Source of the DNA: Paenibacillus terrigena DSM 21567
GTDB taxonomy: Bacteria; Bacillota; Bacilli; Paenibacillales; Paenibacillaceae
Assembly: GCF_000374845.1 (NCBI RefSeq)
Contig: NZ_KB895414.1
Span: 558,001 to 622,000, forward strand
Direction: 5' to 3'
DNA: 64,000 nucleotides
Below are positions 1 through 64,000 of the stretch, in pieces. The notes under the pieces were generated by a model. The model searched no databases. It was given only the letters and a program-made list of their open reading frames with translations, and was not told the origin of the DNA. Each line of letters starts with the position of its first letter. Within the stretch, counting starts at the first letter, position 1. Made by a program: the position numbers and the translations under genes.

Positions 1-1828
1 TCTTCTTATTGGACGTCCGGTCAGCCTTCGTTACAAAAGTCTGGATTTCTTCTGCGCTGCCTGTAAATACCAAGGCTTCATTCTCGGGGAAATTGTTTCC
101 TTGCACTTTGCTGGCTTCTACGACCTGCACAACTGAATTCGTCATGACATCGGTATACCATGTGAATGCGCGTGTTGTCTTGGAATCCCCTTGAAATGTC
201 ATGTTAATGAGCTTCGGTACAGAAGGAGGACTCGTCGTGCCCTGAATCGTAAAACTCCATGTAATATCATTTGCAAGTAGAACCTGGTCATCTCTTCCCT
301 TGATGAGTGCCTTTGGCACTTTGACGGTGTACGTTTTCCCGTTCACAAACGCAGGATGGTTGATCTTTAATGTATCGTTATTCAATATTTCGGAAGTAAC
401 CGATCCTAATGCGACATTGTTATTGTCCACAATGGTGACGCTCGTTCCCGGACTGATCGCGACAGGTTTATTGAAGGTCACCGTTACTGGAACTGCCACG
501 GCCACATTGGTTGCGCCAGCTGTCGGCGTCTTCGATAGCGCTTCGGTTGGAGTGTCCACAGGACCACCCGTTATAGCGCTTCCCGATATGCGTATCTCTT
601 TGATTCTGCTAGAGCCCGTGCTGCCAATCCCACTCGATCCGTTGGTATTGGTATTTGAACTCACGATCCAACGGATATGCAGTATATTCTGATCATTCGC
701 ATTCGATGGTAGGGGAATCTCCACCAACTTACACGTATTACTTGCACAATTGAAGCTGGAGACGACCATCTTCAACGTTGTATTCGGTACATCCGTCCAT
801 GTGGTGTTGTTCGTGCTGATTTGGACTTTGAAATCACGGGGGCCGGTACCTGAAGAGTTCTGCTGTGAAGATAACGTGATATTGTCATAGCCTTTCGTAG
901 ACACAGTCGCCTGCCAGTATTTCGTTCCATTCCCATTATTCCAGCCCTGATAACTTATCGCTTTCTGGCTGCTGTCGTAATCCTCGTAATAACCACCTAT
1001 ATTCCGAAATGTGGATGTGGTCTTGAATTTCCCATCCGTTGCCGGAAATGCTCCATTCGTTCCTGAATTTGCATAAATCCATTCTGCTAGCTTCGTCTTT
1101 TCCAGCACGCTTGCCCCGGGAACTTCCGACCCTTCAGGAACGGTTGGTGGGTTTGGAGGTGTCACTTCAGTAGGAGGATCTGTTCGCGTTAATTCTCCTT
1201 GAACCATGATGCTGATGAGTTGGCTTGATCCATGCTCACCGATCGTCGACCCCGAGGTGCTCACATCTGAGTTGACGACCCAACGAATATATAATAGGTC
1301 TTGATCATCTGCAATATTTGGGAGCGAAACGTTATTTAATTGCGTTGCTGTATCTGCATGTAATACAAGATCCGGCAGCTCCGTTCCTTCGCCTGTGATG
1401 TTCGTCCAGTTTTGTTGATCTACGCTGATTTGTACCCTGAAATCCCGGGGGCCTGTAGTCCCCTTACCTTGTTGCGCTGAAGATAAGGTAATATGGTTAT
1501 AGTTCTTCGTTGGAACGGCAGTAAGCCAATATTTGTCCTTCCCCGTTTCTTGATGCCATCCTTGATAACGTATTGCGTTAATATCACTATTCCAATCATA
1601 AGATGACCCAGGAGATTGCAACGTAGATGTTTCTTTATACACGCCATCACTAGCAGGGAATATACTAAGATCTGTTGGGTTGGACGTGTATTTCCATTCT
1701 GCGATCGTGGCCGGAGTCACTCTACCCTCTGCGGAAATGAATCCGTTAAACTGTAATGCAATGAACACCGTAAACGCCATCAACAATGAAATGATTCGCT
1801 TCGTTTTTCTACCCCAAAGGTTATTCAT
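1..1828 (-). CDS. Secreted multidomain protein, probable metallophosphoesterase (C-terminus beyond window)
   Basis: The reading frame stays open to the left edge, so about 609 N-terminal residues are visible. The start ATG at 1826-1828 follows an AAGGAG about 8 nt upstream. Residues 1-33 are a signal peptide (RKTKR, then a hydrophobic core). Two copies of a roughly 150-residue beta-sandwich-like module follow, each opening with AEW and containing YQGW, ITLSS, GPRDF(R/K)VQIS and a late IRW(V/I)V(N/S)S. Next is a Big_5-like Ig domain (GATNVAVAVPVTVTFNKPV), then a segment beginning TRAFTWYTD that resembles the fibronectin-like N-terminal domain of purple acid phosphatases. A calcineurin-type catalytic domain would be expected beyond the edge, but this is inference. 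It is likely exported and acts on extracellular phosphate esters, nucleotides or wall polymers. The upstream gap holds a perfect palindrome that may be its operator. Confidence 0.75.
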   Translation of the reverse strand, partial: MNNLWGRKTKRIISLLMAFTVFIALQFNGFISAEGRVTPATIAEWKYTSNPTDLSIFPASDGVYKETSTLQSPGSSYDWNSDINAIRYQGWHQETGKDKYWLTAVPTKNYNHITLSSAQQGKGTTGPRDFRVQISVDQQNWTNITGEGTELPDLVLHADTATQLNNVSLPNIADDQDLLYIRWVVNSDVSTSGSTIGEHGSSQLISIMVQGELTRTDPPTEVTPPNPPTVPEGSEVPGASVLEKTKLAEWIYANSGTNGAFPATDGKFKTTSTFRNIGGYYEDYDSSQKAISYQGWNNGNGTKYWQATVSTKGYDNITLSSQQNSSGTGPRDFKVQISTNNTTWTDVPNTTLKMVVSSFNCASNTCKLVEIPLPSNANDQNILHIRWIVSSNTNTNGSSGIGSTGSSRIKEIRISGSAITGGPVDTPTEALSKTPTAGATNVAVAVPVTVTFNKPVAISPGTSVTIVDNNNVALGSVTSEILNNDTLKINHPAFVNGKTYTVKVPKALIKGRDDQVLLANDITWSFTIQGTTSPPSVPKLINMTFQGDSKTTRAFTWYTDVMTNSVVQVVEASKVQGNNFPENEALVFTGSAEEIQTFVTKADRTSNKK

Positions 1829-1919
1829 TTGCGTCTCCTTCGCTTTTTCATAATGGGCTTTTCTGTTCCTGTCTCCCTCCAAGACCTCCCTTCAAAATAA
1901 ATCTCCTGACAGCAACTCA

Positions 1920-1941
1920 AAAGTTAAAGCGCTTTAACTTT
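1920..1941. promoter_or_regulatory. 22-bp perfect palindrome, LacI/CcpA-like operator candidate
   Basis: The core is TTAAAGCGCTTTAA and perfect symmetry extends four bases further on each side. The AAAGCGCTTT centre with its CG dyad is typical of LacI/GalR-family operators (cre-like). It lies about 90 bp upstream of the secreted phosphoesterase start. A related imperfect site, TTAAAGTGCTTTAA, occurs at 49402-49415. Confidence 0.5.
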
Positions 1942-2046
1942 CGAACAGTAAAAATGTTGTAAATATACCAGTTGCCATCATGCGCTTTTAATATATTGTG
2001 TTTCTCAAATAATAAGAACATGAAAACGGATGTCCTTATTCCGAAA

Positions 2047-2078
2047 AAATACCACTGCCAAAATCAACAGTGATATTT
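2047..2078 (-). terminator. Rho-independent terminator after the lipoprotein gene
   Basis: Read on the minus strand, AATATCACTG pairs with CAGTGGTATT (one G-U pair) and is followed by a run of T. It lies about 85 nt downstream of the lipoprotein stop. Confidence 0.6.
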
Positions 2079-2161
2079 ATTCTCCATACAACTTGATTAT
2101 AGAAAATCAGACACCAAAAAACAGTAAGCCTGACGTTCGTTATCCTTGACGGATCCTCCTA

Positions 2162-3163
2162 TCAGCCTTCCGTCGTTCTTCCTCTGATCAAGGTATCTAC
2201 ACCCTGTTCCATCTGATCCAAAAAGGAGCGAACCTCTGCAACATCCTTCTGCTCCCCTTGCTTCTTCACAAACAATTGATCCTTCGTCTTCTCTAATACG
2301 GCGAGGAATTCCTTGACCATCTCTCCAGTGACCGTGCTCCCCTGATCCTGTGCGAGCTTCTTCAATTCTGTCTTCACTTCCGTCTGAATCTTGAACGTCT
2401 CCCAATCGTATGTCGGCGTATTATCCAACCCGAACAAGATCATGTGCAGTTCATTCAAATACAGCTGCTTGATCCGGTCATATCGAGGGGAATCTGGATA
2501 AGAAGTCAGATACTTCTCTGCATGCAGTGTTCTCTGGATCAGCTCTTCCCGAGGAATAACGAGGCCCGCATCCTTAGAAGTTGGTCGATTTGAGTCGTCC
2601 GCCATTAATGTGATATAGTCTTGCATTGGTTTCGATACATTCGGTTGGAAAGACTTCAAGGCTTCGTAATCCACGACAGGGAAGATCATCCCTTCCGCGG
2701 ATTCCAGCTTATATTTCCCCTTCAGTAGATTAGATAATAGATCCTTCAGAGCAGCATCCTTCCATTGCGAAGCTTGTTCCAAGGTGATCGGTAGCGTTAA
2801 TTTTACCAGCTTCTGCTGTACTTCAGCATTGCTCACCTGTGCCTCAGCCTCTTGCAGATGAGCTCCATAGAAACCTTCAAGCAGCATGAACATTTGATCC
2901 GCTTGTTCTGTCGTTACCCCTTTCATGTAGCGCTCCGTTAAGCCCACAGCATCAGCTGCATCCTTCGTCTGCGACAATTCCTTCTGCAGCAAAGCTTCCA
3001 GCCTCTCTTGTGGCTTCGTCTCGTTGTCTTTCGATATTTCCTTGGACGGCGTTACGATTGGCGTCGAAGAGACGTTATTCGGGCTAGCCCCTGGGTTGGA
3101 ACTGCACGCCGAAGCTGACAAGAACGCACAACATATAGTAATTATGAACATGTATCGTCGCAA
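2162..3163 (-). CDS. Lipoprotein of unknown function
   Basis: 333 residues. The N-terminus is a lipoprotein signal (MRRYMFIITICCAFLSASAC) with the lipidated Cys at position 20; the -3 residue is Ala rather than Leu, still tolerated. A low-complexity Ser/Asn/Pro/Thr linker follows to about residue 45. The rest is helical and rich in Glu, Lys, Gln and Leu with no recognised domain. It should be anchored on the outer face of the membrane. It is transcribed towards the secreted phosphoesterase but a terminator separates them. I do not recognise the family. Confidence 0.7.
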   Translation of the reverse strand: MRRYMFIITICCAFLSASACSSNPGASPNNVSSTPIVTPSKEISKDNETKPQERLEALLQKELSQTKDAADAVGLTERYMKGVTTEQADQMFMLLEGFYGAHLQEAEAQVSNAEVQQKLVKLTLPITLEQASQWKDAALKDLLSNLLKGKYKLESAEGMIFPVVDYEALKSFQPNVSKPMQDYITLMADDSNRPTSKDAGLVIPREELIQRTLHAEKYLTSYPDSPRYDRIKQLYLNELHMILFGLDNTPTYDWETFKIQTEVKTELKKLAQDQGSTVTGEMVKEFLAVLEKTKDQLFVKKQGEQKDVAEVRSFLDQMEQGVDTLIRGRTTEG

Positions 3164-3373
3164 AAGTTATCCCTCATTTCTTGATGAATCTGAGATACGC
3201 ACTAGACGCAGAAGGATGGAAGTTTGTTTCAATTTCAATATACAATTGGGCATGAGAAAACCTCTATCGAGGCTTATTTCGAAGATGAGCGACCGCGGTC
3301 AAAGGTAGGTTTTATCGCCAATAAGAAAGCTGTTTTCGGATGCCGAAAACTTATACTTTCTATTGTGGTAAGA

Positions 3374-3412
3374 AAAGCCATGAACTCGTATGTTTACGAG
3401 TAGCATGGCTTT
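3374..3412 (-). terminator. Terminator downstream of the aldolase gene
   Basis: On the minus strand, AAAGCCATG and ACTCGTA pair with TACGAGT and CATGGCTTT, followed by TCTT. It starts 5 nt after the aldolase stop codon. Confidence 0.7.
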
Positions 3413-3416
3413 CGTT

Positions 3417-4382
3417 TTATGATTTAGGTTTTGTGATTGCCGTTTCCGGAGTCGTTAGGCGGTCATAGAAATCAACAGCCTTATCTTTATCATCCGATGC
3501 ACGAAGCGCCATCGCAGAGCGCGGATGCTCGTCCAATGTTCCCGTGATCATGTAAGGAATGATATAGCCCCACTCTTCACGCTCACGAAGCGGAACCATG
3601 TAGCGCTCAATGATATCAAGGACCGGACGCAAGGAATACTTGCTGTGCTTCAGATGCGTTACAAGAAGCTCTGTCGGGCAGTTCCCAGCGGCACGGCCCA
3701 TACCGTATACCGACGCATCAAGCAATTCAACGCCTAGCTCCGCAGCAATGAGCGAATTGGAGAATGCCAATTGCATATTGTTGTGCGTATGCACGCCAAG
3801 ACGTTTGTTCGGCAAATGCAGCTTGAACTTCTCAACGAGATGTTCGATATCGTTATGATCCAGGCTGCCATAGGAATCGACGATATAGACAACATCCACG
3901 ACACTTTCCCTTATCATCTCGAACGCTTCGAGCAGCTCATGCTCCATAACATTCGACAAGGCCATAATGTTCAGCGTCGTCTCATAGCCAAGATCATGGA
4001 ATTTCTGCACCAAATCAAGCGCTTTATCGACGTCTTTGCTGTAGCATGCAACACGGATTAGATCCAGCATGCTCTCGCTGCGAGGTAGAATGTCGTTCTC
4101 ATCCACGCGACCGATATCGACGAGGGCTGATAATTTCGTATTTCCTTTTTGCGGGATGACTTTACGAAGGAAATCATCATTTAGGAAACGCCAAGGTCCG
4201 ACTTCATCGGCACCTTTTAATAATTTCGGGGAGTTCTTGTAGCCGATTTCCATATAATCAACGCCTGCTTCATTCAATCCAGCATATAGATTCTGAACGA
4301 ATTCGATGCTGAAGTCCCAATTATTCACTAGGCCGCCATCACGAATGGTACAATCGACGATTTTACAATGATTTGTCTTCAT
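3417..4382 (-). CDS. Aldolase catalytic domain protein (DRE-TIM/HMGL-like)
   Basis: 321 residues, a TIM-barrel metallolyase of the HMG-CoA lyase/4-hydroxy-2-oxovalerate aldolase/isopropylmalate synthase type. The opening motif VDCTIRDGG corresponds to the D-x-T-x-R-D-G signature, and VHTHNN carries the metal-binding His pair of strand 7. GMGRAAGNCPTE is the usual late glycine-rich loop. It lacks the C-terminal communication domain of DmpG-type aldolases and the LeuA regulatory domain, so the substrate is unclear. No partner dehydrogenase or CoA gene lies beside it. The start ATG is preceded by AAAGGAG. It is a single-gene unit with its own terminator. Confidence 0.75.
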   Translation of the reverse strand: MKTNHCKIVDCTIRDGGLVNNWDFSIEFVQNLYAGLNEAGVDYMEIGYKNSPKLLKGADEVGPWRFLNDDFLRKVIPQKGNTKLSALVDIGRVDENDILPRSESMLDLIRVACYSKDVDKALDLVQKFHDLGYETTLNIMALSNVMEHELLEAFEMIRESVVDVVYIVDSYGSLDHNDIEHLVEKFKLHLPNKRLGVHTHNNMQLAFSNSLIAAELGVELLDASVYGMGRAAGNCPTELLVTHLKHSKYSLRPVLDIIERYMVPLREREEWGYIIPYMITGTLDEHPRSAMALRASDDKDKAVDFYDRLTTPETAITKPKS

Positions 4383-4548
4383 TAAGCTTGTCTCCTTTGA
4401 TCCTCTTTTTCATTTCCTTCCATTCTACTTGAATTAGTGTGGTAAATCAAAAGGATTTTCGGCAATTTCCTCAGGGTTTCGACGCAAATTCGCCAAAAAA
4501 AAGGATGTTCATTCTCCGGCAAACATGTTATAGTGAAAATGTTCACAA

Positions 4549-4563
4549 TGATAACTATTCTCA
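4549..4563. promoter_or_regulatory. Fur box upstream of feoA
   Basis: TGATAACTATTCTCA matches the 7-1-7 Fur consensus TGATAATNATTATCA at all but two positions. It sits 30 bp upstream of the feoA start, as expected for iron-repressed control of the ferrous transport operon. Confidence 0.75.
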
Positions 4564-4592
4564 ATTACTATAATAAACAAGGGTGACTTTCG

Positions 4593-4838
4593 ATGAACAG
4601 CCAAGCAATTGTAAACCTAGCCAGCGTTGCCCCAGGTTCAACCGTGCGCATTCATAGCTGTGCCGATCTCCATATCCTCGTAAGCAGGAGGCTGCTCGAT
4701 TTGGGCATTACCATTGGATCAGAGATCCACATGAAACGGAAAGCGCCTTTCGGCGGGCCAATCACTTGCGAATCGAACGGGCAGATGTTCGGTATCCGCA
4801 AACAAGAAGCGAAGAAAATCGAGGTGATCTTGGTATGA
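4593..4838 (+). CDS. feoA: FeoA, ferrous iron transport accessory protein
   Basis: 81 residues, an SH3-like FeoA domain: a basic start, LVSRRLLDLGITIGSEI in the middle and the typical MFGIRKQEAKKIEVI ending. FeoA is thought to interact with FeoB on the cytoplasmic side and is needed for full Fe(II) uptake. The ATG is preceded by GGGTGA. The stop overlaps the feoB start by 4 nt (ATGA), so the two are translationally coupled. A Fur box lies just upstream, so expression is predicted to rise in iron starvation. Confidence 0.9.
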   Translation: MNSQAIVNLASVAPGSTVRIHSCADLHILVSRRLLDLGITIGSEIHMKRKAPFGGPITCESNGQMFGIRKQEAKKIEVILV

Positions 4839-6844
4839 GAACGATTGCTTTAGCTGGTAATCCGAATACCGGGAAAACCTCATTGTTCAACACCCTCACG
4901 AAGTCCTACGAATATGTCGGTAACTGGTCTGGTGTGACGGTCGAAAAGAAGGTAGGGCTGCTGCGGAACAAACAGGGCCAACTCGTAGACCTTCCCGGCA
5001 TCTATTCCTTACATCCGGTGTCCAGTGACGAAGGTGTTGCTGCGAATTTTCTACTTACTGAATCGCCGGATGCCGTGTTGAATATCATCGACAGCTCTCA
5101 GCTCGAAAGAAATTTCTATCTCACTGTACAGCTGCTTGAATATAACAAGCCCTTTCTCATCGGATTAAACATGATTGATGTCGCTAAGGCACGCGGCATT
5201 CATGTCGATACGGATAAATTATCCGACCTTCTGCAGGTCCCTGTTCTACCGATTGTCGCACGTACGGGACAAGGCACAAATCAAATGCTGAGTCATTTAT
5301 CGGAGCCGAACCTGCCTGTAAGTCAGTTCCAAATTTCATATGGATCCATTGTCGAACAAGCAATAACGGCTTGTATCCGCGCGCTCCCTCAACAAGAGGA
5401 GTTGCCGAATCCTCGCTGGTTAAGCTTGCAATTTCTCGAGAATAACCCGGTTGTTATCGATAAGCTGACCAGCATCATGTCGATAGAACCATTGCGGGCT
5501 ATCTACGAACAGGCCGAAGAGTCTCTTCGTGCATCGGGAGAAGGCCTGCACCTGCCGCAATTCATCCGCAGTGTGCGAATGGGCTTTATTCGACAGCTTA
5601 TGGAGCAATGCGTAGACATAAAGCAATCTGAGGCCCATACGCTAACCGAGCGGATCGACGCGATCATAACGCATAAATGGCTAGGTCTGCCTATCTTCCT
5701 TGCCTTTATGTTCCTGCTATTCAAGCTAACTTTCGACTGGTTCGGTCAGCCCCTCTCCGATATATTGGACGGATTCATTGGCGGCCCGATCAGTGACCTA
5801 GTAAATCAAGCGCTGACAGCCGTTGGTGCTTCCGAGTTCACCCATGCATTGATCGTCGATGGGATTATTGCTGGCGTAGGCGGTGTTCTCGTCTTCGTCC
5901 CACAAATTTTCATGCTGTTCTTCTTAATTTCATTGGTTGAAGACTCCGGATACATGGCTCGCGTGACCCTTGTGATGGATCGCGTCATGGAGATGGTAGG
6001 ACTCAACGGCAAAGCCTTTATTCCTTTTATTATTGGATTTGGCTGCAATGTGCCGGCGGTGATGGCTGCGAGATCGATCGAGCAGCCGAAGGAACGGCTT
6101 GTTACGACGCTGCTCACCCCGCTCATGTCTTGTTCGGCAAGGCTGCCGGTCTATAGTCTGTTCGCTGGTGCATTTTTTATCAGCAACAAAGCGGTCGTCG
6201 TCTTCTCGTTATATCTGCTTGGCATCGTCATGGCATTAGTCTTAGCCAAGTTGTTCACGCATTTATTCTATACAGGGGAGAAGTCGATCTTCGTCATCGA
6301 GATTCCGCCCTACCGCATGCCCCAAGCCCGCTCCTTGCTGCGTAACACGTGGGAAAAAGGGAAAGGCTTCATTCGTAAAGCCGGTACATTCATTCTCGGG
6401 GGATCGGTCGTGATCTGGTTCTTATCCTATGCGGGACCCAGTGGGTTCGGCGTCGACATGGATCATAGCTTCCTTGCATGGATTGGGGGCCTATTCGCTC
6501 CTATTCTTGCACCTCTTGGATTCGGCACTTGGCAAGCGGGAGCATCTCTATTGACAGGGTTTATGGCCAAAGAAGTCGTCGTCTCCACCATGAACATCAT
6601 CTATCATACGCCGGATATGTCAGGCTTAGAGACACAGATCAAGCACGCGTTCTCACCACTGCAAGCTTACAGTTTCATGGCCTTTATTCTTCTGTATGTC
6701 CCATGCCTTGCTACAGTCGGTGTCATTCGAAAAGAAACAGCTTCGATGCGATGGACCTTATTCTCTATTGCTTACGGACTCGTGCTTGCTTACACGGTCA
6801 GCGTTCTGATCTATCAAATCGGGCTATGGATCGGCTTGACATAG
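4835..6844 (+). CDS. feoB: FeoB, ferrous iron transporter with GTPase domain
   Basis: 669 residues from the ATG at 4835 that overlaps feoA; the frame extends further upstream, but that start would sit inside feoA. The N-terminal G domain shows G1 GNPNTGKTS (residues 8-16), switch I GNWSGVTVEKK, G3 DLPG and G4 NMID. A GDI-like helical spacer follows, then the membrane channel region with the family signature GFGCNVPAVMAAR and the paired gate motif around LLTPLMSCSARLPVY. It imports Fe(II) across the cytoplasmic membrane. It is followed by a small Cys-rich membrane protein typical of Firmicutes feo operons. Confidence 0.95.
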   Translation: MRTIALAGNPNTGKTSLFNTLTKSYEYVGNWSGVTVEKKVGLLRNKQGQLVDLPGIYSLHPVSSDEGVAANFLLTESPDAVLNIIDSSQLERNFYLTVQLLEYNKPFLIGLNMIDVAKARGIHVDTDKLSDLLQVPVLPIVARTGQGTNQMLSHLSEPNLPVSQFQISYGSIVEQAITACIRALPQQEELPNPRWLSLQFLENNPVVIDKLTSIMSIEPLRAIYEQAEESLRASGEGLHLPQFIRSVRMGFIRQLMEQCVDIKQSEAHTLTERIDAIITHKWLGLPIFLAFMFLLFKLTFDWFGQPLSDILDGFIGGPISDLVNQALTAVGASEFTHALIVDGIIAGVGGVLVFVPQIFMLFFLISLVEDSGYMARVTLVMDRVMEMVGLNGKAFIPFIIGFGCNVPAVMAARSIEQPKERLVTTLLTPLMSCSARLPVYSLFAGAFFISNKAVVVFSLYLLGIVMALVLAKLFTHLFYTGEKSIFVIEIPPYRMPQARSLLRNTWEKGKGFIRKAGTFILGGSVVIWFLSYAGPSGFGVDMDHSFLAWIGGLFAPILAPLGFGTWQAGASLLTGFMAKEVVVSTMNIIYHTPDMSGLETQIKHAFSPLQAYSFMAFILLYVPCLATVGVIRKETASMRWTLFSIAYGLVLAYTVSVLIYQIGLWIGLT

Positions 6845-6876
6845 ATATTAATATCACTTGAAGGAGCGATTCGAAT

Positions 6877-7050
6877 ATGGTGGATGTTCTAATTATTTCG
6901 GTCATCGTCGGTTACGCCGCATGGACATTATACCGATATTTCCGCAAGAGCAGACAAGGCGCATGTGCTTCTTGCTCACAGCATAAATCCTGTCATATGA
7001 ACCAATGTTCTTCATCAATACGCCCAGAGTCCGAGGACATCAAGCAATAA
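6877..7050 (+). CDS. FeoB-associated Cys-rich membrane protein
   Basis: 57 residues, start ATG preceded by AAGGAGCG. One N-terminal transmembrane helix (VDVLIISVIVGYAAWTLY), then a basic stretch RYFRKSRQG and a cytoplasmic Cys cluster (C-A-S-C, then two more Cys separated by 4 residues). This layout is that of the small Cys-rich proteins that replace FeoC in Firmicutes. A role in metal or redox handling at the FeoB mouth is proposed for the family but unproven. It is 32 nt downstream of feoB, clearly in the same operon. Confidence 0.85.
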   Translation: MVDVLIISVIVGYAAWTLYRYFRKSRQGACASCSQHKSCHMNQCSSSIRPESEDIKQ

Positions 7051-7058
7051 AATGGTGA

Positions 7059-7096
7059 AAGGGAGAATGAGCCCAGAATGCGGCTCTTTCTCCCTT
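7059..7096. terminator. Bidirectional terminator between feo operon and pepA
   Basis: AAGGGAGAATGAGCC pairs with GGCTCTTTCTCCCTT around a short loop, with T-rich flanks in both directions. It lies between two convergent genes. Confidence 0.75.
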
Positions 7097-7103
7097 CTTG
7101 TTA

Positions 7104-8618
7104 TTATTGATCTTCCTGTGACATGAAGAGCTCCGTAATGGTACGGACCATCTCCCCTGTAGCCCCTTTGCTATCAATCCCACGATCACGCATCAGAAAT
7201 GCCGTACCGCCTGTATCCAAGTGAATCCACGGGAGTCCTTCCGCAAATGTGCCAATGAATAAGCCCGCCGTAATCGTCGCACCGTGTGAACCCGTGCTAT
7301 TACGCAAATCGGCAACATCGCTTTTTAGCATATCCCAGAACTCGTCGTATGCAGGCAATTGCCACACCTTCTCGCCCGTCCGTCTGGAAGCAGCGATGAA
7401 TTCCTGTAAGAACGTCTCATCATTCGTTACCGCGCCGGTTGCCACATCGCCTAGCGCAACGAGCACCGCACCTGTAAGCGTCGCCACATCGATGAGCTTG
7501 GTCGCCCCAAGCTGCTTTGCATAGGTCATGCCGTCTGCAAGAACAACACGACCCTCTGCATCCGTATTCAGAATCTCAATGGTACGTCCGCTGAGTGTCT
7601 TCACGATATCCCCGGGTTTAAAAGCACTCGATGATGGCATATTCTCTGCCGATGGGATCACTGCAATGACATTTATTCGAGGACGCAGCTGCGCAATCGC
7701 CTGCATGACGCCAAGGACAACAGCCGAACCGCCCATATCGCTAATCATCTCTTCCATCCCTGAGGCTTTCTTCAGCGATATCCCACCTGTATCAAAGGTA
7801 ATGCCTTTGCCGACAAGACCGAATACATCCTCTGCGTCGTCTGCGCCGTGGTATTTGAGCACGATCATGCGAGGAGGATTCGCACTGCCTTGCCCGACTG
7901 CGAGCAATCCGCCCATCCCAAGGTCTGCAATCTGCTGCTCATCCAGAATATCGACTTCAAGCTGATGTGCGTTCGCAATGGCCACCGCTTCTTCAGCAAG
8001 CAGCTTCGGCACGAGGATATTGCCTGGCACGTTCGTCAAATCTCGAGCCATATTCGTCGCTTCTGCAACGATCTGCCCTGTGCGTACACCATCCATCCAG
8101 TCTTTCGTAGCGTCTTCCAAGCCTGCAGATTCACGTAGATAGATCAATTCCGATACACCCTGATATTTAGGTTGGTCCCGGTGATATTTCTTCATCCGAT
8201 ATGCACCGTGCAAGAATCCTTCAGTCAGTGCACGAGCACATGTATAAGAAGGTCGATCGGTCACAATGACCTCGTGTACAGCAGGTACGATCCAAGCAAC
8301 AGATGCTGACTTCAACTTTATGACCGCTCTGCCTGCAGCCTGCGCAGCTCGCCTCAGCACATCCGGTTGCAACTCACGACTTCCAAGTCCCACGAGCATC
8401 ACCGTCTTGAGTTGGAAAGCGCCGCCGACCGGCATCGAATAGATCTGATTGGGTTTGGCTTCGAATAAGCCTTGGGCTGCAGTCGCCTGCAATAGCGCAT
8501 CCAAATCCGGATGAATGCTTCCCGACTTCAACTGTTCTTTGCGGATTGGCCAGATGATGACTTCCGTCTGCGCACTTGCTAACCCGGTCATCGCATCACA
8601 CCGTATCGTTGTTTTCAT
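7104..8618 (-). CDS. pepA: Leucyl aminopeptidase, M17 family
   Basis: 504 residues, full length for M17. The C-terminal catalytic half has the family signature NTDAEGRVVLADG and the metal-binding run GKGITFDTGGISLK (Lys and Asp ligands). The N-terminal macrodomain-like half is also present. The enzyme is a cytoplasmic hexameric di-metal (Zn/Mn) aminopeptidase that removes N-terminal residues, with preference for Leu, in peptide turnover. It is a single gene, convergent with the feo operon. Confidence 0.95.
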   Translation of the reverse strand: MKTTIRCDAMTGLASAQTEVIIWPIRKEQLKSGSIHPDLDALLQATAAQGLFEAKPNQIYSMPVGGAFQLKTVMLVGLGSRELQPDVLRRAAQAAGRAVIKLKSASVAWIVPAVHEVIVTDRPSYTCARALTEGFLHGAYRMKKYHRDQPKYQGVSELIYLRESAGLEDATKDWMDGVRTGQIVAEATNMARDLTNVPGNILVPKLLAEEAVAIANAHQLEVDILDEQQIADLGMGGLLAVGQGSANPPRMIVLKYHGADDAEDVFGLVGKGITFDTGGISLKKASGMEEMISDMGGSAVVLGVMQAIAQLRPRINVIAVIPSAENMPSSSAFKPGDIVKTLSGRTIEILNTDAEGRVVLADGMTYAKQLGATKLIDVATLTGAVLVALGDVATGAVTNDETFLQEFIAASRRTGEKVWQLPAYDEFWDMLKSDVADLRNSTGSHGATITAGLFIGTFAEGLPWIHLDTGGTAFLMRDRGIDSKGATGEMVRTITELFMSQEDQ

Positions 8619-8774
8619 AGTTGTCTGATCACCAGTCCTTCATCGTTTATGCTTCATTATATTCACAATTATGCCCAGTAATCGATTATACGCTGTATAT
8701 TCGCAACAAAAAAGGCGGCAATTTGTCTGCCGACTTTCGTTTATTTTCCATGATCGGACGAAGATTTCGTATTG

Positions 8775-8825
8775 AAAAAGGCTTTTATAAGGTACAATTC
8801 CATTCTCCCTCATAAAAGCCTTTTT
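8775..8825 (-). terminator. Terminator after the histidine kinase gene
   Basis: AAAAAGGCTTTTAT pairs with ATAAAAGCCTTTTT (14-bp perfect stem) around a 23-nt loop, just past the histidine kinase stop codon. The stem is symmetrical and could also end transcripts from the other strand. Confidence 0.75.
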
Positions 8826-8838
8826 ACTTTAAACTACC

Positions 8839-9909
8839 TCAAATTGCACATTGAGCCACTGGCAGCGTAAGTATGAATTCAGTCCCGACACCAACTTGAC
8901 TATCCACCTGTATTGAACCGCCGTGATTTTTGATAATCCGCTCACTAACCGACAGACCTAATCCAGTACCTGACGGCTTGGTCGTATAGAACGGTTCGAA
9001 CAGCTTCTTCTGCGCGAGCTTGCTCATCCCTTTGCCATTATCCCGAATCATAATTTTCAACTGTTCACCGGTGTTCTTCACCACAAGCTCAATAAGACCT
9101 GGCACTTGCTTCCCGGATTCACAGATCGCATCCATCGAATTTTTCATCAGATTCAGCATGACTTGCTTCATCTGCTTCACATCAATCGCTACTTGCCAAT
9201 CCGTAATCGATTCCTCCAGTACTTGAATCTGACATCCACGCATCAACGCCTCACTCTCTATCAGCATGATGACCTCACGAAGCAGCGAATGAATTCCCAT
9301 ACAGGATTTCTCTGGTTTCGTAGGCTTGGACGAATTAAGAAATTCATAAATAATATCATTGGCGCGGTCGATTTCCGTTAGTATAATGCGCGTATATTCT
9401 TCCTTCCCGATCGCCATCAAATAGGGCTTCAATAATTGGATAAACCCTCGAATGGCTGTAAGCGGATTCCGAATTTCATGCGCAATCGCCGCAGAAATCT
9501 GTCCTAACATGACCAGCTTGTCCTGCTGATACGTCGTCTGTTCGACATCCTTATATACTGAGACGTCTTTGATCGTAAGCATGCAATACCCACCCATACG
9601 AACGGAGTTCGTGATCGTGATAAGCCAGTGCCGGTTGCTCACATCCATGAGTTCATACCGGGTCAGCTTGTGCCTGAGCACGGCTTTGGTCACTTGAACG
9701 ATCATCGACCGGAACTCTCGCTTGAGCGTCGGATGACGCATCAACTGCTTGAGCGAATAACCTTGCAGCGTATCCTCAGATATTTCGAGTAAACGTAGCA
9801 ATTCCTGATTGGTGAAACATAATGTCCCACCCGAATCGAATAATAATACGCCGCTATCCAACTGCTGGAGTGCATTCTCATATACGTGGTTCCGAAGATC
9901 TACCGCCAA
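8839..9909 (-). CDS. Soluble PAS-domain sensor histidine kinase
   Basis: 356 residues from a TTG at 9907-9909, chosen because AAGGGAGGT lies 7 nt upstream. The frame also runs 23 residues further to another TTG at 9978 with no clear ribosome binding site. The protein has an N-terminal PAS domain (about 10-115), a HisKA dimerisation helix with the phospho-accepting His in IAHEIRNPLTAIRGF, then HATPase_c with N box (LMKNSMDAI), G1 (DNGKGM) and G2 (GTGLGLS). There is no transmembrane segment, so it senses a cytoplasmic signal. It is closest to the sporulation kinase/NtrB-type group. No response regulator is adjacent, consistent with an orphan kinase, for example one feeding the Spo0 phosphorelay (inference). 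Confidence 0.85.
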   Translation of the reverse strand: MAVDLRNHVYENALQQLDSGVLLFDSGGTLCFTNQELLRLLEISEDTLQGYSLKQLMRHPTLKREFRSMIVQVTKAVLRHKLTRYELMDVSNRHWLITITNSVRMGGYCMLTIKDVSVYKDVEQTTYQQDKLVMLGQISAAIAHEIRNPLTAIRGFIQLLKPYLMAIGKEEYTRIILTEIDRANDIIYEFLNSSKPTKPEKSCMGIHSLLREVIMLIESEALMRGCQIQVLEESITDWQVAIDVKQMKQVMLNLMKNSMDAICESGKQVPGLIELVVKNTGEQLKIMIRDNGKGMSKLAQKKLFEPFYTTKPSGTGLGLSVSERIIKNHGGSIQVDSQVGVGTEFILTLPVAQCAI

Positions 9910-10024
9910 AGCTATACCTCCCTTAGCTAAAAATGCAACTTTATCACCATCATAGTAAAAAAATGGCAAATTGGTCAACCATAGATCCTGTCGAATTAGA
10001 GGTAGTTTTAGCGTATCACAAAAA

Positions 10025-10049
10025 AAATCTTACCTCGCAGGTAAGATTT
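10025..10049 (-). terminator. Terminator after the Cys-motif protein gene
   Basis: AAATCTTACCT pairs with AGGTAAGATTT around a 3-nt loop, followed on the minus strand by a T run. Confidence 0.85.
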
Positions 10050-10071
10050 AAATGAACGATGATAAATTCGA

Positions 10072-10485
10072 TTAAGATTTGTTCTTCTGCAATAGCCGCT
10101 GCTTCCGATGACTCATAACCGCGAGCCGTTTCTTCAGCTGCATCTGCCACGCTGTATCATTCAAATGCCCTGCGACCGTCAACAGATCAAGCGCCATGTC
10201 AATCTGTGTCTTCACCACTTCCAGTGGATCCTCATGTTCCGAATTGACACAATTTTCGTACATGTCCTTCTCTTCTTCAACCACATAATCTCGGAAATCC
10301 ACCTCATCTGCCCCGTCACCATGAGCATATTCAGCTAATATTTCATATTCATTCTCCACCATGTGATGCACTTCAACCCGATAACAGACCGGACAGAACA
10401 GAAGAGGTACGTTGTGAATCTGGGTTTGAAAATGCTTCAAAGTTCCCTTCGTTCCCATCATACTCGCGCCGCAACAAAAACTCAT
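10072..10485 (-). CDS. Small acidic protein with Cys pairs, possible zinc ribbon
   Basis: 137 residues with a strong GAGGAGG ribosome binding site. The N-terminus has FCCG and, about 27 residues later, CPVC, spaced like a treble-clef or ribbon Zn site. The middle is very acidic (around DEVDFRDYVVEEEKDMYE) and the C-terminus is a basic helix ending KKRLAVMSHRKQRLLQKNKS. It resembles small YgiT-type zinc-finger proteins only in the Cys arrangement. Function unknown. It has its own terminator and no operon partner. Confidence 0.65.
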   Translation of the reverse strand: MSFCCGASMMGTKGTLKHFQTQIHNVPLLFCPVCYRVEVHHMVENEYEILAEYAHGDGADEVDFRDYVVEEEKDMYENCVNSEHEDPLEVVKTQIDMALDLLTVAGHLNDTAWQMQLKKRLAVMSHRKQRLLQKNKS

Positions 10486-10825
10486 TTTGACATCCTCCTC
10501 TTACAAATATTCCTTGTGGAATCCTCTGCAATGAATATTTCCATTCGCCCATGTCACAGGAGCTATATAACAAAGTCAAGCTGCACTTCGCGGTAAGCGT
10601 TTTCTTGTGTGTGCTTACAATCATATTCGCGATACACCGTTAGAATTCCTTTTTTTAAAATATAAGAGCTTATCCGTTTCAACGATAAATTGTTCTTATA
10701 TTTCCGAAGAAATGCTTATCGTTCCATATAAGGACAACGAAGTCATTTCTTCTTGTGAAAGTTATAAACCCATTTTCAGCGACATATAGATGAAAGACAA
10801 TTGCGAAAATAAGGAGGGAAAACCA
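10486..10825. other. Divergent intergenic region upstream of the alpha-glucan operon
   Basis: This 340-bp gap between divergent genes has no convincing ORF; short frames lack ribosome binding sites. It is AT-rich with a cre-like site (10592-10605) and A/T tracts near 10648-10665 that could hold a promoter. The leader of the glucan operon should lie here. Confidence 0.5.
10592..10605. promoter_or_regulatory. cre-like site (CcpA) upstream of the glucan operon
   Basis: GGTAAGCGTTTTCT matches the catabolite-responsive element consensus (TGNAANCGNWNNCW type) except at the first base. It lies about 230 bp upstream of the first operon gene. Carbon catabolite control of a storage-glucan operon would make sense, but one site found by eye is weak evidence. 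Confidence 0.35.
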
Positions 10826-11023
10826 TTGTCCTTCATCATTCCGATTTGTTCCAAGCAGATTAGCTATCTGCTGTACAATGACAGCACCCATGAGCTGCAT
10901 GCCCAATATCATAACGGTGAGATTAAATCTTTCACTTCCGTAACCAAGGACATCTACGATTCCTTAGTTCAATCCGAGAACCGTTATGACGACTTCATCC
11001 AGTTCATGGTGAGTGCGAAATGA
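10826..11023 (+). CDS. Small KTSC-like domain protein, first gene of the glucan operon
   Basis: 65 residues from a TTG at 10826, chosen because AAGGAGGG lies 7 nt upstream. An in-frame upstream ATG at 10790 lacks a ribosome binding site. The sequence (S-K-Q-I-S-Y-L-L-Y-N, then L-H-A-Q-Y-H-N-G-E, Y-D-S-L-V, F-I-Q-F-M) follows the KTSC pattern of a hydrophobic beta hairpin, a G-turn and a short helix. KTSC domains are often RNA-metabolism or lysyl-tRNA-synthetase linked; here the role is unknown. It is 40 nt upstream of the DUF4912 gene and probably co-transcribed. Confidence 0.6.
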   Translation: MSFIIPICSKQISYLLYNDSTHELHAQYHNGEIKSFTSVTKDIYDSLVQSENRYDDFIQFMVSAK

Positions 11024-11062
11024 ATGATGTAACCCACGATTCCAGCGTAAAAGGAGGTCGCT

Positions 11063-11593
11063 ATGTCAGAATCGGAACATGCTCCAATACTCCCTGCATA
11101 TCATCACAACGTGCTGCAACTCATGGTTGTGAGCCCGACCACCCTCTATGCATATTGGGAAATTTCTGAGCGTACCATCACGGCTGTAACGCGCCATTAT
11201 CACACCGATTGGGCCTCCATGCCCAAAATTATTCGACTCTATGAAAATAATGGCTCCCTCTCTAGTATTTCGCACGATGCCGCAAAATATACGGATCAAT
11301 CGGTGGAAGATGCAAGATCCTGGTATTTTCACGATCTCACACCTGCTAGATCGTATACCGCGGACTTTGGAACATATAACATTTACCATCAGTTCGTTCC
11401 ATTGCTCCGTGGAAATACCGTGAGAACGCCAAGAAATCGGGCAGCGACAATCGAGCAAGGACACCCTCTGTCTGAACATATGCATGCGCAGCATCCATCG
11501 ATGAACCAAGGCGCCACCTTGGAGAATACATCCCCGTATCATGAATTCTCAACCTATTCTGTCTATCATTTCAAAGAAGGAGTTCATACATGA
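11063..11593 (+). CDS. DUF4912 domain protein of the glucan operon
   Basis: 176 residues, preceded by AAAGGAGGT. The core LQLMVVSPTTLYAYWEIS, then WYFHDLTPARSYTADFG, is the DUF4912 signature: an Ig-like beta-sandwich resembling a carbohydrate-binding or domain-N module. The C-terminal 60 residues are polar and probably disordered. DUF4912 genes commonly sit beside GH57/DUF1957 alpha-glucan enzymes, so a glucan-binding or scaffolding role is inferred. The stop codon overlaps the start of the next gene (ATGA), indicating translational coupling. Confidence 0.8.
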   Translation: MSESEHAPILPAYHHNVLQLMVVSPTTLYAYWEISERTITAVTRHYHTDWASMPKIIRLYENNGSLSSISHDAAKYTDQSVEDARSWYFHDLTPARSYTADFGTYNIYHQFVPLLRGNTVRTPRNRAATIEQGHPLSEHMHAQHPSMNQGATLENTSPYHEFSTYSVYHFKEGVHT

Positions 11594-14460
11594 ATTTGAG
11601 TACCCAAGGTTATCTCTCTCTTATTCTTCATGCGCACTTACCTTATGTTCGTCACGCAGACCGAGATGATGTTATGGAAGAACGTTGGTTTTTCGAAGCG
11701 ATGACGGAGACTTATCTCCCGCTGCTGCTCATGTTCGATCGGCTGCATCGCGATCATATCCCATTCCGAATTACACTATCACTCTCACCACCTCTACTTG
11801 CGATGATGGAAGATCCACTCATGTCCGAGCGATATGAAGCTTATCTGATGCAGCACATTCAACTGTCCGAACTTGAACAAGAACGGAATCAGAGTAATCC
11901 CGAATTCGCTGCGCTTGCGGCCATGTATACCCAAATATGGACCGAGCTTTACGATTATTATAAGTTGTGTGGTCGTCAGATTATTGCCAAATTCCGCTAT
12001 TATCAAGATGTTGGCTGCATAGACATTATGACTTGTTCAGCCACCCATGCTTTTCTGCCTTTCTTGAAACATGAGGTATCGATCAAGGCACAACTGATGG
12101 TCGGTGTACTTGAATATGAACGCCATTTTGGCCGGCCACCTCGGGGCATCTGGTTGCCTGAATGCGCCTATACGGCTGAATTATCACCACTCTTGCAGAC
12201 CGCGGGACTGCAATATTTTGTTGTTGATTCTCACGGTATTGAACATGCTTCGCCGAAGCCGTCTCGCGGGCTAGCAGCACCTGTGATGACAGTGGACGGC
12301 ATTCATGCGTTTGCCAGAGATCCTGAATCATCGCGTCAAGTCTGGAGCAGTCGCGAAGGATATCCAGGTGACCCTGATTATCGGGAATATTATCGCGATA
12401 TTGGCTATGACCTTGGTTGGGGTGATGCCGAGGAATGGGAATATATTAAACCTTATGTTCTCTCGAACGGAGCACGGATACATACTGGTGTGAAATATTA
12501 TCGAATCAGCGAAAACGAGCAAGAGAAGAAGCCTTATAACCCGGTGTGGGCTCAGCACAAAGCAGCAGAACATGCAGATCATTTCCTCTATTGCCGAGAA
12601 CAACAGATTAAGAGCTACCAATCACAGTGTGATCGTAAACCGCTCATCGTGAGTCCCTATGATGCTGAATTATTCGGTCATTGGTGGTATGAAGGCCCAT
12701 TATGGATCGAAGCACTATTCCGTAATCCTCGGAACCAGCAAGGTACGTTTGCTTTTATTACACCAGAAGACTACTTGCGTGAATACCCGGTATCAGAACA
12801 GGTGGATATCCCCTTCTGCAGCTGGGGAAGAAATGGATATGCCGAAGTATGGCTTGGGCAAGAAAATGATTGGATTTATCGATTGTTGCACCAAGCTGAA
12901 GATCGATTACTACATACGATGCAGCATCATAGCACAAACCTATGGGGGCATACCGCTGTCGCTGAACGAATATTGAATCAATCGATTCGTGAATTAATGC
13001 TCGCGCAGAGCAGTGACTGGGCTTTTATTATGGATGCAAAGACGGTTCCAACGTATGCCGCCGCACGCACGGAGCATCACCTGAAACAGTTCCACGAGCT
13101 TAACGATATGATAGAGCATCGATTCTACGATTTGGAACATCTCGAACGTATGGAACACCATGCGGCATGTCTTGCTTCCGTGCACTATGAACTCTTTACA
13201 TCATCCCTATCCAGTCCGCCGCCTATGCTGCTGCCGGATGCTTATGCCATGGATGCCAGATCCACCTGGCGCTATCGTAAAGTGCTGATGCTCGCCTGGG
13301 AATTTCCGCCGCTCGTGATTGGCGGGCTTGCCAAAGCGGTATTCGATTTATCTCGTTATCTTGTCGATCAACGGATTGAAGTCCATGTCATAACAAGGTC
13401 CGTGCAGGGCAGTCCTTCGTATGAACAGATGAACGGCATTCACGTCCATCGTGTGAATGTCCTACAGACCACGACGCCAATCGACTTCATGGATTGGGTC
13501 TTTCAGTTAAATTTGGCTATGAGCGATTACGCTGTTCTACTCATGGAGAGCGGTCATCGGTTTGATTTCATCCATGCGCATGACTGGCTTGTCCACTACA
13601 CAGCCAAAGATCTGAAGGATTATGCCCGGACGCCGCTGATTGCAACCATTCACGCAACCGAATATGGCCGCAATCACGGCATCATTGAACACGATGTTCA
13701 GCGTCGTATCCATCAGATGGAGACCGATCTCACAGCCATCGCGGATCAAGTCATCGTATGCAGCAACGCCATGGTCAGTGAAGTACAATCCCTATTCACA
13801 CTCCCTCCATCCAAAGTATCTATGATTCCGAACGGGGTCGAAATTGCATCATTCGAACAGAACTTATCCGAGTACCATCACGCTAACCTTCGATTACAAT
13901 ATGCCGCGCCACATGAGAAAATCTTGTTCTATATCGGCCGATTAGTCTATGAAAAAGGCATCCACATCTTAATTAAAGCACTGCCTCATGTTCATTCGTC
14001 TGTCCCGAATGCCAAGCTGATTATTGCAGGGACAGGTCCGATGAAGGCTGAGCTAGAAGCTCTCGCCGCGCGACTTGAACTTACTTCCCATGTTACTTTC
14101 ACAGGCTTCATTCACGATGATACGCGTAACGACCTGTTACAGCTTGCAGATGTCTGCGTCTTCCCAAGTCTCTATGAACCTTTTGGTATTGTTGCCCTTG
14201 AAGCGATGCAGAGTGGTACCCCCGTTGTCGTCTCCGATACGGGTGGGCTAGCAGAGATTATTGAGCATGGCGTGGATGGGTACAAAGCCTTGCCCGGCCA
14301 TGTCGAATCACTCGCCTGGCATGTAACTGAAGTGCTGCTGCACCCAGATATTGCGGATAACATGGCAGTGAACGCGCTTCGCAAAGTGGAACAACGCTAC
14401 GATTGGAAATCAATCGCCGTCTCTACCAAACAAGTGTATGAAGGAGTGATTATGCGATGA
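11590..14460 (+). CDS. GH57 glucan branching enzyme fused to GT4/GT5 glycosyltransferase
   Basis: 956 residues. Residues about 7-545 are a GH57/DUF1957 1,4-alpha-glucan branching enzyme: LHAHLPYVRH (region 1), RGIWLPECAY (region 3, catalytic nucleophile Glu near residue 191) and VSPYDAELFGHWWYEG (region 4, catalytic Asp near 357). From about 562 a GT-B glycosyltransferase begins with the glycogen-synthase-like EFPPLVIGGLAKAV, followed by YIGRLVYEKGI and the E-x7-E motif in EPFGIVALEAM near 862. One polypeptide therefore appears able to elongate and branch an alpha-glucan. There is no signal peptide, so it acts in the cytoplasm. The donor (ADP- or UDP-glucose) cannot be told by eye. It overlaps its neighbours at both ends by 4 nt. 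Confidence 0.85.
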   Translation: MNLSTQGYLSLILHAHLPYVRHADRDDVMEERWFFEAMTETYLPLLLMFDRLHRDHIPFRITLSLSPPLLAMMEDPLMSERYEAYLMQHIQLSELEQERNQSNPEFAALAAMYTQIWTELYDYYKLCGRQIIAKFRYYQDVGCIDIMTCSATHAFLPFLKHEVSIKAQLMVGVLEYERHFGRPPRGIWLPECAYTAELSPLLQTAGLQYFVVDSHGIEHASPKPSRGLAAPVMTVDGIHAFARDPESSRQVWSSREGYPGDPDYREYYRDIGYDLGWGDAEEWEYIKPYVLSNGARIHTGVKYYRISENEQEKKPYNPVWAQHKAAEHADHFLYCREQQIKSYQSQCDRKPLIVSPYDAELFGHWWYEGPLWIEALFRNPRNQQGTFAFITPEDYLREYPVSEQVDIPFCSWGRNGYAEVWLGQENDWIYRLLHQAEDRLLHTMQHHSTNLWGHTAVAERILNQSIRELMLAQSSDWAFIMDAKTVPTYAAARTEHHLKQFHELNDMIEHRFYDLEHLERMEHHAACLASVHYELFTSSLSSPPPMLLPDAYAMDARSTWRYRKVLMLAWEFPPLVIGGLAKAVFDLSRYLVDQRIEVHVITRSVQGSPSYEQMNGIHVHRVNVLQTTTPIDFMDWVFQLNLAMSDYAVLLMESGHRFDFIHAHDWLVHYTAKDLKDYARTPLIATIHATEYGRNHGIIEHDVQRRIHQMETDLTAIADQVIVCSNAMVSEVQSLFTLPPSKVSMIPNGVEIASFEQNLSEYHHANLRLQYAAPHEKILFYIGRLVYEKGIHILIKALPHVHSSVPNAKLIIAGTGPMKAELEALAARLELTSHVTFTGFIHDDTRNDLLQLADVCVFPSLYEPFGIVALEAMQSGTPVVVSDTGGLAEIIEHGVDGYKALPGHVESLAWHVTEVLLHPDIADNMAVNALRKVEQRYDWKSIAVSTKQVYEGVIMR

Positions 14461-16886
14461 AAGCAGTGATTATGGCAGGCGGTAAAGGCACGCGTCTGCG
14501 TCCTTTAACCATGCAGACCCCGAAGCCGATGGTACCTCTCTTGAACCGGCCTTGTATGGAATACATTATTGAGCTGCTGAAGAAGCATAACATTACCGAA
14601 ATTGCCGTTACGGTGCAGTATTTGCCGGATGTGATTCGCGATTATTTCGGCGATGGATCGGAATTTGGCGTGAATCTGCACTATTTTGAAGAGACCGAGC
14701 CTCTAGGGACTGCAGGCAGTGTACGCAATGCTTCCGCCTTCCTAGATGAGACATTTATCGTCATCAGCGGCGATGCGCTGACCGACTTCAACTTGGATGA
14801 TGCCGTTGCCTTCCACCAGGAACGCGAATCGATCGCAACCATCGTCTTAACCGAGGTTGATACACCGCTCGAATATGGCGTTGTTATGACCAATCAGGAA
14901 GGACGAATTACGCGATTCCTAGAGAAGCCCAATTGGAGCGAAGTGTTCAGCGACACTGTCAATACAGGAATTTATATTCTCGAGCCTGACATTTTCGAGC
15001 TGATTCCAGCTCATCAGGTCTATGACTTCAGTATGCAGCTCTTCCCGCTCCTACTCGAGAAACATGCCCCCTTATATGGCTATATCGCCGAAGGATACTG
15101 GTCCGATATCGGAAATCTCCAGCAATACCGCGAGACACAATTCGATATGCTAGACCGCAAGGTGCAAGTACATATTGCCGCCGATGAAATTGCTCCAGGA
15201 ATCTTCGTAGAAAATCACACAACCTTAACGGATCGCGTAACCTATATAGGCCCCGTTTATATCGGTGCACACAGCATCATTTCACCTGGGACCGTTATCG
15301 GTGAATATTCCATCATCGGCAGCAGCAATCAAATCCTACAAGGGACACATATCGATCGGACCATTCTGTGGGATAACAATCAGATTGGACCGGACTGCGA
15401 GTTGCAAAGCGCACTTGTCTGCGATCGGAACTTGATCGGTCAACGTACGCGGATGCAAGAGAATGCCGTTATCGGGTCAGGATGCACACTTGGACCTGAA
15501 GTAACGGTGAAATCCAATGTTAAGCTATGGCCGAATAAAGTGATCCTACCAAGCAGTAAAGTGCATACCTCCATCATCTGGGGGGAACAGACGATGCATC
15601 AGCTCTTCCGAGGCAAAGGGGTCTATGGGATTCCGAATTCAGAGATGACACCCGAATTCGCTGGCAAACTGGCAGCAGCCTTCGGCTCCATTCTGTCGCC
15701 TACGACCACCGTGGGTCTCTGCAGCTCGACGCATCCCTTCGCCTCCATGATGAAAATTGCATTCGCTGCCGGGCTGCAAGCCGCAGGCATTCATGTCCTT
15801 GATCTGGGAGCAGGGACGACAGCTGTCTGCCGTAATAGCGTTCAGACGATGCAGTTGAACGGTGCTGTTCATATGCGAATGATCGATGTGCAAGGCCAAG
15901 ATCATTTGTTGATTGAACTGCTCGATAGTCAAGGGCTTCCGCTTGCCAAAAGTCTCGAACGGAAAATTGAGAATGCCTTCTGGCAGGAAGATTTCATTCG
16001 CGGACATGTCAATCAGATCGGCGAATATCGCCAGTACAATTATGCAGAGACCGACTATATGCAGAAACTCGTCAGAGATCTCTCTGCTATTGCTGTACTG
16101 CCGCATCCCGTATTTGCCGTTCTGCAATACGATCCGCATGATCACGGCTCCTTTATCGAACGGTTCGCAAGTCTTATTCTAGGCCATCGCATCATTCTGC
16201 ATCATAACGGGGCCAAAGGATATGAAGAAGAGCTGATCGATACAGTGATGCAGACAAATGCAGATTTTGGAATTCAGCTTGGACGCAACGGGCAAGGACT
16301 TCACCTTGTACTTCGCGATGGGACACGGATTAGCGATGAACAACTGCTAGCGCTTAAAATTCTCGCTACCAGCAAATTAAATAAATCCTTCAGTCTAGGG
16401 GTTCCCGTGAGTGCTCCGCAAATCGTAGAATCGCTTGTCCTAGACACTCCACTGTCTCTTGTGCGTACGAAGGAAAATAATCGCGCCTTACTCGAATCAA
16501 GTCGAGACTTTCTCTTCAACCCATTGCTGGATGACATCTATGCGGTTAGCCTCATCATCCAAGCGATGATGACGGAATCCATAACGCTTGAAGAACTAAT
16601 ATCACAAATTCCATACTTTTATACCGCCAAAGAAGTCATTCCATGCGCATGGCATGAGAAAGGCTCTATGATGCGCCAAATCCTCAAAGCTACCAAACAT
16701 CAAGCAACAGAACTCATCGACGGCATTAAAGTGATGACGGAAGAAGGCTGGGTTATTATTCTGCCGGATCATGATGAGCCCCTATTCCGCATCATCGCAC
16801 ATGCTTCATCTGAGACGAATGCGGAACGAATGATCTCGAATTATTGCAACCAACTTGTTAGAACGAATTCGCCCCTAAGGAAGTGA
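14457..16886 (+). CDS. Sugar nucleotidyltransferase with LbH repeats fused to degenerate phosphohexomutase domain
   Basis: 809 residues. Residues 1-230 are a nucleotidyltransferase: GGKGTRLRPLT (8-18), EPLGTAGSV and SGDALTDFN (metal Asp). Left-handed beta-helix hexapeptides follow (about 245-375: GPVYIGAHSIISPGTVIGEYSIIG). From about 385 the protein aligns in outline with a phosphoglucomutase/phosphomannomutase alpha/beta domain, but the T-A-S-H-N-P phosphoserine loop is missing; the equivalent stretch reads GAVHMRMIDVQGQDHLL. The mutase half is therefore probably catalytically dead and may be structural or regulatory. The N-terminal half probably makes the NDP-glucose donor for the fused synthase upstream. 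It overlaps the upstream gene by 4 nt. Confidence 0.8.
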   Translation: MKAVIMAGGKGTRLRPLTMQTPKPMVPLLNRPCMEYIIELLKKHNITEIAVTVQYLPDVIRDYFGDGSEFGVNLHYFEETEPLGTAGSVRNASAFLDETFIVISGDALTDFNLDDAVAFHQERESIATIVLTEVDTPLEYGVVMTNQEGRITRFLEKPNWSEVFSDTVNTGIYILEPDIFELIPAHQVYDFSMQLFPLLLEKHAPLYGYIAEGYWSDIGNLQQYRETQFDMLDRKVQVHIAADEIAPGIFVENHTTLTDRVTYIGPVYIGAHSIISPGTVIGEYSIIGSSNQILQGTHIDRTILWDNNQIGPDCELQSALVCDRNLIGQRTRMQENAVIGSGCTLGPEVTVKSNVKLWPNKVILPSSKVHTSIIWGEQTMHQLFRGKGVYGIPNSEMTPEFAGKLAAAFGSILSPTTTVGLCSSTHPFASMMKIAFAAGLQAAGIHVLDLGAGTTAVCRNSVQTMQLNGAVHMRMIDVQGQDHLLIELLDSQGLPLAKSLERKIENAFWQEDFIRGHVNQIGEYRQYNYAETDYMQKLVRDLSAIAVLPHPVFAVLQYDPHDHGSFIERFASLILGHRIILHHNGAKGYEEELIDTVMQTNADFGIQLGRNGQGLHLVLRDGTRISDEQLLALKILATSKLNKSFSLGVPVSAPQIVESLVLDTPLSLVRTKENNRALLESSRDFLFNPLLDDIYAVSLIIQAMMTESITLEELISQIPYFYTAKEVIPCAWHEKGSMMRQILKATKHQATELIDGIKVMTEEGWVIILPDHDEPLFRIIAHASSETNAERMISNYCNQLVRTNSPLRK

Positions 16887-16890
16887 TGAC

Positions 16891-18855
16891 GTGCCTAGAC
16901 ACCTCGTCGTAGGAAACGGTAAATTTCTCATAAACCTGGATCAGTACGGCTGTATTCGCGATATATTCTATCCTTACGTCGGTCAGCTAAATCATGTTGG
17001 AGGTTATCGCTGCCATATCGGATGTTATGTGGATGGGCAATTCAGCTGGCTTAGTGACCCGGAATGGAATTTTCATCTCTCCTACCTCGAAGATTCTCTT
17101 GTTACCCAGGTTACAGCGATCCATGATCGGCTCGGCATTACCCTAACCATGAATGATGGCATTCATCAACGAGACGCCATTTATTTGAAAAGAATCGAAG
17201 TCCACAATCATGCCTATACGGATCGCGAGGTCCGTATCTTTTTTCATCAAGACCTGATCATCAATGAGACCGAGGTTGGCGATACAGCAGTTTATTACCC
17301 TTCGAATCACACGATTTATCATTATAAAAAAGACCGGTATTTCATGTTTAACGCCCGCTTCGATCAGGATGGGATCCACCAATTCTCGACAGGGACCAAA
17401 CGTTTTCATCAAGCAGAGGGAACCTTCCGCGATGCCGAAGATGGCGATTTATCTGGGAATCCAATCGCACAGGGCTCCGTTGACAGCGTGATCAGCGTTA
17501 AGGGGATTGTCCCCTCGCGCAGTAGTATTTTTGGATATTATTGGTTCTCTGCTGGGCCCTCCCTCGAAGAAGTGAAGAAGCTGGATACGTATGTACGGGA
17601 TAGTGGGCCTGGTAATTTGCTGGACCGTATTACTATCTACTGGCAGCGTTGGGCCAATAAATCCGATCGTCAATATGCGGATCTCGGTGTAGCGATTGAG
17701 AAGCTATTCAAGCATAGTCTGCTCATTGTCCGGACCCAGACCGATGCGAATGGTGCGATCATCGCAGCAAATGACACCGATATTATGCAATTTAACCGTG
17801 ATCATTACAGCTACATGTGGCCGCGCGACGGCGCACTCGTCGCCCATGCCATGTCGATGGCCGGATATCACGGCATGATCGTTCCTTTCTTCCATTTCTG
17901 TGCTAAGGCGTTAGCACCTGAGGGCTACCTGCATCACAAGTACAATCCGGACGGAACCGTCGGATCCAGCTGGCATCCTTACATCCATGATGGCAAACAG
18001 CAGCTGCCGATTCAAGAAGATGAGACGGCCCTTGTCTTATATACACTATGGCAGGATTATGTGCGCAATGGAGATATTGAACTGCCGCAATCGCTCTATC
18101 GGACCTTAATCCGACGCGCAGCCAACTTCTTATATACATTTGTCGAAGAGGAATTGCAGCTGCCGAAGCCAAGTTATGACCTCTGGGAAGAACGGTACGG
18201 CATCTTCACTTTTACCTCTGCTGCGGTCTATGGCGGCTTATCAGCAGCAGCGAACTTCGCCAAATTATTCGGGGATGACAAACGTTCGATTAAGTACCAA
18301 GAAGCGGCGGAATCCATGAAGCAAGGAATGAAAAGACATTTATGGAACGAAGAATTAGGTCGGTATGTGCGCGGATTATATCGGAAAGATGGAGAATGGC
18401 AACAGGATTTGACCCCGGAGAGCAGCATCTTCGCCTTATTCGAATTCGGCGTCTTCCCCGCAACGGATGAGCGTGTGCAGCGCACCATGAATGCGCTTCG
18501 AAACCAATTATCCGTGAAGACCGGTGTAGGTGGTATTGCACGTTACTACCACGATTATTACTTCCAGAAGAGCAGTAACTTGGAACAGGTTCCTGGAAAT
18601 CCATGGATCATTTGCACCCTTTGGTTTGCCAAATTCGATATTGCCAATGCCCGCAGCCTTGCGGATTTATCCATCCCTCGAAGGACACTGATGTGGGTCG
18701 TAGAGCACAGTATGGAGAGCGGCATGCTGCCGGAGCAGGTAGACCCGTTCAACGGCACCCCCCTCTCCGTCGCGCCATTAACATGGTCGCACGCGACGTT
18801 CGTGTCGACCGTGATCGAGTATTTGCAGCGGTATGAGGAGCTGTCGAAGGTGTAG
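16891..18855 (+). CDS. GH15 family glucoamylase-like glycoside hydrolase
   Basis: 654 residues starting at GTG, preceded by AAGGAAG. An N-terminal beta-sandwich (to about 270) opens with the family pattern GNGKFLINLDQYGCIRDIFYPYVG. An (alpha/alpha)6 barrel follows. The catalytic acid lies in DLWEERYGIFTF (Glu near 433) and the base in LPEQVDPFNG (Glu near 615). There is no signal peptide, so it would act on an internal alpha-glucan, releasing glucose from non-reducing ends (or a glucodextranase/trehalase-like variant). As the last gene of the operon it supplies a breakdown or trimming function. The stop codon lies inside the first units of a 9-nt minisatellite. Confidence 0.85.
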   Translation: MPRHLVVGNGKFLINLDQYGCIRDIFYPYVGQLNHVGGYRCHIGCYVDGQFSWLSDPEWNFHLSYLEDSLVTQVTAIHDRLGITLTMNDGIHQRDAIYLKRIEVHNHAYTDREVRIFFHQDLIINETEVGDTAVYYPSNHTIYHYKKDRYFMFNARFDQDGIHQFSTGTKRFHQAEGTFRDAEDGDLSGNPIAQGSVDSVISVKGIVPSRSSIFGYYWFSAGPSLEEVKKLDTYVRDSGPGNLLDRITIYWQRWANKSDRQYADLGVAIEKLFKHSLLIVRTQTDANGAIIAANDTDIMQFNRDHYSYMWPRDGALVAHAMSMAGYHGMIVPFFHFCAKALAPEGYLHHKYNPDGTVGSSWHPYIHDGKQQLPIQEDETALVLYTLWQDYVRNGDIELPQSLYRTLIRRAANFLYTFVEEELQLPKPSYDLWEERYGIFTFTSAAVYGGLSAAANFAKLFGDDKRSIKYQEAAESMKQGMKRHLWNEELGRYVRGLYRKDGEWQQDLTPESSIFALFEFGVFPATDERVQRTMNALRNQLSVKTGVGGIARYYHDYYFQKSSNLEQVPGNPWIICTLWFAKFDIANARSLADLSIPRRTLMWVVEHSMESGMLPEQVDPFNGTPLSVAPLTWSHATFVSTVIEYLQRYEELSKV

Positions 18856-18910
18856 AAGGTATTCAAGGTATTGTAGGTTTTAAAGGTTTTAAAGGTTTTA
18901 AAGGTTTTAA
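18847..18910. repeat. 9-nt minisatellite overlapping the 3' end of the GH15 gene
   Basis: Seven consecutive 9-nt units of type AAGGTTTTA run from inside the last codons of the GH15 gene into the terminator. The first units are degenerate (AAGGTGTAG, AAGGTATTC, AAGGTATTG) and the last four are essentially identical. The stop codon is the last triplet of unit 1. Confidence 0.9.
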
Positions 18911-18918
18911 AAAACCAA

Positions 18919-18962
18919 AAACCCTCGCGATGGGCCGAGATACTCGGCACCCGCGAGGGTTT
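18919..18962. terminator. Strong terminator of the glucan operon
   Basis: AAACCCTCGCG pairs with CGCGAGGGTTT, with an inner GCCGAG/CTCGGC stem, followed by TTAATTCTTTT. The stem would also work on the opposite strand. Confidence 0.85.
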
Positions 18963-18984
18963 AATTCTTTTGAACTTAAATTCA

Positions 18985-19165
18985 AATGAAGGTTAAATAT
19001 CGACTTTTCAGCACCGAGAAGGTTGCATGAACCCGAAGAACGAGTAGCGGAGTTTAGGGATACCTAAATGAGCAACGGAGTTCGATGGGTGAATGCAAGA
19101 TTCGACGCCGACAATGCATCCTGAAAAGGCATCGTGATGGAAAGGTGATATTTAAGTTACCTTAT
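18985..19165. repeat. Nested-hairpin element, candidate structured RNA or MITE-like repeat
   Basis: An intricate inverted-repeat structure in a gene-free gap. The outer stem is TTAAATATC/GATATTTAA, then CTTTTCAG/CTGAAAAG. The inner part runs TTGCAT, GA, ACCC, GAA, GAAC, a purine-rich internal loop, TTTAGG, a GATA loop, CCTAAA, the loop again, GTTC, GAT, GGGT, GA, ATGCAA. The internal loops are symmetric (GA facing GA, GAGTAGCGGAG facing GAGCAACGGAG), as expected for a folded RNA or repeat palindrome rather than chance. There is no ORF and no terminator-like T tract. It could be a 3' UTR element of the peroxiredoxin gene or an interspersed genomic repeat. Confidence 0.6.
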
Positions 19166-19166
19166 A

Positions 19167-19706
19167 TTATAGGTTTTTGTCGCCTGGTTTCCAGTTGATC
19201 GGGCAAAGACCACCAGATTGTAGTGCTTGAAGTACACGAAGTGTCTCTTCAACGCTGCGACCTACATCGTTGTGGTTAACCACTTGGTATTTCAATTCGC
19301 CTTCTGGATCGATAATGAACAAGCCGCGAAGCGCGATACCTTCTTCTTCGATCAATACGCCGTAGTCACGAGCAACGTTCTTCGTGATGTCGGAAGCAAG
19401 TGGGAAGTTAATTTGACCCAAACCGCCAGCTTCTTTTGGAGCGTTGATCCATGCTTTGTGGCTGTGTACGGAGTCGATACTTACACCAAGAATTTCAGTG
19501 TTAAGTTTCTTGAACTCAGGAGCCGCATCGCTAAGTGCTGTAATTTCAGTTGGGCACACGAATGTGAAGTCAAGTGGGTAGAAGAAGAATACTAACCATT
19601 TGCCGCGGTAGTCATTCAGTGATGCCGCTCCGAATTTTTGTCCATCTCCTGTTGCTGTCTCCATGTTAAACTCTGGAGCTGGTCTTCCAACTAAACGTTC
19701 TGCCAT
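19167..19706 (-). CDS. 2-Cys peroxiredoxin (AhpC/TSA family)
   Basis: 179 residues, typical AhpC-type thioredoxin fold. The peroxidatic Cys51 is in FTFVCPTEI, and the resolving Cys168 is in the C-terminal GGLCPINWKPGD. It reduces H2O2 and organic hydroperoxides in the cytoplasm. No ahpF is adjacent, so the electron donor (thioredoxin or AhpF encoded elsewhere) is open. GAGGAGG precedes the ATG. A good promoter and a PerR-like box lie upstream, predicting peroxide induction. Confidence 0.92.
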   Translation of the reverse strand: MAERLVGRPAPEFNMETATGDGQKFGAASLNDYRGKWLVFFFYPLDFTFVCPTEITALSDAAPEFKKLNTEILGVSIDSVHSHKAWINAPKEAGGLGQINFPLASDITKNVARDYGVLIEEEGIALRGLFIIDPEGELKYQVVNHNDVGRSVEETLRVLQALQSGGLCPINWKPGDKNL

Positions 19707-19771
19707 GATAAAAATCCTCCTCTGAATCTATGAAATGTTGTTACTCTCAAAGTAAATAACTCACAAGTAAG

Positions 19772-19800
19772 ATGTTATCATTCGCCTATTTGAAAGTCAA
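19772..19800 (-). promoter_or_regulatory. SigA-type promoter of the peroxiredoxin gene
   Basis: On the minus strand a -35 TTGACT (19800-19795) is separated by exactly 17 nt from -10 TAACAT (19777-19772), about 65 nt before the start codon. Confidence 0.65.
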
Positions 19801-19819
19801 GATTAAAGCAGTTACTAAT

Positions 19820-19834
19820 TTAGAATCATTATAA
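19820..19834. promoter_or_regulatory. PerR box upstream of the peroxiredoxin promoter
   Basis: TTAGAATCATTATAA matches the PerR consensus TTATAATNATTATAA at all but one position. It lies about 20 bp upstream of the -35 element. Confidence 0.65.
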
Positions 19835-19857
19835 ATTGGATGGCTATTTTGTGAACA

Positions 19858-20952
19858 CTATACTGCGACGCTGACTTTCTCCATCGCTGCGATGATCAAA
19901 TCGCCCATTGCTGTCGTTCCGATTGCCTTGCTCTTATCGACTGCAATGTCGCCTGTACGATGTCCCGCATCAAGAACATTTTTAACCGCATTTTCAATCG
20001 ATTGCGCTGCATCTTCATAACCGAATGTGAGACGGAACATGAGTGCAACAGAGAGGATCGTTGCGATCGGGTTCGAGATGCCTTGGCCAGCAATATCCGG
20101 TGCGGAACCGTGTACCGGTTCGTACAATCCGAAGCTTCCTTCGCCAAGTGATGCAGAAGACAACATGCCAATCGATCCTGTTAACATCGCTGCTTCATCA
20201 CTGATAATGTCTCCGAACATGTTCTCTGTTACGATAACATCAAAGCTCGATGGGCGGCGAAGCAATTGCATGGCACAGTTATCGACAAGTACGTGCTCTA
20301 GCTCAACATCTGGATACTCTGGTGCAATCCGATTCACCACTTCACGCCATAGGCGGGATGTCTCGAGAACGTTCGCTTTATCAACTGAAGCCAATTTTTT
20401 GCGGCGCTTTTGAGCGATTTCGAAACCTTGACGCGCAATACGTTCAACTTCTTTTTCGCTGTAAGCACATGTATCAACCGCTTCTTGTCCATTCTCTGTA
20501 TCCCGACGGAATTTCTCACCGAAATAAATACCGCCTGTCAATTCACGAACAACGATCAAGTCCGTACCTTCGAGCACTTCTGGTTTCAAAGTCGATGCTT
20601 CTTTCAAGCAATCGAATACGTTCGCAGGGCGGATGTTCGAGAATAAGCCGAGTGCCTTACGAATACCGAGCAACCCTGTCTCTGGACGAAGCTCTTTCGG
20701 GTTGTTATCCCATTTTGGTCCACCAACAGCGCCAAGCAATACAGCATCAGCCTTTTGACAAATTTCAAGCGTCTCTTGCGGTAACGGTGTACCTTTCTCA
20801 TCAATCGCAATCCCTCCGAACAGACCGTGCTCGGTTTCGAACTTGTACCCGAACAATTCTTCTGTACGTTTCAATACTTTCTCCGCTTCTGCTACCACTT
20901 CTGGGCCGATTCCGTCACCGGCAATAATCGCAATCTTTTTCACTTCGGACAT
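19858..20952 (-). CDS. leuB: 3-isopropylmalate dehydrogenase
   Basis: 364 residues starting at the ATG at 20952; the longer frame from 20967 is rejected because its first codons are the GGAGGT ribosome binding site itself. Motifs include GDGIGPEVV at the N-terminus, [11 protein letters not shown], the substrate-binding ELTGGIYFG and the metal-binding [13 protein letters not shown]. It oxidises and decarboxylates 3-isopropylmalate with NAD+ in leucine synthesis. It lies downstream of ilvBNC-leuA but is separated by the opposite-strand deacetylase gene, so it needs its own promoter. No leuC or leuD is nearby. Confidence 0.95.
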
Positions 20953-21159
20953 GTGAACAACCTCCATCTATTTGATCGATCTGATTTTCCTCATTTTCAT
21001 CATGTATACATTCTATCGCAATCCTATTATTCTGACTAAGATATAAAATCTATGATCTTAATAGGAATCGACTATAAAGCTGCATAATTTTCGGTTAGGA
21101 AACTCACACTATACCTGGAATTTGATGAACGCATATTTGCCGTATGGAGGTCATGCATC

Positions 21160-22008
21160 ATGAGAATCATCAAGAATACACTCCTGCTCTCACTCTTATG
21201 GACGCTCATCCTATCAGGTTGCACGAACCCTTCAGCTCCAAAAGTGAAAAACTATTCAAAGCCTCATACGCTGAGACCTTTCTCGATGAATGAATCTGTG
21301 ACGCCTGACTTGGCTGGGGGTGCAGAATCTAGTGTCCGTAAGCCGCAGCCACTTACCTTAGCAGAGCTTCGAGCCAAATATAGCTCCACTTTCTTACTTC
21401 ATGGTCCTACCGCCCCCAGACGTATTGCGTTAACATTTGACGATGTGCCTGATGATTATTTCACACCACTCATTCTTGATACACTCAAAAAGCTTGATAT
21501 CAAAGCAACATTCTTCGTGGTCGGAAACCGTGCGGAGAGCCATCCTGAGATCGTTCAGCGAATGATCAACGAGGGACATGTTCTGGGCAATCATTCCTAT
21601 ACACATGCGAACTTGCCCAAAATCGCCGATGCCGCATTTCAAAATGAAGTTCTAAAGACAGAACATATTATCAAGAAAATTACGGGTAAAACGATGCTAT
21701 TCATTCGACCTCCTTATGGCAATGTAAGCGAAGATCAGATTAAATGGCTTGCGAGCAAGCATATGAAAATTATTAACTGGAACGTCGACTCCCTCGATTG
21801 GAAAGGCTTATCTGCCGATCAAGTTAGAGATAATATCATGAGCCACATCACTTCAGGCGCGATCGTACTGCAGCACGGAGCCGGAGGCGTAGGGGAAGAT
21901 TTGACGGGGACGATCGAGGCGCTGCCAAGTATGGTCGCAGAGCTCCGAGCCCAGAACATTGAAATTGTGACCATTCCGGAGTTACTGCACAAACCTGCAT
22001 ATCGGTAA
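21160..22008 (+). CDS. Polysaccharide deacetylase lipoprotein (NodB domain)
   Basis: 282 residues; a TGGAGGT ribosome binding site precedes ATG. The lipoprotein signal has lipobox LSGC. After a linker the NodB homology domain begins at RIALTFDDVPDDYF (motif 1, with V where most members have G) and contains HSYTHANL (metal-binding H-x3-H), RPPYGN (motif 3) and VDSLDWKG (motif 4). It probably deacetylates peptidoglycan or another N-acetylated glycan outside the membrane. It sits on the opposite strand between leuA and leuB, so it interrupts that pathway cluster. Confidence 0.88.
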   Translation: MRIIKNTLLLSLLWTLILSGCTNPSAPKVKNYSKPHTLRPFSMNESVTPDLAGGAESSVRKPQPLTLAELRAKYSSTFLLHGPTAPRRIALTFDDVPDDYFTPLILDTLKKLDIKATFFVVGNRAESHPEIVQRMINEGHVLGNHSYTHANLPKIADAAFQNEVLKTEHIIKKITGKTMLFIRPPYGNVSEDQIKWLASKHMKIINWNVDSLDWKGLSADQVRDNIMSHITSGAIVLQHGAGGVGEDLTGTIEALPSMVAELRAQNIEIVTIPELLHKPAYR

Positions 22009-22012
22009 ACAA

Positions 22013-22092
22013 AAAACCACTTGTACACTACTGCATGCCCATTGTTAGATGATCTGACAATGGGCATGCAGTGAAGAGTCGCAAGTGGTTCT
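22013..22092. terminator. Large nested terminator between leuA and the deacetylase gene
   Basis: An outer stem AACCACTTG/CAAGTGGTT encloses a perfect 15-bp inner stem CTGCATGCCCATTGT/ACAATGGGCATGCAG. On the minus strand it ends in six T, so it mainly serves leuA. Being between convergent genes it may work both ways. Confidence 0.85.
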
Positions 22093-22109
22093 TCTATGTT
22101 TTCGTTAGA

Positions 22110-23657
22110 TTAGATTAAGCTCATTTTGTCACGGCGACCTGTAGATGTCTTCCGCTTCTCGATTAGACGATTCAATGCATCGATGTATGCTTTGGCACTC
22201 GCTTCGAGAATATCCGTACTTACGCCGCGGCCCTGTTCCGTAATGCCATTCTGTGCCAGAATGACATGAACTTCACCTTGTGCGTCTTTCCCGTGCGATA
22301 CAGATTTGATGGAGTAATCGCTAAGCTCCACCTCTTCGCCCGTCGCTTTATCAATCGCATTGTAAATCGCATCAACCGAACCATTACCTTCCGCTTCTTC
22401 TTCCAATGTCTTCCCATCGATGGTGTGGAGCGTCACACGTGCAGATGGAACGAATTGATTGCCATACGAAACATGAAGGATATCAAGTTTGAATACTTCT
22501 TGCGTTTCGATCAATTTCTCTTCGATCATCGCGCGAATGTCCTCGTCAGATACTTCTTTTTTCTTGTCGGCCAAGTCTTTGAACTTCGCAAATGCGATAT
22601 TCACTTGCTCTTCGCCCAGATCATAGCCTAGATCAATCAATTTCTCACGGAATGCATGGCGGCCTGAATGTTTGCCAAGCACGAGCTTGCTGTCTTTCAG
22701 TCCGATCGTCTCTGGTGACATAATCTCGTATGTCGTCTTCTCTTTCAGCATGCCATCCTGGTGAATGCCAGATTCGTGCGCGAATGCGTTCGCACCCACA
22801 ATAGCTTTATTCCCAGGTACGACCATCCCTGTCAATTTGCTCACGAGGCGGCTTGTTCGCGCAATTTCGGACAAGTGCAATGTCGTCTTCGCTTGGAAAA
22901 ATTCTTGGCGCGTCTCAAGTGCCATCGCCACTTCTTCGAGGGAAGTATTCCCAGCACGTTCCCCGATTCCATTGATTGTGCCTTCAATTTGATCCGCACC
23001 ATTCAAGATGGCCGCAAGTGCATTGGCAGTAGCCATCCCCAAATCATCGTGGCAATGGGCACTAAGCTGAATCGTCTCGATACCTTTGACGTTCTCCTTC
23101 AGCGTCTTGAAAATATTGCCGTATTCATATGGCGTCAAGAAGCCAACTGTATCCGGAATATTGACAACCGTCGCACCTGCTTTGATCGCCATCTCCGTTA
23201 CTTGGCATAAGAAGTCCAGCTCCGTACGCCCCGCATCTTCTGGTGAGAATTCAATTTTGCTGAAATACTTCTTCGCATACTTAATCGCCGATTCTGCCGC
23301 TTCGAGCATTTGCTCCTTCGTCATCCGAAGCTTGTGTTGACGGTGAATTGGAGAAGATGCAAGGAACAAGTGGATGCATGGATCTTGCGCACCGATTAAG
23401 GCTTCACGTACCGCATCGATATCTTGGGTACGTGAACGAGCGAGTCCGATCACGGAAGCATTCTTTACCGCACGAGCTACCGCATTCACCGCCGCCAAAT
23501 CCCCGGGCGATGCAGCAGGAAAACCTGCTTCAATCCGATCAACACCCAGTTTTTCAAGCTGGTAAGCGATTTCCACTTTTTCTTTCGTATTCAAATTGAC
23601 GCCGGGCGATTGCTCACCATCCCGTAAAGTTGTATCAAAAATATAAATTTTACGCAT
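22110..23657 (-). CDS. leuA: 2-isopropylmalate synthase
   Basis: 515 residues, full length. Motif [13 protein letters not shown] is the DRE-TIM start, [11 protein letters not shown] binds the divalent metal, and the C-terminal LeuA regulatory domain (from about 390) would bind leucine for feedback inhibition. It condenses acetyl-CoA with 2-oxoisovalerate, the first committed step of leucine synthesis. GGAGGT precedes the ATG. It follows ilvC by about 100 nt containing a weak hairpin, so it is probably partly transcribed from the ilvB T-box promoter. Confidence 0.96.
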
Positions 23658-23694
23658 GCTGCACCTCCGAATTGAACTAAGAAGCTTTATTGCT

Positions 23695-23728
23695 AAAAGC
23701 TTCCGAAGGTGACCCTCCGGAAGCTTTT
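23695..23728 (-). terminator. Hairpin between ilvC and leuA, weak or partial terminator
   Basis: AAAAGCTTCCG pairs with CGGAAGCTTTT. On the minus strand only four T follow, so partial read-through into leuA is likely. Confidence 0.55.
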
Positions 23729-23754
23729 CAAAAACGCTATGATATTATTATTTA

Positions 23755-24855
<1,101 letters not shown>

Positions 24856-25347
24856 TTAGTTGGCGTTGCCGCGGATCATGGCGGTGACACCAGTCCGGCT
24901 AAGCTCCTTGATTCCGTAAGGTTTCATCAACTCGATCATCGCATCGATCTTGTCGGTATCCCCAACGACTTGAACCATCATGCTATGTGTGCCAATATCG
25001 ACAACCGCTGCACGGAAGGTTTCAACGACACCCATAATCTCAGGACGTACATTGGGTTCTGCCTTTACTTTGATCAAGGCGAGCTCGCGTGCCACCATCG
25101 GCTTCGAGCTCAGATCAATCACTTTGATAACATCAATCAATTTGTACAGTTGTTTCTCGATTTGCTCTAGCGTTCCGCTGTCGCCTTCCGTAACGATAAC
25201 CATCCGGGACAAGCCGGCTTCTTCCGACTGTCCCACCGTGATACTCTCGATATTAAATCCACGGCGTCCGAACAAGCCGGATACGCGTTGCAATACACCT
25301 GGTTGATCATTTACTAGAACGGCGATGGTATGTTTAGTCTGCATCAT
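24856..25347 (-). CDS. ilvN: Acetolactate synthase small (regulatory) subunit
   Basis: 163 residues. The N-terminal ACT domain (HTIAVLVNDQPGVLQRVSGLFGRRGFNIESI) binds the feedback inhibitor valine, and the C-terminal domain (from about 85) activates the large subunit. The start overlaps the ilvB stop by 4 nt (ATGA), indicating translational coupling and equal expression with IlvB. Also called ilvH. Confidence 0.95.
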   Translation of the reverse strand: MMQTKHTIAVLVNDQPGVLQRVSGLFGRRGFNIESITVGQSEEAGLSRMVIVTEGDSGTLEQIEKQLYKLIDVIKVIDLSSKPMVARELALIKVKAEPNVRPEIMGVVETFRAAVVDIGTHSMMVQVVGDTDKIDAMIELMKPYGIKELSRTGVTAMIRGNAN

Positions 25348-27086
25348 TCGCTATCCCCCAATAACATTTGATCGATCGTGTCTCCTGCTTGAACCATCGG
25401 GTAGACGTTCTCACCCTTGCGGACCACAAATTCGACGACGACCGGACCCGATGTATTTAGTGCTTCCTGCCATGCAGCCTCAGCTTCTTCTTTATTCGTT
25501 GCACGTAATCCCTTCACGCCGTAAGCTTCGGCGAGTTTCGGGAAATCCGGGCTTCCTTCAAGATCAATATGGCTATAACGGCCTTTATAGATAATCTCTT
25601 GCCACTGACGAACCATCCCCAATACTTGGTTGTTAATAATAACGACCTTTACCGGAATGTTGTTGATCGCACAGATCGCAAGCTCTTGTGCACACATCTG
25701 CATACCGCCGTCGCCGTTGATCGATATGACTAAGCGATCAGGATGTGCCATTTGCGCACCAATCGCGGATGGGAATCCGAAGCCCATCGTTCCAAGACCA
25801 CCGGAAGTGACGAAGGAGCGCGGTTGATTGAATTTGTAGAACTGTGCTGCCCACATTTGATGCTGCCCAACGTCTGTCGTTACGATCGCTTGACCTTGTG
25901 TTGTGCGGTGCAGCATTTCAATGACCCATTGCGGTTTTAATTCCGTCTCGGAATCTACGTATTGAAGTGGTTGCTCTTCTTTCCACTGCATCACTTGAGC
26001 TCGCCAAGCATCGACATGCGCATATTTCGCATCTTTGTTTAAGATTTCAAGAACGGTTTTGACATCACCCACGATTGGGATGTCCGTCGGTACATTCTTG
26101 CCGATCTCCGCTGGATCGATATCAATATGAACCACTTTGGCGTGTGGAGCAAAGCCTTGAAGCTTCATCGTTACCCGATCATCAAATCTAGCGCCAATGT
26201 TGATCAGCAAATCTGTATTCTGGAGCGCCTTGTTCGATGCAAATGTTCCGTGCATCCCCGGCATTCCTGTCCAGAGATCGTGACCGCTCGGGAATCCGCC
26301 AAGTCCGAGTAATGTTGTCGTAATCGGAATGCCCGTTGTCGTAACGAACTGATACAATTCCTCGTGACCACCAGAGTAGACAACGCCGCCACCCGCTAGA
26401 ATAAGTGGTCTTTGTGCCGATTCGATGGCCTTCAGCAATTTATCCGTCTGTAGACGATTCGGATTCACCGTTGGGTTATATCCACGAATGTTCACTTCCG
26501 TCACAGGTTTGAACATCGTTTTGTTCGCCGATACGTCTTTTGGGATGTCGATAAGGACCGGACCTTTACGACCTGTAGAGGCAATATGGAACGCTTCGTG
26601 AATGATGCGCGGTAGATCCTCTACATCGCGGACGAGATAACTATGCTTCGTGATCGGCATCGTAATCCCTGTAATGTCCGCTTCTTGGAATGCATCCGTA
26701 CCAATGAAGTTCGTCGCTACGTTGCCTGTAATGACTACGAGCGGCACCGAATCCATATAAGCTGTCGCAATTCCAGTGACGAGGTTAGTTGCCCCCGGTC
26801 CAGAAGTTGCGATACACACGCCGACGTTGCCGCTTGCTCTTGCATATCCATCTGCCGCATGAATCGCGCCTTGTTCGTGACGTGTAAGAACGTGTTTGAA
26901 ATCATCAAATCCATGCATTGCATCGTAAATGTAGAGCACTGCGCCACCCGGATAGCCGAAGACGCATTCGACACCTTCTAGCAGTAGACTGCGAAGCAGA
27001 ATTTCCGAACCCGTAATCACTTCCGGCTTCATCCATTTTTCGCGTAGTTGTTCTTTTGACCCCATCATTGCACTTTGAGCGTTCAT
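25344..27086 (-). CDS. ilvB: Acetolactate synthase large subunit
   Basis: 580 residues from the ATG at 27086 (AAAGGAGGA upstream). The frame could extend to 27251 but that part is the T-box leader. The ThDP Glu lies in VFGYPGGAVLYIYD, and the ThDP/Mg motif is NGDGGMQMCAQELAICAINN near residue 450. The FAD-binding middle domain is present. It catalyses condensation of two pyruvates (or pyruvate with 2-oxobutyrate). It leads the ilvB-ilvN-ilvC-leuA operon under a T-box. Confidence 0.95.
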   Translation of the reverse strand: MNAQSAMMGSKEQLREKWMKPEVITGSEILLRSLLLEGVECVFGYPGGAVLYIYDAMHGFDDFKHVLTRHEQGAIHAADGYARASGNVGVCIATSGPGATNLVTGIATAYMDSVPLVVITGNVATNFIGTDAFQEADITGITMPITKHSYLVRDVEDLPRIIHEAFHIASTGRKGPVLIDIPKDVSANKTMFKPVTEVNIRGYNPTVNPNRLQTDKLLKAIESAQRPLILAGGGVVYSGGHEELYQFVTTTGIPITTTLLGLGGFPSGHDLWTGMPGMHGTFASNKALQNTDLLINIGARFDDRVTMKLQGFAPHAKVVHIDIDPAEIGKNVPTDIPIVGDVKTVLEILNKDAKYAHVDAWRAQVMQWKEEQPLQYVDSETELKPQWVIEMLHRTTQGQAIVTTDVGQHQMWAAQFYKFNQPRSFVTSGGLGTMGFGFPSAIGAQMAHPDRLVISINGDGGMQMCAQELAICAINNIPVKVVIINNQVLGMVRQWQEIIYKGRYSHIDLEGSPDFPKLAEAYGVKGLRATNKEEAEAAWQEALNTSGPVVVEFVVRKGENVYPMVQAGDTIDQMLLGDSE

Positions 27087-27119
27087 AAGTGTTCCTCCTT
27101 TTTTGAAAATTAATTTAAA

Positions 27120-27440
27120 ATCAAAAAAACCTTCCGTCCTCACACGTATTGCACGTGATGAGGGACGAAAGGTTGATCTTCCGTGGTACCACCCAAATTT
27201 GCTACACATCTCGCAATGTGTAACCTTCATAGGTACGATGCAGCCAATCAAATCCTCTGCATGTACGCTGATACGTAACGTGTATCTTACGACTCTCCCT
27301 AATAGTTCCCAAATGGAATTCGTTCAGGAGAACAGCTCCGAGGTGAGCTCGTATATAAGGGATTTCGGTGGTGGTTGCAGCAAGTTCCACACACTCTCTG
27401 AGCAAAAGGGCCCTTAAAACTTCGTCCTCTTCATCGCTAT
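27120..27440 (-). promoter_or_regulatory. T-box riboswitch leader of the ilvB operon
   Basis: On the minus strand the conserved T-box bulge sequence GGGTGGTACCACGG is at about 27180-27194. A terminator follows (ACCTTTCGTCC...GGACGGAAGGT then seven T, about 27123-27176). The 5' part shows the usual GAGGACGAAG start, an AGAGAG(T) segment, and stem I closing with GTTCTC. A CTC triplet lies in the specifier-loop region near the end of stem I, suggesting leucine tRNA sensing (inference; phase not proven). Uncharged tRNA would favour the antiterminator and turn the operon on. Confidence 0.88.
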
Positions 27441-27595
27441 TACCAATATGTTTCAAATTGTTAGATGTATTATATTCCTAGCTTATGACAGAAGTCAATA
27501 GCTATGTAATAAAAAAATTCCCCTTCCATCCGCACGCACATACAATACATAAACGCATGGATCATCTAACTTTCCTTCGAACGGGGTGAAAACAC

Positions 27596-28045
27596 ATGCT
27601 TATCCGTATGCGCCAATCGCACTCTGATGATGCAGAAATCATTGCACTCGTAGAGTCAGAATTACTTCCGATGTCCCCCTACATCATGTCCCACGACGAA
27701 GTGGCAAAGGACGTTCTAACAAGGTTGAAACGCGGAAGAACCTTCATTCTGTCCGCGCTTCCGAGCAGTGAGCCGCTTGGTTTCATTCACGTCATGATCC
27801 ACGGCAAATGGATGTACATCGATATGCTTGCTGTGAAGTCCAGCCACAAACGCAAAGGGTATGGAGCTAGGTTGCTGCTCACAGCTGAAAACTATGCGCG
27901 ACGATTAGGATGCCATCAATCCAAGCTGCTCGTCGATGACGTGAATCAAGGCGCACTGCTCTTCTATATTCGCTCGGGTTATCATATTATGCATCATTGG
28001 CAGGAAACGCATTACTACGAATTACTCAGACGGCTCGACCTTTAA
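27596..28045 (+). CDS. GNAT family N-acetyltransferase
   Basis: 149 residues, ribosome binding site GGGGTG. Single GNAT domain: an N-terminal helix pair, then the acetyl-CoA binding motif A around VKSSHKRKGYGARLLLTAENYA (R/Q-x-x-G-x-G/A pattern), and the C-terminal GALLFYIRSGYHIMHHW. Substrate unknown. It stands alone, convergent with the Gly/Tyr-rich protein gene. Confidence 0.85.
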   Translation: MLIRMRQSHSDDAEIIALVESELLPMSPYIMSHDEVAKDVLTRLKRGRTFILSALPSSEPLGFIHVMIHGKWMYIDMLAVKSSHKRKGYGARLLLTAENYARRLGCHQSKLLVDDVNQGALLFYIRSGYHIMHHWQETHYYELLRRLDL

Positions 28046-28068
28046 GATTTCTGCTGCCCATTCCCTCT

Positions 28069-28365
28069 TTAATAATATCCATATTGATTGTATCCGCCAT
28101 AGCCGTTGCCGTAACCTCCGTATGGAGAACCGCCATATCCATACCCTCCGTAATATGGACTGCTCGCTGTTCCAATCGCCAAGAGGTCGAATAATACAAG
28201 TGGAATAATTGCTTTTGTATGGACTTTTTTACCAGAACGACGTTCAAGAATAAGACGATTTCCGGCAATTCGAACCAGTTTACCCGTAACATAACTCCCA
28301 TCTTTCCGAACGGCTAAAATCTTCTTACCGATAAGCCTCTGGGCTTGAGCCTTTGTGACTGCCAT
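28069..28365 (-). CDS. Small basic protein with Gly/Tyr-rich tail, possible spore-associated protein
   Basis: 98 residues with AGGAGGG before the ATG. Residues 1-60 are basic with a beta-rich core (KDGSYVTGKLVRIAGNRLILERR, Sm/SH3-like in pattern). A hydrophobic stretch PLVLFDLLAIG follows, then a tail of about 30 residues made almost entirely of Gly, Tyr, Ser and Pro (PYYGGYGYGG-type). Such Gly/Tyr tails occur in Bacillales spore coat and exosporium proteins. That role is inferred from composition only. Confidence 0.65.
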   Translation of the reverse strand: MAVTKAQAQRLIGKKILAVRKDGSYVTGKLVRIAGNRLILERRSGKKVHTKAIIPLVLFDLLAIGTASSPYYGGYGYGGSPYGGYGNGYGGYNQYGYY

Positions 28366-28515
28366 GAGAAAACCCTCCTTTTCCTGGATTATCTACACTC
28401 TATTCTAGGAGCCAGAAAAAGATTGGACTCTTGTCCCCTAGCATTCGCACAACATAACACACGTAAATTTATTAACCATCGTTCAACTCTTTATCCATCG
28501 TGACCGAACAACCAA

Positions 28516-28546
28516 AAAGAGCCGTCACAGATGTGACGACTCTCTT
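28516..28546 (-). terminator. Terminator of the infC-rpmI-rplT operon
   Basis: On the minus strand AAGAG/CTCTT and TCGTCACA/TGTGACGG form a stem followed by TTTTT, 18 nt past the rplT stop. Confidence 0.85.
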
Positions 28547-28564
28547 AACAGCACTTAATATAAA

Positions 28565-28924
28565 TTAAGCGTTGATTTTTTCTTTTGCTACGCCAGCCAA
28601 AGAGTTGAACGCATTTAGATCGTTCACTGCAAGGTCAGCCAACATTTTGCGGTTGATGTCTACACCAGCCAATTTAAGGCCGTGCATCAATTTGCTGTAA
28701 GACAATCCGTTCATACGAGCAGCCGCGTTAATACGTACGATCCACAATTTGCGGAAGTTACGTTTTGTTGTGCGACGATCGCGGTATGCATAGACCAGGG
28801 ATTTATTAACCTGTTCTTTTGCAGTTTTGAAAATTCTATGTTTCGAGCCAAAGTAACCTTTAGCAAGCTTTAAAATCTTGTTATGACGACGACGTGTTAC
28901 AAATCCGCCTTTTACTCTTGCCAT
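28565..28924 (-). CDS. rplT: 50S ribosomal protein L20
   Basis: 119 residues, the standard length. The basic N-terminal arm ([27 protein letters not shown]) binds 23S rRNA and the globular end IYS-type fold carries the autoregulatory surface. L20 represses its own operon by binding the leader upstream of infC. It is the last gene of infC-rpmI-rplT. Confidence 0.97.
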
Positions 28925-28955
28925 TTCGAAGTACCTCCCAATAAATTATTGTGTA

Positions 28956-29156
28956 TTATTTCAAGTTCGCTAAGCCTTGTTTCAAGCGTCTAACATCGCC
29001 TGCAGCCATGTTCGGTTGCGTGCAAAGAACACGTTTAGCACGGTTAGATTTGTGTGAAAGCAAGTGGTTTTTGCAAGATTTATATCTTTTCACTTTACCT
29101 GTACCTGTGACTTTGAAGCGGTCTTTCAGACTGCTATGTGTTTTCATTTTCGGCAT
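28956..29156 (-). CDS. rpmI: 50S ribosomal protein L35
   Basis: 66 residues, standard length: MPKMKTHSSLKDRFKVTGTGKVKR start and a very basic composition. A large-subunit protein of the infC operon, between infC and rplT. AGGAGGA precedes the start. Confidence 0.97.
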   Translation of the reverse strand: MPKMKTHSSLKDRFKVTGTGKVKRYKSCKNHLLSHKSNRAKRVLCTQPNMAAGDVRRLKQGLANLK

Positions 29157-29182
29157 TTGTTGTTCCTCCTCAATAGACTTAA

Positions 29183-29692
29183 TTACGCTTTAGGCGCTAA
29201 AATCATGATCATGCTGCGGCCTTCCAGCTTCGCAGCACGTTCGACTGAGCAGAGCTCATTCGCTTCTTGCAGAACGCGTTCCAGTACCTTCCTACCGATA
29301 TCCGAATGCGCAATCTCACGACCACGGAAACGCACGGAGCATTTCACTTTATCGCCGTCTTTCAAGAATTTCAATACATTGCGAAGCTTCGTTTGGAAAT
29401 CATGTTCATCGATGTTGGCACGGAACCATACTTCCTTGACATCGACGATCTTCTGATTCTTACGAGCCTCTTTTTCTTTCTTCTGCTGCTCGTAACGGAA
29501 TTTACCGTAATCCATAATCCGACAAACTGGCGGTTTCGCCGTTGGTGCTACGTTGACCAGGTCTAGATTCAAGTCGATCGCCATTTGGAGTGCTTCACGA
29601 AACGGAGTAATACCGATTTGCTCGCCTTCTGCACCTACAAGACGTACTTCCTTCGCTCGAATTTCATCGTTAATCATATGATCCTTGCTAAT
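29183..29692 (-). CDS. infC: Translation initiation factor IF-3 with ATT start codon
   Basis: 169 residues if translation starts at the ATT at 29690-29692 (I-S-K-D-H-M-I-N-D-E-I-R). GGAGGT lies 7 nt upstream; a TTG further up (29707) would put the Shine-Dalgarno inside the coding region. The rare ATT start is known for infC in E. coli and Bacillus and lets IF-3 limit its own synthesis. The N-terminal domain (to about 75), the basic linker KKEKEARKNQ and the C-terminal domain KCSVRFRGREIAHSDIGRKVL are intact. IF-3 prevents subunit joining and checks the initiator tRNA-codon match. Confidence 0.93.
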   Translation of the reverse strand: MSKDHMINDEIRAKEVRLVGAEGEQIGITPFREALQMAIDLNLDLVNVAPTAKPPVCRIMDYGKFRYEQQKKEKEARKNQKIVDVKEVWFRANIDEHDFQTKLRNVLKFLKDGDKVKCSVRFRGREIAHSDIGRKVLERVLQEANELCSVERAAKLEGRSMIMILAPKA

Positions 29693-29707
29693 ACCTTCCA
29701 CCTCCAA

Positions 29708-29890
29708 CTTGAATTCCCTCTATAGAACAATAAAAGGATGTGAGTCCCAGAAGAACCCACATCCATTTGATCATTATCATTAATGAACAATATCTCCATG
29801 AACTATTCATGGACTCATGGACCAGCCAACTGATGTCGGGCAGGTGAGAAGCGTGGGCTTCTACTTTGACTATGTACGTCAAACGTACTC
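29708..29890 (-). promoter_or_regulatory. L20-type leader with attenuator, upstream of infC
   Basis: The leader carries a terminator hairpin on the minus strand (29764-29736: GGATGTG...CACATCC followed by TTTTATT) just before the infC ribosome binding site. Several upstream stems (AGAAGC/GCTTCT, CCATGA/TCATGG types) could form the alternative structure. This layout fits the Bacillus L20 leader, in which L20 promotes premature termination. Confidence 0.65.
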
Positions 29891-29966
29891 AAATAATATA
29901 TCATGCTGTCCAAGTGATGTCAAGTACTTTTATGTAGTCCTCGGAAACTTATGAATTTAGTCTTAA

Positions 29967-30005
29967 AAAAAGCGAGCTGTATGCATGAAGCATACGCCCG
30001 CTTTT
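29967..30005 (-). terminator. Terminator of the GT2 gene
   Basis: AAAAGCGGGCGTATGC and GCATACAGCTCGCTTTT (minus strand) form an interrupted stem followed by a T7 tract, immediately after the gene. Confidence 0.85.
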
Positions 30006-30016
30006 GACAAATTCAA

Positions 30017-31261
30017 TTAAGATGCTTGTTCGCTCTGAACTTCCTCAAGGCGAACAACGCGCGTATGCTCCGTGTGGCTCCATGTTTTGTTGTTCTGCGT
30101 GAAGAACGCATAGACCGTAATCGGCCACCAGGACAACAAGAAGATCGGGAATGTGATCAGCGAGACGTAAATTCTCCATGACTTCACACCCTCAAGAATA
30201 AGCGCGAGTACGAATGTGACACAAGACGCTAACAGCGATACAATGGCCACCCAAGGCGGCAAGAACTGATAGAAGGTCATAATGTTCGGACCGTCAAAGA
30301 ATGCTGCATCCACCCATAATACGGCCGACAGTAAGAAGGTCGCCAATACGGTATAGACCGTAATCGTATATAACGCCATATCGAATTTCGCTAAATTTCT
30401 TTCTTTAATCGCCTTCCACAAGAGCGGGAAGAAATAACGACGTGCGACAGTAAAGTGACCTTGCATCCAACGCAAACGTTGGCGGGAAGATGCTTTGAAC
30501 GTTAATGGCTTCTCATCGAATACCTTTGCATCGTAGTTGAATACCGGATTCACACCGCGGGATACGCAGCGTGCCGTGAACTCCAAATCCTCTACGAGGC
30601 TTGTCGCACCCCAACCCATTTCCTTCAGCAATGCCGTCTCGAAGCACATTCCTGTACCGCCTAAGAAATTAGCCATGTTCAAGTTTCTACGGGATAGCTG
30701 CCATAGACGGTTGCAATACCAGTACGTTACGCCATAAGCGGCTGTAATCCATGAGTCATGCGGGTTCTTCGTATCCAAGTAACCTTGAATAACGCGAGCG
30801 CCATTGCATAGATCATTGTTCATCTCAGACAAGAACTCAGGGCTTGCCAAGTTGTCCGCATCGAACATCACGATCGCATCGTACTGACGTGGGTGTTTCC
30901 ACAATTCCTTAAGCATCCACTCAATCGCGTACCCTTTACCACTCAATGTTGGATTGCTGCGTTCGCATGCATAAACCCCTTCGTAGCTGCGAACGATATT
31001 GGCTGTATTATCGGTGCAATTATCACAAATCACGAAAATATCGTACATATCTCTTGGATACTTGAGTTTCAATAAATTCTCGACAAGCGCTCCAACAACC
31101 GTCTCTTCGTTATGTGCGGCGACGAGCACTGCGAATGTTTTCTTCGGTTCATGACGTACTTTGTTCTTCTTTCTAATAATTCCAGCTAATGACAGTGTGA
31201 ATTGGTATATCCCAATTACTGCCAGTAAGACTTGCAGCACAACCATAATGACGTCGATCAT
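30017..31261 (-). CDS. Membrane-bound processive glycosyltransferase, GT2 family
   Basis: 414 residues. One N-terminal transmembrane helix, then a GT-A catalytic domain (about 40-280) with the UDP-binding Asp in ICDNCTDNT, DADN (D-x-D metal site), GGTGMCF, the catalytic-base ED of LVEDLEFTARC, and QRLRWMQGH matching the Q-x-x-R-W motif of processive synthases. Four helices follow in the C-terminal part. It most likely extends a beta-linked polysaccharide at the membrane (cellulose/hyaluronan/poly-GlcNAc type); the sugar cannot be told. It is a single gene with its own terminator. Confidence 0.85.
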   Translation of the reverse strand: MIDVIMVVLQVLLAVIGIYQFTLSLAGIIRKKNKVRHEPKKTFAVLVAAHNEETVVGALVENLLKLKYPRDMYDIFVICDNCTDNTANIVRSYEGVYACERSNPTLSGKGYAIEWMLKELWKHPRQYDAIVMFDADNLASPEFLSEMNNDLCNGARVIQGYLDTKNPHDSWITAAYGVTYWYCNRLWQLSRRNLNMANFLGGTGMCFETALLKEMGWGATSLVEDLEFTARCVSRGVNPVFNYDAKVFDEKPLTFKASSRQRLRWMQGHFTVARRYFFPLLWKAIKERNLAKFDMALYTITVYTVLATFLLSAVLWVDAAFFDGPNIMTFYQFLPPWVAIVSLLASCVTFVLALILEGVKSWRIYVSLITFPIFLLSWWPITVYAFFTQNNKTWSHTEHTRVVRLEEVQSEQAS

Positions 31262-31697
31262 ACAGTTGATACCCCCTTTTACCCCTTTAATATTGTTTGT
31301 GTTGTTTTTCTCTCTCTATATTGTTCTTGTCTTGCAGTTCTCATTATGCGCGATCAGGAGGTTCAATTGCAACTTCGCTGCACCTAATGATTCTCTTCTC
31401 TTTATGTTCATTTGTCAAAACCGATCTAGGTCTTGAATATCGGAAATTAACCCAATATAACGCATATGTTCGTGACCTAAACCTGCTTATGTCTTATTTT
31501 CATCCAAATCCTCTGTTTTTATTTCGCTTTCTCCTCCTTTTTTCTGAAAATTTTCATCTTAAGATACTTTACCTTAACATTAACAACGTTACAACCCGGC
31601 AAAAAGTTCAAATATTTGGATGAATTCACACAATATTCACAATTAAAAAACAAGAGCCCTCATTAGAAATCTAATGAGAGCCCTTTCAAGTACACGC
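31262..31697. other. Intergenic region, non-coding
   Basis: A 436-bp AT-rich gap between the GT2 gene (transcribed away) and the binding-protein gene (transcribed towards it). It holds the binding-protein terminator (31651-31687) and presumably the GT2 promoter. I see no convincing ORF; frames on the plus strand lack a ribosome binding site and a protein-like composition. Confidence 0.5.
31651..31687 (-). terminator. Terminator of the sugar ABC importer operon
   Basis: On the minus strand CTCATTAG pairs with CTAATGAG; the stem is extended by GGGCTC facing GGGCTC through G-C and G-U pairs, followed by TTGTTTTTT. It pairs best as minus-strand RNA. Confidence 0.75.
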
Positions 31698-33281
31698 TTA
31701 CTTCCATTCGCCTTGGATATTGTTCTTCTTCATCTCATCGTTTACTTGATCGATAACTTCCTTACCGCCCTTGCTCATATACTCTTCCACCATCTTATCC
31801 CAGTCGGAAATAGGACGCTGTCCAACAACCATCTTGGTTGTCTCATCGGATATGTATTGGGAGAGCTCAGTATTCTTCTCCATATAACTTGTCGAAATAA
31901 TGCGTTTGACAGGATTTACATAAAATTTAGACGATTTCAAGTAATCGGTCATCGCACGGTTAAATGCTTTGCCTTCTGGCGTTGCCGCAATCTTCACGAA
32001 CACTTCGAGATCCGAATCATCCGTTACCCACCCTTGGTTCATAATGTACGCAGCTGGAGCAACCTTCGAGCGTTGGTTCAAATCTGGTTGAACAACACCG
32101 TCTTTCATCGTATATCCTGTGCCTTCATGACCATTGAGCCAGTCGATCCATTCATTCTGCGGATTCCGCTTGTCTTCAGGCACAACTGTCTTGAATTCAT
32201 TGAGCATTTCAAGAATTTTCTTCACTTTCTCCGGTTGGTCCTTCAGCTTCGCGGATATCATGTACATCCGATACCAAGCCGGGCCCGATGGGATGCCTTG
32301 CTGACCGTCTGATTGTTTGAATGCAGGGATCGGAACAACGACAGCTTCCGGAGCATTTTGACGAAGCACGTCAAAATCTAAACCATTATTCCCGCTATTC
32401 CCTGGCTGTTCATACCAAATTCCGACTTTACCGGCATTAAAATCTTTAAATACGTCTTTATAGGTCGTAATCGCCCAATCTTTGCTGATCGCTCCTGCTT
32501 GATAGAGCTCGCTTAAGAATTGAACCTTCTCTTTATTTCCTTGCGCAATATTCCCTGGAATCAACTGCCCTTGATCATTCTTATGATACCAAGCCGAACT
32601 CGACCAATATGCCCCGAAGGATGGATCATACGCGAAGCCCTTCGCAAGCCCTAGACCAAGCGTATCGGCCTTCCCATTCCCGTCAGGATCATTCTTCGTA
32701 AATGCTAGCGCTACAGCCTTCAATTCCTCATAGTTCGTCGGCATCGCAAGTCCGAGCTTATCGAGCCAGTCTTTACGGATAACCGGCTTCTTCCCGCCTT
32801 TACCCGAGAAATAATCTGGGATGCCATAAATCGTTCCATCAATTTTCAGAGAATCCCAGTCAGATGCTGGAATCGCATTTAAATTCGGATAGTCCTTGAT
32901 AAAATCATTTAGCGGCAGATAAGCCCCTTGCTTGGCCCATTTGACAAAGTTGGCGTCAACGGACTCTGCACCGATTACATCTGGAATATCACCCGAGGCC
33001 ATCCGCACAGCAACCTTCTCATCATAAGAATCAAAAGGAATGTATTGCGTCTGAAGATCCACGTTGAATCGCTTGTTAATCGCATCTACGGCAGGACCTT
33101 TCGGCTCTGGTACAGGGTTCTCCCACGTTCCGTCAAATAATGTGATCGTTATCGGCTTGTCCGATTGCCCGCCATTCGAAGAGCCTTCTGCTGAGCTTCC
33201 TTCCTTACTGCCTGAACAAGCTGTGAAGCTAGCTGTGATCGTAAGACTTAATAATAGAACCATTGCGTTTTTTAATTTCAT
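31698..33281 (-). CDS. Extracellular sugar-binding lipoprotein of an ABC importer
   Basis: 527 residues from the ATG at 33281 (GGGAGGG upstream). Lipoprotein signal with Cys in ITASFTACSG, then a Gly/Ser linker and a large family-1-type solute-binding fold (ITITLFDGTWENP, DIPDVIGAESVD, FTKNDPDGNGKADTLGLGLA). The size matches the LipO/YtcQ group that works with LplB/LplC permeases for oligosaccharides. No ATPase gene is adjacent, as usual for this group, which uses a shared MsmX-like ATPase. It is the last gene of the three-gene unit. Confidence 0.88.
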   Translation of the reverse strand: MKLKNAMVLLLSLTITASFTACSGSKEGSSAEGSSNGGQSDKPITITLFDGTWENPVPEPKGPAVDAINKRFNVDLQTQYIPFDSYDEKVAVRMASGDIPDVIGAESVDANFVKWAKQGAYLPLNDFIKDYPNLNAIPASDWDSLKIDGTIYGIPDYFSGKGGKKPVIRKDWLDKLGLAMPTNYEELKAVALAFTKNDPDGNGKADTLGLGLAKGFAYDPSFGAYWSSSAWYHKNDQGQLIPGNIAQGNKEKVQFLSELYQAGAISKDWAITTYKDVFKDFNAGKVGIWYEQPGNSGNNGLDFDVLRQNAPEAVVVPIPAFKQSDGQQGIPSGPAWYRMYMISAKLKDQPEKVKKILEMLNEFKTVVPEDKRNPQNEWIDWLNGHEGTGYTMKDGVVQPDLNQRSKVAPAAYIMNQGWVTDDSDLEVFVKIAATPEGKAFNRAMTDYLKSSKFYVNPVKRIISTSYMEKNTELSQYISDETTKMVVGQRPISDWDKMVEEYMSKGGKEVIDQVNDEMKKNNIQGEWK

Positions 33282-33335
33282 CTCTACGAACCCTCCCATT
33301 AATTCATTCCCATGTACACTCACGAATTCACTGTG

Positions 33336-34220
33336 TTACCCTTTAACAGCCCCGAGCATCACCCCTTTCGCAAAATGCTTTTGCAGAAACGGATAGACGA
33401 CGAGGATGGGTATGGTAGCAATCAAAATGGCGGCCATCCCAACCGTTTCCGTTGGAGGTGGATTCTGCGCCATTGCCATTTGTGCCGCATCGGACAGCGT
33501 AGCTTTGGTCTGACCCAATACGACAATCTGTCGCAAGACGACCTGCACGGTCCATTTGGCTGGATCGCTAATATAGAGAATGGCGTTGAAGTAGGCATTC
33601 CAGTTCGATACCGCATAGAATAGCCCGAATGCAGCCAGAGACGGTTTCGACAAAGGCAAGATCACACGACTGAATATTTGGAGATCATTCGCGCCATCGA
33701 TCAGTGCTGCTTCCGAGAGTTCATTCGGAATGCTTAAGAAGAACTGCCGCATGACGATCAAGTTGAACGAGTTAATCGCACTCGGGATGATCAAGGACCA
33801 AAAGGAATCTAGTAAATGGGTTTCCTTCACAACGAGATAAGTCGGAATAATCCCCGCACTAAATACGAATGTGAATAGAATCATAAATAAGAAGTACCGT
33901 TGGCCCATAATATTACGAGCTAACGCATAGGCCATCATCGCCGTTAATAGAAGGCTGAATAAGGTCGCAGCCACGGTCACAAAGATCGTGACCCCAATGG
34001 AACGGAACAATACTTTGGAGCCAAGTATAAATTCATACGCGTCTAACAGCCATGTCTTGGGCCATAATAACATATCCTGCTGTACGAAATCTGCATAGGA
34101 GGAAAAGGATACAACCACCATATAATAGAATGGAAAGAGCATCGCGATTCCGATGAGAATGAGCACACAGTAATTGATGATATCTGCTGCTCTGCTTAAT
34201 CTGCTATTCGATCTAATCAT
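33336..34220 (-). CDS. Carbohydrate ABC transporter permease, LplC-like
   Basis: 294 residues from the ATG at 34220 (AGGAGGG 7 nt upstream). Six transmembrane helices and the EAA loop SEAALIDGANDLQIFSRVILPLSKP that contacts the ATPase. It forms a heterodimeric channel with the LplB-like permease encoded 13 nt upstream. Confidence 0.9.
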   Translation of the reverse strand: MIRSNSRLSRAADIINYCVLILIGIAMLFPFYYMVVVSFSSYADFVQQDMLLWPKTWLLDAYEFILGSKVLFRSIGVTIFVTVAATLFSLLLTAMMAYALARNIMGQRYFLFMILFTFVFSAGIIPTYLVVKETHLLDSFWSLIIPSAINSFNLIVMRQFFLSIPNELSEAALIDGANDLQIFSRVILPLSKPSLAAFGLFYAVSNWNAYFNAILYISDPAKWTVQVVLRQIVVLGQTKATLSDAAQMAMAQNPPPTETVGMAAILIATIPILVVYPFLQKHFAKGVMLGAVKG

Positions 34221-34233
34221 AATACCATCCCTC

Positions 34234-35136
34234 CTAGTATACCCCTTCTTCACCGAAGCGCTTTGCTAGACGATTTGCGCCAACGATGAGTACAAGCCCT
34301 ACGAATGATTTGAATAAGCCGACTGCTGTTGCGAAACTGAAATCCGATTGTTCAATCCCTTTGAAGTAGACAAACGTATCGAGAACATTGCCGATCTCTT
34401 TATTAAGCGGATTCAGCATCAAGAAAATCTGTTCGAAGCCTACATCGAGTACGCTGCCTAGACGGAGAATTAAGAGAATAACAATCGTACTGCGAATTGC
34501 GGGCAGTGTGATGTGCCAGATTTGTCTCCATCGGTTCGCACCATCCACGATCGCCGCCTCATAGAGCGCAGGGCTTACACCTGCAAGTGCAGCAAGGAAA
34601 ATAATCGTGCCCCATCCGGTTTCTTTCCAAATAACTTCCAAGACGATCAAAGGCATGAACCAACCTGGTTCTTGCATGAAAGCGATAGGCTCCATACCGA
34701 ACACTGAATGGAGGAGCTGATTCACGACGCCATTCGTTTTGAGGAACACCGTTGCGATCCCGATGACGACAACCCACGATAGAAAATGAGGTAAATATAC
34801 GATCGATTGGACAATCCGTTTGAACTTACCGTTTCGCACTTCATTTAATAAGAGAGATAAAACAACGGAAGCCGGGAATGCGAATAGAATTTGTAAGAAA
34901 GAAAGGTACAACGTATTCCAAATGACACGGATAACTTCTTTGTCTTCGAAAATTTTCACAAAATGCTTCATGCCCACCCAATCACTATGAAGGAACCCTT
35001 GAAATGGACTGAAATCTTGGAACGCGATCACATTGCCCAGCATCGGCACGTACCGGTACACGATAAAATAGATGAGCCCCGGCAACAATAATAAATAGAG
35101 ATACTTTTCCTTCCACAATCGTCTGAGCTGAACCAT
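34234..35136 (-). CDS. Carbohydrate ABC transporter permease, LplB-like
   Basis: 300 residues with GAGGAGG before ATG. Six transmembrane helices, N-terminal YLLLLPGLIYFIVYRYVPMLGNVIAFQDFSP typical of LplB, and the EAA loop YEAAIVDGANRWRQIWHITLPAI. It is the first gene of the importer unit and divergent from the AraC-type sensor-regulator 181 bp away, which probably controls it. Confidence 0.9.
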   Translation of the reverse strand: MVQLRRLWKEKYLYLLLLPGLIYFIVYRYVPMLGNVIAFQDFSPFQGFLHSDWVGMKHFVKIFEDKEVIRVIWNTLYLSFLQILFAFPASVVLSLLLNEVRNGKFKRIVQSIVYLPHFLSWVVVIGIATVFLKTNGVVNQLLHSVFGMEPIAFMQEPGWFMPLIVLEVIWKETGWGTIIFLAALAGVSPALYEAAIVDGANRWRQIWHITLPAIRSTIVILLILRLGSVLDVGFEQIFLMLNPLNKEIGNVLDTFVYFKGIEQSDFSFATAVGLFKSFVGLVLIVGANRLAKRFGEEGVY

Positions 35137-35317
35137 CGCCCCATCCTCCTCATCGTCATTTTTGCTTTTCCATCGATCAATTTTCTTTTATACTAGAAGC
35201 CTAGGAAGCAATTGCCAATGAGCATTCTCCGCATTTGTGAGCAAATTTATAGACGATCCAGAAATATGCGCAGGTTCTAGAGATATGATTATCCTTCAAT
35301 AAAGGCAGGGCAACAGC

Positions 35318-37606
35318 ATGCGAAAAGCGCTTCAACTTAAACAACTGTCCCACTCCACCTTTCGAAAACTATTGATCTATTTCATCACTATTATTATGCT
35401 CTTCGTTACGTTCAGTTTGTTCTCGTTAACGTTATATCAACGGAATATCCAGAATGAGATTATTCAATATAATAGTGAGAATTTGAAATTCACCACGCGT
35501 AACTTCGAGCAATATTTCGAATTGATCAATAGTCTGCTAGTCAATTTCTATGTCAACAACACCAATCTACAAGCGCTGGATGCGAAGGCCTTCAAATATG
35601 TTAGCGCTTCCAAAATTATTGATGACCTGCGTGATACGATTGGCAATCCTCAGCTTCATCTCTATAACCTGCTTGTGTTCGATGAGCAGCATGGGATGGT
35701 GCTGGATTCGCTGCGCGGCGCGGATGAAGAGAAGATGATTAGCCGCTTCTATCATCACTTCCAATATAATCTGGACTTCTGGAAGGATTCACTTGCAGCG
35801 CACCAATCGTTCATGTTGCTGCCGGCGACAACGTTTACGAATCTATATGACCCGTCCGTTCCATCGGAATCGCCGCTTGTCTTTCCGCTGCTCGTCAAGA
35901 GTAAGCTGATTCCGAATTACGCGATGCTCGCCTTAATCGATGCGAAGAGCATCAAGTCCGCTTATCATCAATCCATTAACAACAATTTCTATATCCTGGA
36001 CAAGCAAGGGCAGCCACTATTCGTCGCTAATAATACAAATGAGAAGGCTCTCCCCTCACTACCGGCGGATCAATCCTGGATATTAACGGATAACGACTAT
36101 TATTTCTATCAAAAAGGAGCAACTTCCGGCTATACCTACGTCAATATTATTCCCGCGGATTCTCTGTCTGCGCAATATACCAAGCTTCATATTACGTTAA
36201 TCACGCTGCTCGTGATCTCGATCGTCATCAGTATCATTGCATCGGTGGTATTCAGTATGCGTTTCAACAATCCAGTTCAGAAAATCATTGATACCATTCG
36301 TGATCTGAATCAAAAGGATGGCGTCACGGATCATCGGAACCAGTTCGACTATATTCGGGAAAATATCGGCATGATCATTCAATCCCATCAACAGACTTCA
36401 GATGACCTGCACAAGAAGACTTCCCTTCTGCAGCATTACGACATCATGAACCAACTCAAGAAAATTCGTGGGAATCATAGGCATGAAGAAGTAGGTACAC
36501 CGAAAAATCAGACGCCATTCCGCTTCATTTTATTTCAGTTTTCACCGAACAAGCGCTATTATGAAGCATTTCGCATGAGTGTTGAACGGAGCACGCACTT
36601 CATGGCGGAATATGTAAGTCAGATGGTCCATAAGGAATCGCCGCAATCCCTCATCTTCCAGACAGAACCGAATCAAATCGTGCTTATTCATTATTTAAAT
36701 GAGGCCCAGCCGGAAGCGGAACAGACTGCACAGTTCGAAGTGCATTTGATGCGTATCAAAGAATTACTCGAGGCAGATAAAGAGTTCGGGTTCTATTCCA
36801 TTGCCGTCAGTTCACTTTATCCGCATACAGCGCAGATGACACAAGCCTACGAGGAAGCGCTCTTACGTATCAAACATCGTCCTTTTAACGACTCAACGAT
36901 TATTCTGAGGAATGAAGCGATACACAGTGAACGGTTGTTATACACGAACACCTTCGAGCAAGAGATGCATCTCCATCTCCAGGAAGGCAATGTCCAGCAA
37001 GTCTTGCTTATACTCGACCGAACGCTCTCTCAACTACAGAAGAAGAATCCGAGTATGTATCATTACAACAAATTTCTAGAAGAGATGACCGACAAAGTAC
37101 TACGGATCGTCTATTCACTCCAGTTGGATGCTGAGCCTCTAGCTCAAGCAGCTGCGTCACGTCTGCCCGTCTATACGATGTATGATCTGGAGCAATATTT
37201 CAAAGATCTCATCGAGTCAGCCTGTCAGTTCATCCGTGATCATAAGGAAGTGATCGATCCCATCGTTCGGTTTGTGCATGATTATCTAGCGAATCACTAC
37301 GCTGAAGCCGTCACCTTAGATATTGTGGCTGACAAGCTTAAAATTACGTCCAGTTATCTCTCAACCTATTATAAGGAGAAGACTGGAACGAACTTCGTGG
37401 ATGCGGTCAATAAATATCGTGTGGAGCAAGCGAGCACCCTGCTGCTGCATACCGATCTATTCGTCCAGGAAATTGCGGTCCAGACTGGATTCCTAAATAT
37501 CAGTTCTTTCAATCGGGTATTCAAAAAGTTCACAGGTATTACAGCGAGTGATTATCGTCGAAATGCTTCCCAAGCCTACACGCCCGAAGAAGACTTTCAT
37601 GCGTAA
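35318..37606 (+). CDS. Membrane sensor AraC-family transcriptional regulator (YesN/YtdP-like)
   Basis: 762 residues. A transmembrane helix at about 20-42 and a second at about 288-310 flank an extracellular sensor of about 245 residues (dCache-like). After a HAMP-like stretch and a middle cytoplasmic region, the last 100 residues are an AraC HTH pair: LDIVADKLKITSSYLSTYYKEKTG and VQEIAVQTGFLNISSFNRVFKKFTG. This one-component architecture typically senses an extracellular sugar and activates a neighbouring LplBC-type importer. Its divergent position supports control of the transporter at 31.7-35.1 kb. Confidence 0.88.
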   Translation: MRKALQLKQLSHSTFRKLLIYFITIIMLFVTFSLFSLTLYQRNIQNEIIQYNSENLKFTTRNFEQYFELINSLLVNFYVNNTNLQALDAKAFKYVSASKIIDDLRDTIGNPQLHLYNLLVFDEQHGMVLDSLRGADEEKMISRFYHHFQYNLDFWKDSLAAHQSFMLLPATTFTNLYDPSVPSESPLVFPLLVKSKLIPNYAMLALIDAKSIKSAYHQSINNNFYILDKQGQPLFVANNTNEKALPSLPADQSWILTDNDYYFYQKGATSGYTYVNIIPADSLSAQYTKLHITLITLLVISIVISIIASVVFSMRFNNPVQKIIDTIRDLNQKDGVTDHRNQFDYIRENIGMIIQSHQQTSDDLHKKTSLLQHYDIMNQLKKIRGNHRHEEVGTPKNQTPFRFILFQFSPNKRYYEAFRMSVERSTHFMAEYVSQMVHKESPQSLIFQTEPNQIVLIHYLNEAQPEAEQTAQFEVHLMRIKELLEADKEFGFYSIAVSSLYPHTAQMTQAYEEALLRIKHRPFNDSTIILRNEAIHSERLLYTNTFEQEMHLHLQEGNVQQVLLILDRTLSQLQKKNPSMYHYNKFLEEMTDKVLRIVYSLQLDAEPLAQAAASRLPVYTMYDLEQYFKDLIESACQFIRDHKEVIDPIVRFVHDYLANHYAEAVTLDIVADKLKITSSYLSTYYKEKTGTNFVDAVNKYRVEQASTLLLHTDLFVQEIAVQTGFLNISSFNRVFKKFTGITASDYRRNASQAYTPEEDFHA

Positions 37607-37703
37607 TGTAAAGAATCGAACTGGTAATCTTAACATGAATATTCCAACTACAGACTGGCGTAGATTGGGGGTATTTGTGTTAGAATATAGCGGGGGGGAT
37701 TCA

Positions 37704-38243
37704 ATGAGCCGTGTTTTCAATTGGTTGTTGCAGCGTGAGAAACGGGTATTCCTATGGATAAACGGCCGCTTGCATCATAAATTTCTTAACGTCATCCTGT
37801 ATTACATCACGCATTTAGGCGGTGCAACACTAACGATCTGCATCACCTCCGTGCTAGCCATTCTAGCACCTCATCCATGGAATCGTGTCGGCCTGCAATC
37901 CCTGATCGCACTTGGGCTTAGTCATATTCCAGTAGCCATTATCAAAAAATTATACCCGCGTATTCGTCCGCATCTCGCACATCCGCAGACGAATACATTC
38001 CGTAAGCCGCTGGTCGATCATTCTTTTCCTTCCGGTCATTCGACGGCTATATTTTCGATGCTCTTACCGATGATGATTCAGTTCCCGGTACTCACCATGG
38101 TGCTGCTGCCACTCGCACTCATCGTCGCGCTATCGCGAATCTATCTCGGGCTTCATTACCCATCAGATTGCTTCGTAGGCGCTTTCATTGGCACCTTGTT
38201 CGCGGTGATCACCGTGGCATGTTGGCCTGCTAACTTCATATGA
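37704..38243 (+). CDS. PAP2 family membrane phosphatase
   Basis: 179 residues starting at the ATG at 37704, preceded by GCGGGGGGG; the longer frame overlaps the AraC gene. The three PAP2 motifs are K-L-Y-P-R-I-R-P (motif 1), PSGHSTA (motif 2) and SRIYLGLHYPSD (motif 3, nucleophile His). Five or six transmembrane helices. It probably dephosphorylates undecaprenyl pyrophosphate or phosphatidylglycerol phosphate at the membrane. Confidence 0.88.
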   Translation: MSRVFNWLLQREKRVFLWINGRLHHKFLNVILYYITHLGGATLTICITSVLAILAPHPWNRVGLQSLIALGLSHIPVAIIKKLYPRIRPHLAHPQTNTFRKPLVDHSFPSGHSTAIFSMLLPMMIQFPVLTMVLLPLALIVALSRIYLGLHYPSDCFVGAFIGTLFAVITVACWPANFI

Positions 38244-38251
38244 AAAGCAAA

Positions 38252-38286
38252 AAACCTCCGTCATCGCATTGGGATAACGGAGGTTT
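38252..38286. terminator. Terminator between the PAP2 gene and trmB
   Basis: AAACCTCCGT pairs with ACGGAGGTTT, with T-rich flanks; the genes are convergent so it may act both ways. Confidence 0.75.
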
Positions 38287-38349
38287 CTTATTGGATACGG
38301 GCTTATGCCCATTTATGAAAGATATCTATCGGATATCGTCTAACATAGA

Positions 38350-39105
38350 TTATTCATCTGTGTCGTCATCTTCTTGATCCGCTACTTCCGCTTCCGCCTG
38401 CTGTGCAGCAAGCTTGCGCTCTTGATAAGCTTGAAGTGCATCTTCCCCGATTACAACCTCAACGCGGTGGATATTCATGCCTTTACCCATGAACTTCTGC
38501 TCGTATTCGGTCATGACATGCTCTTCGTTCAATCCGTTGCGATGTAAGTTCAAGGAGATATTCGTCATTTGAAGACCCATATCCGCGAAGGAATTCAGAG
38601 AGAACTCGAACAACGTCTCGGAATCGGTCTTAAAGTGGATCTCGCCTTTCGCGTTCATGACACCGATGTACTTGTCCACAAAACGATGATGCGTCAGTCT
38701 GCGGCGTGCATGACGCGCCTTCGGCCACGGATCGCTGAAGTTCAGGTAGACGCGCGTAATTTCACCCGGAGCGAAAATTTCCTCAAGCTTCTCAATATTC
38801 GCACGCGCTAGCGCCACGTTCGGCGGGCTGTCTACGCCTTGCTCGGCCCATACCTTACGGGCCTTGTCGCTCGCACGGCGAACCAACTCATCATACATAT
38901 CCATACCAATAAAATTCACATCGGGATACTTCGCGCTCATTCGGCTGACGAATTGGCCTTTTCCCATGCCAAGCTCTACATAAATCGGACGGTCATTACC
39001 GAAGAACTCGTGCCAACGACCTTTATACGTATGGGGCTCAAGAACAACCAGATCGGTCTGTTGTTCCAGGTTCTCCCGAATCCCTTTTCTACCTCTTAGA
39101 CGCAT
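38350..39105 (-). CDS. trmB: tRNA (guanine-N7-)-methyltransferase
   Basis: 251 residues. SAM-binding VELGMGKGQFVSRMSAKYPD, FIGMDMYDELV, and the family signature VYLNFSDPWPKARHARRRLTHHRF. It methylates G46 in the tRNA variable loop. An extra C-terminal tail of about 35 residues is very acidic (EAEVADQEDDDTDE), longer than in most homologues. Confidence 0.95.
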   Translation of the reverse strand: MRLRGRKGIRENLEQQTDLVVLEPHTYKGRWHEFFGNDRPIYVELGMGKGQFVSRMSAKYPDVNFIGMDMYDELVRRASDKARKVWAEQGVDSPPNVALARANIEKLEEIFAPGEITRVYLNFSDPWPKARHARRRLTHHRFVDKYIGVMNAKGEIHFKTDSETLFEFSLNSFADMGLQMTNISLNLHRNGLNEEHVMTEYEQKFMGKGMNIHRVEVVIGEDALQAYQERKLAAQQAEAEVADQEDDDTDE

Positions 39106-39510
39106 GATAAATCCTCCTAAGCTATTCTAAAGCTTTATTGTGCCGAAGAAACACAAAAAAGTAAAGAGGATGTTCCTGTTACGCGGGAGAAAATGATTTG
39201 GGAATGTGTGCAGCTAACATGGATATGAACAGTGACTTGGGTGGTGAGTGCGCCTATCGTGGATTTTTGCAGGAACTTGGGGGTGAAAGGATAGTCCTGG
39301 ACTGCTATGTTGGATTTTTGCAGGAACTTCACTTGTTGGGACCCAGATTCAGCTAATTTTGCCGCTCTATCCTGCAGAGATCCAACATAGAGGGACATTG
39401 ACATGAAACGAGCCCGCTATGTTGGATGAAATACAGGATAGGGAAGCAAGCATGAGGACGTCGCGACGATCTCCCCCCTCTCCCACTGCGCCAACTGCAT
39501 CACGAAGATT
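39106..39510. other. Intergenic region containing a repeat cluster
   Basis: A 405-bp gap without a convincing gene. Its right-hand part carries four related repeat copies (annotated separately at 39251-39441). Confidence 0.6.
39251..39441. repeat. Cluster of four related direct and inverted repeats
   Basis: The motif CTATGTTGGATTTTTGCAGG occurs at 39305-39324, with a near copy at 39254-39273 (CTATCGTGGATTTTTGCAGG). An inverted copy lies at 39370-39390 (TCCTGCAGAGATCCAACATAG) and a diverged direct copy at 39417-39438 (CTATGTTGGATGAAATACAGG). The two central copies form a 21-bp inverted repeat around a 44-nt loop. Confidence 0.75.
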
Positions 39511-39816
39511 CTACTTCTTCACAATACACTTCCGGAGAACGAGGACTTTACTGCGCCGGAAGTACGAAGCGAGCACGCGCTGGTTATTCCGAAGACCGAG
39601 CTTACGCGCATGCGCCTTCGATAATCGGATCTCCTTTCCCGTATCCCCTTCAAGAGATAGTAGTTCAACAAATAATTGCGTTCTCGCCTTTCCTCGAATA
39701 ACCGTGATGCGCCCGCTTGCACCGAGCTTCTCCTGAATGCTCGCGTTCAATCCAATATGAAATGGCCCGCCGAGCGGCGTCTGAATGCGAATGATCCCGC
39801 GTGCTGATTTCTTCAT
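39511..39816 (-). CDS. Small basic protein of unknown function
   Basis: 101 residues, AGAAGGG before the ATG. Very basic, with predicted beta-strands (IIRIQTPLGGPFHIGL, ITVIRGKARTQLFVELL) and the segment IRLSKAHARKLGLRNNQRV that looks like a small RNA- or DNA-binding barrel. I do not recognise the family. It is bounded on its 3' side by the repeat cluster. Confidence 0.55.
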   Translation of the reverse strand: MKKSARGIIRIQTPLGGPFHIGLNASIQEKLGASGRITVIRGKARTQLFVELLSLEGDTGKEIRLSKAHARKLGLRNNQRVLASYFRRSKVLVLRKCIVKK

Positions 39817-39919
39817 AGTAACCCTTCTTTCGAATCGGATGTCTACAGTAATATATACATCCGGCCTAATCCGGGTGCTGAGAGAAAATTGGGTACAAGA
39901 GCATCGAAGTCAAATAAAA

Positions 39920-39953
39920 AAATCCGAAGGCATCAGCAGATGCATCCGGATTT
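39920..39953 (-). terminator. Terminator of the small helical protein gene
   Basis: AAATCCGGATGCATC and GATGCCTTCGGATTT (minus strand) pair with two mismatches, followed by a T7 tract. Confidence 0.85.
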
Positions 39954-39980
39954 CAAATCTTCTATTTCTAAAGCGACAAC

Positions 39981-40163
39981 TTAATGTACATTCTCTTCAA
40001 TCTCATACTTGCGTTCAATCGCGGAATTCAATTTACGACGAGCGGAAGCAGCTACCTCTCGATTCTCATTAAAACGGACACCTGTCAGCGCCATGGCTTC
40101 ATTCAGCGTCAGTTCAACCAACACTTTCTCTGTTCCTTGCGAACCTTTAACTTCGGTATGCAT
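39981..40163 (-). CDS. Small protein of unknown function
   Basis: 60 residues from the ATG at 40163, with AAGAGG 9 nt upstream. Two upstream starts in the same frame (40169, 40172) overlap the ribosome binding site. It has a beta strand (EKVLVELTLNEAMALTG) then a basic helix (ARRKLNSAIERKYEIEE). Its own terminator supports a real gene. Function unknown. Confidence 0.6.
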   Translation of the reverse strand: MHTEVKGSQGTEKVLVELTLNEAMALTGVRFNENREVAASARRKLNSAIERKYEIEENVH

Positions 40164-40421
40164 TGACATCACCTCTTAACGTTATTGTGTTCAGAAACAA
40201 GAAAAATATGAAATTATGAAGCATATATGCGAGGTTAAATCGTTCTTGCTGATAGTTGTAATATAACATAACATGTAAGGTTTTTCAAGTGACAAATGGC
40301 TTCACTTCGCCTCAATTCATGGGAATTTATTCGATTTTTCGTTCCTTTATTGGTACAATAGTAAAATGATTATCGATCTAGAAAAATCGCTTAATTGGCA
40401 ATAAAGGAGCACATATCACCA

Positions 40422-41375
40422 ATGATAACGACTGAACCGAATCATCCCAAGCTCTGGGGAGATAAACGATTTCATACATGGAACTACGAAATGCGGGAGC
40501 AGTTCGGAGATAAAGTATTTAAAGTTATGCTGGACGCCGGATTTACATGTCCGAACCGCGACGGTTCCATTGCCAAGGGCGGATGTACCTTCTGCAGCGC
40601 TAGGGGATCTGGTGATTTCGCGGGAAGCCGACGTGACGATCTGGTCACCCAATTCAATAAGATTCGGGATCTCCAGCATCAGAAATGGCCTCACGCCAAA
40701 TACATCGGCTACTTCCAAGCTTATACAAATACGTATGCGCCGGTCGAAGAGCTCCGTGAATATTTCGAGGTTATTTTGCAACAGCCTGGCGTTATCGGCC
40801 TCTCTATCGCAACACGTCCGGATTGTCTGCCCGACGATGTCGTCGAATATTTGGCGGAGTTGAATGAGCGTACGTACCTCTGGGTCGAGATGGGCCTCCA
40901 GACCGTTCATGAATCCACGTCAGAGCTCATTAACCGCGCGCACGATACGCAATGTTATCTCGATGCGGTCGCAAAGCTGCGTAAGCATAACATTCGCGTC
41001 TGCGCTCATATTATTTATGGACTTCCGCAGGAAACCCATGAAATGATGCTGGATACAGGTCGCGCCGTAGCACAGATGGATGTGCAGGGCATTAAGATCC
41101 ACCTCCTCCATCTCATGCGCAAAACGCCGATGGTGAAACAATATGAAGCTGGACTGCTCCGCTTCTTGGAGCAAGACGAATATATTAAGCTAATTGTCGA
41201 CTCGCTCGAATTCCTCCCACCGGAGATGACCGTCCATCGTCTGACGGGCGACGCACCGCGTGATCTATTGATCGGTCCGATGTGGAGCCTTAAGAAATGG
41301 GAAGTGCTCAATGCCATTGACGCTGAACTCAAAGCGCGGGATTCATGGCAGGGCAAATTCTGGAGAGGACGCTAA
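40422..41375 (+). CDS. ytqA: TIGR01212-type radical SAM protein YtqA
   Basis: 317 residues from ATG 40422 (AAAGGAG about 12 nt upstream; an earlier in-frame start at 40395 has none). The N-terminal cluster motif CPNRDGSIAKGGCTFCS supplies the Cys ligands of the 4Fe-4S cluster, followed by the TIM-barrel. C-terminal GPMWSLKKWEVLNAID is typical of the family. In Bacillus the ytqA-ytqB pair is conserved, and YtqA is implicated in tRNA wobble-uridine geranyl/taurine-like or mnm-type modification; I treat the exact reaction as uncertain. It is followed directly by ytqB. Confidence 0.85.
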   Translation: MITTEPNHPKLWGDKRFHTWNYEMREQFGDKVFKVMLDAGFTCPNRDGSIAKGGCTFCSARGSGDFAGSRRDDLVTQFNKIRDLQHQKWPHAKYIGYFQAYTNTYAPVEELREYFEVILQQPGVIGLSIATRPDCLPDDVVEYLAELNERTYLWVEMGLQTVHESTSELINRAHDTQCYLDAVAKLRKHNIRVCAHIIYGLPQETHEMMLDTGRAVAQMDVQGIKIHLLHLMRKTPMVKQYEAGLLRFLEQDEYIKLIVDSLEFLPPEMTVHRLTGDAPRDLLIGPMWSLKKWEVLNAIDAELKARDSWQGKFWRGR

Positions 41376-41376
41376 T

Positions 41377-42024
41377 ATGGGTTTCCTTTCCGTACTGAGC
41401 TTCGCTCAGAAGCTCGTCGCTGAACGCGCGCAGCTGGGCGATATTGTCGTGGATGCCACCGTGGGCACCGGTGTCGACACGCTGTTCCTCGCCAAGACGG
41501 TGGGCCCGCAGGGCACCGTCTATGGCTTCGACATTCAGCCGCTCGCGCTAGAGCTAGCGCGCGAGCGGCTGAATGCAGCGGCCGCGCCCGGCGAAGCTGG
41601 CGCGGCAGAGCCTGCCGCAGGCGCCCGCGCGATGCGCAAGGGCGCTGGCGGCCTCGCCGCTGCTCGGCTGCTGCTCCGCAGCCATGCCGAGCTTGCGGCG
41701 GCACTACCCGAGGCGGCGCACGGGCACGTCGCCGCCGTGATGTTCAATCTCGGCTACCTGCCGGTGGCCGAGATGGATGCGTCCGCGCGCGTCATTACGC
41801 TCGCGGAGACGACGCTGCCTGCGCTCGAAGCCGCGCTCCGCGTGCTGAGACCGGGCGGGATCGTGACGATTGTCGTGTATCCCGGCCATGAAGGCGGGGA
41901 TACCGAAGGCGATGCCGTCGAAGCATGGGCTGCGGCCTTGCCCGCGAGTCAAGGCCAGACCATTCTGTACCGGATGACGCAGCGTCCGAAGGCGCCATAC
42001 GTCATTGCCATCGAGAAGCGCTAA
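41377..42024 (+). CDS. ytqB: Class I SAM-dependent methyltransferase YtqB
   Basis: 215 residues from the ATG at 41377, two bases after the ytqA stop. The rRNA-methyltransferase-like fold shows VVDATVGTGVDTLFLAK (SAM motif I), YGFDIQPLALELA and VMFNLGYLPV (motif IV). Bacillus YtqB carries out a methylation in tRNA wobble-uridine modification (known for the family). An Ala/Gly-rich stretch of about 55 residues (roughly 68-122, 41560-41720) is far more GC-rich than its surroundings and lengthens the protein. Confidence 0.85.
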   Translation: MGFLSVLSFAQKLVAERAQLGDIVVDATVGTGVDTLFLAKTVGPQGTVYGFDIQPLALELARERLNAAAAPGEAGAAEPAAGARAMRKGAGGLAAARLLLRSHAELAAALPEAAHGHVAAVMFNLGYLPVAEMDASARVITLAETTLPALEAALRVLRPGGIVTIVVYPGHEGGDTEGDAVEAWAAALPASQGQTILYRMTQRPKAPYVIAIEKR

Positions 42025-42074
42025 CCGTATGCGACATATCGCTTCTACCATGTTTTCGAGAGGGGAATAAATTC

Positions 42075-42470
42075 ATGAGCGTTAAGAAAATTGAACATGT
42101 CGGTATTATGGTACAATCTTTAGAGCAATCCATCACTTTCTATCAGGACGTAATCGGGTTACAATTACTACATATCTTGCAGCCGAACGATCAAGTGCGT
42201 CTTGCATTTCTAGCTTTCCCAGGGGCAAGCCAGACGGAGATCGAACTCGTCGAGAAGCCGAATAACGGCGAGCTCCCGAATGAAGGCAAAGTCCATCACG
42301 TCGCATTCACCGTGCAAGATATTGAGTCAGAGCATGCACGTCTGCGTGAACTTGGCATTTCACTGATTCATGATCAAATCGTTACGATTCCGAATGGAAG
42401 CAAATACTTCTTCTTCGAAGGTCCTGACCGAGAGCAGCTCGAATTTTTCGAACCTGCTGTGCAAGTCTAG
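42075..42470 (+). CDS. VOC family protein, methylmalonyl-CoA epimerase-like
   Basis: 131 residues from the ATG at 42075 (GAGAGGGG upstream). Two beta-alpha-beta-beta-beta units: KKIEHVGIMVQSLEQSITFYQDVIGL with metal His, EIELVEKP, then KVHHVAFTVQDI and a C-terminal REQLEFFEP with metal Glu. The spacing and ligands (H, E, H, E) fit glyoxalase I or methylmalonyl-CoA epimerase. No mutase gene is nearby, so a lactoylglutathione-lyase-type or bacillithiol-dependent role is equally possible. Confidence 0.85.
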   Translation: MSVKKIEHVGIMVQSLEQSITFYQDVIGLQLLHILQPNDQVRLAFLAFPGASQTEIELVEKPNNGELPNEGKVHHVAFTVQDIESEHARLRELGISLIHDQIVTIPNGSKYFFFEGPDREQLEFFEPAVQV

Positions 42471-42545
42471 TACGGCTCCACTCGGAATCCTAATATACAT
42501 TTTCACTATAATCGCTGTTTATTTTGAAAGGAGCAATATTTCAAC

Positions 42546-43508
42546 ATGACCCAAGCATACCCAATTCAATTCAAAGCTGAGATGAAAGAAAAAGTATGGG
42601 GAGGCCGCGCCCTGGAGCAATTCGGACTTGACATGCCGGATGGCGCAATCGGCGAAGGCTGGATGATCAGCGATCACCCGAACGGTACGACAAAAGTAAT
42701 TAACGGCGAATTTGCAGGCCTGAACTTAGAAGACATCCGCCACAAGGTTGGCAAAGAATGGTTCGGTACAAAATCAAACATCGACGCAGATACACGCTTC
42801 CCGCTCTTGATCAAATTGCTCGATTGCAACGACGACCTATCCGTTCAGGTTCACCCGAACGATGATTACGAGAAATTGCCTAAGGGTGAGCTCGGCAAGA
42901 CGGAAATGTGGTACGTCCTTGATGCCAAGCCAGGCGCTAAAATCATCTACGGTCTGAAACCGGGCGTTACTCGCGAACAGCTTGCTCATGCACTAGAAAA
43001 TAATGAAGTGATGGACACACTACAAGAAGTTGAAGTCGCTCCTGGCGATTCCTTCTACATCCCAGCTGGGACTGTGCATGCGCTCTGCTCCGGTGTCGTC
43101 GTCGCTGAAATTCAGCAGAACTCCGATACGACGTACCGTCTATACGATTACAACCGTCCAGGTCTGGATGGCGAGCTGCGTGAGCTTCACATCGAAGATT
43201 CCCTGAACACGGTCGCTTTCGGTGACTCCGGCGCGACGTATATGAAGACCGACACTGCACCAAATGCATGGTTAACGCTTGCCAAATCACCTTACTTCCA
43301 CGTGGAAAAAGGGATCGTAACAGCGCCATGGCAGCTGACTACAACACCTGAGAGCTTCGTAATCCTCATCGTCTGCGAAGGTGAAGGAACATTAACGTGG
43401 GAGAACGGCCAAGAGTCGCTTCAAGCCGGCCAATGCTTCTTGCTTCCTGCAAACTTAGGGAAGTACTCGCTTGAGGGGCACTGTACGGTGCTTCGTTCTA
43501 CTCTATAA
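42546..43508 (+). CDS. manA: Mannose-6-phosphate isomerase, class I
   Basis: 320 residues with AAAGGAGCAA before ATG. Cupin-fold type I PMI: VWGGRALEQFG, QVHPNDDY with Zn ligands, KTEMWYVLDA, and the second Zn His in IPAGTVHALCSG. It interconverts mannose-6-phosphate and fructose-6-phosphate. It has its own terminator. Confidence 0.92.
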   Translation: MTQAYPIQFKAEMKEKVWGGRALEQFGLDMPDGAIGEGWMISDHPNGTTKVINGEFAGLNLEDIRHKVGKEWFGTKSNIDADTRFPLLIKLLDCNDDLSVQVHPNDDYEKLPKGELGKTEMWYVLDAKPGAKIIYGLKPGVTREQLAHALENNEVMDTLQEVEVAPGDSFYIPAGTVHALCSGVVVAEIQQNSDTTYRLYDYNRPGLDGELRELHIEDSLNTVAFGDSGATYMKTDTAPNAWLTLAKSPYFHVEKGIVTAPWQLTTTPESFVILIVCEGEGTLTWENGQESLQAGQCFLLPANLGKYSLEGHCTVLRSTL

Positions 43509-43516
43509 TTAGACCT

Positions 43517-43546
43517 CAAGAGCGCAGCGCCGTAGCTGCGCTCTTG
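43517..43546 (+). terminator. Hairpin after manA
   Basis: CAAGAGCGCAGC pairs with GCTGCGCTCTTG around a 6-nt loop. The following T tract is short, so termination may be incomplete. Confidence 0.65.
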
Positions 43547-43575
43547 CTATAAGATCATGAGAGAGGATGAGCCGA

Positions 43576-44523
43576 ATGAAGACAACGAATTTCACCCTAC
43601 AAGATGAGGAACGATTCAATCTCTATATCTATCATTGGCGCCCTGACGCAGACGATGCCTCCTGTAAAGGGGTTGTGCAAATCGCGCACGGCATGGCGGA
43701 GACTGCCGCTCGTTATGCCAGATTCGCCGAAGCGCTGACGGAGCAAGGCTATATCGTCTATGCCCATGATCATCGCGGCCATGGCCGTACCGCCGCATCG
43801 ACTGAGGATTTAGGACACCCTGGTGATGATGGTTTCAACTGGAAAGTTAAAAATATGGCCCAAGTGAGCAAGCATATCCGCAATGCACATCCCACAATAC
43901 CGCTTTATCTCATGGGGCATAGTATGGGCTCTTTTCTAACCCAAAAATATATGGTTGAATATCCGCATCTGGTCGATGGGATTATTCTATCCGGAACAAA
44001 TGGTCCAAGAGGATTGTTAGGTCCAGGCCGCGCCATCGCAAAGCTCGAGATGACGCTTCGAGGCGATCGACATCCGAGCAAGCTGCTCAATGACATGTCT
44101 TTTGGTTCGTTCAACCGTGCATTCCGCCCAACGCGAACAGAGTTCGACTGGCTATCCCGTGATGCAGCTGAAGTCGACAAATACATCGCCGATCCATATT
44201 GCGGTTTTCTCTGTACATCAGGCTTCTTCTATCATTTCTTCGGCCTATTGCAAGAAATCCATCAACCCGAGCAGCTGCAGCGTATTCCGAAGGATCTTCC
44301 GATTTACGTCTTCTCGGGGGATCGAGATCCTGTTGGCCTGCACGGGAAAGGCGTACGGCAACTGCTGAAGCTCTATCAAGAGCTTGGTCTATCCAACGTG
44401 CGTTCGAAGCTGTACCGCGACGGTCGCCATGAAATGTTGAACGAAATCAATCGAGATGAGGTCACGAACGATACGATCGCTTGGCTGGACCATCAGATTG
44501 AATCGCGATCAGCTCAAGCTTAA
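43576..44523 (+). CDS. Alpha/beta hydrolase, monoacylglycerol-lipase-like
   Basis: 315 residues from the ATG at 43576 (GAGAGAGG 9 nt upstream; an ATG 9 nt earlier overlaps it). VQIAHGMAETAARYARFAEAL is the oxyanion segment, nucleophile Ser in LMGHSMGSFL, Asp in GDRDPVG and His in DGRHEMLNE. The arrangement is that of the lysophospholipase/monoacylglycerol-lipase group. No signal peptide, so cytoplasmic or membrane-peripheral. Confidence 0.88.
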   Translation: MKTTNFTLQDEERFNLYIYHWRPDADDASCKGVVQIAHGMAETAARYARFAEALTEQGYIVYAHDHRGHGRTAASTEDLGHPGDDGFNWKVKNMAQVSKHIRNAHPTIPLYLMGHSMGSFLTQKYMVEYPHLVDGIILSGTNGPRGLLGPGRAIAKLEMTLRGDRHPSKLLNDMSFGSFNRAFRPTRTEFDWLSRDAAEVDKYIADPYCGFLCTSGFFYHFFGLLQEIHQPEQLQRIPKDLPIYVFSGDRDPVGLHGKGVRQLLKLYQELGLSNVRSKLYRDGRHEMLNEINRDEVTNDTIAWLDHQIESRSAQA

Positions 44524-44530
44524 GCAAAAT

Positions 44531-44561
44531 AAAGACCGCAGGGATATCCCTTGCGGTCTTT
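44531..44561 (+). terminator. Terminator after the hydrolase gene
   Basis: AAAGACCGCA pairs with TGCGGTCTTT, followed by T-rich sequence. Confidence 0.8.
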
Positions 44562-44711
44562 GTTGCATTTCAACGTTCTATCGTTTGCATTTGGTGATAC
44601 CTTCTAGAATGGCAAATCGTTTATTTTGATAGGCGTAATCACTTTGTTTTCCCAATCGCTTAACGATTTTTTCGGATTGATGGGTTTGGGTCAGCATGGA
44701 AATCCCAGTAA

Positions 44712-44741
44712 AAATGACCACCGGCTCCCCGATGGTCATTC
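44712..44741 (-). terminator. Terminator of the DUF4080 radical SAM gene
   Basis: AATGACCA pairs with TGGTCATT around a C/G-rich loop; on the minus strand TTTTTA follows. Confidence 0.75.
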
Positions 44742-44753
44742 TCCTTACAGCCT

Positions 44754-46520
44754 CTATTCAACAACCGCCGCAAGCAGCGGCATCGTATAATAAACAGGCT
44801 TCTCTTGCTCATTTTGCTGATACAGCACGATAAGCAGTGTTGACTGCTCCTCTACGGTCGCCTGATCTCCGATCAACGCATGCAGATTGAACGGCAGCAT
44901 TTCAATGACTGCGTGTTTATGAAGCTCCTTCTCCGAGAGACCTAGTGCTGCGAATTCTGCAGATACCCGCTCCGGATGCTCCACCATTCCCTTAATATAG
45001 GCAGCCCACGCGTTCTTCTCCATCGTGAAATCCCACCAGATTTTACGCGGCTTATACTTGTGATTGAGGAAGTAATCGAACTTCATCAACCCCAAGATGA
45101 TGTCCATCTGCTTGGTATCTCGTGATTGGAGGAAGCTGTAGAGTCTCGTGAACAGATCTTCGAGCTGATGTCCGATCTTCTGCCAGCCTTGCCCTTCCCA
45201 ATAATCGCCGAACGCTTGGAAGAAATCGAACGCTGAGTCGAATTCCTGGGTAATCAAATATTCGAGCGTATGATTCATTCGATGGGCGTTCCAATATTTC
45301 TCCAGCACATCCTCTACCCGCTTAATCCTTACCAGATCCGAGAACGGTAAAATATCGTTGCCCAGAATCTCATACGGCGCATGATCCATATAAATATAGT
45401 TGTACTTATGCGCATCGATTCGCATCCCCGTACCGCGCAGCATTTTGAGGAACCCGAGCTGTAATTCTTCCGGACGCAGTGCGAACACATCGTTGAACGT
45501 CTTCCGGAATGTATCATAGTCCTCAAGCGGCAAACCTGCGATCAAATCCAAATGCTGATCGATCTTCCCGCTGTCCTTCACCTTCTGAACCGTACGCGTA
45601 AGCTTCGCGAAGTTCTGACGACGCTTCACCAGCTCATTCGTCTCATCGTTCGTCGATTGTACGCCGATCTCGAAGCGGAATACCCCTGGCGGTGCATGTT
45701 CTGATAAGAAGTCCAGCACCTCTGGGCGCATAATATCCGCCGTAATCTCGAATTGGAACACGCATCCGCGGTGATTATCGATTAAGAACTGGAACATCTC
45801 CATCGCGTAATCCCGCTTAATGTTGAAGGTCCGGTCCACGAATTTGATCAGCTTCGCCCCATTGTCAATCAGATAGATGATATCTGCTTTCGTCTTCTCA
45901 ATATCGAAATACCGCACGCCTACTTCAATCGAAGACAAACAGAATTGACAGCTGAATGGACAACCCCGGCTCGTCTCAAAATAAACAATACGCTTCGATA
46001 AATCCGGCAGATCCTCGGCAAAACGATGCGGTGACGGCACCTGTTCCAGATCCAGCTTCGGTCGGCCTGGCATCAGTATCACTTCAGTCCCTTTACGATA
46101 AGCAAGGCCGTAGACGAAATGATATTTTTGCGTCGTCTGAATTTCAGTCAGCAGCTGATGGAAGGTCTCTTCCCCTTCACCCATCACGATGAAATCCACG
46201 TCTTGAATCCGATTCATCCAATAGTCTGTATCATAGGAAACTTCAGGACCGCCAAGGACGATCTTCACTTCCGGCATAATTTTCTTCACCATACTGATGA
46301 CCTCAATCGTCTCTTCGATGTTCCAAATATAGCAGGAGAATCCGATGACCTCGGGTTTGCGGCGGAATAGATCGGACACGATGTTCATGACCGGATCTTT
46401 GATCGTGTACTCGGCCAGTTCAATATCCGGGAAGTCTTTCTCGCTGAACGCTTTGAGGAAGCGCAGCGCAAGTGATGTATGAATATATTTCGCATTTAGC
46501 GTAGATAGTACGACTTTCAT
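44754..46520 (-). CDS. B12-binding-domain radical SAM protein (DUF4080)
   Basis: 588 residues from the ATG at 46520 (GAGG 7 nt upstream). The N-terminal cobalamin-binding fold (about 1-135: KVVLSTLNAKYIHTSLALRFL, VLGGPEVSYD) precedes the radical SAM barrel with cluster motif CPFSCQFC at about residue 195, then the DUF4080 C-terminal domain (from about 370). Function is unknown for the family; such enzymes usually do methyl transfer or C-C chemistry at unactivated carbons. Neighbours give no clue. Confidence 0.85.
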   Translation of the reverse strand: MKVVLSTLNAKYIHTSLALRFLKAFSEKDFPDIELAEYTIKDPVMNIVSDLFRRKPEVIGFSCYIWNIEETIEVISMVKKIMPEVKIVLGGPEVSYDTDYWMNRIQDVDFIVMGEGEETFHQLLTEIQTTQKYHFVYGLAYRKGTEVILMPGRPKLDLEQVPSPHRFAEDLPDLSKRIVYFETSRGCPFSCQFCLSSIEVGVRYFDIEKTKADIIYLIDNGAKLIKFVDRTFNIKRDYAMEMFQFLIDNHRGCVFQFEITADIMRPEVLDFLSEHAPPGVFRFEIGVQSTNDETNELVKRRQNFAKLTRTVQKVKDSGKIDQHLDLIAGLPLEDYDTFRKTFNDVFALRPEELQLGFLKMLRGTGMRIDAHKYNYIYMDHAPYEILGNDILPFSDLVRIKRVEDVLEKYWNAHRMNHTLEYLITQEFDSAFDFFQAFGDYWEGQGWQKIGHQLEDLFTRLYSFLQSRDTKQMDIILGLMKFDYFLNHKYKPRKIWWDFTMEKNAWAAYIKGMVEHPERVSAEFAALGLSEKELHKHAVIEMLPFNLHALIGDQATVEEQSTLLIVLYQQNEQEKPVYYTMPLLAAVVE

Positions 46521-46600
46521 GTGTTGACCTCGTTCTCTATGTGTAAATTTGTATTTCATCTTCTTATTAGAATGCTCTTATTCTAGCAAATTTAGCCGAC

Positions 46601-48400
46601 CTAGTCTTCAAAACCATGGCTCTCCTGCATACTCTTCTCTTGGAAAAATTGCAGGAACGGCGCGCCGTAGTTACGGAACTTCTGTTCTCCTACCCCTTTG
46701 ATACGCAGCATGGCTTTCTCGGTCGTCGGACTGAGCTCAGCCATCTCACGCAGCGTCGCATCGTTGAAAATAATATACGGCGGCACTTTGGCCTTCGCAG
46801 CCAAATCCCGGCGGATGAGTCGGAGCTGCTCGAATAGGGTCTCGTCCATGGAGCCAGGCCTTGCTTCCGGCTGCTTGTGCACCTTCTGGAACACTTGGCG
46901 CTGACCCTTCAATACCTCAACGGCGAGCGGAGCGATTTTGACAACCGGATACTGCCCTTCAGCCAGCATCAGATAGCCTTCGGCGATTAAGACATTGATC
47001 AGATCACTGATCTCCTTGTCCGTCGATTTACGCATCACGCCATAGGTCGGCAGTTGGTCGAAACGGTATTGCAGTACCTTCTTGTTCGCCGAGCCTCGAA
47101 GCACACCTGCAATCATCGATACGCCGAACCGTTCGCGCATACGATGGATACAGGAGAATATTTTCTGCGCCTCAATCGTAATGTCGACGAGCTCCCGTTC
47201 ATCCTTACAGGAACTGCAAAGACCGCAAGGCTTGCGCTCACCCTGATCTTCGAAATAATCGAGAATCGCAATATTGAGACATTTCGGCGTATAGCAGTAA
47301 TCTACCATCGTCTGCAATTTCCGATATTCATTCGACTTGCGTTCCGGGGATTGCATGTTCTGTTCGATCAAGAACTTCTGCGTAATAATATCCTGTGGAC
47401 CGAAGAGCAAGATGCATTCGCTCGGCTCGCCATCCCGGCCTGCCCGGCCCGCTTCTTGGACATAGGCTTCCATATTTTTCGGCATATTGTAGTGAATGAC
47501 GTAACGCACGTTGGATTTGTCGATCCCCATGCCAAAAGCATTCGTTGCCACCATCACCCGAATATCATCATAAATAAAGGCTTCTTGGTTGTGCGCACGC
47601 TCCTCGTCTGATAGCCCAGCGTGATATTTGCCAACATTCAGACCTTTCCGATGCATCGCCGTGTGCAGTTCGTCCACATCTTTACGCGTAGCTGCATAGA
47701 TAATCCCAGGCTGCGATGCTTGCGATTGCGCATAGTTCATCACGAAGTCTCGTTTGTTCTCACCACGCAGCACCTGCATCGCTAGATTGTCGCGCCCAAA
47801 TCCTGTTACGAACAGATTCGCATCGGTAAGCTCCAGCAGCCTCGCCATATCCTGTGTGACTTCTGGTGTCGCCGTCGCGGTGAATGCGGCAAGGATCGGC
47901 CTTGTCCGAAGGTTTCGTACGAATGGCGCAATCGCGAGATAGCTTGTCCGGAAATCATGTCCCCATTGGGAGACACAGTGTGCTTCATCAATCGCAACAC
48001 AAGAAATCTGCAGTGACTCGACACGTTGACAGAACCAATCGGAGTCAAGCCGTTCTGGCGCAACATAGAGCAGTTTAAGCTCACCACGCTGCGCAGCGGA
48101 TAGCCGCTCATTGACTTCCCGTGTCGTCAGCGAACTATTAATATATGCTGCTGAAATACCTACCGTATTCAGTGCATCTACCTGATCCTTCATAAGTGAG
48201 ATGAGCGGGGATATTACGAGCGTCGTTCCCGGATAGAGAAGCGCAGGAATCTGGTAGCAGATCGACTTCCCGCCGCCCGTCGGCATAATGCCGAGTGTAT
48301 CGTGGCCTTCAAGGAGGCTCGTAATTATCTTCTTCTGCCCCTCGCGGAAGGACGGGTATCCGTAGTATTGCTGCAAAGCTTTTTGAGCTTGCTCTAACAT
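46601..48400 (-). CDS. recQ: ATP-dependent DNA helicase RecQ
   Basis: 599 residues, GGGAGAG before ATG. Helicase motifs in order: GGGKSICYQ (I), DEAHCVSQWGHDF (II), FTATAT (III), QEAGRAGRDGEPS (VI). The RQC zinc site is C-(x)n-CGLCSSC, and a C-terminal HRDC domain covers FEQLRLIRRDLAAK...GVGEQKFRNYG. A 3'-5' helicase for recombination and replication-fork repair. Confidence 0.95.
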   Translation of the reverse strand: MLEQAQKALQQYYGYPSFREGQKKIITSLLEGHDTLGIMPTGGGKSICYQIPALLYPGTTLVISPLISLMKDQVDALNTVGISAAYINSSLTTREVNERLSAAQRGELKLLYVAPERLDSDWFCQRVESLQISCVAIDEAHCVSQWGHDFRTSYLAIAPFVRNLRTRPILAAFTATATPEVTQDMARLLELTDANLFVTGFGRDNLAMQVLRGENKRDFVMNYAQSQASQPGIIYAATRKDVDELHTAMHRKGLNVGKYHAGLSDEERAHNQEAFIYDDIRVMVATNAFGMGIDKSNVRYVIHYNMPKNMEAYVQEAGRAGRDGEPSECILLFGPQDIITQKFLIEQNMQSPERKSNEYRKLQTMVDYCYTPKCLNIAILDYFEDQGERKPCGLCSSCKDERELVDITIEAQKIFSCIHRMRERFGVSMIAGVLRGSANKKVLQYRFDQLPTYGVMRKSTDKEISDLINVLIAEGYLMLAEGQYPVVKIAPLAVEVLKGQRQVFQKVHKQPEARPGSMDETLFEQLRLIRRDLAAKAKVPPYIIFNDATLREMAELSPTTEKAMLRIKGVGEQKFRNYGAPFLQFFQEKSMQESHGFED

Positions 48401-48542
48401 GTAATCTCTCCCATGACCATGATCTTCATCTCTCTATTTTACCACAATAGAATTGAAAGTACTTCGACAGAAAGTTTTCTCACTATATTTCCCAGCTTCC
48501 AGCATAGGAGGATCTGGTAAGATTCTGCCGCTAGATCAGAAG

Positions 48543-49325
48543 CTAATGGTCCCGCTCCTTATCGAACGTGTGATGAATGGAGGGACGAGCATCCCCCTCA
48601 TCTCCTATCAACCCAACCTCCTTACATAATTCCATCAATTGATGGACGCCAGTATATTGCTGCCGATTACGCCGATGAATCCGAAGGAGTGCATCTTCGG
48701 CGACTGCTGTAGCTTTCTCAATGCTGTGATGCTCAACGGCTTGAACGATCTCTTTCATCTTGTCCAAGTAATACACCGTCTTCCTCAAGGTGCTAATCAA
48801 TAAAATTTGTCTCACATGCAATGGCGAATAGAGCCGATATCCGTTGTCAGGATTCCGTACGGGTGATAATAGCCCTTCCTTCTCCCAGTGCCTGATCGCC
48901 GAAGTCTGTACATCGGTCATCGCAGCCACTTCGCCAATGGTCATCAAGCCTTTGATCTGCTTATCTTTCACGGTCATTAATTGGGGATCTTGCAGCAGGG
49001 CTAGTGTCTGTTCCGTAATACGCTTCTCCTCCTGCAGCTTGGACTGCTCTTCGTTAATTAACCAGAGCGCGTTGTTAAGTGCGGAATTCTGAATTTGGCG
49101 CAGGACGTCATAAGTCATCTTGAAGCCGAAGCCTGGAATCAATGCTCGAAGACAACGGAAATACGCAAAGTGTACCTTCGTATACTGTCGATAGCCATTC
49201 TCCGTACGTTCTGGAGTAGGGATAACTCCCCAGGATTCATAATGCCTTAATGCACTTGTGCTGATCTGAAGCTCTCTTGCAATCTCAATGGGTTTGTAAA
49301 ATTGTTGCCCGTGCATCGCATGCAT
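48543..49325 (-). CDS. Transcriptional regulator with two MerR-type HTH domains
   Basis: 260 residues. Two successive winged helix-turn-helix MerR headpieces: FYKPIEIARELQISTSALRHYESWGVIPTP (residues about 10-40) and TIGEVAAMTDVQTSAIRHWEKEGLLSPVRN (about 120-150), each followed by the GYR(Q/L)Y(T/S) wing. No Cys metal-binding loop or drug-binding domain is visible after either. The gene is divergent from the alpha/beta hydrolase 211 bp away, which is a likely target. The start is less sure because the Shine-Dalgarno is weak; an ATG 9 nt further in is an alternative. Confidence 0.8.
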   Translation of the reverse strand: MHAMHGQQFYKPIEIARELQISTSALRHYESWGVIPTPERTENGYRQYTKVHFAYFRCLRALIPGFGFKMTYDVLRQIQNSALNNALWLINEEQSKLQEEKRITEQTLALLQDPQLMTVKDKQIKGLMTIGEVAAMTDVQTSAIRHWEKEGLLSPVRNPDNGYRLYSPLHVRQILLISTLRKTVYYLDKMKEIVQAVEHHSIEKATAVAEDALLRIHRRNRQQYTGVHQLMELCKEVGLIGDEGDARPSIHHTFDKERDH

Positions 49326-49401
49326 TCACTCACTTCGCTTGAATACTTGATCATTAAGTTAACTCAAATCGATCTTTCAATGCAAACATTCAATTAAAAC
49401 C

Positions 49402-49415
49402 TTAAAGTGCTTTAA
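49402..49415. promoter_or_regulatory. Operator-like near-palindrome between the double-MerR gene and hydrolase
   Basis: TTAAAGTGCTTTAA is symmetrical except for its two central bases. It lies between the divergent starts and resembles the perfect palindrome at 1920-1941. It could bind a LacI-type or the local MerR-type regulator. Confidence 0.35.
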
Positions 49416-49536
49416 CAATCTTTTATAAGGAAAATCCCCTGCTCTAAAAAGATCGTATTGGCGCTACCTTCTCACTTGCATCAATGTTGTAGAGTAGAAC
49501 TTGAATACGTTAATTAGGGTAGGAGGACGAATTACG

Positions 49537-50400
49537 ATGATTCAAGTAGAAATGCATGATGGAAGTCTGATCGAAATCGAAATTTACGGGGAAGGTCCCA
49601 GCTTGCTTCTTCCCGTCAATACGCAGATCATAGAGGGAGCTCAGGCGGAGGAAATGTTGAAATGGGGCGTCGATCCGGCTCTAGGCCGATCCATCGTGGA
49701 TGGTCTTCGAGATCGTTATCGCGTCATCGCCTACGACTATGAAGGTCATGTATTCAAGCATGCGAAACCTGATACCTTAACCCCCTCGAACATCGCAGAT
49801 GATTTTCTAGCCATTGCAAACGCAGCTGGTGCGGATACATTCGCTTATTACGGATATTCCTGGCTTGCCCTAAGCGGTATGCAGCTCTCCATTCGAACCA
49901 ACCGACTCTCTGCACTGATTATGGGTGGATTTCCACCGATCGCCGGGCCGTACAAGGAAATGCTGGCCGTAACACGGGCGACGCATGAGATGACCATCGC
50001 GCCCCCGCAGAAGTTAAGTTCTGAACCAACAACAAATGATGCATGGGACGGCAATACGGACGACTATGATTGGTCGAATGTCGATGTGACAATGAGCGAG
50101 GCACAGACTAGGCAGTTCGTCACCTTGTACGAGCATCTACAACCATTCGATGACCGTGCCGTTCAATCGGCAATTTCCTGTCCAAGGCTGTGCTTTGCCG
50201 GTACGGCTGACAAGATTGATTACGGACCAAATTGGGGCGATGTCCATGTCAACATCATAGGACCGCTGGTAGAGCGACGCCAAGAAATTGAAGCTTACGG
50301 TTGGGACGTCGCTGTGCTTGAAGGACTCGACCACACCCAAGCGATGCAGGCTGCGAGCGTGCTGCCTATTCTACGTCCTTGGTTAGATAGAAAGCTGTAA
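49537..50400 (+). CDS. Alpha/beta hydrolase family protein
   Basis: 287 residues from the ATG at 49537 (AGGAGGA upstream); a TTG at 49501 in the same frame lacks a ribosome binding site. The nucleophile elbow reads YYGYSWLALSG (G-x-S-x-x, unlike the usual final G) and VLEGLDHTQAMQA supplies the His. Closest to haloperoxidase/esterase-type hydrolases. Divergent from the double-MerR regulator, so possibly induced by a small molecule that it then breaks down (inference). Confidence 0.8.
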   Translation: MIQVEMHDGSLIEIEIYGEGPSLLLPVNTQIIEGAQAEEMLKWGVDPALGRSIVDGLRDRYRVIAYDYEGHVFKHAKPDTLTPSNIADDFLAIANAAGADTFAYYGYSWLALSGMQLSIRTNRLSALIMGGFPPIAGPYKEMLAVTRATHEMTIAPPQKLSSEPTTNDAWDGNTDDYDWSNVDVTMSEAQTRQFVTLYEHLQPFDDRAVQSAISCPRLCFAGTADKIDYGPNWGDVHVNIIGPLVERRQEIEAYGWDVAVLEGLDHTQAMQAASVLPILRPWLDRKL

Positions 50401-50412
50401 CCATGAAGTAAA

Positions 50413-50446
50413 AACCTCCAATTCACAGATGTTGTGAATGGAGGTC
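50413..50446. terminator. Bidirectional terminator between hydrolase and ABC-2 permease genes
   Basis: CCTCCA(A)TTCACA pairs with TGTGAATGGAGG, with A-rich and T-rich flanks between two convergent genes. Confidence 0.75.
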
Positions 50447-50459
50447 TTCTTGGGTCATG

Positions 50460-51578
50460 CTATTCCCACTTAAATGTAAAGCTAGCCACGATAAACGCAA
50501 CAATCATCCAGGCGCAGAGCAGCAATCCTTCGCTCCACAACTGGGTAATGCCAGCGCCGACGTTCATGATCTGACGAAGCGCCGTACTGAGATGCGCAAT
50601 TGGAAGCGCCTTGATGATCGGCTGCAGGAATGCTGGCATGCTCTGAATCGGGAAGAACACGCCGCCGAGAAACATCAGCGGGAACGAGATAAAGCCTGCG
50701 ATTGGACCCGCACTTTCCGGCGTCTTCGCAAGTCCCGCGATAATGAATCCAATCGCCATGAACGCCAGTGTCCCGATGATGACAAATCCGAGCAGTAGCG
50801 CCCAGGATCCGTTCATCTGCGTACCGAAACCAATGGAACCAATGAGCAACAGGATTAACGCCTGTGCACCATTTAAGATGAGTCTTGCCGTAATCTGTGC
50901 TGCGATAAAGGTCGATGCTTTGAGCGGTGTGCTCTGCATCCGGCGTAATACGCCGCGCTCCCGCCATGAAGCGATCTGCCCTGCTACACCGTTCAAATTG
51001 TTCGACATGATCATCATCGCCACGATCCCTGGTACGAGAAAGTCGATATATTTCAGATTCAGGGATTCAATGCCTTTGGGCTCAATTGTGACCACAGGAT
51101 TATATTTCAGGAAGCTTTTACTGATACCGTCGACAACCTGGGACACGGCATTCAATGCTGCCCCTGACTTCTGTGCCTGGGTCTCATCATAGTACACTTC
51201 GACGATACCATGCTCCGAGTTGGCAGCCTCAGGAGAGGCCATCGCCGCCTTCAGCTTATCCCCATAGCCTTTCGGAATGACGATAACCATCTGATTGTCG
51301 CCTTGCTTCAACTTCTCCATCGCATCGGCTTGAGGCGTCTCGCTATCCAGCTTCAAAATTTCTTTCTGCTGATCTAGCGCTGCGACGAAAGCCTTCGATT
51401 CTGTCGTCTGATCCAGATCAATAAGACCGCCATAAATGCTCAAGCTGCCGTTGCCGCTGAACAAATAACCGAACATCACCATAAAGAAGACCGGGAAAAA
51501 CAATGTAAAAAACAACACTTGCTTATTGCGTCCGAATAACCGGAGCTGTGCGATCGTTAATTGGCCATAGGCTCTCAT
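50460..51578 (-). CDS. ABC-2 type transporter permease
   Basis: 372 residues from the ATG at 51578, which overlaps the ATPase stop by 4 nt. One N-terminal helix, a large extracellular loop (about 50-185) and five C-terminal helices, the layout of drug/Na+ ABC-2 permeases (NatB/YhfP type), with LLGFVIIGTLAFMAIGFIIAGLA and FLGGVFFPIQSMP near the end. Works with the ATPase encoded immediately upstream as an exporter. Confidence 0.88.
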   Translation of the reverse strand: MRAYGQLTIAQLRLFGRNKQVLFFTLFFPVFFMVMFGYLFSGNGSLSIYGGLIDLDQTTESKAFVAALDQQKEILKLDSETPQADAMEKLKQGDNQMVIVIPKGYGDKLKAAMASPEAANSEHGIVEVYYDETQAQKSGAALNAVSQVVDGISKSFLKYNPVVTIEPKGIESLNLKYIDFLVPGIVAMMIMSNNLNGVAGQIASWRERGVLRRMQSTPLKASTFIAAQITARLILNGAQALILLLIGSIGFGTQMNGSWALLLGFVIIGTLAFMAIGFIIAGLAKTPESAGPIAGFISFPLMFLGGVFFPIQSMPAFLQPIIKALPIAHLSTALRQIMNVGAGITQLWSEGLLLCAWMIVAFIVASFTFKWE

Positions 51579-52555
51579 TCTTCTCTCAAGCTCCTTCCGG
51601 TCATATGGATGAAGACATCTTCTAATGTCGCTGTTCGTGTTAGTAAGTCTGCGAATTGAATGTCCTGCGCTTTGCAATGATCAATGAAGTCCGTTAGCGT
51701 CTGCTGAAGATCGTCTGTATAGAGCACATATGTGTCCTTGCGGAACTCCGCAATGCGTACGCCACTCAACTGCTGCAGTTCACTCAGCAGATTTTCCTTC
51801 CGCTCATCGTTCCATTGCAATTCTTCAGGTATCCGGAATTCAACTGCACTCTCCGAATTCATATTCGAAATGAGGTTCCGTGGTGTATCGAGCGCAATAA
51901 TTTTTCCTTGATCCATTAGACAAATCCGATCGCAGAGCAGCTGAGCTTCATCCATGTAATGCGTACTGATGACGACGGTTTTGCCGTTATCGCGCATTTT
52001 CAGAATAATATCCCAGAGGGTACGCCGTGCTTGTGGATCGAGTCCTGTCGTTGGTTCATCAAGGAACACGATCTGCGGATCGTTCACGAGTGCCAATGCG
52101 ATGGCAAGACGCTGCTTCTGCCCACCGGATAAATTTTTCACTCGGTCATTGAGCTTCTCTTCCAGCGTCACACTCGCGAGCAGAGGGCCAATCGGCACCG
52201 TATGCTCATAGAAGCTGGCATACATCTTCGTAATTTCTTTCACTTTCAAGAGCTCGAATAGCGAAGTCGACTGGAGTTGTACGCCGATCACCGTCTTCAC
52301 CTTGCCAAGATCCGTGCGGGTGTCATATCCCGCAACCTTCGCACTGCCTTCATCGGGCTGCCGAAGACCTTCGATCATCTCCATCGTCGTTGTTTTCCCT
52401 GCTCCATTCGGTCCGAGAAGGCCGAAAATCTCGCCTCTGCGCACTTGAAAATCGATGCCGTCCACTGCTGTAAAGGAACCATATCGTTTGCGCAGTCCTT
52501 GCACATCAATAATCGTCTCACCTTGATCGCTATGCTGCTGTAGATTCGAAGTCAC
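51575..52555 (-). CDS. ABC transporter ATP-binding protein
   Basis: 326 residues from the GTG at 52555, chosen because AGGAGGGG lies 5 nt upstream. Walker A GPNGAGKTT, signature LSGGQKQRLAIALAL, Walker B VFLDEPTTGLD, switch His in VISTHYMDEAQ. The C-terminal extension (about 235-326) is typical of DrrA/NatA-type exporters. Translationally coupled to the permease. Confidence 0.92.
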   Translation of the reverse strand: MTSNLQQHSDQGETIIDVQGLRKRYGSFTAVDGIDFQVRRGEIFGLLGPNGAGKTTTMEMIEGLRQPDEGSAKVAGYDTRTDLGKVKTVIGVQLQSTSLFELLKVKEITKMYASFYEHTVPIGPLLASVTLEEKLNDRVKNLSGGQKQRLAIALALVNDPQIVFLDEPTTGLDPQARRTLWDIILKMRDNGKTVVISTHYMDEAQLLCDRICLMDQGKIIALDTPRNLISNMNSESAVEFRIPEELQWNDERKENLLSELQQLSGVRIAEFRKDTYVLYTDDLQQTLTDFIDHCKAQDIQFADLLTRTATLEDVFIHMTGRSLREE

Positions 52556-52658
52556 CTGGTCCCCTCCTTCATGATATTTACCAAACTTTACCTCGTATAG
52601 TATAATACGCACACTTTCCAGCTACAAGAGAACAACTCAGAATTTATAAGAAGTTATT

Positions 52659-53387
52659 CTAACCTTGGACGAACGCCCTGGCGAGTGCAACCATCTGTTT
52701 CTCTACCTTTCGATTTACCCGATTGCCGTCCACCTGATAAGCGATCTGGTAGTGAATCCCGTCCATATAGAAATTGATTTCATTCGCACTCGTCACCGTC
52801 ATGTTGACCCGCTGCTTCTCGTCGTCATATCCATAATATTGATAAGTGTAGGCGCTATTTGTTTGAATGATATGATGATAGTAAGGAACCCCTTCAAGGA
52901 TATAACCTTGCTCCAGCTTATTTCCGAAAAGATCTATATCCTTTACTCTTTTCAGATTAGCGAATGGATCCTGTGCCACCTCTGTCATCCGAATAATGAA
53001 GAATTCATTCCCGTAACGCCCGTACTCGTCCTTATCTTTCAGATAAGTCAGCTGGATTTGATGATGAAGCGCCTTTATTTGACCTTGCTGGAATGTAACA
53101 AGATAAGCCCGCTCTTGACCAACGTGAAATGGAAGCTTCGTCGTGTCAACTGTCTTTACCTTCGATTGCCAGGGCTCAGGCAGTGGTGGAAGCCCTTCCT
53201 TCATATCTAACGGCTTATAATACGAGATAGACTTCTCATTCATTACAGATTGATAGATTTCGCTATTCGCAAACCCAGCCCCTTTTACCGTCCCTGCACC
53301 ACCTTGCATCTCACAACCTCCTAGGATAAGAAGGCAGAGGCTTATGAGGCAGATCCATCGCGTTCGTCTCATATGGTTCATTAACAT
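52659..53387 (-). CDS. Lipoprotein of unknown function
   Basis: About 242 residues. A run of ATG codons (53417, 53387, 53381, 53372) makes the start uncertain; 53387 is chosen because a GGTG-like site precedes it and the signal MRRTRWICLISLCLLILGGC follows. The lipobox LGGC is clear. The mature part is mostly beta (WQSKVKTVDTTKLPFHVG, YLVTFQQGQIKALHHQIQLTY, FYMDGIHYQIAYQVDG). No family recognised. It stands alone. Confidence 0.7.
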   Translation of the reverse strand: MLMNHMRRTRWICLISLCLLILGGCEMQGGAGTVKGAGFANSEIYQSVMNEKSISYYKPLDMKEGLPPLPEPWQSKVKTVDTTKLPFHVGQERAYLVTFQQGQIKALHHQIQLTYLKDKDEYGRYGNEFFIIRMTEVAQDPFANLKRVKDIDLFGNKLEQGYILEGVPYYHHIIQTNSAYTYQYYGYDDEKQRVNMTVTSANEINFYMDGIHYQIAYQVDGNRVNRKVEKQMVALARAFVQG

Positions 53388-53588
53388 ATCACACCATTCC
53401 ATGGGAATTACATCCATTGTATCCTGCGTATGGCTATCCGTTCAATTCGAAATGAACGGGAAGCCGCAAATTCCGTCCGTTCAGGCGTGACTCCGCATTC
53501 ATAGCAATTCCACGCCCTTCATGGTATAGTGAGTCCCAGAGATATGTAGAAAAGGATCGTTAAAAGCAGAAAAAAGGTGGTCTCACGC

Positions 53589-54509
53589 ATGCAACATCAC
53601 AAAAAGAACTCCCCGAAAACCAAGCGCCCCAATATTAGTCAATATACAGTCAAAGAACCGGCAGAGCTGCTGCCTTTTTTATTACATAAACAGTCCAACC
53701 TTGGCCGCAATGCTGTAAAATCTATACTGGCTCGTGGGCAGGTCTCGGTCAACGGTCGAGTCGTGACGGAATACAATTGTCCCCTCGTGCCCGGACAAAC
53801 CGTTACGATCAATAAAGACAAAGTTGCGGAGGAGCCGCAGCTCGTCGGCCTGACCATTTTACATGAAGACGAGGACATTATTGTCATTCAGAAAGATGCT
53901 GGTTTGCTGTCGATCGCTTCTCCCCAAGAAAATGAAATAACAGCTTACCGACAGCTAACGAGTCACGTTCGAAGTAAAGACCCCAAAGGCAGAATTTTCG
54001 TCGTGCATCGGCTGGATCGGGATACGTCAGGTGTTATGATGTTCGCCAAGAGCGAGAAAGTCCAGCAATTGCTGCAGAACTCCTGGCAGGAAAGTGTGAA
54101 GGATCGTTCCTACGTTGCCTTAGTGGAAGGACAAGTCAAGAAACCGGAAGGCACCATTTCGTCTTGGCTGAAAGAGAGCAGCACACTAAAGATGTATTCC
54201 AGTTCTCGCCCAAATGACGGTCAACACGCAGTGACCCATTACAAAGTTATGCAATCCAATAAAAACTTCAGCTTATTAGAGGTCCATCTCGAGACGGGGC
54301 GGAAAAACCAAATTCGCGTCCACATGCAAGATCTAGGGCATCCCATTGTAGGCGATAAAAAATATGGTTCGCGCTCTAAGGCGATTCATCGACTCGGTCT
54401 TCACGCACGTGTATTAGCTTTTGTGCATCCGACGACAGGTCAGCTCTTACGGTTTGAATCCACCATCCCCAAATCGTTTCTTAACCCTTTCCGACAATCT
54501 CCTTCTTAA
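53589..54509 (+). CDS. RluA-family 23S/tRNA pseudouridine synthase
   Basis: 306 residues from the ATG at 53589 (AAAGGTGG 8 nt upstream). An N-terminal S4 RNA-binding domain (SNLGRNAVKSILARGQVSVNG) is followed by the catalytic domain with HRLDRDTSGVMMFAK (catalytic Asp143). The C-terminal ETGRKNQIRVHM and LHARVLAFVHPTTG blocks are intact. It isomerises uridines in rRNA or tRNA; the target site cannot be told. Confidence 0.9.
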   Translation: MQHHKKNSPKTKRPNISQYTVKEPAELLPFLLHKQSNLGRNAVKSILARGQVSVNGRVVTEYNCPLVPGQTVTINKDKVAEEPQLVGLTILHEDEDIIVIQKDAGLLSIASPQENEITAYRQLTSHVRSKDPKGRIFVVHRLDRDTSGVMMFAKSEKVQQLLQNSWQESVKDRSYVALVEGQVKKPEGTISSWLKESSTLKMYSSSRPNDGQHAVTHYKVMQSNKNFSLLEVHLETGRKNQIRVHMQDLGHPIVGDKKYGSRSKAIHRLGLHARVLAFVHPTTGQLLRFESTIPKSFLNPFRQSPS

Positions 54510-54554
54510 TCTGTTCGAAACTGAAGAGGGGCAAGCGGCTAGCAACTTGTATTC

Positions 54555-54585
54555 AAGGCACGGATATAATTGTCCGTGTCTTTCC
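54555..54585 (+). terminator. Terminator after the pseudouridine synthase gene
   Basis: AAGGCACGGA pairs with TCCGTGTCTT around an AT-rich loop, then CCTTTTG. Confidence 0.7.
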
Positions 54586-54710
54586 TTTTGTAATCAAGGA
54601 TTTCAGTTTATGCGGCGGTTAGCCTGCTGCCATAAGTGATCAAAGCAGGAAAATGGATCATCCATCCAGAAAAAATATAAACAATATATTTCATTGATTA
54701 GGTGGGAATG

Positions 54711-55571
54711 ATGCCAATAAATAATAAGAGTATGCAGAGCTATAGTCCGATTCTCCATGCCAGGAGCGAGAATTATTTTTGGCAGGGTAAAGGCGCATTA
54801 TCAATTAAAACATTTAAAAATGGACGTGCGTTCTATCATGCTGGTCGTGGGCACTTTGCTGTTGATGAAGGAAACTATCTTTTGCTTAATCATGGTCAGG
54901 AGTACTCTATTACTATTGAATCAGAGGTTCCTGTGGAATCATTTTGTATCTTTTTCCCTGAGATGATGGTTGAAGAGGTCTATCATAGTATGATGGCATC
55001 AAATGAGCAACTATTAGATGACCCCGTCTTACCAAAGCAAATGTCAGTTGATTTTATTGAGAAAACTTATAACGATAAATGGTTAGCCACCACTTTATTT
55101 CAAATTAAGTCTGAATATACAAATAAGTCTCTTGATCTAACATGGCTGGAAGAAAAGTTATACGAATTAGCACATGGGCTTCTAAAGGTTCATCGACAGG
55201 TTAATAACGAAATATTGAAACTTCAGTCCCAAAGAGCCTCAACACGTGAGGAATTGTATAAAAGAATACATATAGGTCATGAGTTTATTTCAGCATACTT
55301 TGATCAATCCATAACCCTAGCGGATGCGGCTAGAGCTGCTTGTTTATCACCAAACCACTTTCTTAGAAGTTACAAGCAATTGTTCGGCATGTCTCCTCAT
55401 CAATATTTAACTGAAAGAAGGCTTCAAGAATCTAGAAGGCTTCTACTTCAAACAGATAAGTCCATAACAAATATTTGTTTAGAAGTTGGATTTCAAAGTC
55501 CTAGTTCGTTTAGTGGTCTATTCTCCAAACGTTTTTCTATGACCCCTTCGCAGTTCCGTCAAAAAAAGTGA
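54711..55571 (+). CDS. AraC-family transcriptional regulator
   Basis: 286 residues from the ATG at 54711 (AGGTGGG upstream; another ATG 3 nt earlier). An N-terminal cupin-like effector domain (about 20-120) and a C-terminal AraC HTH pair: ITLADAARAACLSPNHFLRSYKQLFGMSPHQY and ITNICLEVGFQSPSSFSGLFSKRFSMTPSQF. Codon use is more AT-rich than the preceding genes. It opens a short accessory stretch. No clear target; the ankyrin gene follows 90 nt downstream. Confidence 0.85.
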   Translation: MPINNKSMQSYSPILHARSENYFWQGKGALSIKTFKNGRAFYHAGRGHFAVDEGNYLLLNHGQEYSITIESEVPVESFCIFFPEMMVEEVYHSMMASNEQLLDDPVLPKQMSVDFIEKTYNDKWLATTLFQIKSEYTNKSLDLTWLEEKLYELAHGLLKVHRQVNNEILKLQSQRASTREELYKRIHIGHEFISAYFDQSITLADAARAACLSPNHFLRSYKQLFGMSPHQYLTERRLQESRRLLLQTDKSITNICLEVGFQSPSSFSGLFSKRFSMTPSQFRQKK

Positions 55572-55662
55572 TTTTCAAGAAGTAAGTTTTCAAACTGTAG
55601 TTATAATTTAAGTACAACCCGTATTTACATCGCATAAAACAATCGAAATGGAGGCTAAATGA

Positions 55663-56184
55663 ATGGAGTTAACACAAATTATTGATGATGTATTTCAAGC
55701 GGCTCAATCAGGTGAAGCTTCACGGGTAAAAGACATTTTAGAATCTCACCCGCACCTTGCAAATACGGAAAATGGAGATGGGCTTACGCCTTTGGGATAT
55801 GCGGCACATTTTGGTAACAAAGATGTAGTAGAGATATTGCTAAATAATGGTGCAAATGTTGATGCGATATCTCATTCCAAAATATCTTACATTCCTTCGA
55901 ATACAGCACTGCATGCAGCAATAGCGGGGGAGCGTAACGTGGATGTAATCAGGCTGCTCTTAACTCATAATGCGCAGACAAATATTAACGACAGCAATGG
56001 TCATACTAGTCTACATACTGCTGCATTCCATGACGATAACATAGAAATTATTCGCTTATTGATCGAACATGGAGCCGATGTTAACGCTAGAATTGAAGGT
56101 GGAGAAACTGCATTGTCGCTTGCAATTAATCAAGGTAACAATAATGTAGCGGAATTTCTTCGACAAAACGGAGCGATACTCTAA
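55663..56184 (+). CDS. Ankyrin-repeat protein
   Basis: 173 residues. Four or five ankyrin repeats after a short N-terminal helix, with clear G-x-T-P/A-L-x-x-A-A and D-(I/V)-V-x-x-L-L-x-x-G-A motifs (DGLTPLGYAAHFGNKDVVEILLNNGANVD, NGHTSLHTAAFHDDNIEIIRLLIEHGADVN). Cytoplasmic protein-protein interaction module with no catalytic domain. AT-rich; partner unknown. Confidence 0.88.
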   Translation: MELTQIIDDVFQAAQSGEASRVKDILESHPHLANTENGDGLTPLGYAAHFGNKDVVEILLNNGANVDAISHSKISYIPSNTALHAAIAGERNVDVIRLLLTHNAQTNINDSNGHTSLHTAAFHDDNIEIIRLLIEHGADVNARIEGGETALSLAINQGNNNVAEFLRQNGAIL

Positions 56185-56518
56185 TTTCTTATAGTAGCTT
56201 GCTACAAGTATGTCTAGGTCTTGACGTGATTTACAGTTCGAATATAGAATAGAGCCCTGACAATCGCAGTCAGGGCTTTAGTTGGTAGAGGCTTATCGTT
56301 TAGCATGTTCACACTGTCCTCAACACATGTGGAGTGCTGCTCACTGTTAGTCAGGAAAGACTAGTATCTGAGATGTATTGGCGACCTTTTTCAAAAATTG
56401 TTGACCTCTCTCCACAGCGATAGCGTTTTTTCATACGAACATACACTCGGAGAATTGTATTAGGTAATAGAAAAACTGCCTTAATAGGTATTTATTATAT
56501 AGAACATAGGAGGATTAC
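56185..56518. other. Intergenic region with terminator
   Basis: 334 bp, no convincing ORF. It holds a terminator (56253-56277) for the ankyrin gene and presumably the promoter of the next gene; the rest is AT-rich. Confidence 0.5.
56253..56277. terminator. Terminator after the ankyrin gene
   Basis: AGCCCTGAC pairs with GTCAGGGCT around a 7-nt loop, followed by TTAGTT. Confidence 0.75.
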
Positions 56519-57088
56519 ATGGCCTGGAGCAAATTGAAACAACAACTAGAGGGTTTTCTCTGTCCTGCGTTATATGGAAGGGTCGAATACCGTGCAACCA
56601 GCTACCGTTATTTACCTGATAAAGCAGGACTTTGTTATATTGCGGTAGATAAAAAGAACGTACTCAATATGAGTGATAAAACTACCTTAATCAGATGGTA
56701 TCAGACGGAGCTGGAAATTAAGAATGATTCAACTATCCAAATTCCTATCCATGATGAAGAAATTGAAGCGATCAGAAAAGACACCAAGGGAACAGTTCCG
56801 GAGGATCGTCTAAAAGTAATTGCAAGAAGTAGAAAAATATCAGAATATGCAAAGGAGCTTTTGTCAGCACAATCATCATTAAGTAAATCAAATTTTATCG
56901 TTGTTGCTACTAAGTTTTTATCCATTTCTATAGAGGAAAGCATGGAGAGCAATGATATCTTATTGAATATATTAGCTTTGGTAGACAGACGAGTTGGAAA
57001 AAAGCGAATTCTAAACATGTCCGAGAAGATGAAGTTAAAGCATCCCATTGTGCAATATTTTTATGAACTACGGCTTAGTACGTTATAA
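56519..57088 (+). CDS. Uncharacterised protein resembling the SF0329 family
   Basis: 189 residues; AGGAGG lies 6 nt before the ATG. The opening MAWSKLKQQLEGFLCPALYG with RVEYRATSYRYLPDKAG is, from memory, that of a small family named after Shigella SF0329; no function is known to me. The rest is alpha-helical and Lys/Ser-rich. AT-rich codon use. Downstream to 57258 there is only unassigned sequence. Confidence 0.6.
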   Translation: MAWSKLKQQLEGFLCPALYGRVEYRATSYRYLPDKAGLCYIAVDKKNVLNMSDKTTLIRWYQTELEIKNDSTIQIPIHDEEIEAIRKDTKGTVPEDRLKVIARSRKISEYAKELLSAQSSLSKSNFIVVATKFLSISIEESMESNDILLNILALVDRRVGKKRILNMSEKMKLKHPIVQYFYELRLSTL

Positions 57089-57258
57089 AAATAACTCATT
57101 TACCTCCAGTCGAGAGTCCTGCAAAGGATATAGCAGCCAAAATCTAGCCATATCAAGGAAGATCAAATGCCATTCCTGTGTTAAGAGGGGAGATCTACTG
57201 TCTTCCCTTCGAGGGGGCGTGACACGTTTGATGCTTCCGATTGGCGTTACTTTTGTTA

Positions 57259-58017
57259 TCAAGTATGATCTTGTTGAATGTTGTCCTTAACCCTGTACCA
57301 GTACTTATAAATTTCCGAGTAACCGATTTTTGAATAAAGTTGTAACGCAGGTGCATTATTGGCTACTACCGCTAAATAACTGTATCTTGCTCCATTTTCT
57401 TTCCCCCACTTTAACAGATTTAATATCATCTGTTCTCCAAAACCTCGATTTCTAAAATTTAAATCTGTTACGATATCATATAACCCTATGTATTCTCTTT
57501 CAATTACTCCAAGACCGCAAGCAATAACAATTTCTTCGTAATAAAGCGATACAAATCCCTTTTTGGTTTTGATATTGGATAGCATACGCTCCATAACGTT
57601 TTTGTCTTTATCTCTAACGTTATTGAGCCTACAAAAATTTTCTAACCAATCAGCAGTGATGTTTTCATAGATTCTAACTGAAGTTAGTTCGGGTTCGATT
57701 ATGTTATCTAACTTCAAGGTTTGGACGCTTGTAGTATCAATCAATGAATAGCCCTTTCCCTCTAATGTGCCATCTAGATTTATGGGGTGAACAAATGGAG
57801 TGATTTTGTATGTTGTTGGTAAATTACTCGCTGAATAAATTTTCTCACATTCTTCGATTTTATTATTCAAATCATAAGTTGAATAATGAATTGGGTTAAT
57901 GGAGTTTGCTCGTTTTGTATAGCCATCTGCGAAACGCAACACCCATCCATCGTATAGCAGAGTGGATAAGGGTTGCCAGTGGTTCAAAGATAATTCCTCA
58001 ATGAGTTTGTTATCCAT
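57259..58017 (-). CDS. GNAT family N-acetyltransferase
   Basis: 252 residues from the ATG at 58017 (GGAGG 6 nt upstream); the frame runs on to 58413 but that part is non-coding and overlaps the next gene. The N-terminal half (NHWQPLSTLLYDGWVLRFADGYTKRANS) is a degenerate GNAT-like domain, and the C-terminal half is a full GNAT with acetyl-CoA motif DLNFRNRGFGEQMILNLLKWG and APALQLYSKIGYSEIYKYWYR. Substrate unknown. AT-rich, like its neighbours. Confidence 0.82.
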   Translation of the reverse strand: MDNKLIEELSLNHWQPLSTLLYDGWVLRFADGYTKRANSINPIHYSTYDLNNKIEECEKIYSASNLPTTYKITPFVHPINLDGTLEGKGYSLIDTTSVQTLKLDNIIEPELTSVRIYENITADWLENFCRLNNVRDKDKNVMERMLSNIKTKKGFVSLYYEEIVIACGLGVIEREYIGLYDIVTDLNFRNRGFGEQMILNLLKWGKENGARYSYLAVVANNAPALQLYSKIGYSEIYKYWYRVKDNIQQDHT

Positions 58018-58177
58018 CATTATCCTCCACATTATTTTTGAATAATAATACTCCGTATCAAATAAATATACAATTAGTTTTATTGCGATAAAAACAGGGG
58101 TGTATCTCCCCTCCATACACCGTTTCCATCCTGTTCCAGTACTCATATCATAAACGAAAACAGGGAGGAAATGATGT

Positions 58178-58570
58178 ATGCAGAGCAACGGAACGCTGTG
58201 TGAGCAATTTTCAAAAATAATCGGTGGACAACCCGGATTTGCCGGCGGAAAATGCGTCTCGACCATCAATCGAAATAACATCAAAGCAACGATTTTAGGG
58301 AAAAGATTTCGCGTAACGTCCTCTTTCTCGTTCGAATCATTAAATAAAAGAACGGGCAGAGCACTTTGTTTAGGTAGAGCGGCATTCTTAGAGAAAGAAG
58401 TCAATAAATTCATCGCGGCTATTCGTAATCAAGGCATAAAAGTGACGTCTGTCCATAACGAATGGTTATTCGAGCGGCCCCGCTTGATTTATATCAATAT
58501 TGAAACAGTCGATAGACCACTTGTTTTTGCAAGGAAAGTGAAGCGAGCGTTAGATGCTATTCATAGATAA
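58178..58570 (+). CDS. Small DUF1259 (LppY/LpqO-like) protein
   Basis: 130 residues, GGGAGG 9 nt before the ATG. The order LCEQFSKIIGGQPGFAGG, then a short beta segment, LGRAAFLEKEVNKFIAAIRNQGIKVTSVHNEW, RPRLIYINIE and ARKVKRALDAI matches one DUF1259 repeat. LpqO-type proteins are usually secreted with two repeats; this one has no signal peptide and a single repeat, and the usual second His (HNH) is replaced by Glu-Trp. Function unknown. Confidence 0.7.
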   Translation: MQSNGTLCEQFSKIIGGQPGFAGGKCVSTINRNNIKATILGKRFRVTSSFSFESLNKRTGRALCLGRAAFLEKEVNKFIAAIRNQGIKVTSVHNEWLFERPRLIYINIETVDRPLVFARKVKRALDAIHR

Positions 58571-58616
58571 AAGGTTGAGAAGGATGGCTATAGGACACGC
58601 TGTTGACAGATACCGT

Positions 58617-58645
58617 AAAGAGGAGCGATAACGCCCCTCTTTTTT
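58617..58645 (+). terminator. Terminator after the DUF1259 gene
   Basis: An AGAGG(A)GC/GC(C)CCTCT stem followed by six T. Confidence 0.8.
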
Positions 58646-58664
58646 GGGCTCTTGCCCATTTTCC

Positions 58665-58694
58665 ACAACGATAGATAGGCGCTAGCATAGGATA
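58665..58694 (+). promoter_or_regulatory. Candidate mother-cell (SigE/SigK-type) promoter of the cupin gene
   Basis: CATAGGATA (58686-58694) fits the -10 pattern CATANNNTA used by the mother-cell sigma factors, with ACAAC about 16 nt upstream as a possible -35. It lies about 33 nt before the cupin start. Confidence 0.4.
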
Positions 58695-58727
58695 CATGGT
58701 GAATGAAATCATGAGAGGAGATTGAGG

Positions 58728-59276
58728 ATGTACCCTAGATCATACTGTCAATATCCATGGCACCATCCGATGCATAGCAACTGGCATAACAACCCGTGGG
58801 TTAACCCTTGGAATCAACCCTATTATCATTGGAACGGCAACTGGGATGCTTATTATCGAGACATTGTATTGAAAGATTATGGACCCTATCCGTTTGTCGT
58901 GAATATTGATCAAGCAGCCAAGCAGAACAATAACTACCGCACCGCTTTATGGACAGGGAAACACTTGCAAGTCACGCTGATGAGCATCAATCCTGGAGAA
59001 GACATCGGTTTGGAAGTCCATCCGACTACAGACCAATTTATACGCATTGAAGATGGTCAAGGACTCGTCCAGATGGGAGATCACAAGGATCAATTAGATT
59101 TTCATCAAAACGCCTACGATGGCTATGCCATTATGGTCCCTGCCGGGAAATGGCATAATGTCATCAATACAGGGAATAAACCGCTTAAAGTTTACACGAT
59201 CTACGCGCCACCTGAGCATCCATTCGGAACAATTCATGAGACGAAAGCGGTGGCCATGGCTTCTGAAGCATCGTAA
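58728..59276 (+). CDS. Cupin-domain protein with aromatic/His-rich N-terminus
   Basis: 182 residues, AGGAG 7 nt before ATG. Residues 1-45 are extremely rich in Trp, Tyr, His, Asn and Pro (PWHHPMHSNWHNNPWVNPWNQPYYHW-type), a composition common in spore coat proteins. The cupin core follows: LMSINPGEDIGLEVHPTTDQFIRIEDGQG (motif 1) and MVPAGKWHNVINTGNKPLKVYTIYAPPEHP (motif 2). The metal ligands H, D/E and H are present. A sporulation-type promoter may lie upstream, so a coat-associated role is plausible (inference). Confidence 0.82.
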   Translation: MYPRSYCQYPWHHPMHSNWHNNPWVNPWNQPYYHWNGNWDAYYRDIVLKDYGPYPFVVNIDQAAKQNNNYRTALWTGKHLQVTLMSINPGEDIGLEVHPTTDQFIRIEDGQGLVQMGDHKDQLDFHQNAYDGYAIMVPAGKWHNVINTGNKPLKVYTIYAPPEHPFGTIHETKAVAMASEAS

Positions 59277-59302
59277 GGGGGGGGGGAAAGCCCCCTCTTT
59301 TT
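59277..59302 (+). terminator. Terminator with a homopolymeric G10 arm
   Basis: Ten G directly after the cupin stop codon (59277-59286), loop AAAG, then CCCCC and TCTTTTTG. The stem is unusual because its left arm is a long mononucleotide tract. Confidence 0.8.
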
Positions 59303-59468
59303 GTTATATTCATTGGCATGCGCAAGGAACTTGCTGCTTCAGCATTCTCATCTAAATCAATCGTCATAACCCGACAAAATCTAGTATTGTTTTCTTACAA
59401 TACTTTACATTTCATAGAATTTCGATAATAATTAACAATTATATACATAATTCTACGAGAGGTGTTCT

Positions 59469-60599
59469 ATGAATTCAGTATACATTACAAGTATTGGCAA
59501 GTTCCTCCCCGGCTCTCCCGTCAGTAATGATGAAATTGAGGATTACCTTGGCAAAATCGGTGGAAAGTCTTCCAAAACCAAGCGAATCATTCTGGAGAAG
59601 AACCAAATCCGGTATCGCTATTATGCGATGAATAAAGAGCAAAAGAGTCTATATACAAATACAGAGATGGCCGCTCTCGCGATTCGCGATGCATTGGATC
59701 GAAATGATCAGGTAGCCGTTCAAGATATCGGCTTCCTAGCGACAGGCACGACGAGAGCTGACCTGCTGCTACCTGGCTTCGCCAGCATGGTGCATGCGGA
59801 AGCCGATCTGCCGGTGATGGAAGTCTCTTCGCATGCGGGCTTGTGTGCGAGCGGTATGCAAGCGATGAAGACTGCTTATCTCCAAGTGAAATCGGGAGAG
59901 CATGAAGCCGCAATTGCTTGTGCTAGCGAATTTCTGAGCCGTGAATTCAAACATACCAAATTCGAAGCACAGAGCATCTATAGCGATAGCCGAGTACCGT
60001 TCGATACCGACTTTCTGCGCTTTATGTTGTCGGATGGCGCAGGCGCTGCCATATTGCAAAATAAGCCTTCCGCTAAGGGACTATCGCTGCGTATTGAGTG
60101 GATCGATAACAAGTCCTATGCGAATCAATACGATGTCTGCATGTATTCCGGTATGAACAAAGAGGATGGCATTCCTTCATGGCTTGATTACGCCTCGATC
60201 CATGAAGCAGCAGACCGTGGTGCGCTGAACCTGAAGCAAGATGTACGACTGGTCAACGAGATTACGACGGTCGGGTCGAATCGGTTCTTGGAGCTAGTGA
60301 AGGAAGGCCGAATTGACCCGGACGCGATTGATTGGATGGTCTGCCATTATTCTTCGCATTTCTTCAAGGAAGAAATTTTCCGCTTGTTAGAGGCTGGCGG
60401 GGTGACGATTCCGAATGAGAAGTGGTTCACGAATTTATATACGAAGGGGAATACGGCTGCAGCTTCGATCTATATCATGCTGGAAGAGCTGCTCAACGAA
60501 GGCCATCTCTCAGAAGGCCAACAAGTGATGTGCATCGTACCCGAGAGCGGTCGATTCCAGACCTCTATTATGATGTTAACCGTCGTAGGACCTCCATGA
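59469..60599 (+). CDS. Beta-ketoacyl-ACP synthase III family protein (DarB/StlD-like)
   Basis: 376 residues, AGAGGTG before the ATG. The ketosynthase III triad is complete: Cys126 in SHAGLCASGMQA, His293 in VCHYSSHFF, Asn328 in YTKGNTAAAS. The N-terminus GKFLPGSPVSNDEIEDYLGKIGG with RYRYYAM is closer to DarB/StlD ketosynthases of dialkylresorcinol and stilbene synthesis than to housekeeping FabH. It probably joins an acyl-thioester with a beta-keto partner. It stands alone with no DarA-like cyclase or carrier protein beside it and is convergent with the SCIFF maturase gene. Confidence 0.85.
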   Translation: MNSVYITSIGKFLPGSPVSNDEIEDYLGKIGGKSSKTKRIILEKNQIRYRYYAMNKEQKSLYTNTEMAALAIRDALDRNDQVAVQDIGFLATGTTRADLLLPGFASMVHAEADLPVMEVSSHAGLCASGMQAMKTAYLQVKSGEHEAAIACASEFLSREFKHTKFEAQSIYSDSRVPFDTDFLRFMLSDGAGAAILQNKPSAKGLSLRIEWIDNKSYANQYDVCMYSGMNKEDGIPSWLDYASIHEAADRGALNLKQDVRLVNEITTVGSNRFLELVKEGRIDPDAIDWMVCHYSSHFFKEEIFRLLEAGGVTIPNEKWFTNLYTKGNTAAASIYIMLEELLNEGHLSEGQQVMCIVPESGRFQTSIMMLTVVGPP

Positions 60600-60612
60600 T
60601 ATGATCATAAGA

Positions 60613-60650
60613 AAAGGGCTCCTCCGTCATTTCGACTGTGGAGCCCCTCT
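60613..60650. terminator. Bidirectional terminator between ketosynthase and SCIFF maturase genes
   Basis: AGGGCTCC pairs with GGAGCCCC around a 17-nt loop, with A- and T-rich flanks between two convergent genes. Confidence 0.75.
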
Positions 60651-60659
60651 TGCATGGAT

Positions 60660-62051
60660 CTAACCCTGATTCTCCATCGCTCGCATCGACTCAGCAACCT
60701 TCGTCATCATGGAACATTCAATACGTTTACGGAAGATGTCGCAGCTAAAGTCATAGATGCCGTTCATGGATCCCGTCGCGTGCAATGCATTCGCAGGACA
60801 GCCGCCGCTGCAGTAGAGTTTAGCCCAGCAATCCTTGCATTCCCGCTTCGAGTAGCAGTTGTTCTCTTTGAATTGGCATTGCAGCTCCGGTCGCGTTATG
60901 CCATCCCAGATGTTCCCCATACTATACGCTTCATCTCCTACGAACTGGTGACAAGGGAACAGTTCGCCCCATGGCGTGACAGCGAGATATTCCGTGCCTG
61001 ATCCGCAGCCAGTGATTCGCTTCTGGATGCAAGGGCCTTCTGAAAGGTCAAGCATGTAATGATAGAAGGTAAACCCTTTGCCTTGTTCTCCGCGCCCTAT
61101 CATTTCCTTGGCGAGAATTTCGTATTGATTGTAAATCTCCGGAAGATCCTCCTTGGTCAGTGCATAGGGTTCCCGTGGGTCACAGATGACCGGCTCCATC
61201 GAAATTTTATCAAAACCAAGGTCTGCGATATGAAATATGTCATTCGTGAAATCGATATTGTTGCGCGTATAGGTTCCCCGTACATAATATTCTTGATCGC
61301 CGCGTTTCTGGATGAATTCTTGGAACTTCGGTACGATATGATCATAGCTACCTTTTCCAGTCACGGTTGTGCGAAGTCGGTCATGAACCTCTTTTCTGCC
61401 ATCCAAACTTAATACGACATTGTACATTTCCTGATTTAAGAACTCGGTGACCTCGTCGTTCAGCAGCATGCCATTCGTCGTGAAGGTGAAGCGGAATTTT
61501 TTTTTGTATTCTTTCTCTTTGCTTCTCGCATACATCACAATCTGCTTGACCACGGTCCAAGCCATCAGCGGCTCTCCACCGAAAAAGTCAATGTCAAGGT
61601 TGCGATGAGGACCCGAATGTTCCAACAGATAATCGATCGCTCTCTGTCCAACCTCGTAGCTCATGAGTGCTCGGTCGCCATTGTACTTCCCTTGGCTGGC
61701 GAAGCAATAGTCGCAGGATAGATTGCAGGTATGCGCGACATTCAGGCAGAGCGCCTTTACATAGGTCTGTCGATTTTTCAGATCGATCGAGAGATTTTCA
61801 TACGGATCCTTGGTGAATAGCTGCCCCTGGCTTCTCAGCTCCTCCACCTCCGCGATGGTTCCTCGAATACTCTCTTCGGAAATGGTCGGATCATATTCGT
61901 ATTTCTCCTGAATGAAGGACAGGATCTCGTCCGGGGACGCTTGCTCATACAGCGCGATGATGTCATACGCCAAGTCGTCGACAACATGCACCGACCCGCT
62001 ATAAGTATCGAGGACGATGTTATATCCGTTCAGTTGATATTGATGAATCAT
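60660..62051 (-). CDS. SCIFF peptide maturase, radical SAM/SPASM (thioether-forming)
   Basis: 463 residues from the ATG at 62051; AAAGGAG lies 13 nt upstream, rather far, but no better start is seen. An N-terminal PqqD-like peptide-binding region (about 1-85: MIHQYQLNGYNIVLDTYSGSVHVVD) precedes the radical SAM barrel with CNLSCDYC (Cys109, 113, 116), DFFGGEPLMAWTVV and SLDGRKEVHDRLR. The SPASM/twitch part carries further Cys: CGSGTEYLAVTPWGELFPC, then C-x5-C-x2-C and YCSGGCPANALH. The family inserts Cys-to-residue thioether bonds in the SCIFF precursor encoded just upstream. A hairpin separates the two genes. Confidence 0.92.
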   Translation of the reverse strand: MIHQYQLNGYNIVLDTYSGSVHVVDDLAYDIIALYEQASPDEILSFIQEKYEYDPTISEESIRGTIAEVEELRSQGQLFTKDPYENLSIDLKNRQTYVKALCLNVAHTCNLSCDYCFASQGKYNGDRALMSYEVGQRAIDYLLEHSGPHRNLDIDFFGGEPLMAWTVVKQIVMYARSKEKEYKKKFRFTFTTNGMLLNDEVTEFLNQEMYNVVLSLDGRKEVHDRLRTTVTGKGSYDHIVPKFQEFIQKRGDQEYYVRGTYTRNNIDFTNDIFHIADLGFDKISMEPVICDPREPYALTKEDLPEIYNQYEILAKEMIGRGEQGKGFTFYHYMLDLSEGPCIQKRITGCGSGTEYLAVTPWGELFPCHQFVGDEAYSMGNIWDGITRPELQCQFKENNCYSKRECKDCWAKLYCSGGCPANALHATGSMNGIYDFSCDIFRKRIECSMMTKVAESMRAMENQG

Positions 62052-62091
62052 ACTGCTAATCAAGCTCCTTTGCCTACATGCTGACACGGGT

Positions 62092-62127
62092 TAAAAAATA
62101 GCCGCCCATCTACAGCGCAGTGGGCGG
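62092..62127 (-). terminator. Intercistronic terminator/attenuator between SCIFF gene and its maturase
   Basis: CCGCCCA pairs with TGGGCGG around a 12-nt loop; on the minus strand CTATTTTTT follows. It lies between the precursor stop and the maturase start and should lower maturase expression relative to precursor. Confidence 0.75.
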
Positions 62128-62140
62128 TGAACTCCAAATC

Positions 62141-62293
62141 CTATTTGTTCATTGCGTTTTCACAACGCTGATTTGCTACTCCACAGGAAGTTTTGCAAGC
62201 AGACTGGCAAGATGTCTGGCATGCGCCGCATCCGCCGTGTTTTGCGGTATCCATCAGTGTTCGTGTGCTTAGTGTTACGATTCTTTTCATCAT
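62141..62293 (-). CDS. SCIFF (six-cysteines-in-forty-five) ranthipeptide precursor
   Basis: 50 residues from the ATG at 62293 (GGAG 6 nt upstream; a second ATG follows at once). The leader is KRIVTLSTRTLMD with a basic/hydrophobic pattern, then the core has six Cys at 22, 25, 29, 33, 37 and 44 in GGCGACQTSCQSACKTSC plus one later Cys. This is the SCIFF family pattern almost exactly. The core is processed by the adjacent radical SAM maturase into a multi-thioether ranthipeptide. These peptides are near-universal in Clostridia and have been linked to quorum sensing and population control there. No peptidase or transporter gene is seen alongside. Confidence 0.93.
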   Translation of the reverse strand: MMKRIVTLSTRTLMDTAKHGGCGACQTSCQSACKTSCGVANQRCENAMNK

Positions 62294-62418
62294 GAATAAC
62301 TCCTCTGCCATTTCAATTCGTTCAAACCACTAAAGATAACAATGTGAATGATTTCACTTTTTTACCTTTAACAAGGGTAACAACGACCATGGATGGACGT
62401 CAATCAAATAGATCACAC

Positions 62419-64000
62419 CTAAATCACCGTCAGACGGCTATCGCCTTCCGACCGAAGCAGAGTGACAACATGCATGGAAAGCCGGAACGATGGCCTATCA
62501 ATATGGAGAGCAGGATCAGATTGCTTGGTATAATGAAAGTTCCGGAGGCAGCTGGGCTGAGGAGACGCGGGGGGCGGGGCTTCGTGCCACAGGCAGCCAC
62601 CCAACCTTCCGCATAGACGATCCTGGCTTCCGTCTTGTCCGTTCGACCTAACCATAGAGAAGACACGGCGGTTGTTTCCGTGTCTTCTAACGTTGCCCCC
62701 TGTAATCCGATCCGCTTGAAATAAATCTTTCCCTTCCGCATCCAACAATGGACCAAATCTCAGTTCGAAATCCTTGTTCTTGTCAAAATGATTTGCAGGT
62801 ACCAGCAACACCGCCATCGTCTCTATACTTTCTCCCGATTCTAATTCCTCCTTGGTCTTGGGCGCTAATGCTTGCGTCGCCTTCACTGTAGCTGAGGATT
62901 GCGGCAGCCCGAGCATCAAGGATAAATCACTGAGCCGGATGGTCTCGGGCGAAGCATTCTGAATCCGGTATTTCGCGGTAAGAGCGATAATTCCTTGATC
63001 ACCGAACCCTTTGAAGGAGTCGCTATGAGCTGAATCGATCTTTAGCTTAGCCCATTGATATCCTTCGAGCGTAATCTTGATGTTACTCACTTGATTGCTT
63101 CGCTTCGGCTCGAAGGTGAAGAGCACCTGCTTCTCGGCAATGTTCCGCGTCGTTAGCAGATCGGAATAAGGCTGTTGTTCTTGCGGCTTCAGGGTGCTGC
63201 CCTTCTCATCCTTTAGCAGAAAGTCACGCCCGCCAATTCGCAGCATGTTAACGCTCGGTTGCTCGGGCAAGAAAAAGAAGAGCTTTTTCGTTGTACCATC
63301 TTTATATTTGAGCAAGAGCGTATAGTCCGTAATCGTATAGGTTCCCGAGGAATTGGATTCTGAACCAACGCTGGTGGAAACGCCGGATTTATCGCCGCTA
63401 TCTGAGCCGTCAGACGTAAAGCCGGTGAAGCTGCTGTCCACGAAGGTCCCGTCTTTATTGAACGTATACGTTAATGAACTTGCCAATCCACTGCCGAGCG
63501 TACTCGACGTATAGCTGAAAGATTCGTATTTGCCTTGCAGCTTCAGCCCGCTGACTGGTGAATATTTGGTATACTTATCGCCATCAATCTCCAGCTCTTT
63601 ATCCGAAATGACTTTATACGAATACGATTTTCCATTGTTCAGCGTGATCGTATTGTCTTTGATTTCATAAGACAGACATGCATCACGGTTGCAGTCAAGT
63701 GCATCGATACCGCCATCCGGGAATGCCGTAGCCACCTGTGTATCGTTGACGAAGTAGTAATAGTCCCAGCACAGATTAGGACACCCGCGAAGTCCACCGA
63801 CATCCATTTCCCAATGGGCATAGAAATTCCGAGGCACGCCTTGCTCGGCGGTCGGAACCCCTTTATTGACTTCTTCTTGAGCAGCGGCTTTCGTTAACCC
63901 CGACTGTTCAATATACGCCTCACTATAAATACTTATCAATTGCTGATCACTGTTCCAACCTACTACCGCACCCGTCGCTTCCCCAACAAAACGCAGCGGT
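62419..64000 (-). CDS. Secreted/surface protein with copper-amine-oxidase-like domain, N-terminus beyond window, C-terminus probably frameshifted
   Basis: The frame is open to the right edge, so the N-terminus is missing. The visible part begins PLRFVGEATGAVVGWNSDQQLISIY, the end of a copper amine oxidase-like N-terminal repeat common in Paenibacillus surface proteins. A lipocalin-like stretch (CPNLCWDYYYF...KLQGKYESFSYTSS) and a DUF4352-like beta domain follow to FGPLLDAEGKDLF. After DRITGG (about 62700) the composition changes and reads through a terminator hairpin. Adding one G to the G5 run (C5 at 62696-62700) would end the protein as T-G-G-Q-R-stop immediately before the hairpin. The last 90 residues are therefore probably not native. 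Confidence 0.7.
   Translation of the reverse strand, partial: PLRFVGEATGAVVGWNSDQQLISIYSEAYIEQSGLTKAAAQEEVNKGVPTAEQGVPRNFYAHWEMDVGGLRGCPNLCWDYYYFVNDTQVATAFPDGGIDALDCNRDACLSYEIKDNTITLNNGKSYSYKVISDKELEIDGDKYTKYSPVSGLKLQGKYESFSYTSSTLGSGLASSLTYTFNKDGTFVDSSFTGFTSDGSDSGDKSGVSTSVGSESNSSGTYTITDYTLLLKYKDGTTKKLFFFLPEQPSVNMLRIGGRDFLLKDEKGSTLKPQEQQPYSDLLTTRNIAEKQVLFTFEPKRSNQVSNIKITLEGYQWAKLKIDSAHSDSFKGFGDQGIIALTAKYRIQNASPETIRLSDLSLMLGLPQSSATVKATQALAPKTKEELESGESIETMAVLLVPANHFDKNKDFELRFGPLLDAEGKDLFQADRITGGNVRRHGNNRRVFSMVRSNGQDGSQDRLCGRLGGCLWHEAPPPASPQPSCLRNFHYTKQSDPALHIDRPSFRLSMHVVTLLRSEGDSRLTVI
62422..62651 (+). pseudogene. Remnant of a formylglycine-generating enzyme-type (SUMF1) gene
   Basis: One frame of the plus strand reads GYRLPTEAE, then TGA in place of the Trp codon, QHAWKAGTMAYQYGEQDQ, IAWYNESSGGSWAEETRG and HPTFRIDDPGFRLVRST, then stop (62649-62651). 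These are the consecutive blocks of the SUMF1/FGE domain. The block that should lie between W-Y-N-x-N-S-G-G and R-G-G-S-W (about 45 residues including GLYDMLGNVWEW) is missing: the two copies of GG-S appear fused. The 5' part upstream of 62422 has stops in this frame. The remnant is antisense to the end of the frame of the next gene. Confidence 0.8.
62658..62688. terminator. Terminator hairpin between the FGE remnant and the right-edge gene
   Basis: AGAAGACACGG pairs perfectly with CCGTGTCTTCT around a 9-nt loop, 6 nt past the remnant stop. It lies inside the shifted minus-strand frame, supporting a frameshift there. Confidence 0.8.

Follow-up and report, generated by a model that had tools for sequence, protein, structure and literature searches.

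The interiors of MITEs are usually regarded as remnants of insertion sequences in the course of decay. BOX elements of Streptococcus pneumoniae are small repeats built as boxA-boxB(n)-boxC; their length at one site varies between strains, their ends resemble ISSpn2, and the proposed model is that of a MITE mobilised in trans (PMC3049150). MITEs occur as tens to hundreds of intergenic copies and give stem-loop transcripts (PMC10969869; PMC3733652), and REPs are palindromes of 20–40 bp (PMC3733652).

Here we analyse a 64,000-nt stretch of the genome of Paenibacillus terrigena DSM 21567 (contig NZ_KB895414.1), hereafter the window, which carries one copy of a dispersed, strongly folded repeat next to a peroxiredoxin gene. 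To our knowledge the repeat is undescribed within open papers and Rfam: it does not appear in the MITE, BOX and REP papers found in the open literature, subscription journals being outside the scope of the search. We consider it likely that the family is a MITE-like, non-autonomous transposable element that is moved in trans and whose transcript fold is under selection.

The window copy and the history of its site

The first-pass annotation had singled out a nested hairpin at 18985–19165. This 181-nt segment does fold strongly on the + strand (−61.0 kcal/mol, z = −5.97), with none of 200 shuffles as good, and more weakly on the − strand (−47.1 kcal/mol, z = −4.35). The facing, near-identical GA-rich segments, the apical TTTAGG-GATA-CCTAAA hairpin and the long terminal stem were all located as that annotation had claimed (Table 1). 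It had also denied any likeness to a terminator, a T-box or a tRNA, and we found no support for these either; the element precedes, and does not replace, a terminator-like hairpin. The copy is shown so that its + strand corresponds to the transcript with the conserved fold. Although its terminal stem departs from the family repeat, the two strands (AGGTTAAATATC/GATATTTAAGTT) can still pair; the target duplication of this copy is no longer legible.

Table 1. Features of the window copy and of its immediate context
Feature	Window positions	Strand	Basis
Short-form (~168-nt) copy of the dispersed element	18990..19158	+	Covariance model R1 match, 159.5 bits, model positions 1–168; BLAST family
Terminal stem, 5′ strand	18990..19008	+	Terminal inverted repeat GTTCAAAAAGTC of complete copies, here altered to AGGTTAAATATCGAC; alignments; predicted pairing with 19140–19158
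Terminal stem, 3′ strand	19140..19158	+	GACTTTTTGAAC of complete copies, here GATATTTAAGTT; alignments; predicted pairing with 18990–19008
GA-rich internal loops, 5′ side, GAGTAGCGGAG	19042..19052	+	Sequence; column conservation; flanking pairs covary A-U / G-C
GA-rich internal loops, 3′ side, GAGCAACGGAG, facing GAGTAGCGGAG	19070..19080	+	Sequence; column conservation; pair counts
Apical hairpin GTTTAGG-GATA-CCTAAAT	19052..19069	+	Alignments; pair counts
Peroxiredoxin gene (context, outside the element)	19167..19706	−	Stop codon abuts the insertion; ORF list; orthologues without the element
Terminator-like GC-rich hairpin (context, outside the element)	18920..18962		Similar hairpin at the peroxiredoxin orthologues of G001 and G002

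The element sits between the peroxiredoxin stop codon and the strong hairpin at 18920–18962, which is probably the terminator of the peroxiredoxin gene. In one congener (G002), a terminator-like hairpin directly follows the orthologous gene, without the element; in a second congener (G001), the element at this locus is reduced to its right end. This remnant and the empty site indicate that the insertion, which would have landed just past the peroxiredoxin stop codon, predates the separation of the source genome (G000) from G001 and decayed in the latter. Among 30 peroxiredoxin loci, the only significant model match was the window's own, and 27 loci besides those of G001 and G002 lack the element. 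Judged from these sequences, the element entered this site long ago and has no visible locus-specific role there.

On the far side of the hairpin, a GGTTTTAAA-type repeat (tttaaaggttttaaaggttttaaagg) forms a short array at window positions 18870–18912, right after the stop codon of a glycoside-hydrolase-like gene. No such array was seen at the G001 peroxiredoxin locus.

Copies, ends and insertion signature

BLAST returned 42 matches in the 6.36-Mb source genome, the query included, with the others at 74–87% identity; G001 has a similar number and G002 has one. Aligned with their flanks, the copies show sharp ends, GTTCAAAAAGTC on the left and GACTTTTTGAAC on the right, and these terminal inverted repeats (TIRs) are present in most copies and degenerate in the window copy. 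The exact 12-mer TIR end occurs 68 times in the source genome, against once for its reversed control, and 58 times in G001.

Inverted end pairs frame units of 24–60 bp (bare end hairpins), 168, ~240, ~280 (~282) and 374 bp, and a ~206-bp form is found in named Paenibacillus species. The longer forms consist of the short form plus arms of ~40 nt, each built around a hairpin and inserted at fixed places. Extra arms of the ~206–374-nt forms are lost as units, and perhaps gained as units too. Many copies are truncated or cut down to bare end hairpins, and among the TIR-bounded units of 24–374 bp examined, none was an ORF-bearing version of the element.

To define the insertion signature, we compared the 5–6 bp beyond the paired ends of 193 non-redundant copies. 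Perfect flanking 5-mer direct repeats were present in 54 of the 193, against 5.9 expected, and the mean match exceeded that of all 2000 shuffles. The duplications are A/T-rich, with TATAA, TAAAA and TAATA among the frequent ones. Their length is set at ~5 bp because the excess identity is concentrated on five positions, the exact edge being blurred by an overlap between target preference and the right end (CCTCT). By crude ORF calls, only 3 of 59 copies in named genomes overlap a long ORF. In anatomy the family is a MITE, with three of the defining features: TIRs, a ~5-bp target duplication, and a short, non-coding body in many dispersed copies.

Copies within strain MSJ-34 are up to 98.8% identical, a sequence likeness that suggests fairly recent movement. 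Concerted evolution was rejected, copies within a genome being no more alike than copies of G000 and G001 are to each other (0.826, 0.825 and 0.827 for the within-genome and between-genome comparisons).

Orthologous sites often carry different forms in G000 and G001 (280 versus 168, 280 versus 239, 244 versus 282, and 47 versus 168). Differing length forms or subfamilies were seen at L010/L103, L061/L095, L048/L072, L043/L080 and L045/L094. At two orthologous sites, the element is less well conserved (80–81% identity) than the sequence flanking it (87–95%). Such differing forms are not predicted by simple transposition plus decay. Tandem arrays with a period of ~182–187 bp occur at L122, L132, L172, L217, L249, L276 and G064:C1:4299437-4300148, and their junctions of ~16–17 bp are identical within each array and different between arrays. 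Together, the mixed forms at orthologous sites and the array junctions suggest that occupied sites may be revisited or converted. A separate, dapG-dapA-like locus (L026) shows the same pattern of insertion and decay as the peroxiredoxin site: in the source genome a copy lies immediately ahead of the dapA-like gene's ribosome-binding site; the corresponding G001 site (G001:C1:1168920-1169549) keeps both ends with the interior deleted, and G002 and G007 have nothing there.

Range searches used covariance model R1, and per-genome copy numbers are to be read as "at least". Within the family, the element was found in 65 of 148 genomes and 12 of 19 genera; within the order, in 105 of 246 genomes and 20 of 46 genera. 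A class-wide sample gave 27 positive genomes of 299, and outside the element's own order these comprised six genomes of one genus of another order (f32/g56), in each of which the count reached the per-genome limit of the search, plus a weak match in one further genome. Presence is patchy among related genomes, which carry from 0 to dozens of copies. In a genome scan with one genome per species, all 104 stretches recovered came from Paenibacillus. The element also occurs on plasmids of P. cellulosilyticus and P. urinalis, and a partial copy lies in Paenibacillus phage Pd_22F (MZ092003.1:85130-85207), under an annotated hypothetical protein.

A second, distinct dispersed structured repeat, AAAACCTCTATCGAGG...GATGAGCGACCGCG...GGTAGGTTTTATCGCC plus a hairpin, was noticed at window positions ~3255–3365 (+), at L182 (~1400–1750) and across L178-L189. 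This AAAACCTCTATCGAGG-type repeat has copies in G000, G001, G002 and other genera, stands three in tandem in L182, has no Rfam match, and in L060, L083, L047/L185 and L186 is found fused into long copies of the main element.

Conservation of the fold and strand preference

We assessed the fold on two alignments: A1, a MAFFT alignment of 44 copies that was not fitted to the structure, and A2, 91 copies from more genera fitted to the model. In A1, 97.0% of cells formed standard pairs and 23 of the 44 pairs showed compensatory change; shuffled controls were 90.1% paired with 10.7 pairs compensated, and slid structures were 30–47% paired. The same structure in A2 was 97.2% paired, with 29 of 44 pairs compensated. 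The apical hairpin illustrates this covariation, reading GTTTAGG/CCTAAAT, GTGTAGG/CCTACAT or GCGTAGG/CCTACGT in different copies. At the orthologous pair L013/L098, from two species, a C-G pair in one corresponds to U-A in the other, a double change.

Unpaired positions are the more constant part of the core: 51% of unpaired columns are invariant, against 28% of paired columns. The helices vary by compensation around GA-rich internal loops that do not change, which is the usual mark of functional loops. The symmetric GA-rich loops first noticed in the single sequence proved to be conserved internal loops of the fold, and they probably bind protein or make tertiary contacts.

Conservation also points to one strand. 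Wobble cells read G-U rather than A-C in 57 versus 17 cases in A1 and 122 versus 17 in A2, and pairs favouring G-U outnumber those favouring A-C by 19 to 3 (A1) and 22 to 5 (A2), an excess that may in part be bias because the structure was derived on the + strand and A2 was also fitted to the model. The consensus folds at −35.3 kcal/mol as the + strand and −16.3 kcal/mol as the complement, and the + strand gives the better fold for 41 of 44 copies. This predicted energy difference is consistent with selection on one strand.

No RNA family in Rfam 15 accounts for the fold. Rfam 15 gave no match at gathering score anywhere in the window, with weak, implausible hits in the segment at E ≤ 5, and other forms of the element had no match at E ≤ 0.3. 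Riboswitches, T-boxes, introns, ribozymes, HEARO and other known families were rejected for want of a match at gathering score.

The first-pass annotation had offered three alternatives for the segment. Two hold together: a mobile palindromic repeat recurring in Paenibacillus, as the matches in its own genome and the copies across the genus bear out, and a structured RNA element, its fold being conserved and strand-specific. The remaining one, which placed it in the peroxiredoxin 3′ UTR, found no support, given the empty G002 locus, the right-end remnant in G001 and the 29 of 30 loci with no significant match. Instead of the single copy with no covariation that the annotation had named as grounds for dropping the idea, there are many copies and, on the alignment not fitted to the structure, compensation in about half of the pairs.

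Nature of the element and comparison with known systems

Inverted ends and a 5-bp duplication fit, from established transposon biology, a DDE-type transposase acting in trans; such an enzyme, supplied elsewhere, would act on the inverted repeats and spread the copies. A survey of nearly all exact ends in G000, the unpaired ends in the nearly complete genome G001, the listed ends of G020 and the 104 named loci found no autonomous parent or transposase with these ends. Candidate TIR pairs of 1.5–4.6 kb in G020 were rejected as the parent, none framing a transposase; a 1.5-kb pair there flanks an mnmE-like gene by chance. The parent transposon may have been lost or may have diverged ends.

Upon transcription, the ends of the element could pair as the terminal stem. 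We suppose that the fold is kept because the transcript matters, either for the mobility of the element or by making insertions in transcribed regions harmless or stable. In the second case, a well-folded transcript would spare nearby genes from harm, and survival and multiplication would be limited to well-folded copies. The stronger form of the first, that the folded transcript is required for spread, for example as the RNA partner or guide of an as yet unrecognised transposase, we hold to be doubtful; if true, the family would be a mobile element that bears TIRs and depends on RNA, with hosts throughout the Paenibacillus order and, beyond it, in at least one genus of another order.

The most serious rival is that the element is purely a DNA-level mobile hairpin, whose single-stranded fold is recognised in replication or transposition, like REPs and the ends of IS200/IS605, with no RNA function. 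It would explain the full complementarity of the terminal repeats in almost every copy, as well as the parallel changes that several subfamilies show on both sides; a preference for one strand is also possible in single-stranded DNA transposition, and DNA tolerates G-T wobbles. However, REP/IS200-type single-strand transposition is not known to make target duplications, and target duplications are seen here. The internal loops and multi-arm build are, moreover, more elaborate than a hairpin signal, and it is the unpaired core positions that are most conserved. We regard this explanation as unlikely.

A multicopy, trans-acting host non-coding RNA family, spread by a transposon and kept for a cellular function, would fit the strong conservation of the fold over more than 20 genera and the compensatory change at L013/L098. 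Against it stand the patchy presence among relatives and the many copies that are truncated or bare end hairpins, and we judge it very improbable.

Slightly weaker still is a cis-regulatory RNA or mRNA-stability element of adjacent genes, the peroxiredoxin 3′ UTR being one example. The window copy adjoins a stop codon, and median gaps between element and gene are 42–65 bp, but the genes neighbouring the copies are functionally unrelated and show no preferred orientation (28/31 on the left and 35/24 on the right at 59 named-genome loci, by crude ORF calls). Since the element is absent from nearly all peroxiredoxin loci, it is not a peroxiredoxin regulator, and a locus-specific role of this kind was rejected. 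Because copies tens of bases from many genes can pass for local regulatory RNAs, as happened at this locus, the element deserves annotation.

SINE-like spread, with the folded transcript serving as template for a reverse transcriptase supplied in trans, would suit a structured non-coding RNA with short target duplications and strand-specific conservation, but we give it hardly any credence: the element ends in inverted repeats and lacks a tail, searches for an RVT_1 reverse transcriptase came up empty in G000, in the element-rich single-contig G026, and in G032 and G043, and a reverse transcriptase was rejected as driver, its presence not tracking the element.

Under the favoured reading, that of a MITE-like element with a selected transcript fold, dozens of copies per genome would preserve, across more than 20 genera, an elaborate RNA architecture specific to one strand. 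Hundreds of natural variants are then at hand for asking why a selfish DNA element needs an RNA fold.

REP/REPIN sequences with RAYT transposases are likewise dispersed, palindromic intergenic repeats found in clusters and arrays; identity with them was rejected, the present elements being 168–374 bp with target duplications rather than short palindromes. IStrons and other RNA-bearing transposons (PMC4227781) also carry a structured RNA inside a DNA transposon; unlike them, the Paenibacillus element matches no group I intron or other Rfam family and contains no IS gene. With MITEs such as Correia/NEMIS, RUP, Nezha and bcr1 (PMC10969869, PMC3733652) it shares a short, non-coding body, TIRs, a target duplication, numerous intergenic copies and a transcript predicted to form stem-loops. 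It differs from MITEs in general in that no parent insertion sequence was found and that its interior is conserved order-wide as an RNA fold, not as a transposase-gene remnant. The closest functional analogue is BOX. The two have no known sequence relation, and the published description of BOX sets them apart: the Paenibacillus element has a far larger host range, a GA-rich multi-helix core, strand-specific conservation and no known insertion-sequence partner. Both, nevertheless, are small dispersed intergenic repeats with inverted ends, a length that can differ at a given site, a predicted RNA fold and modules in varying number.
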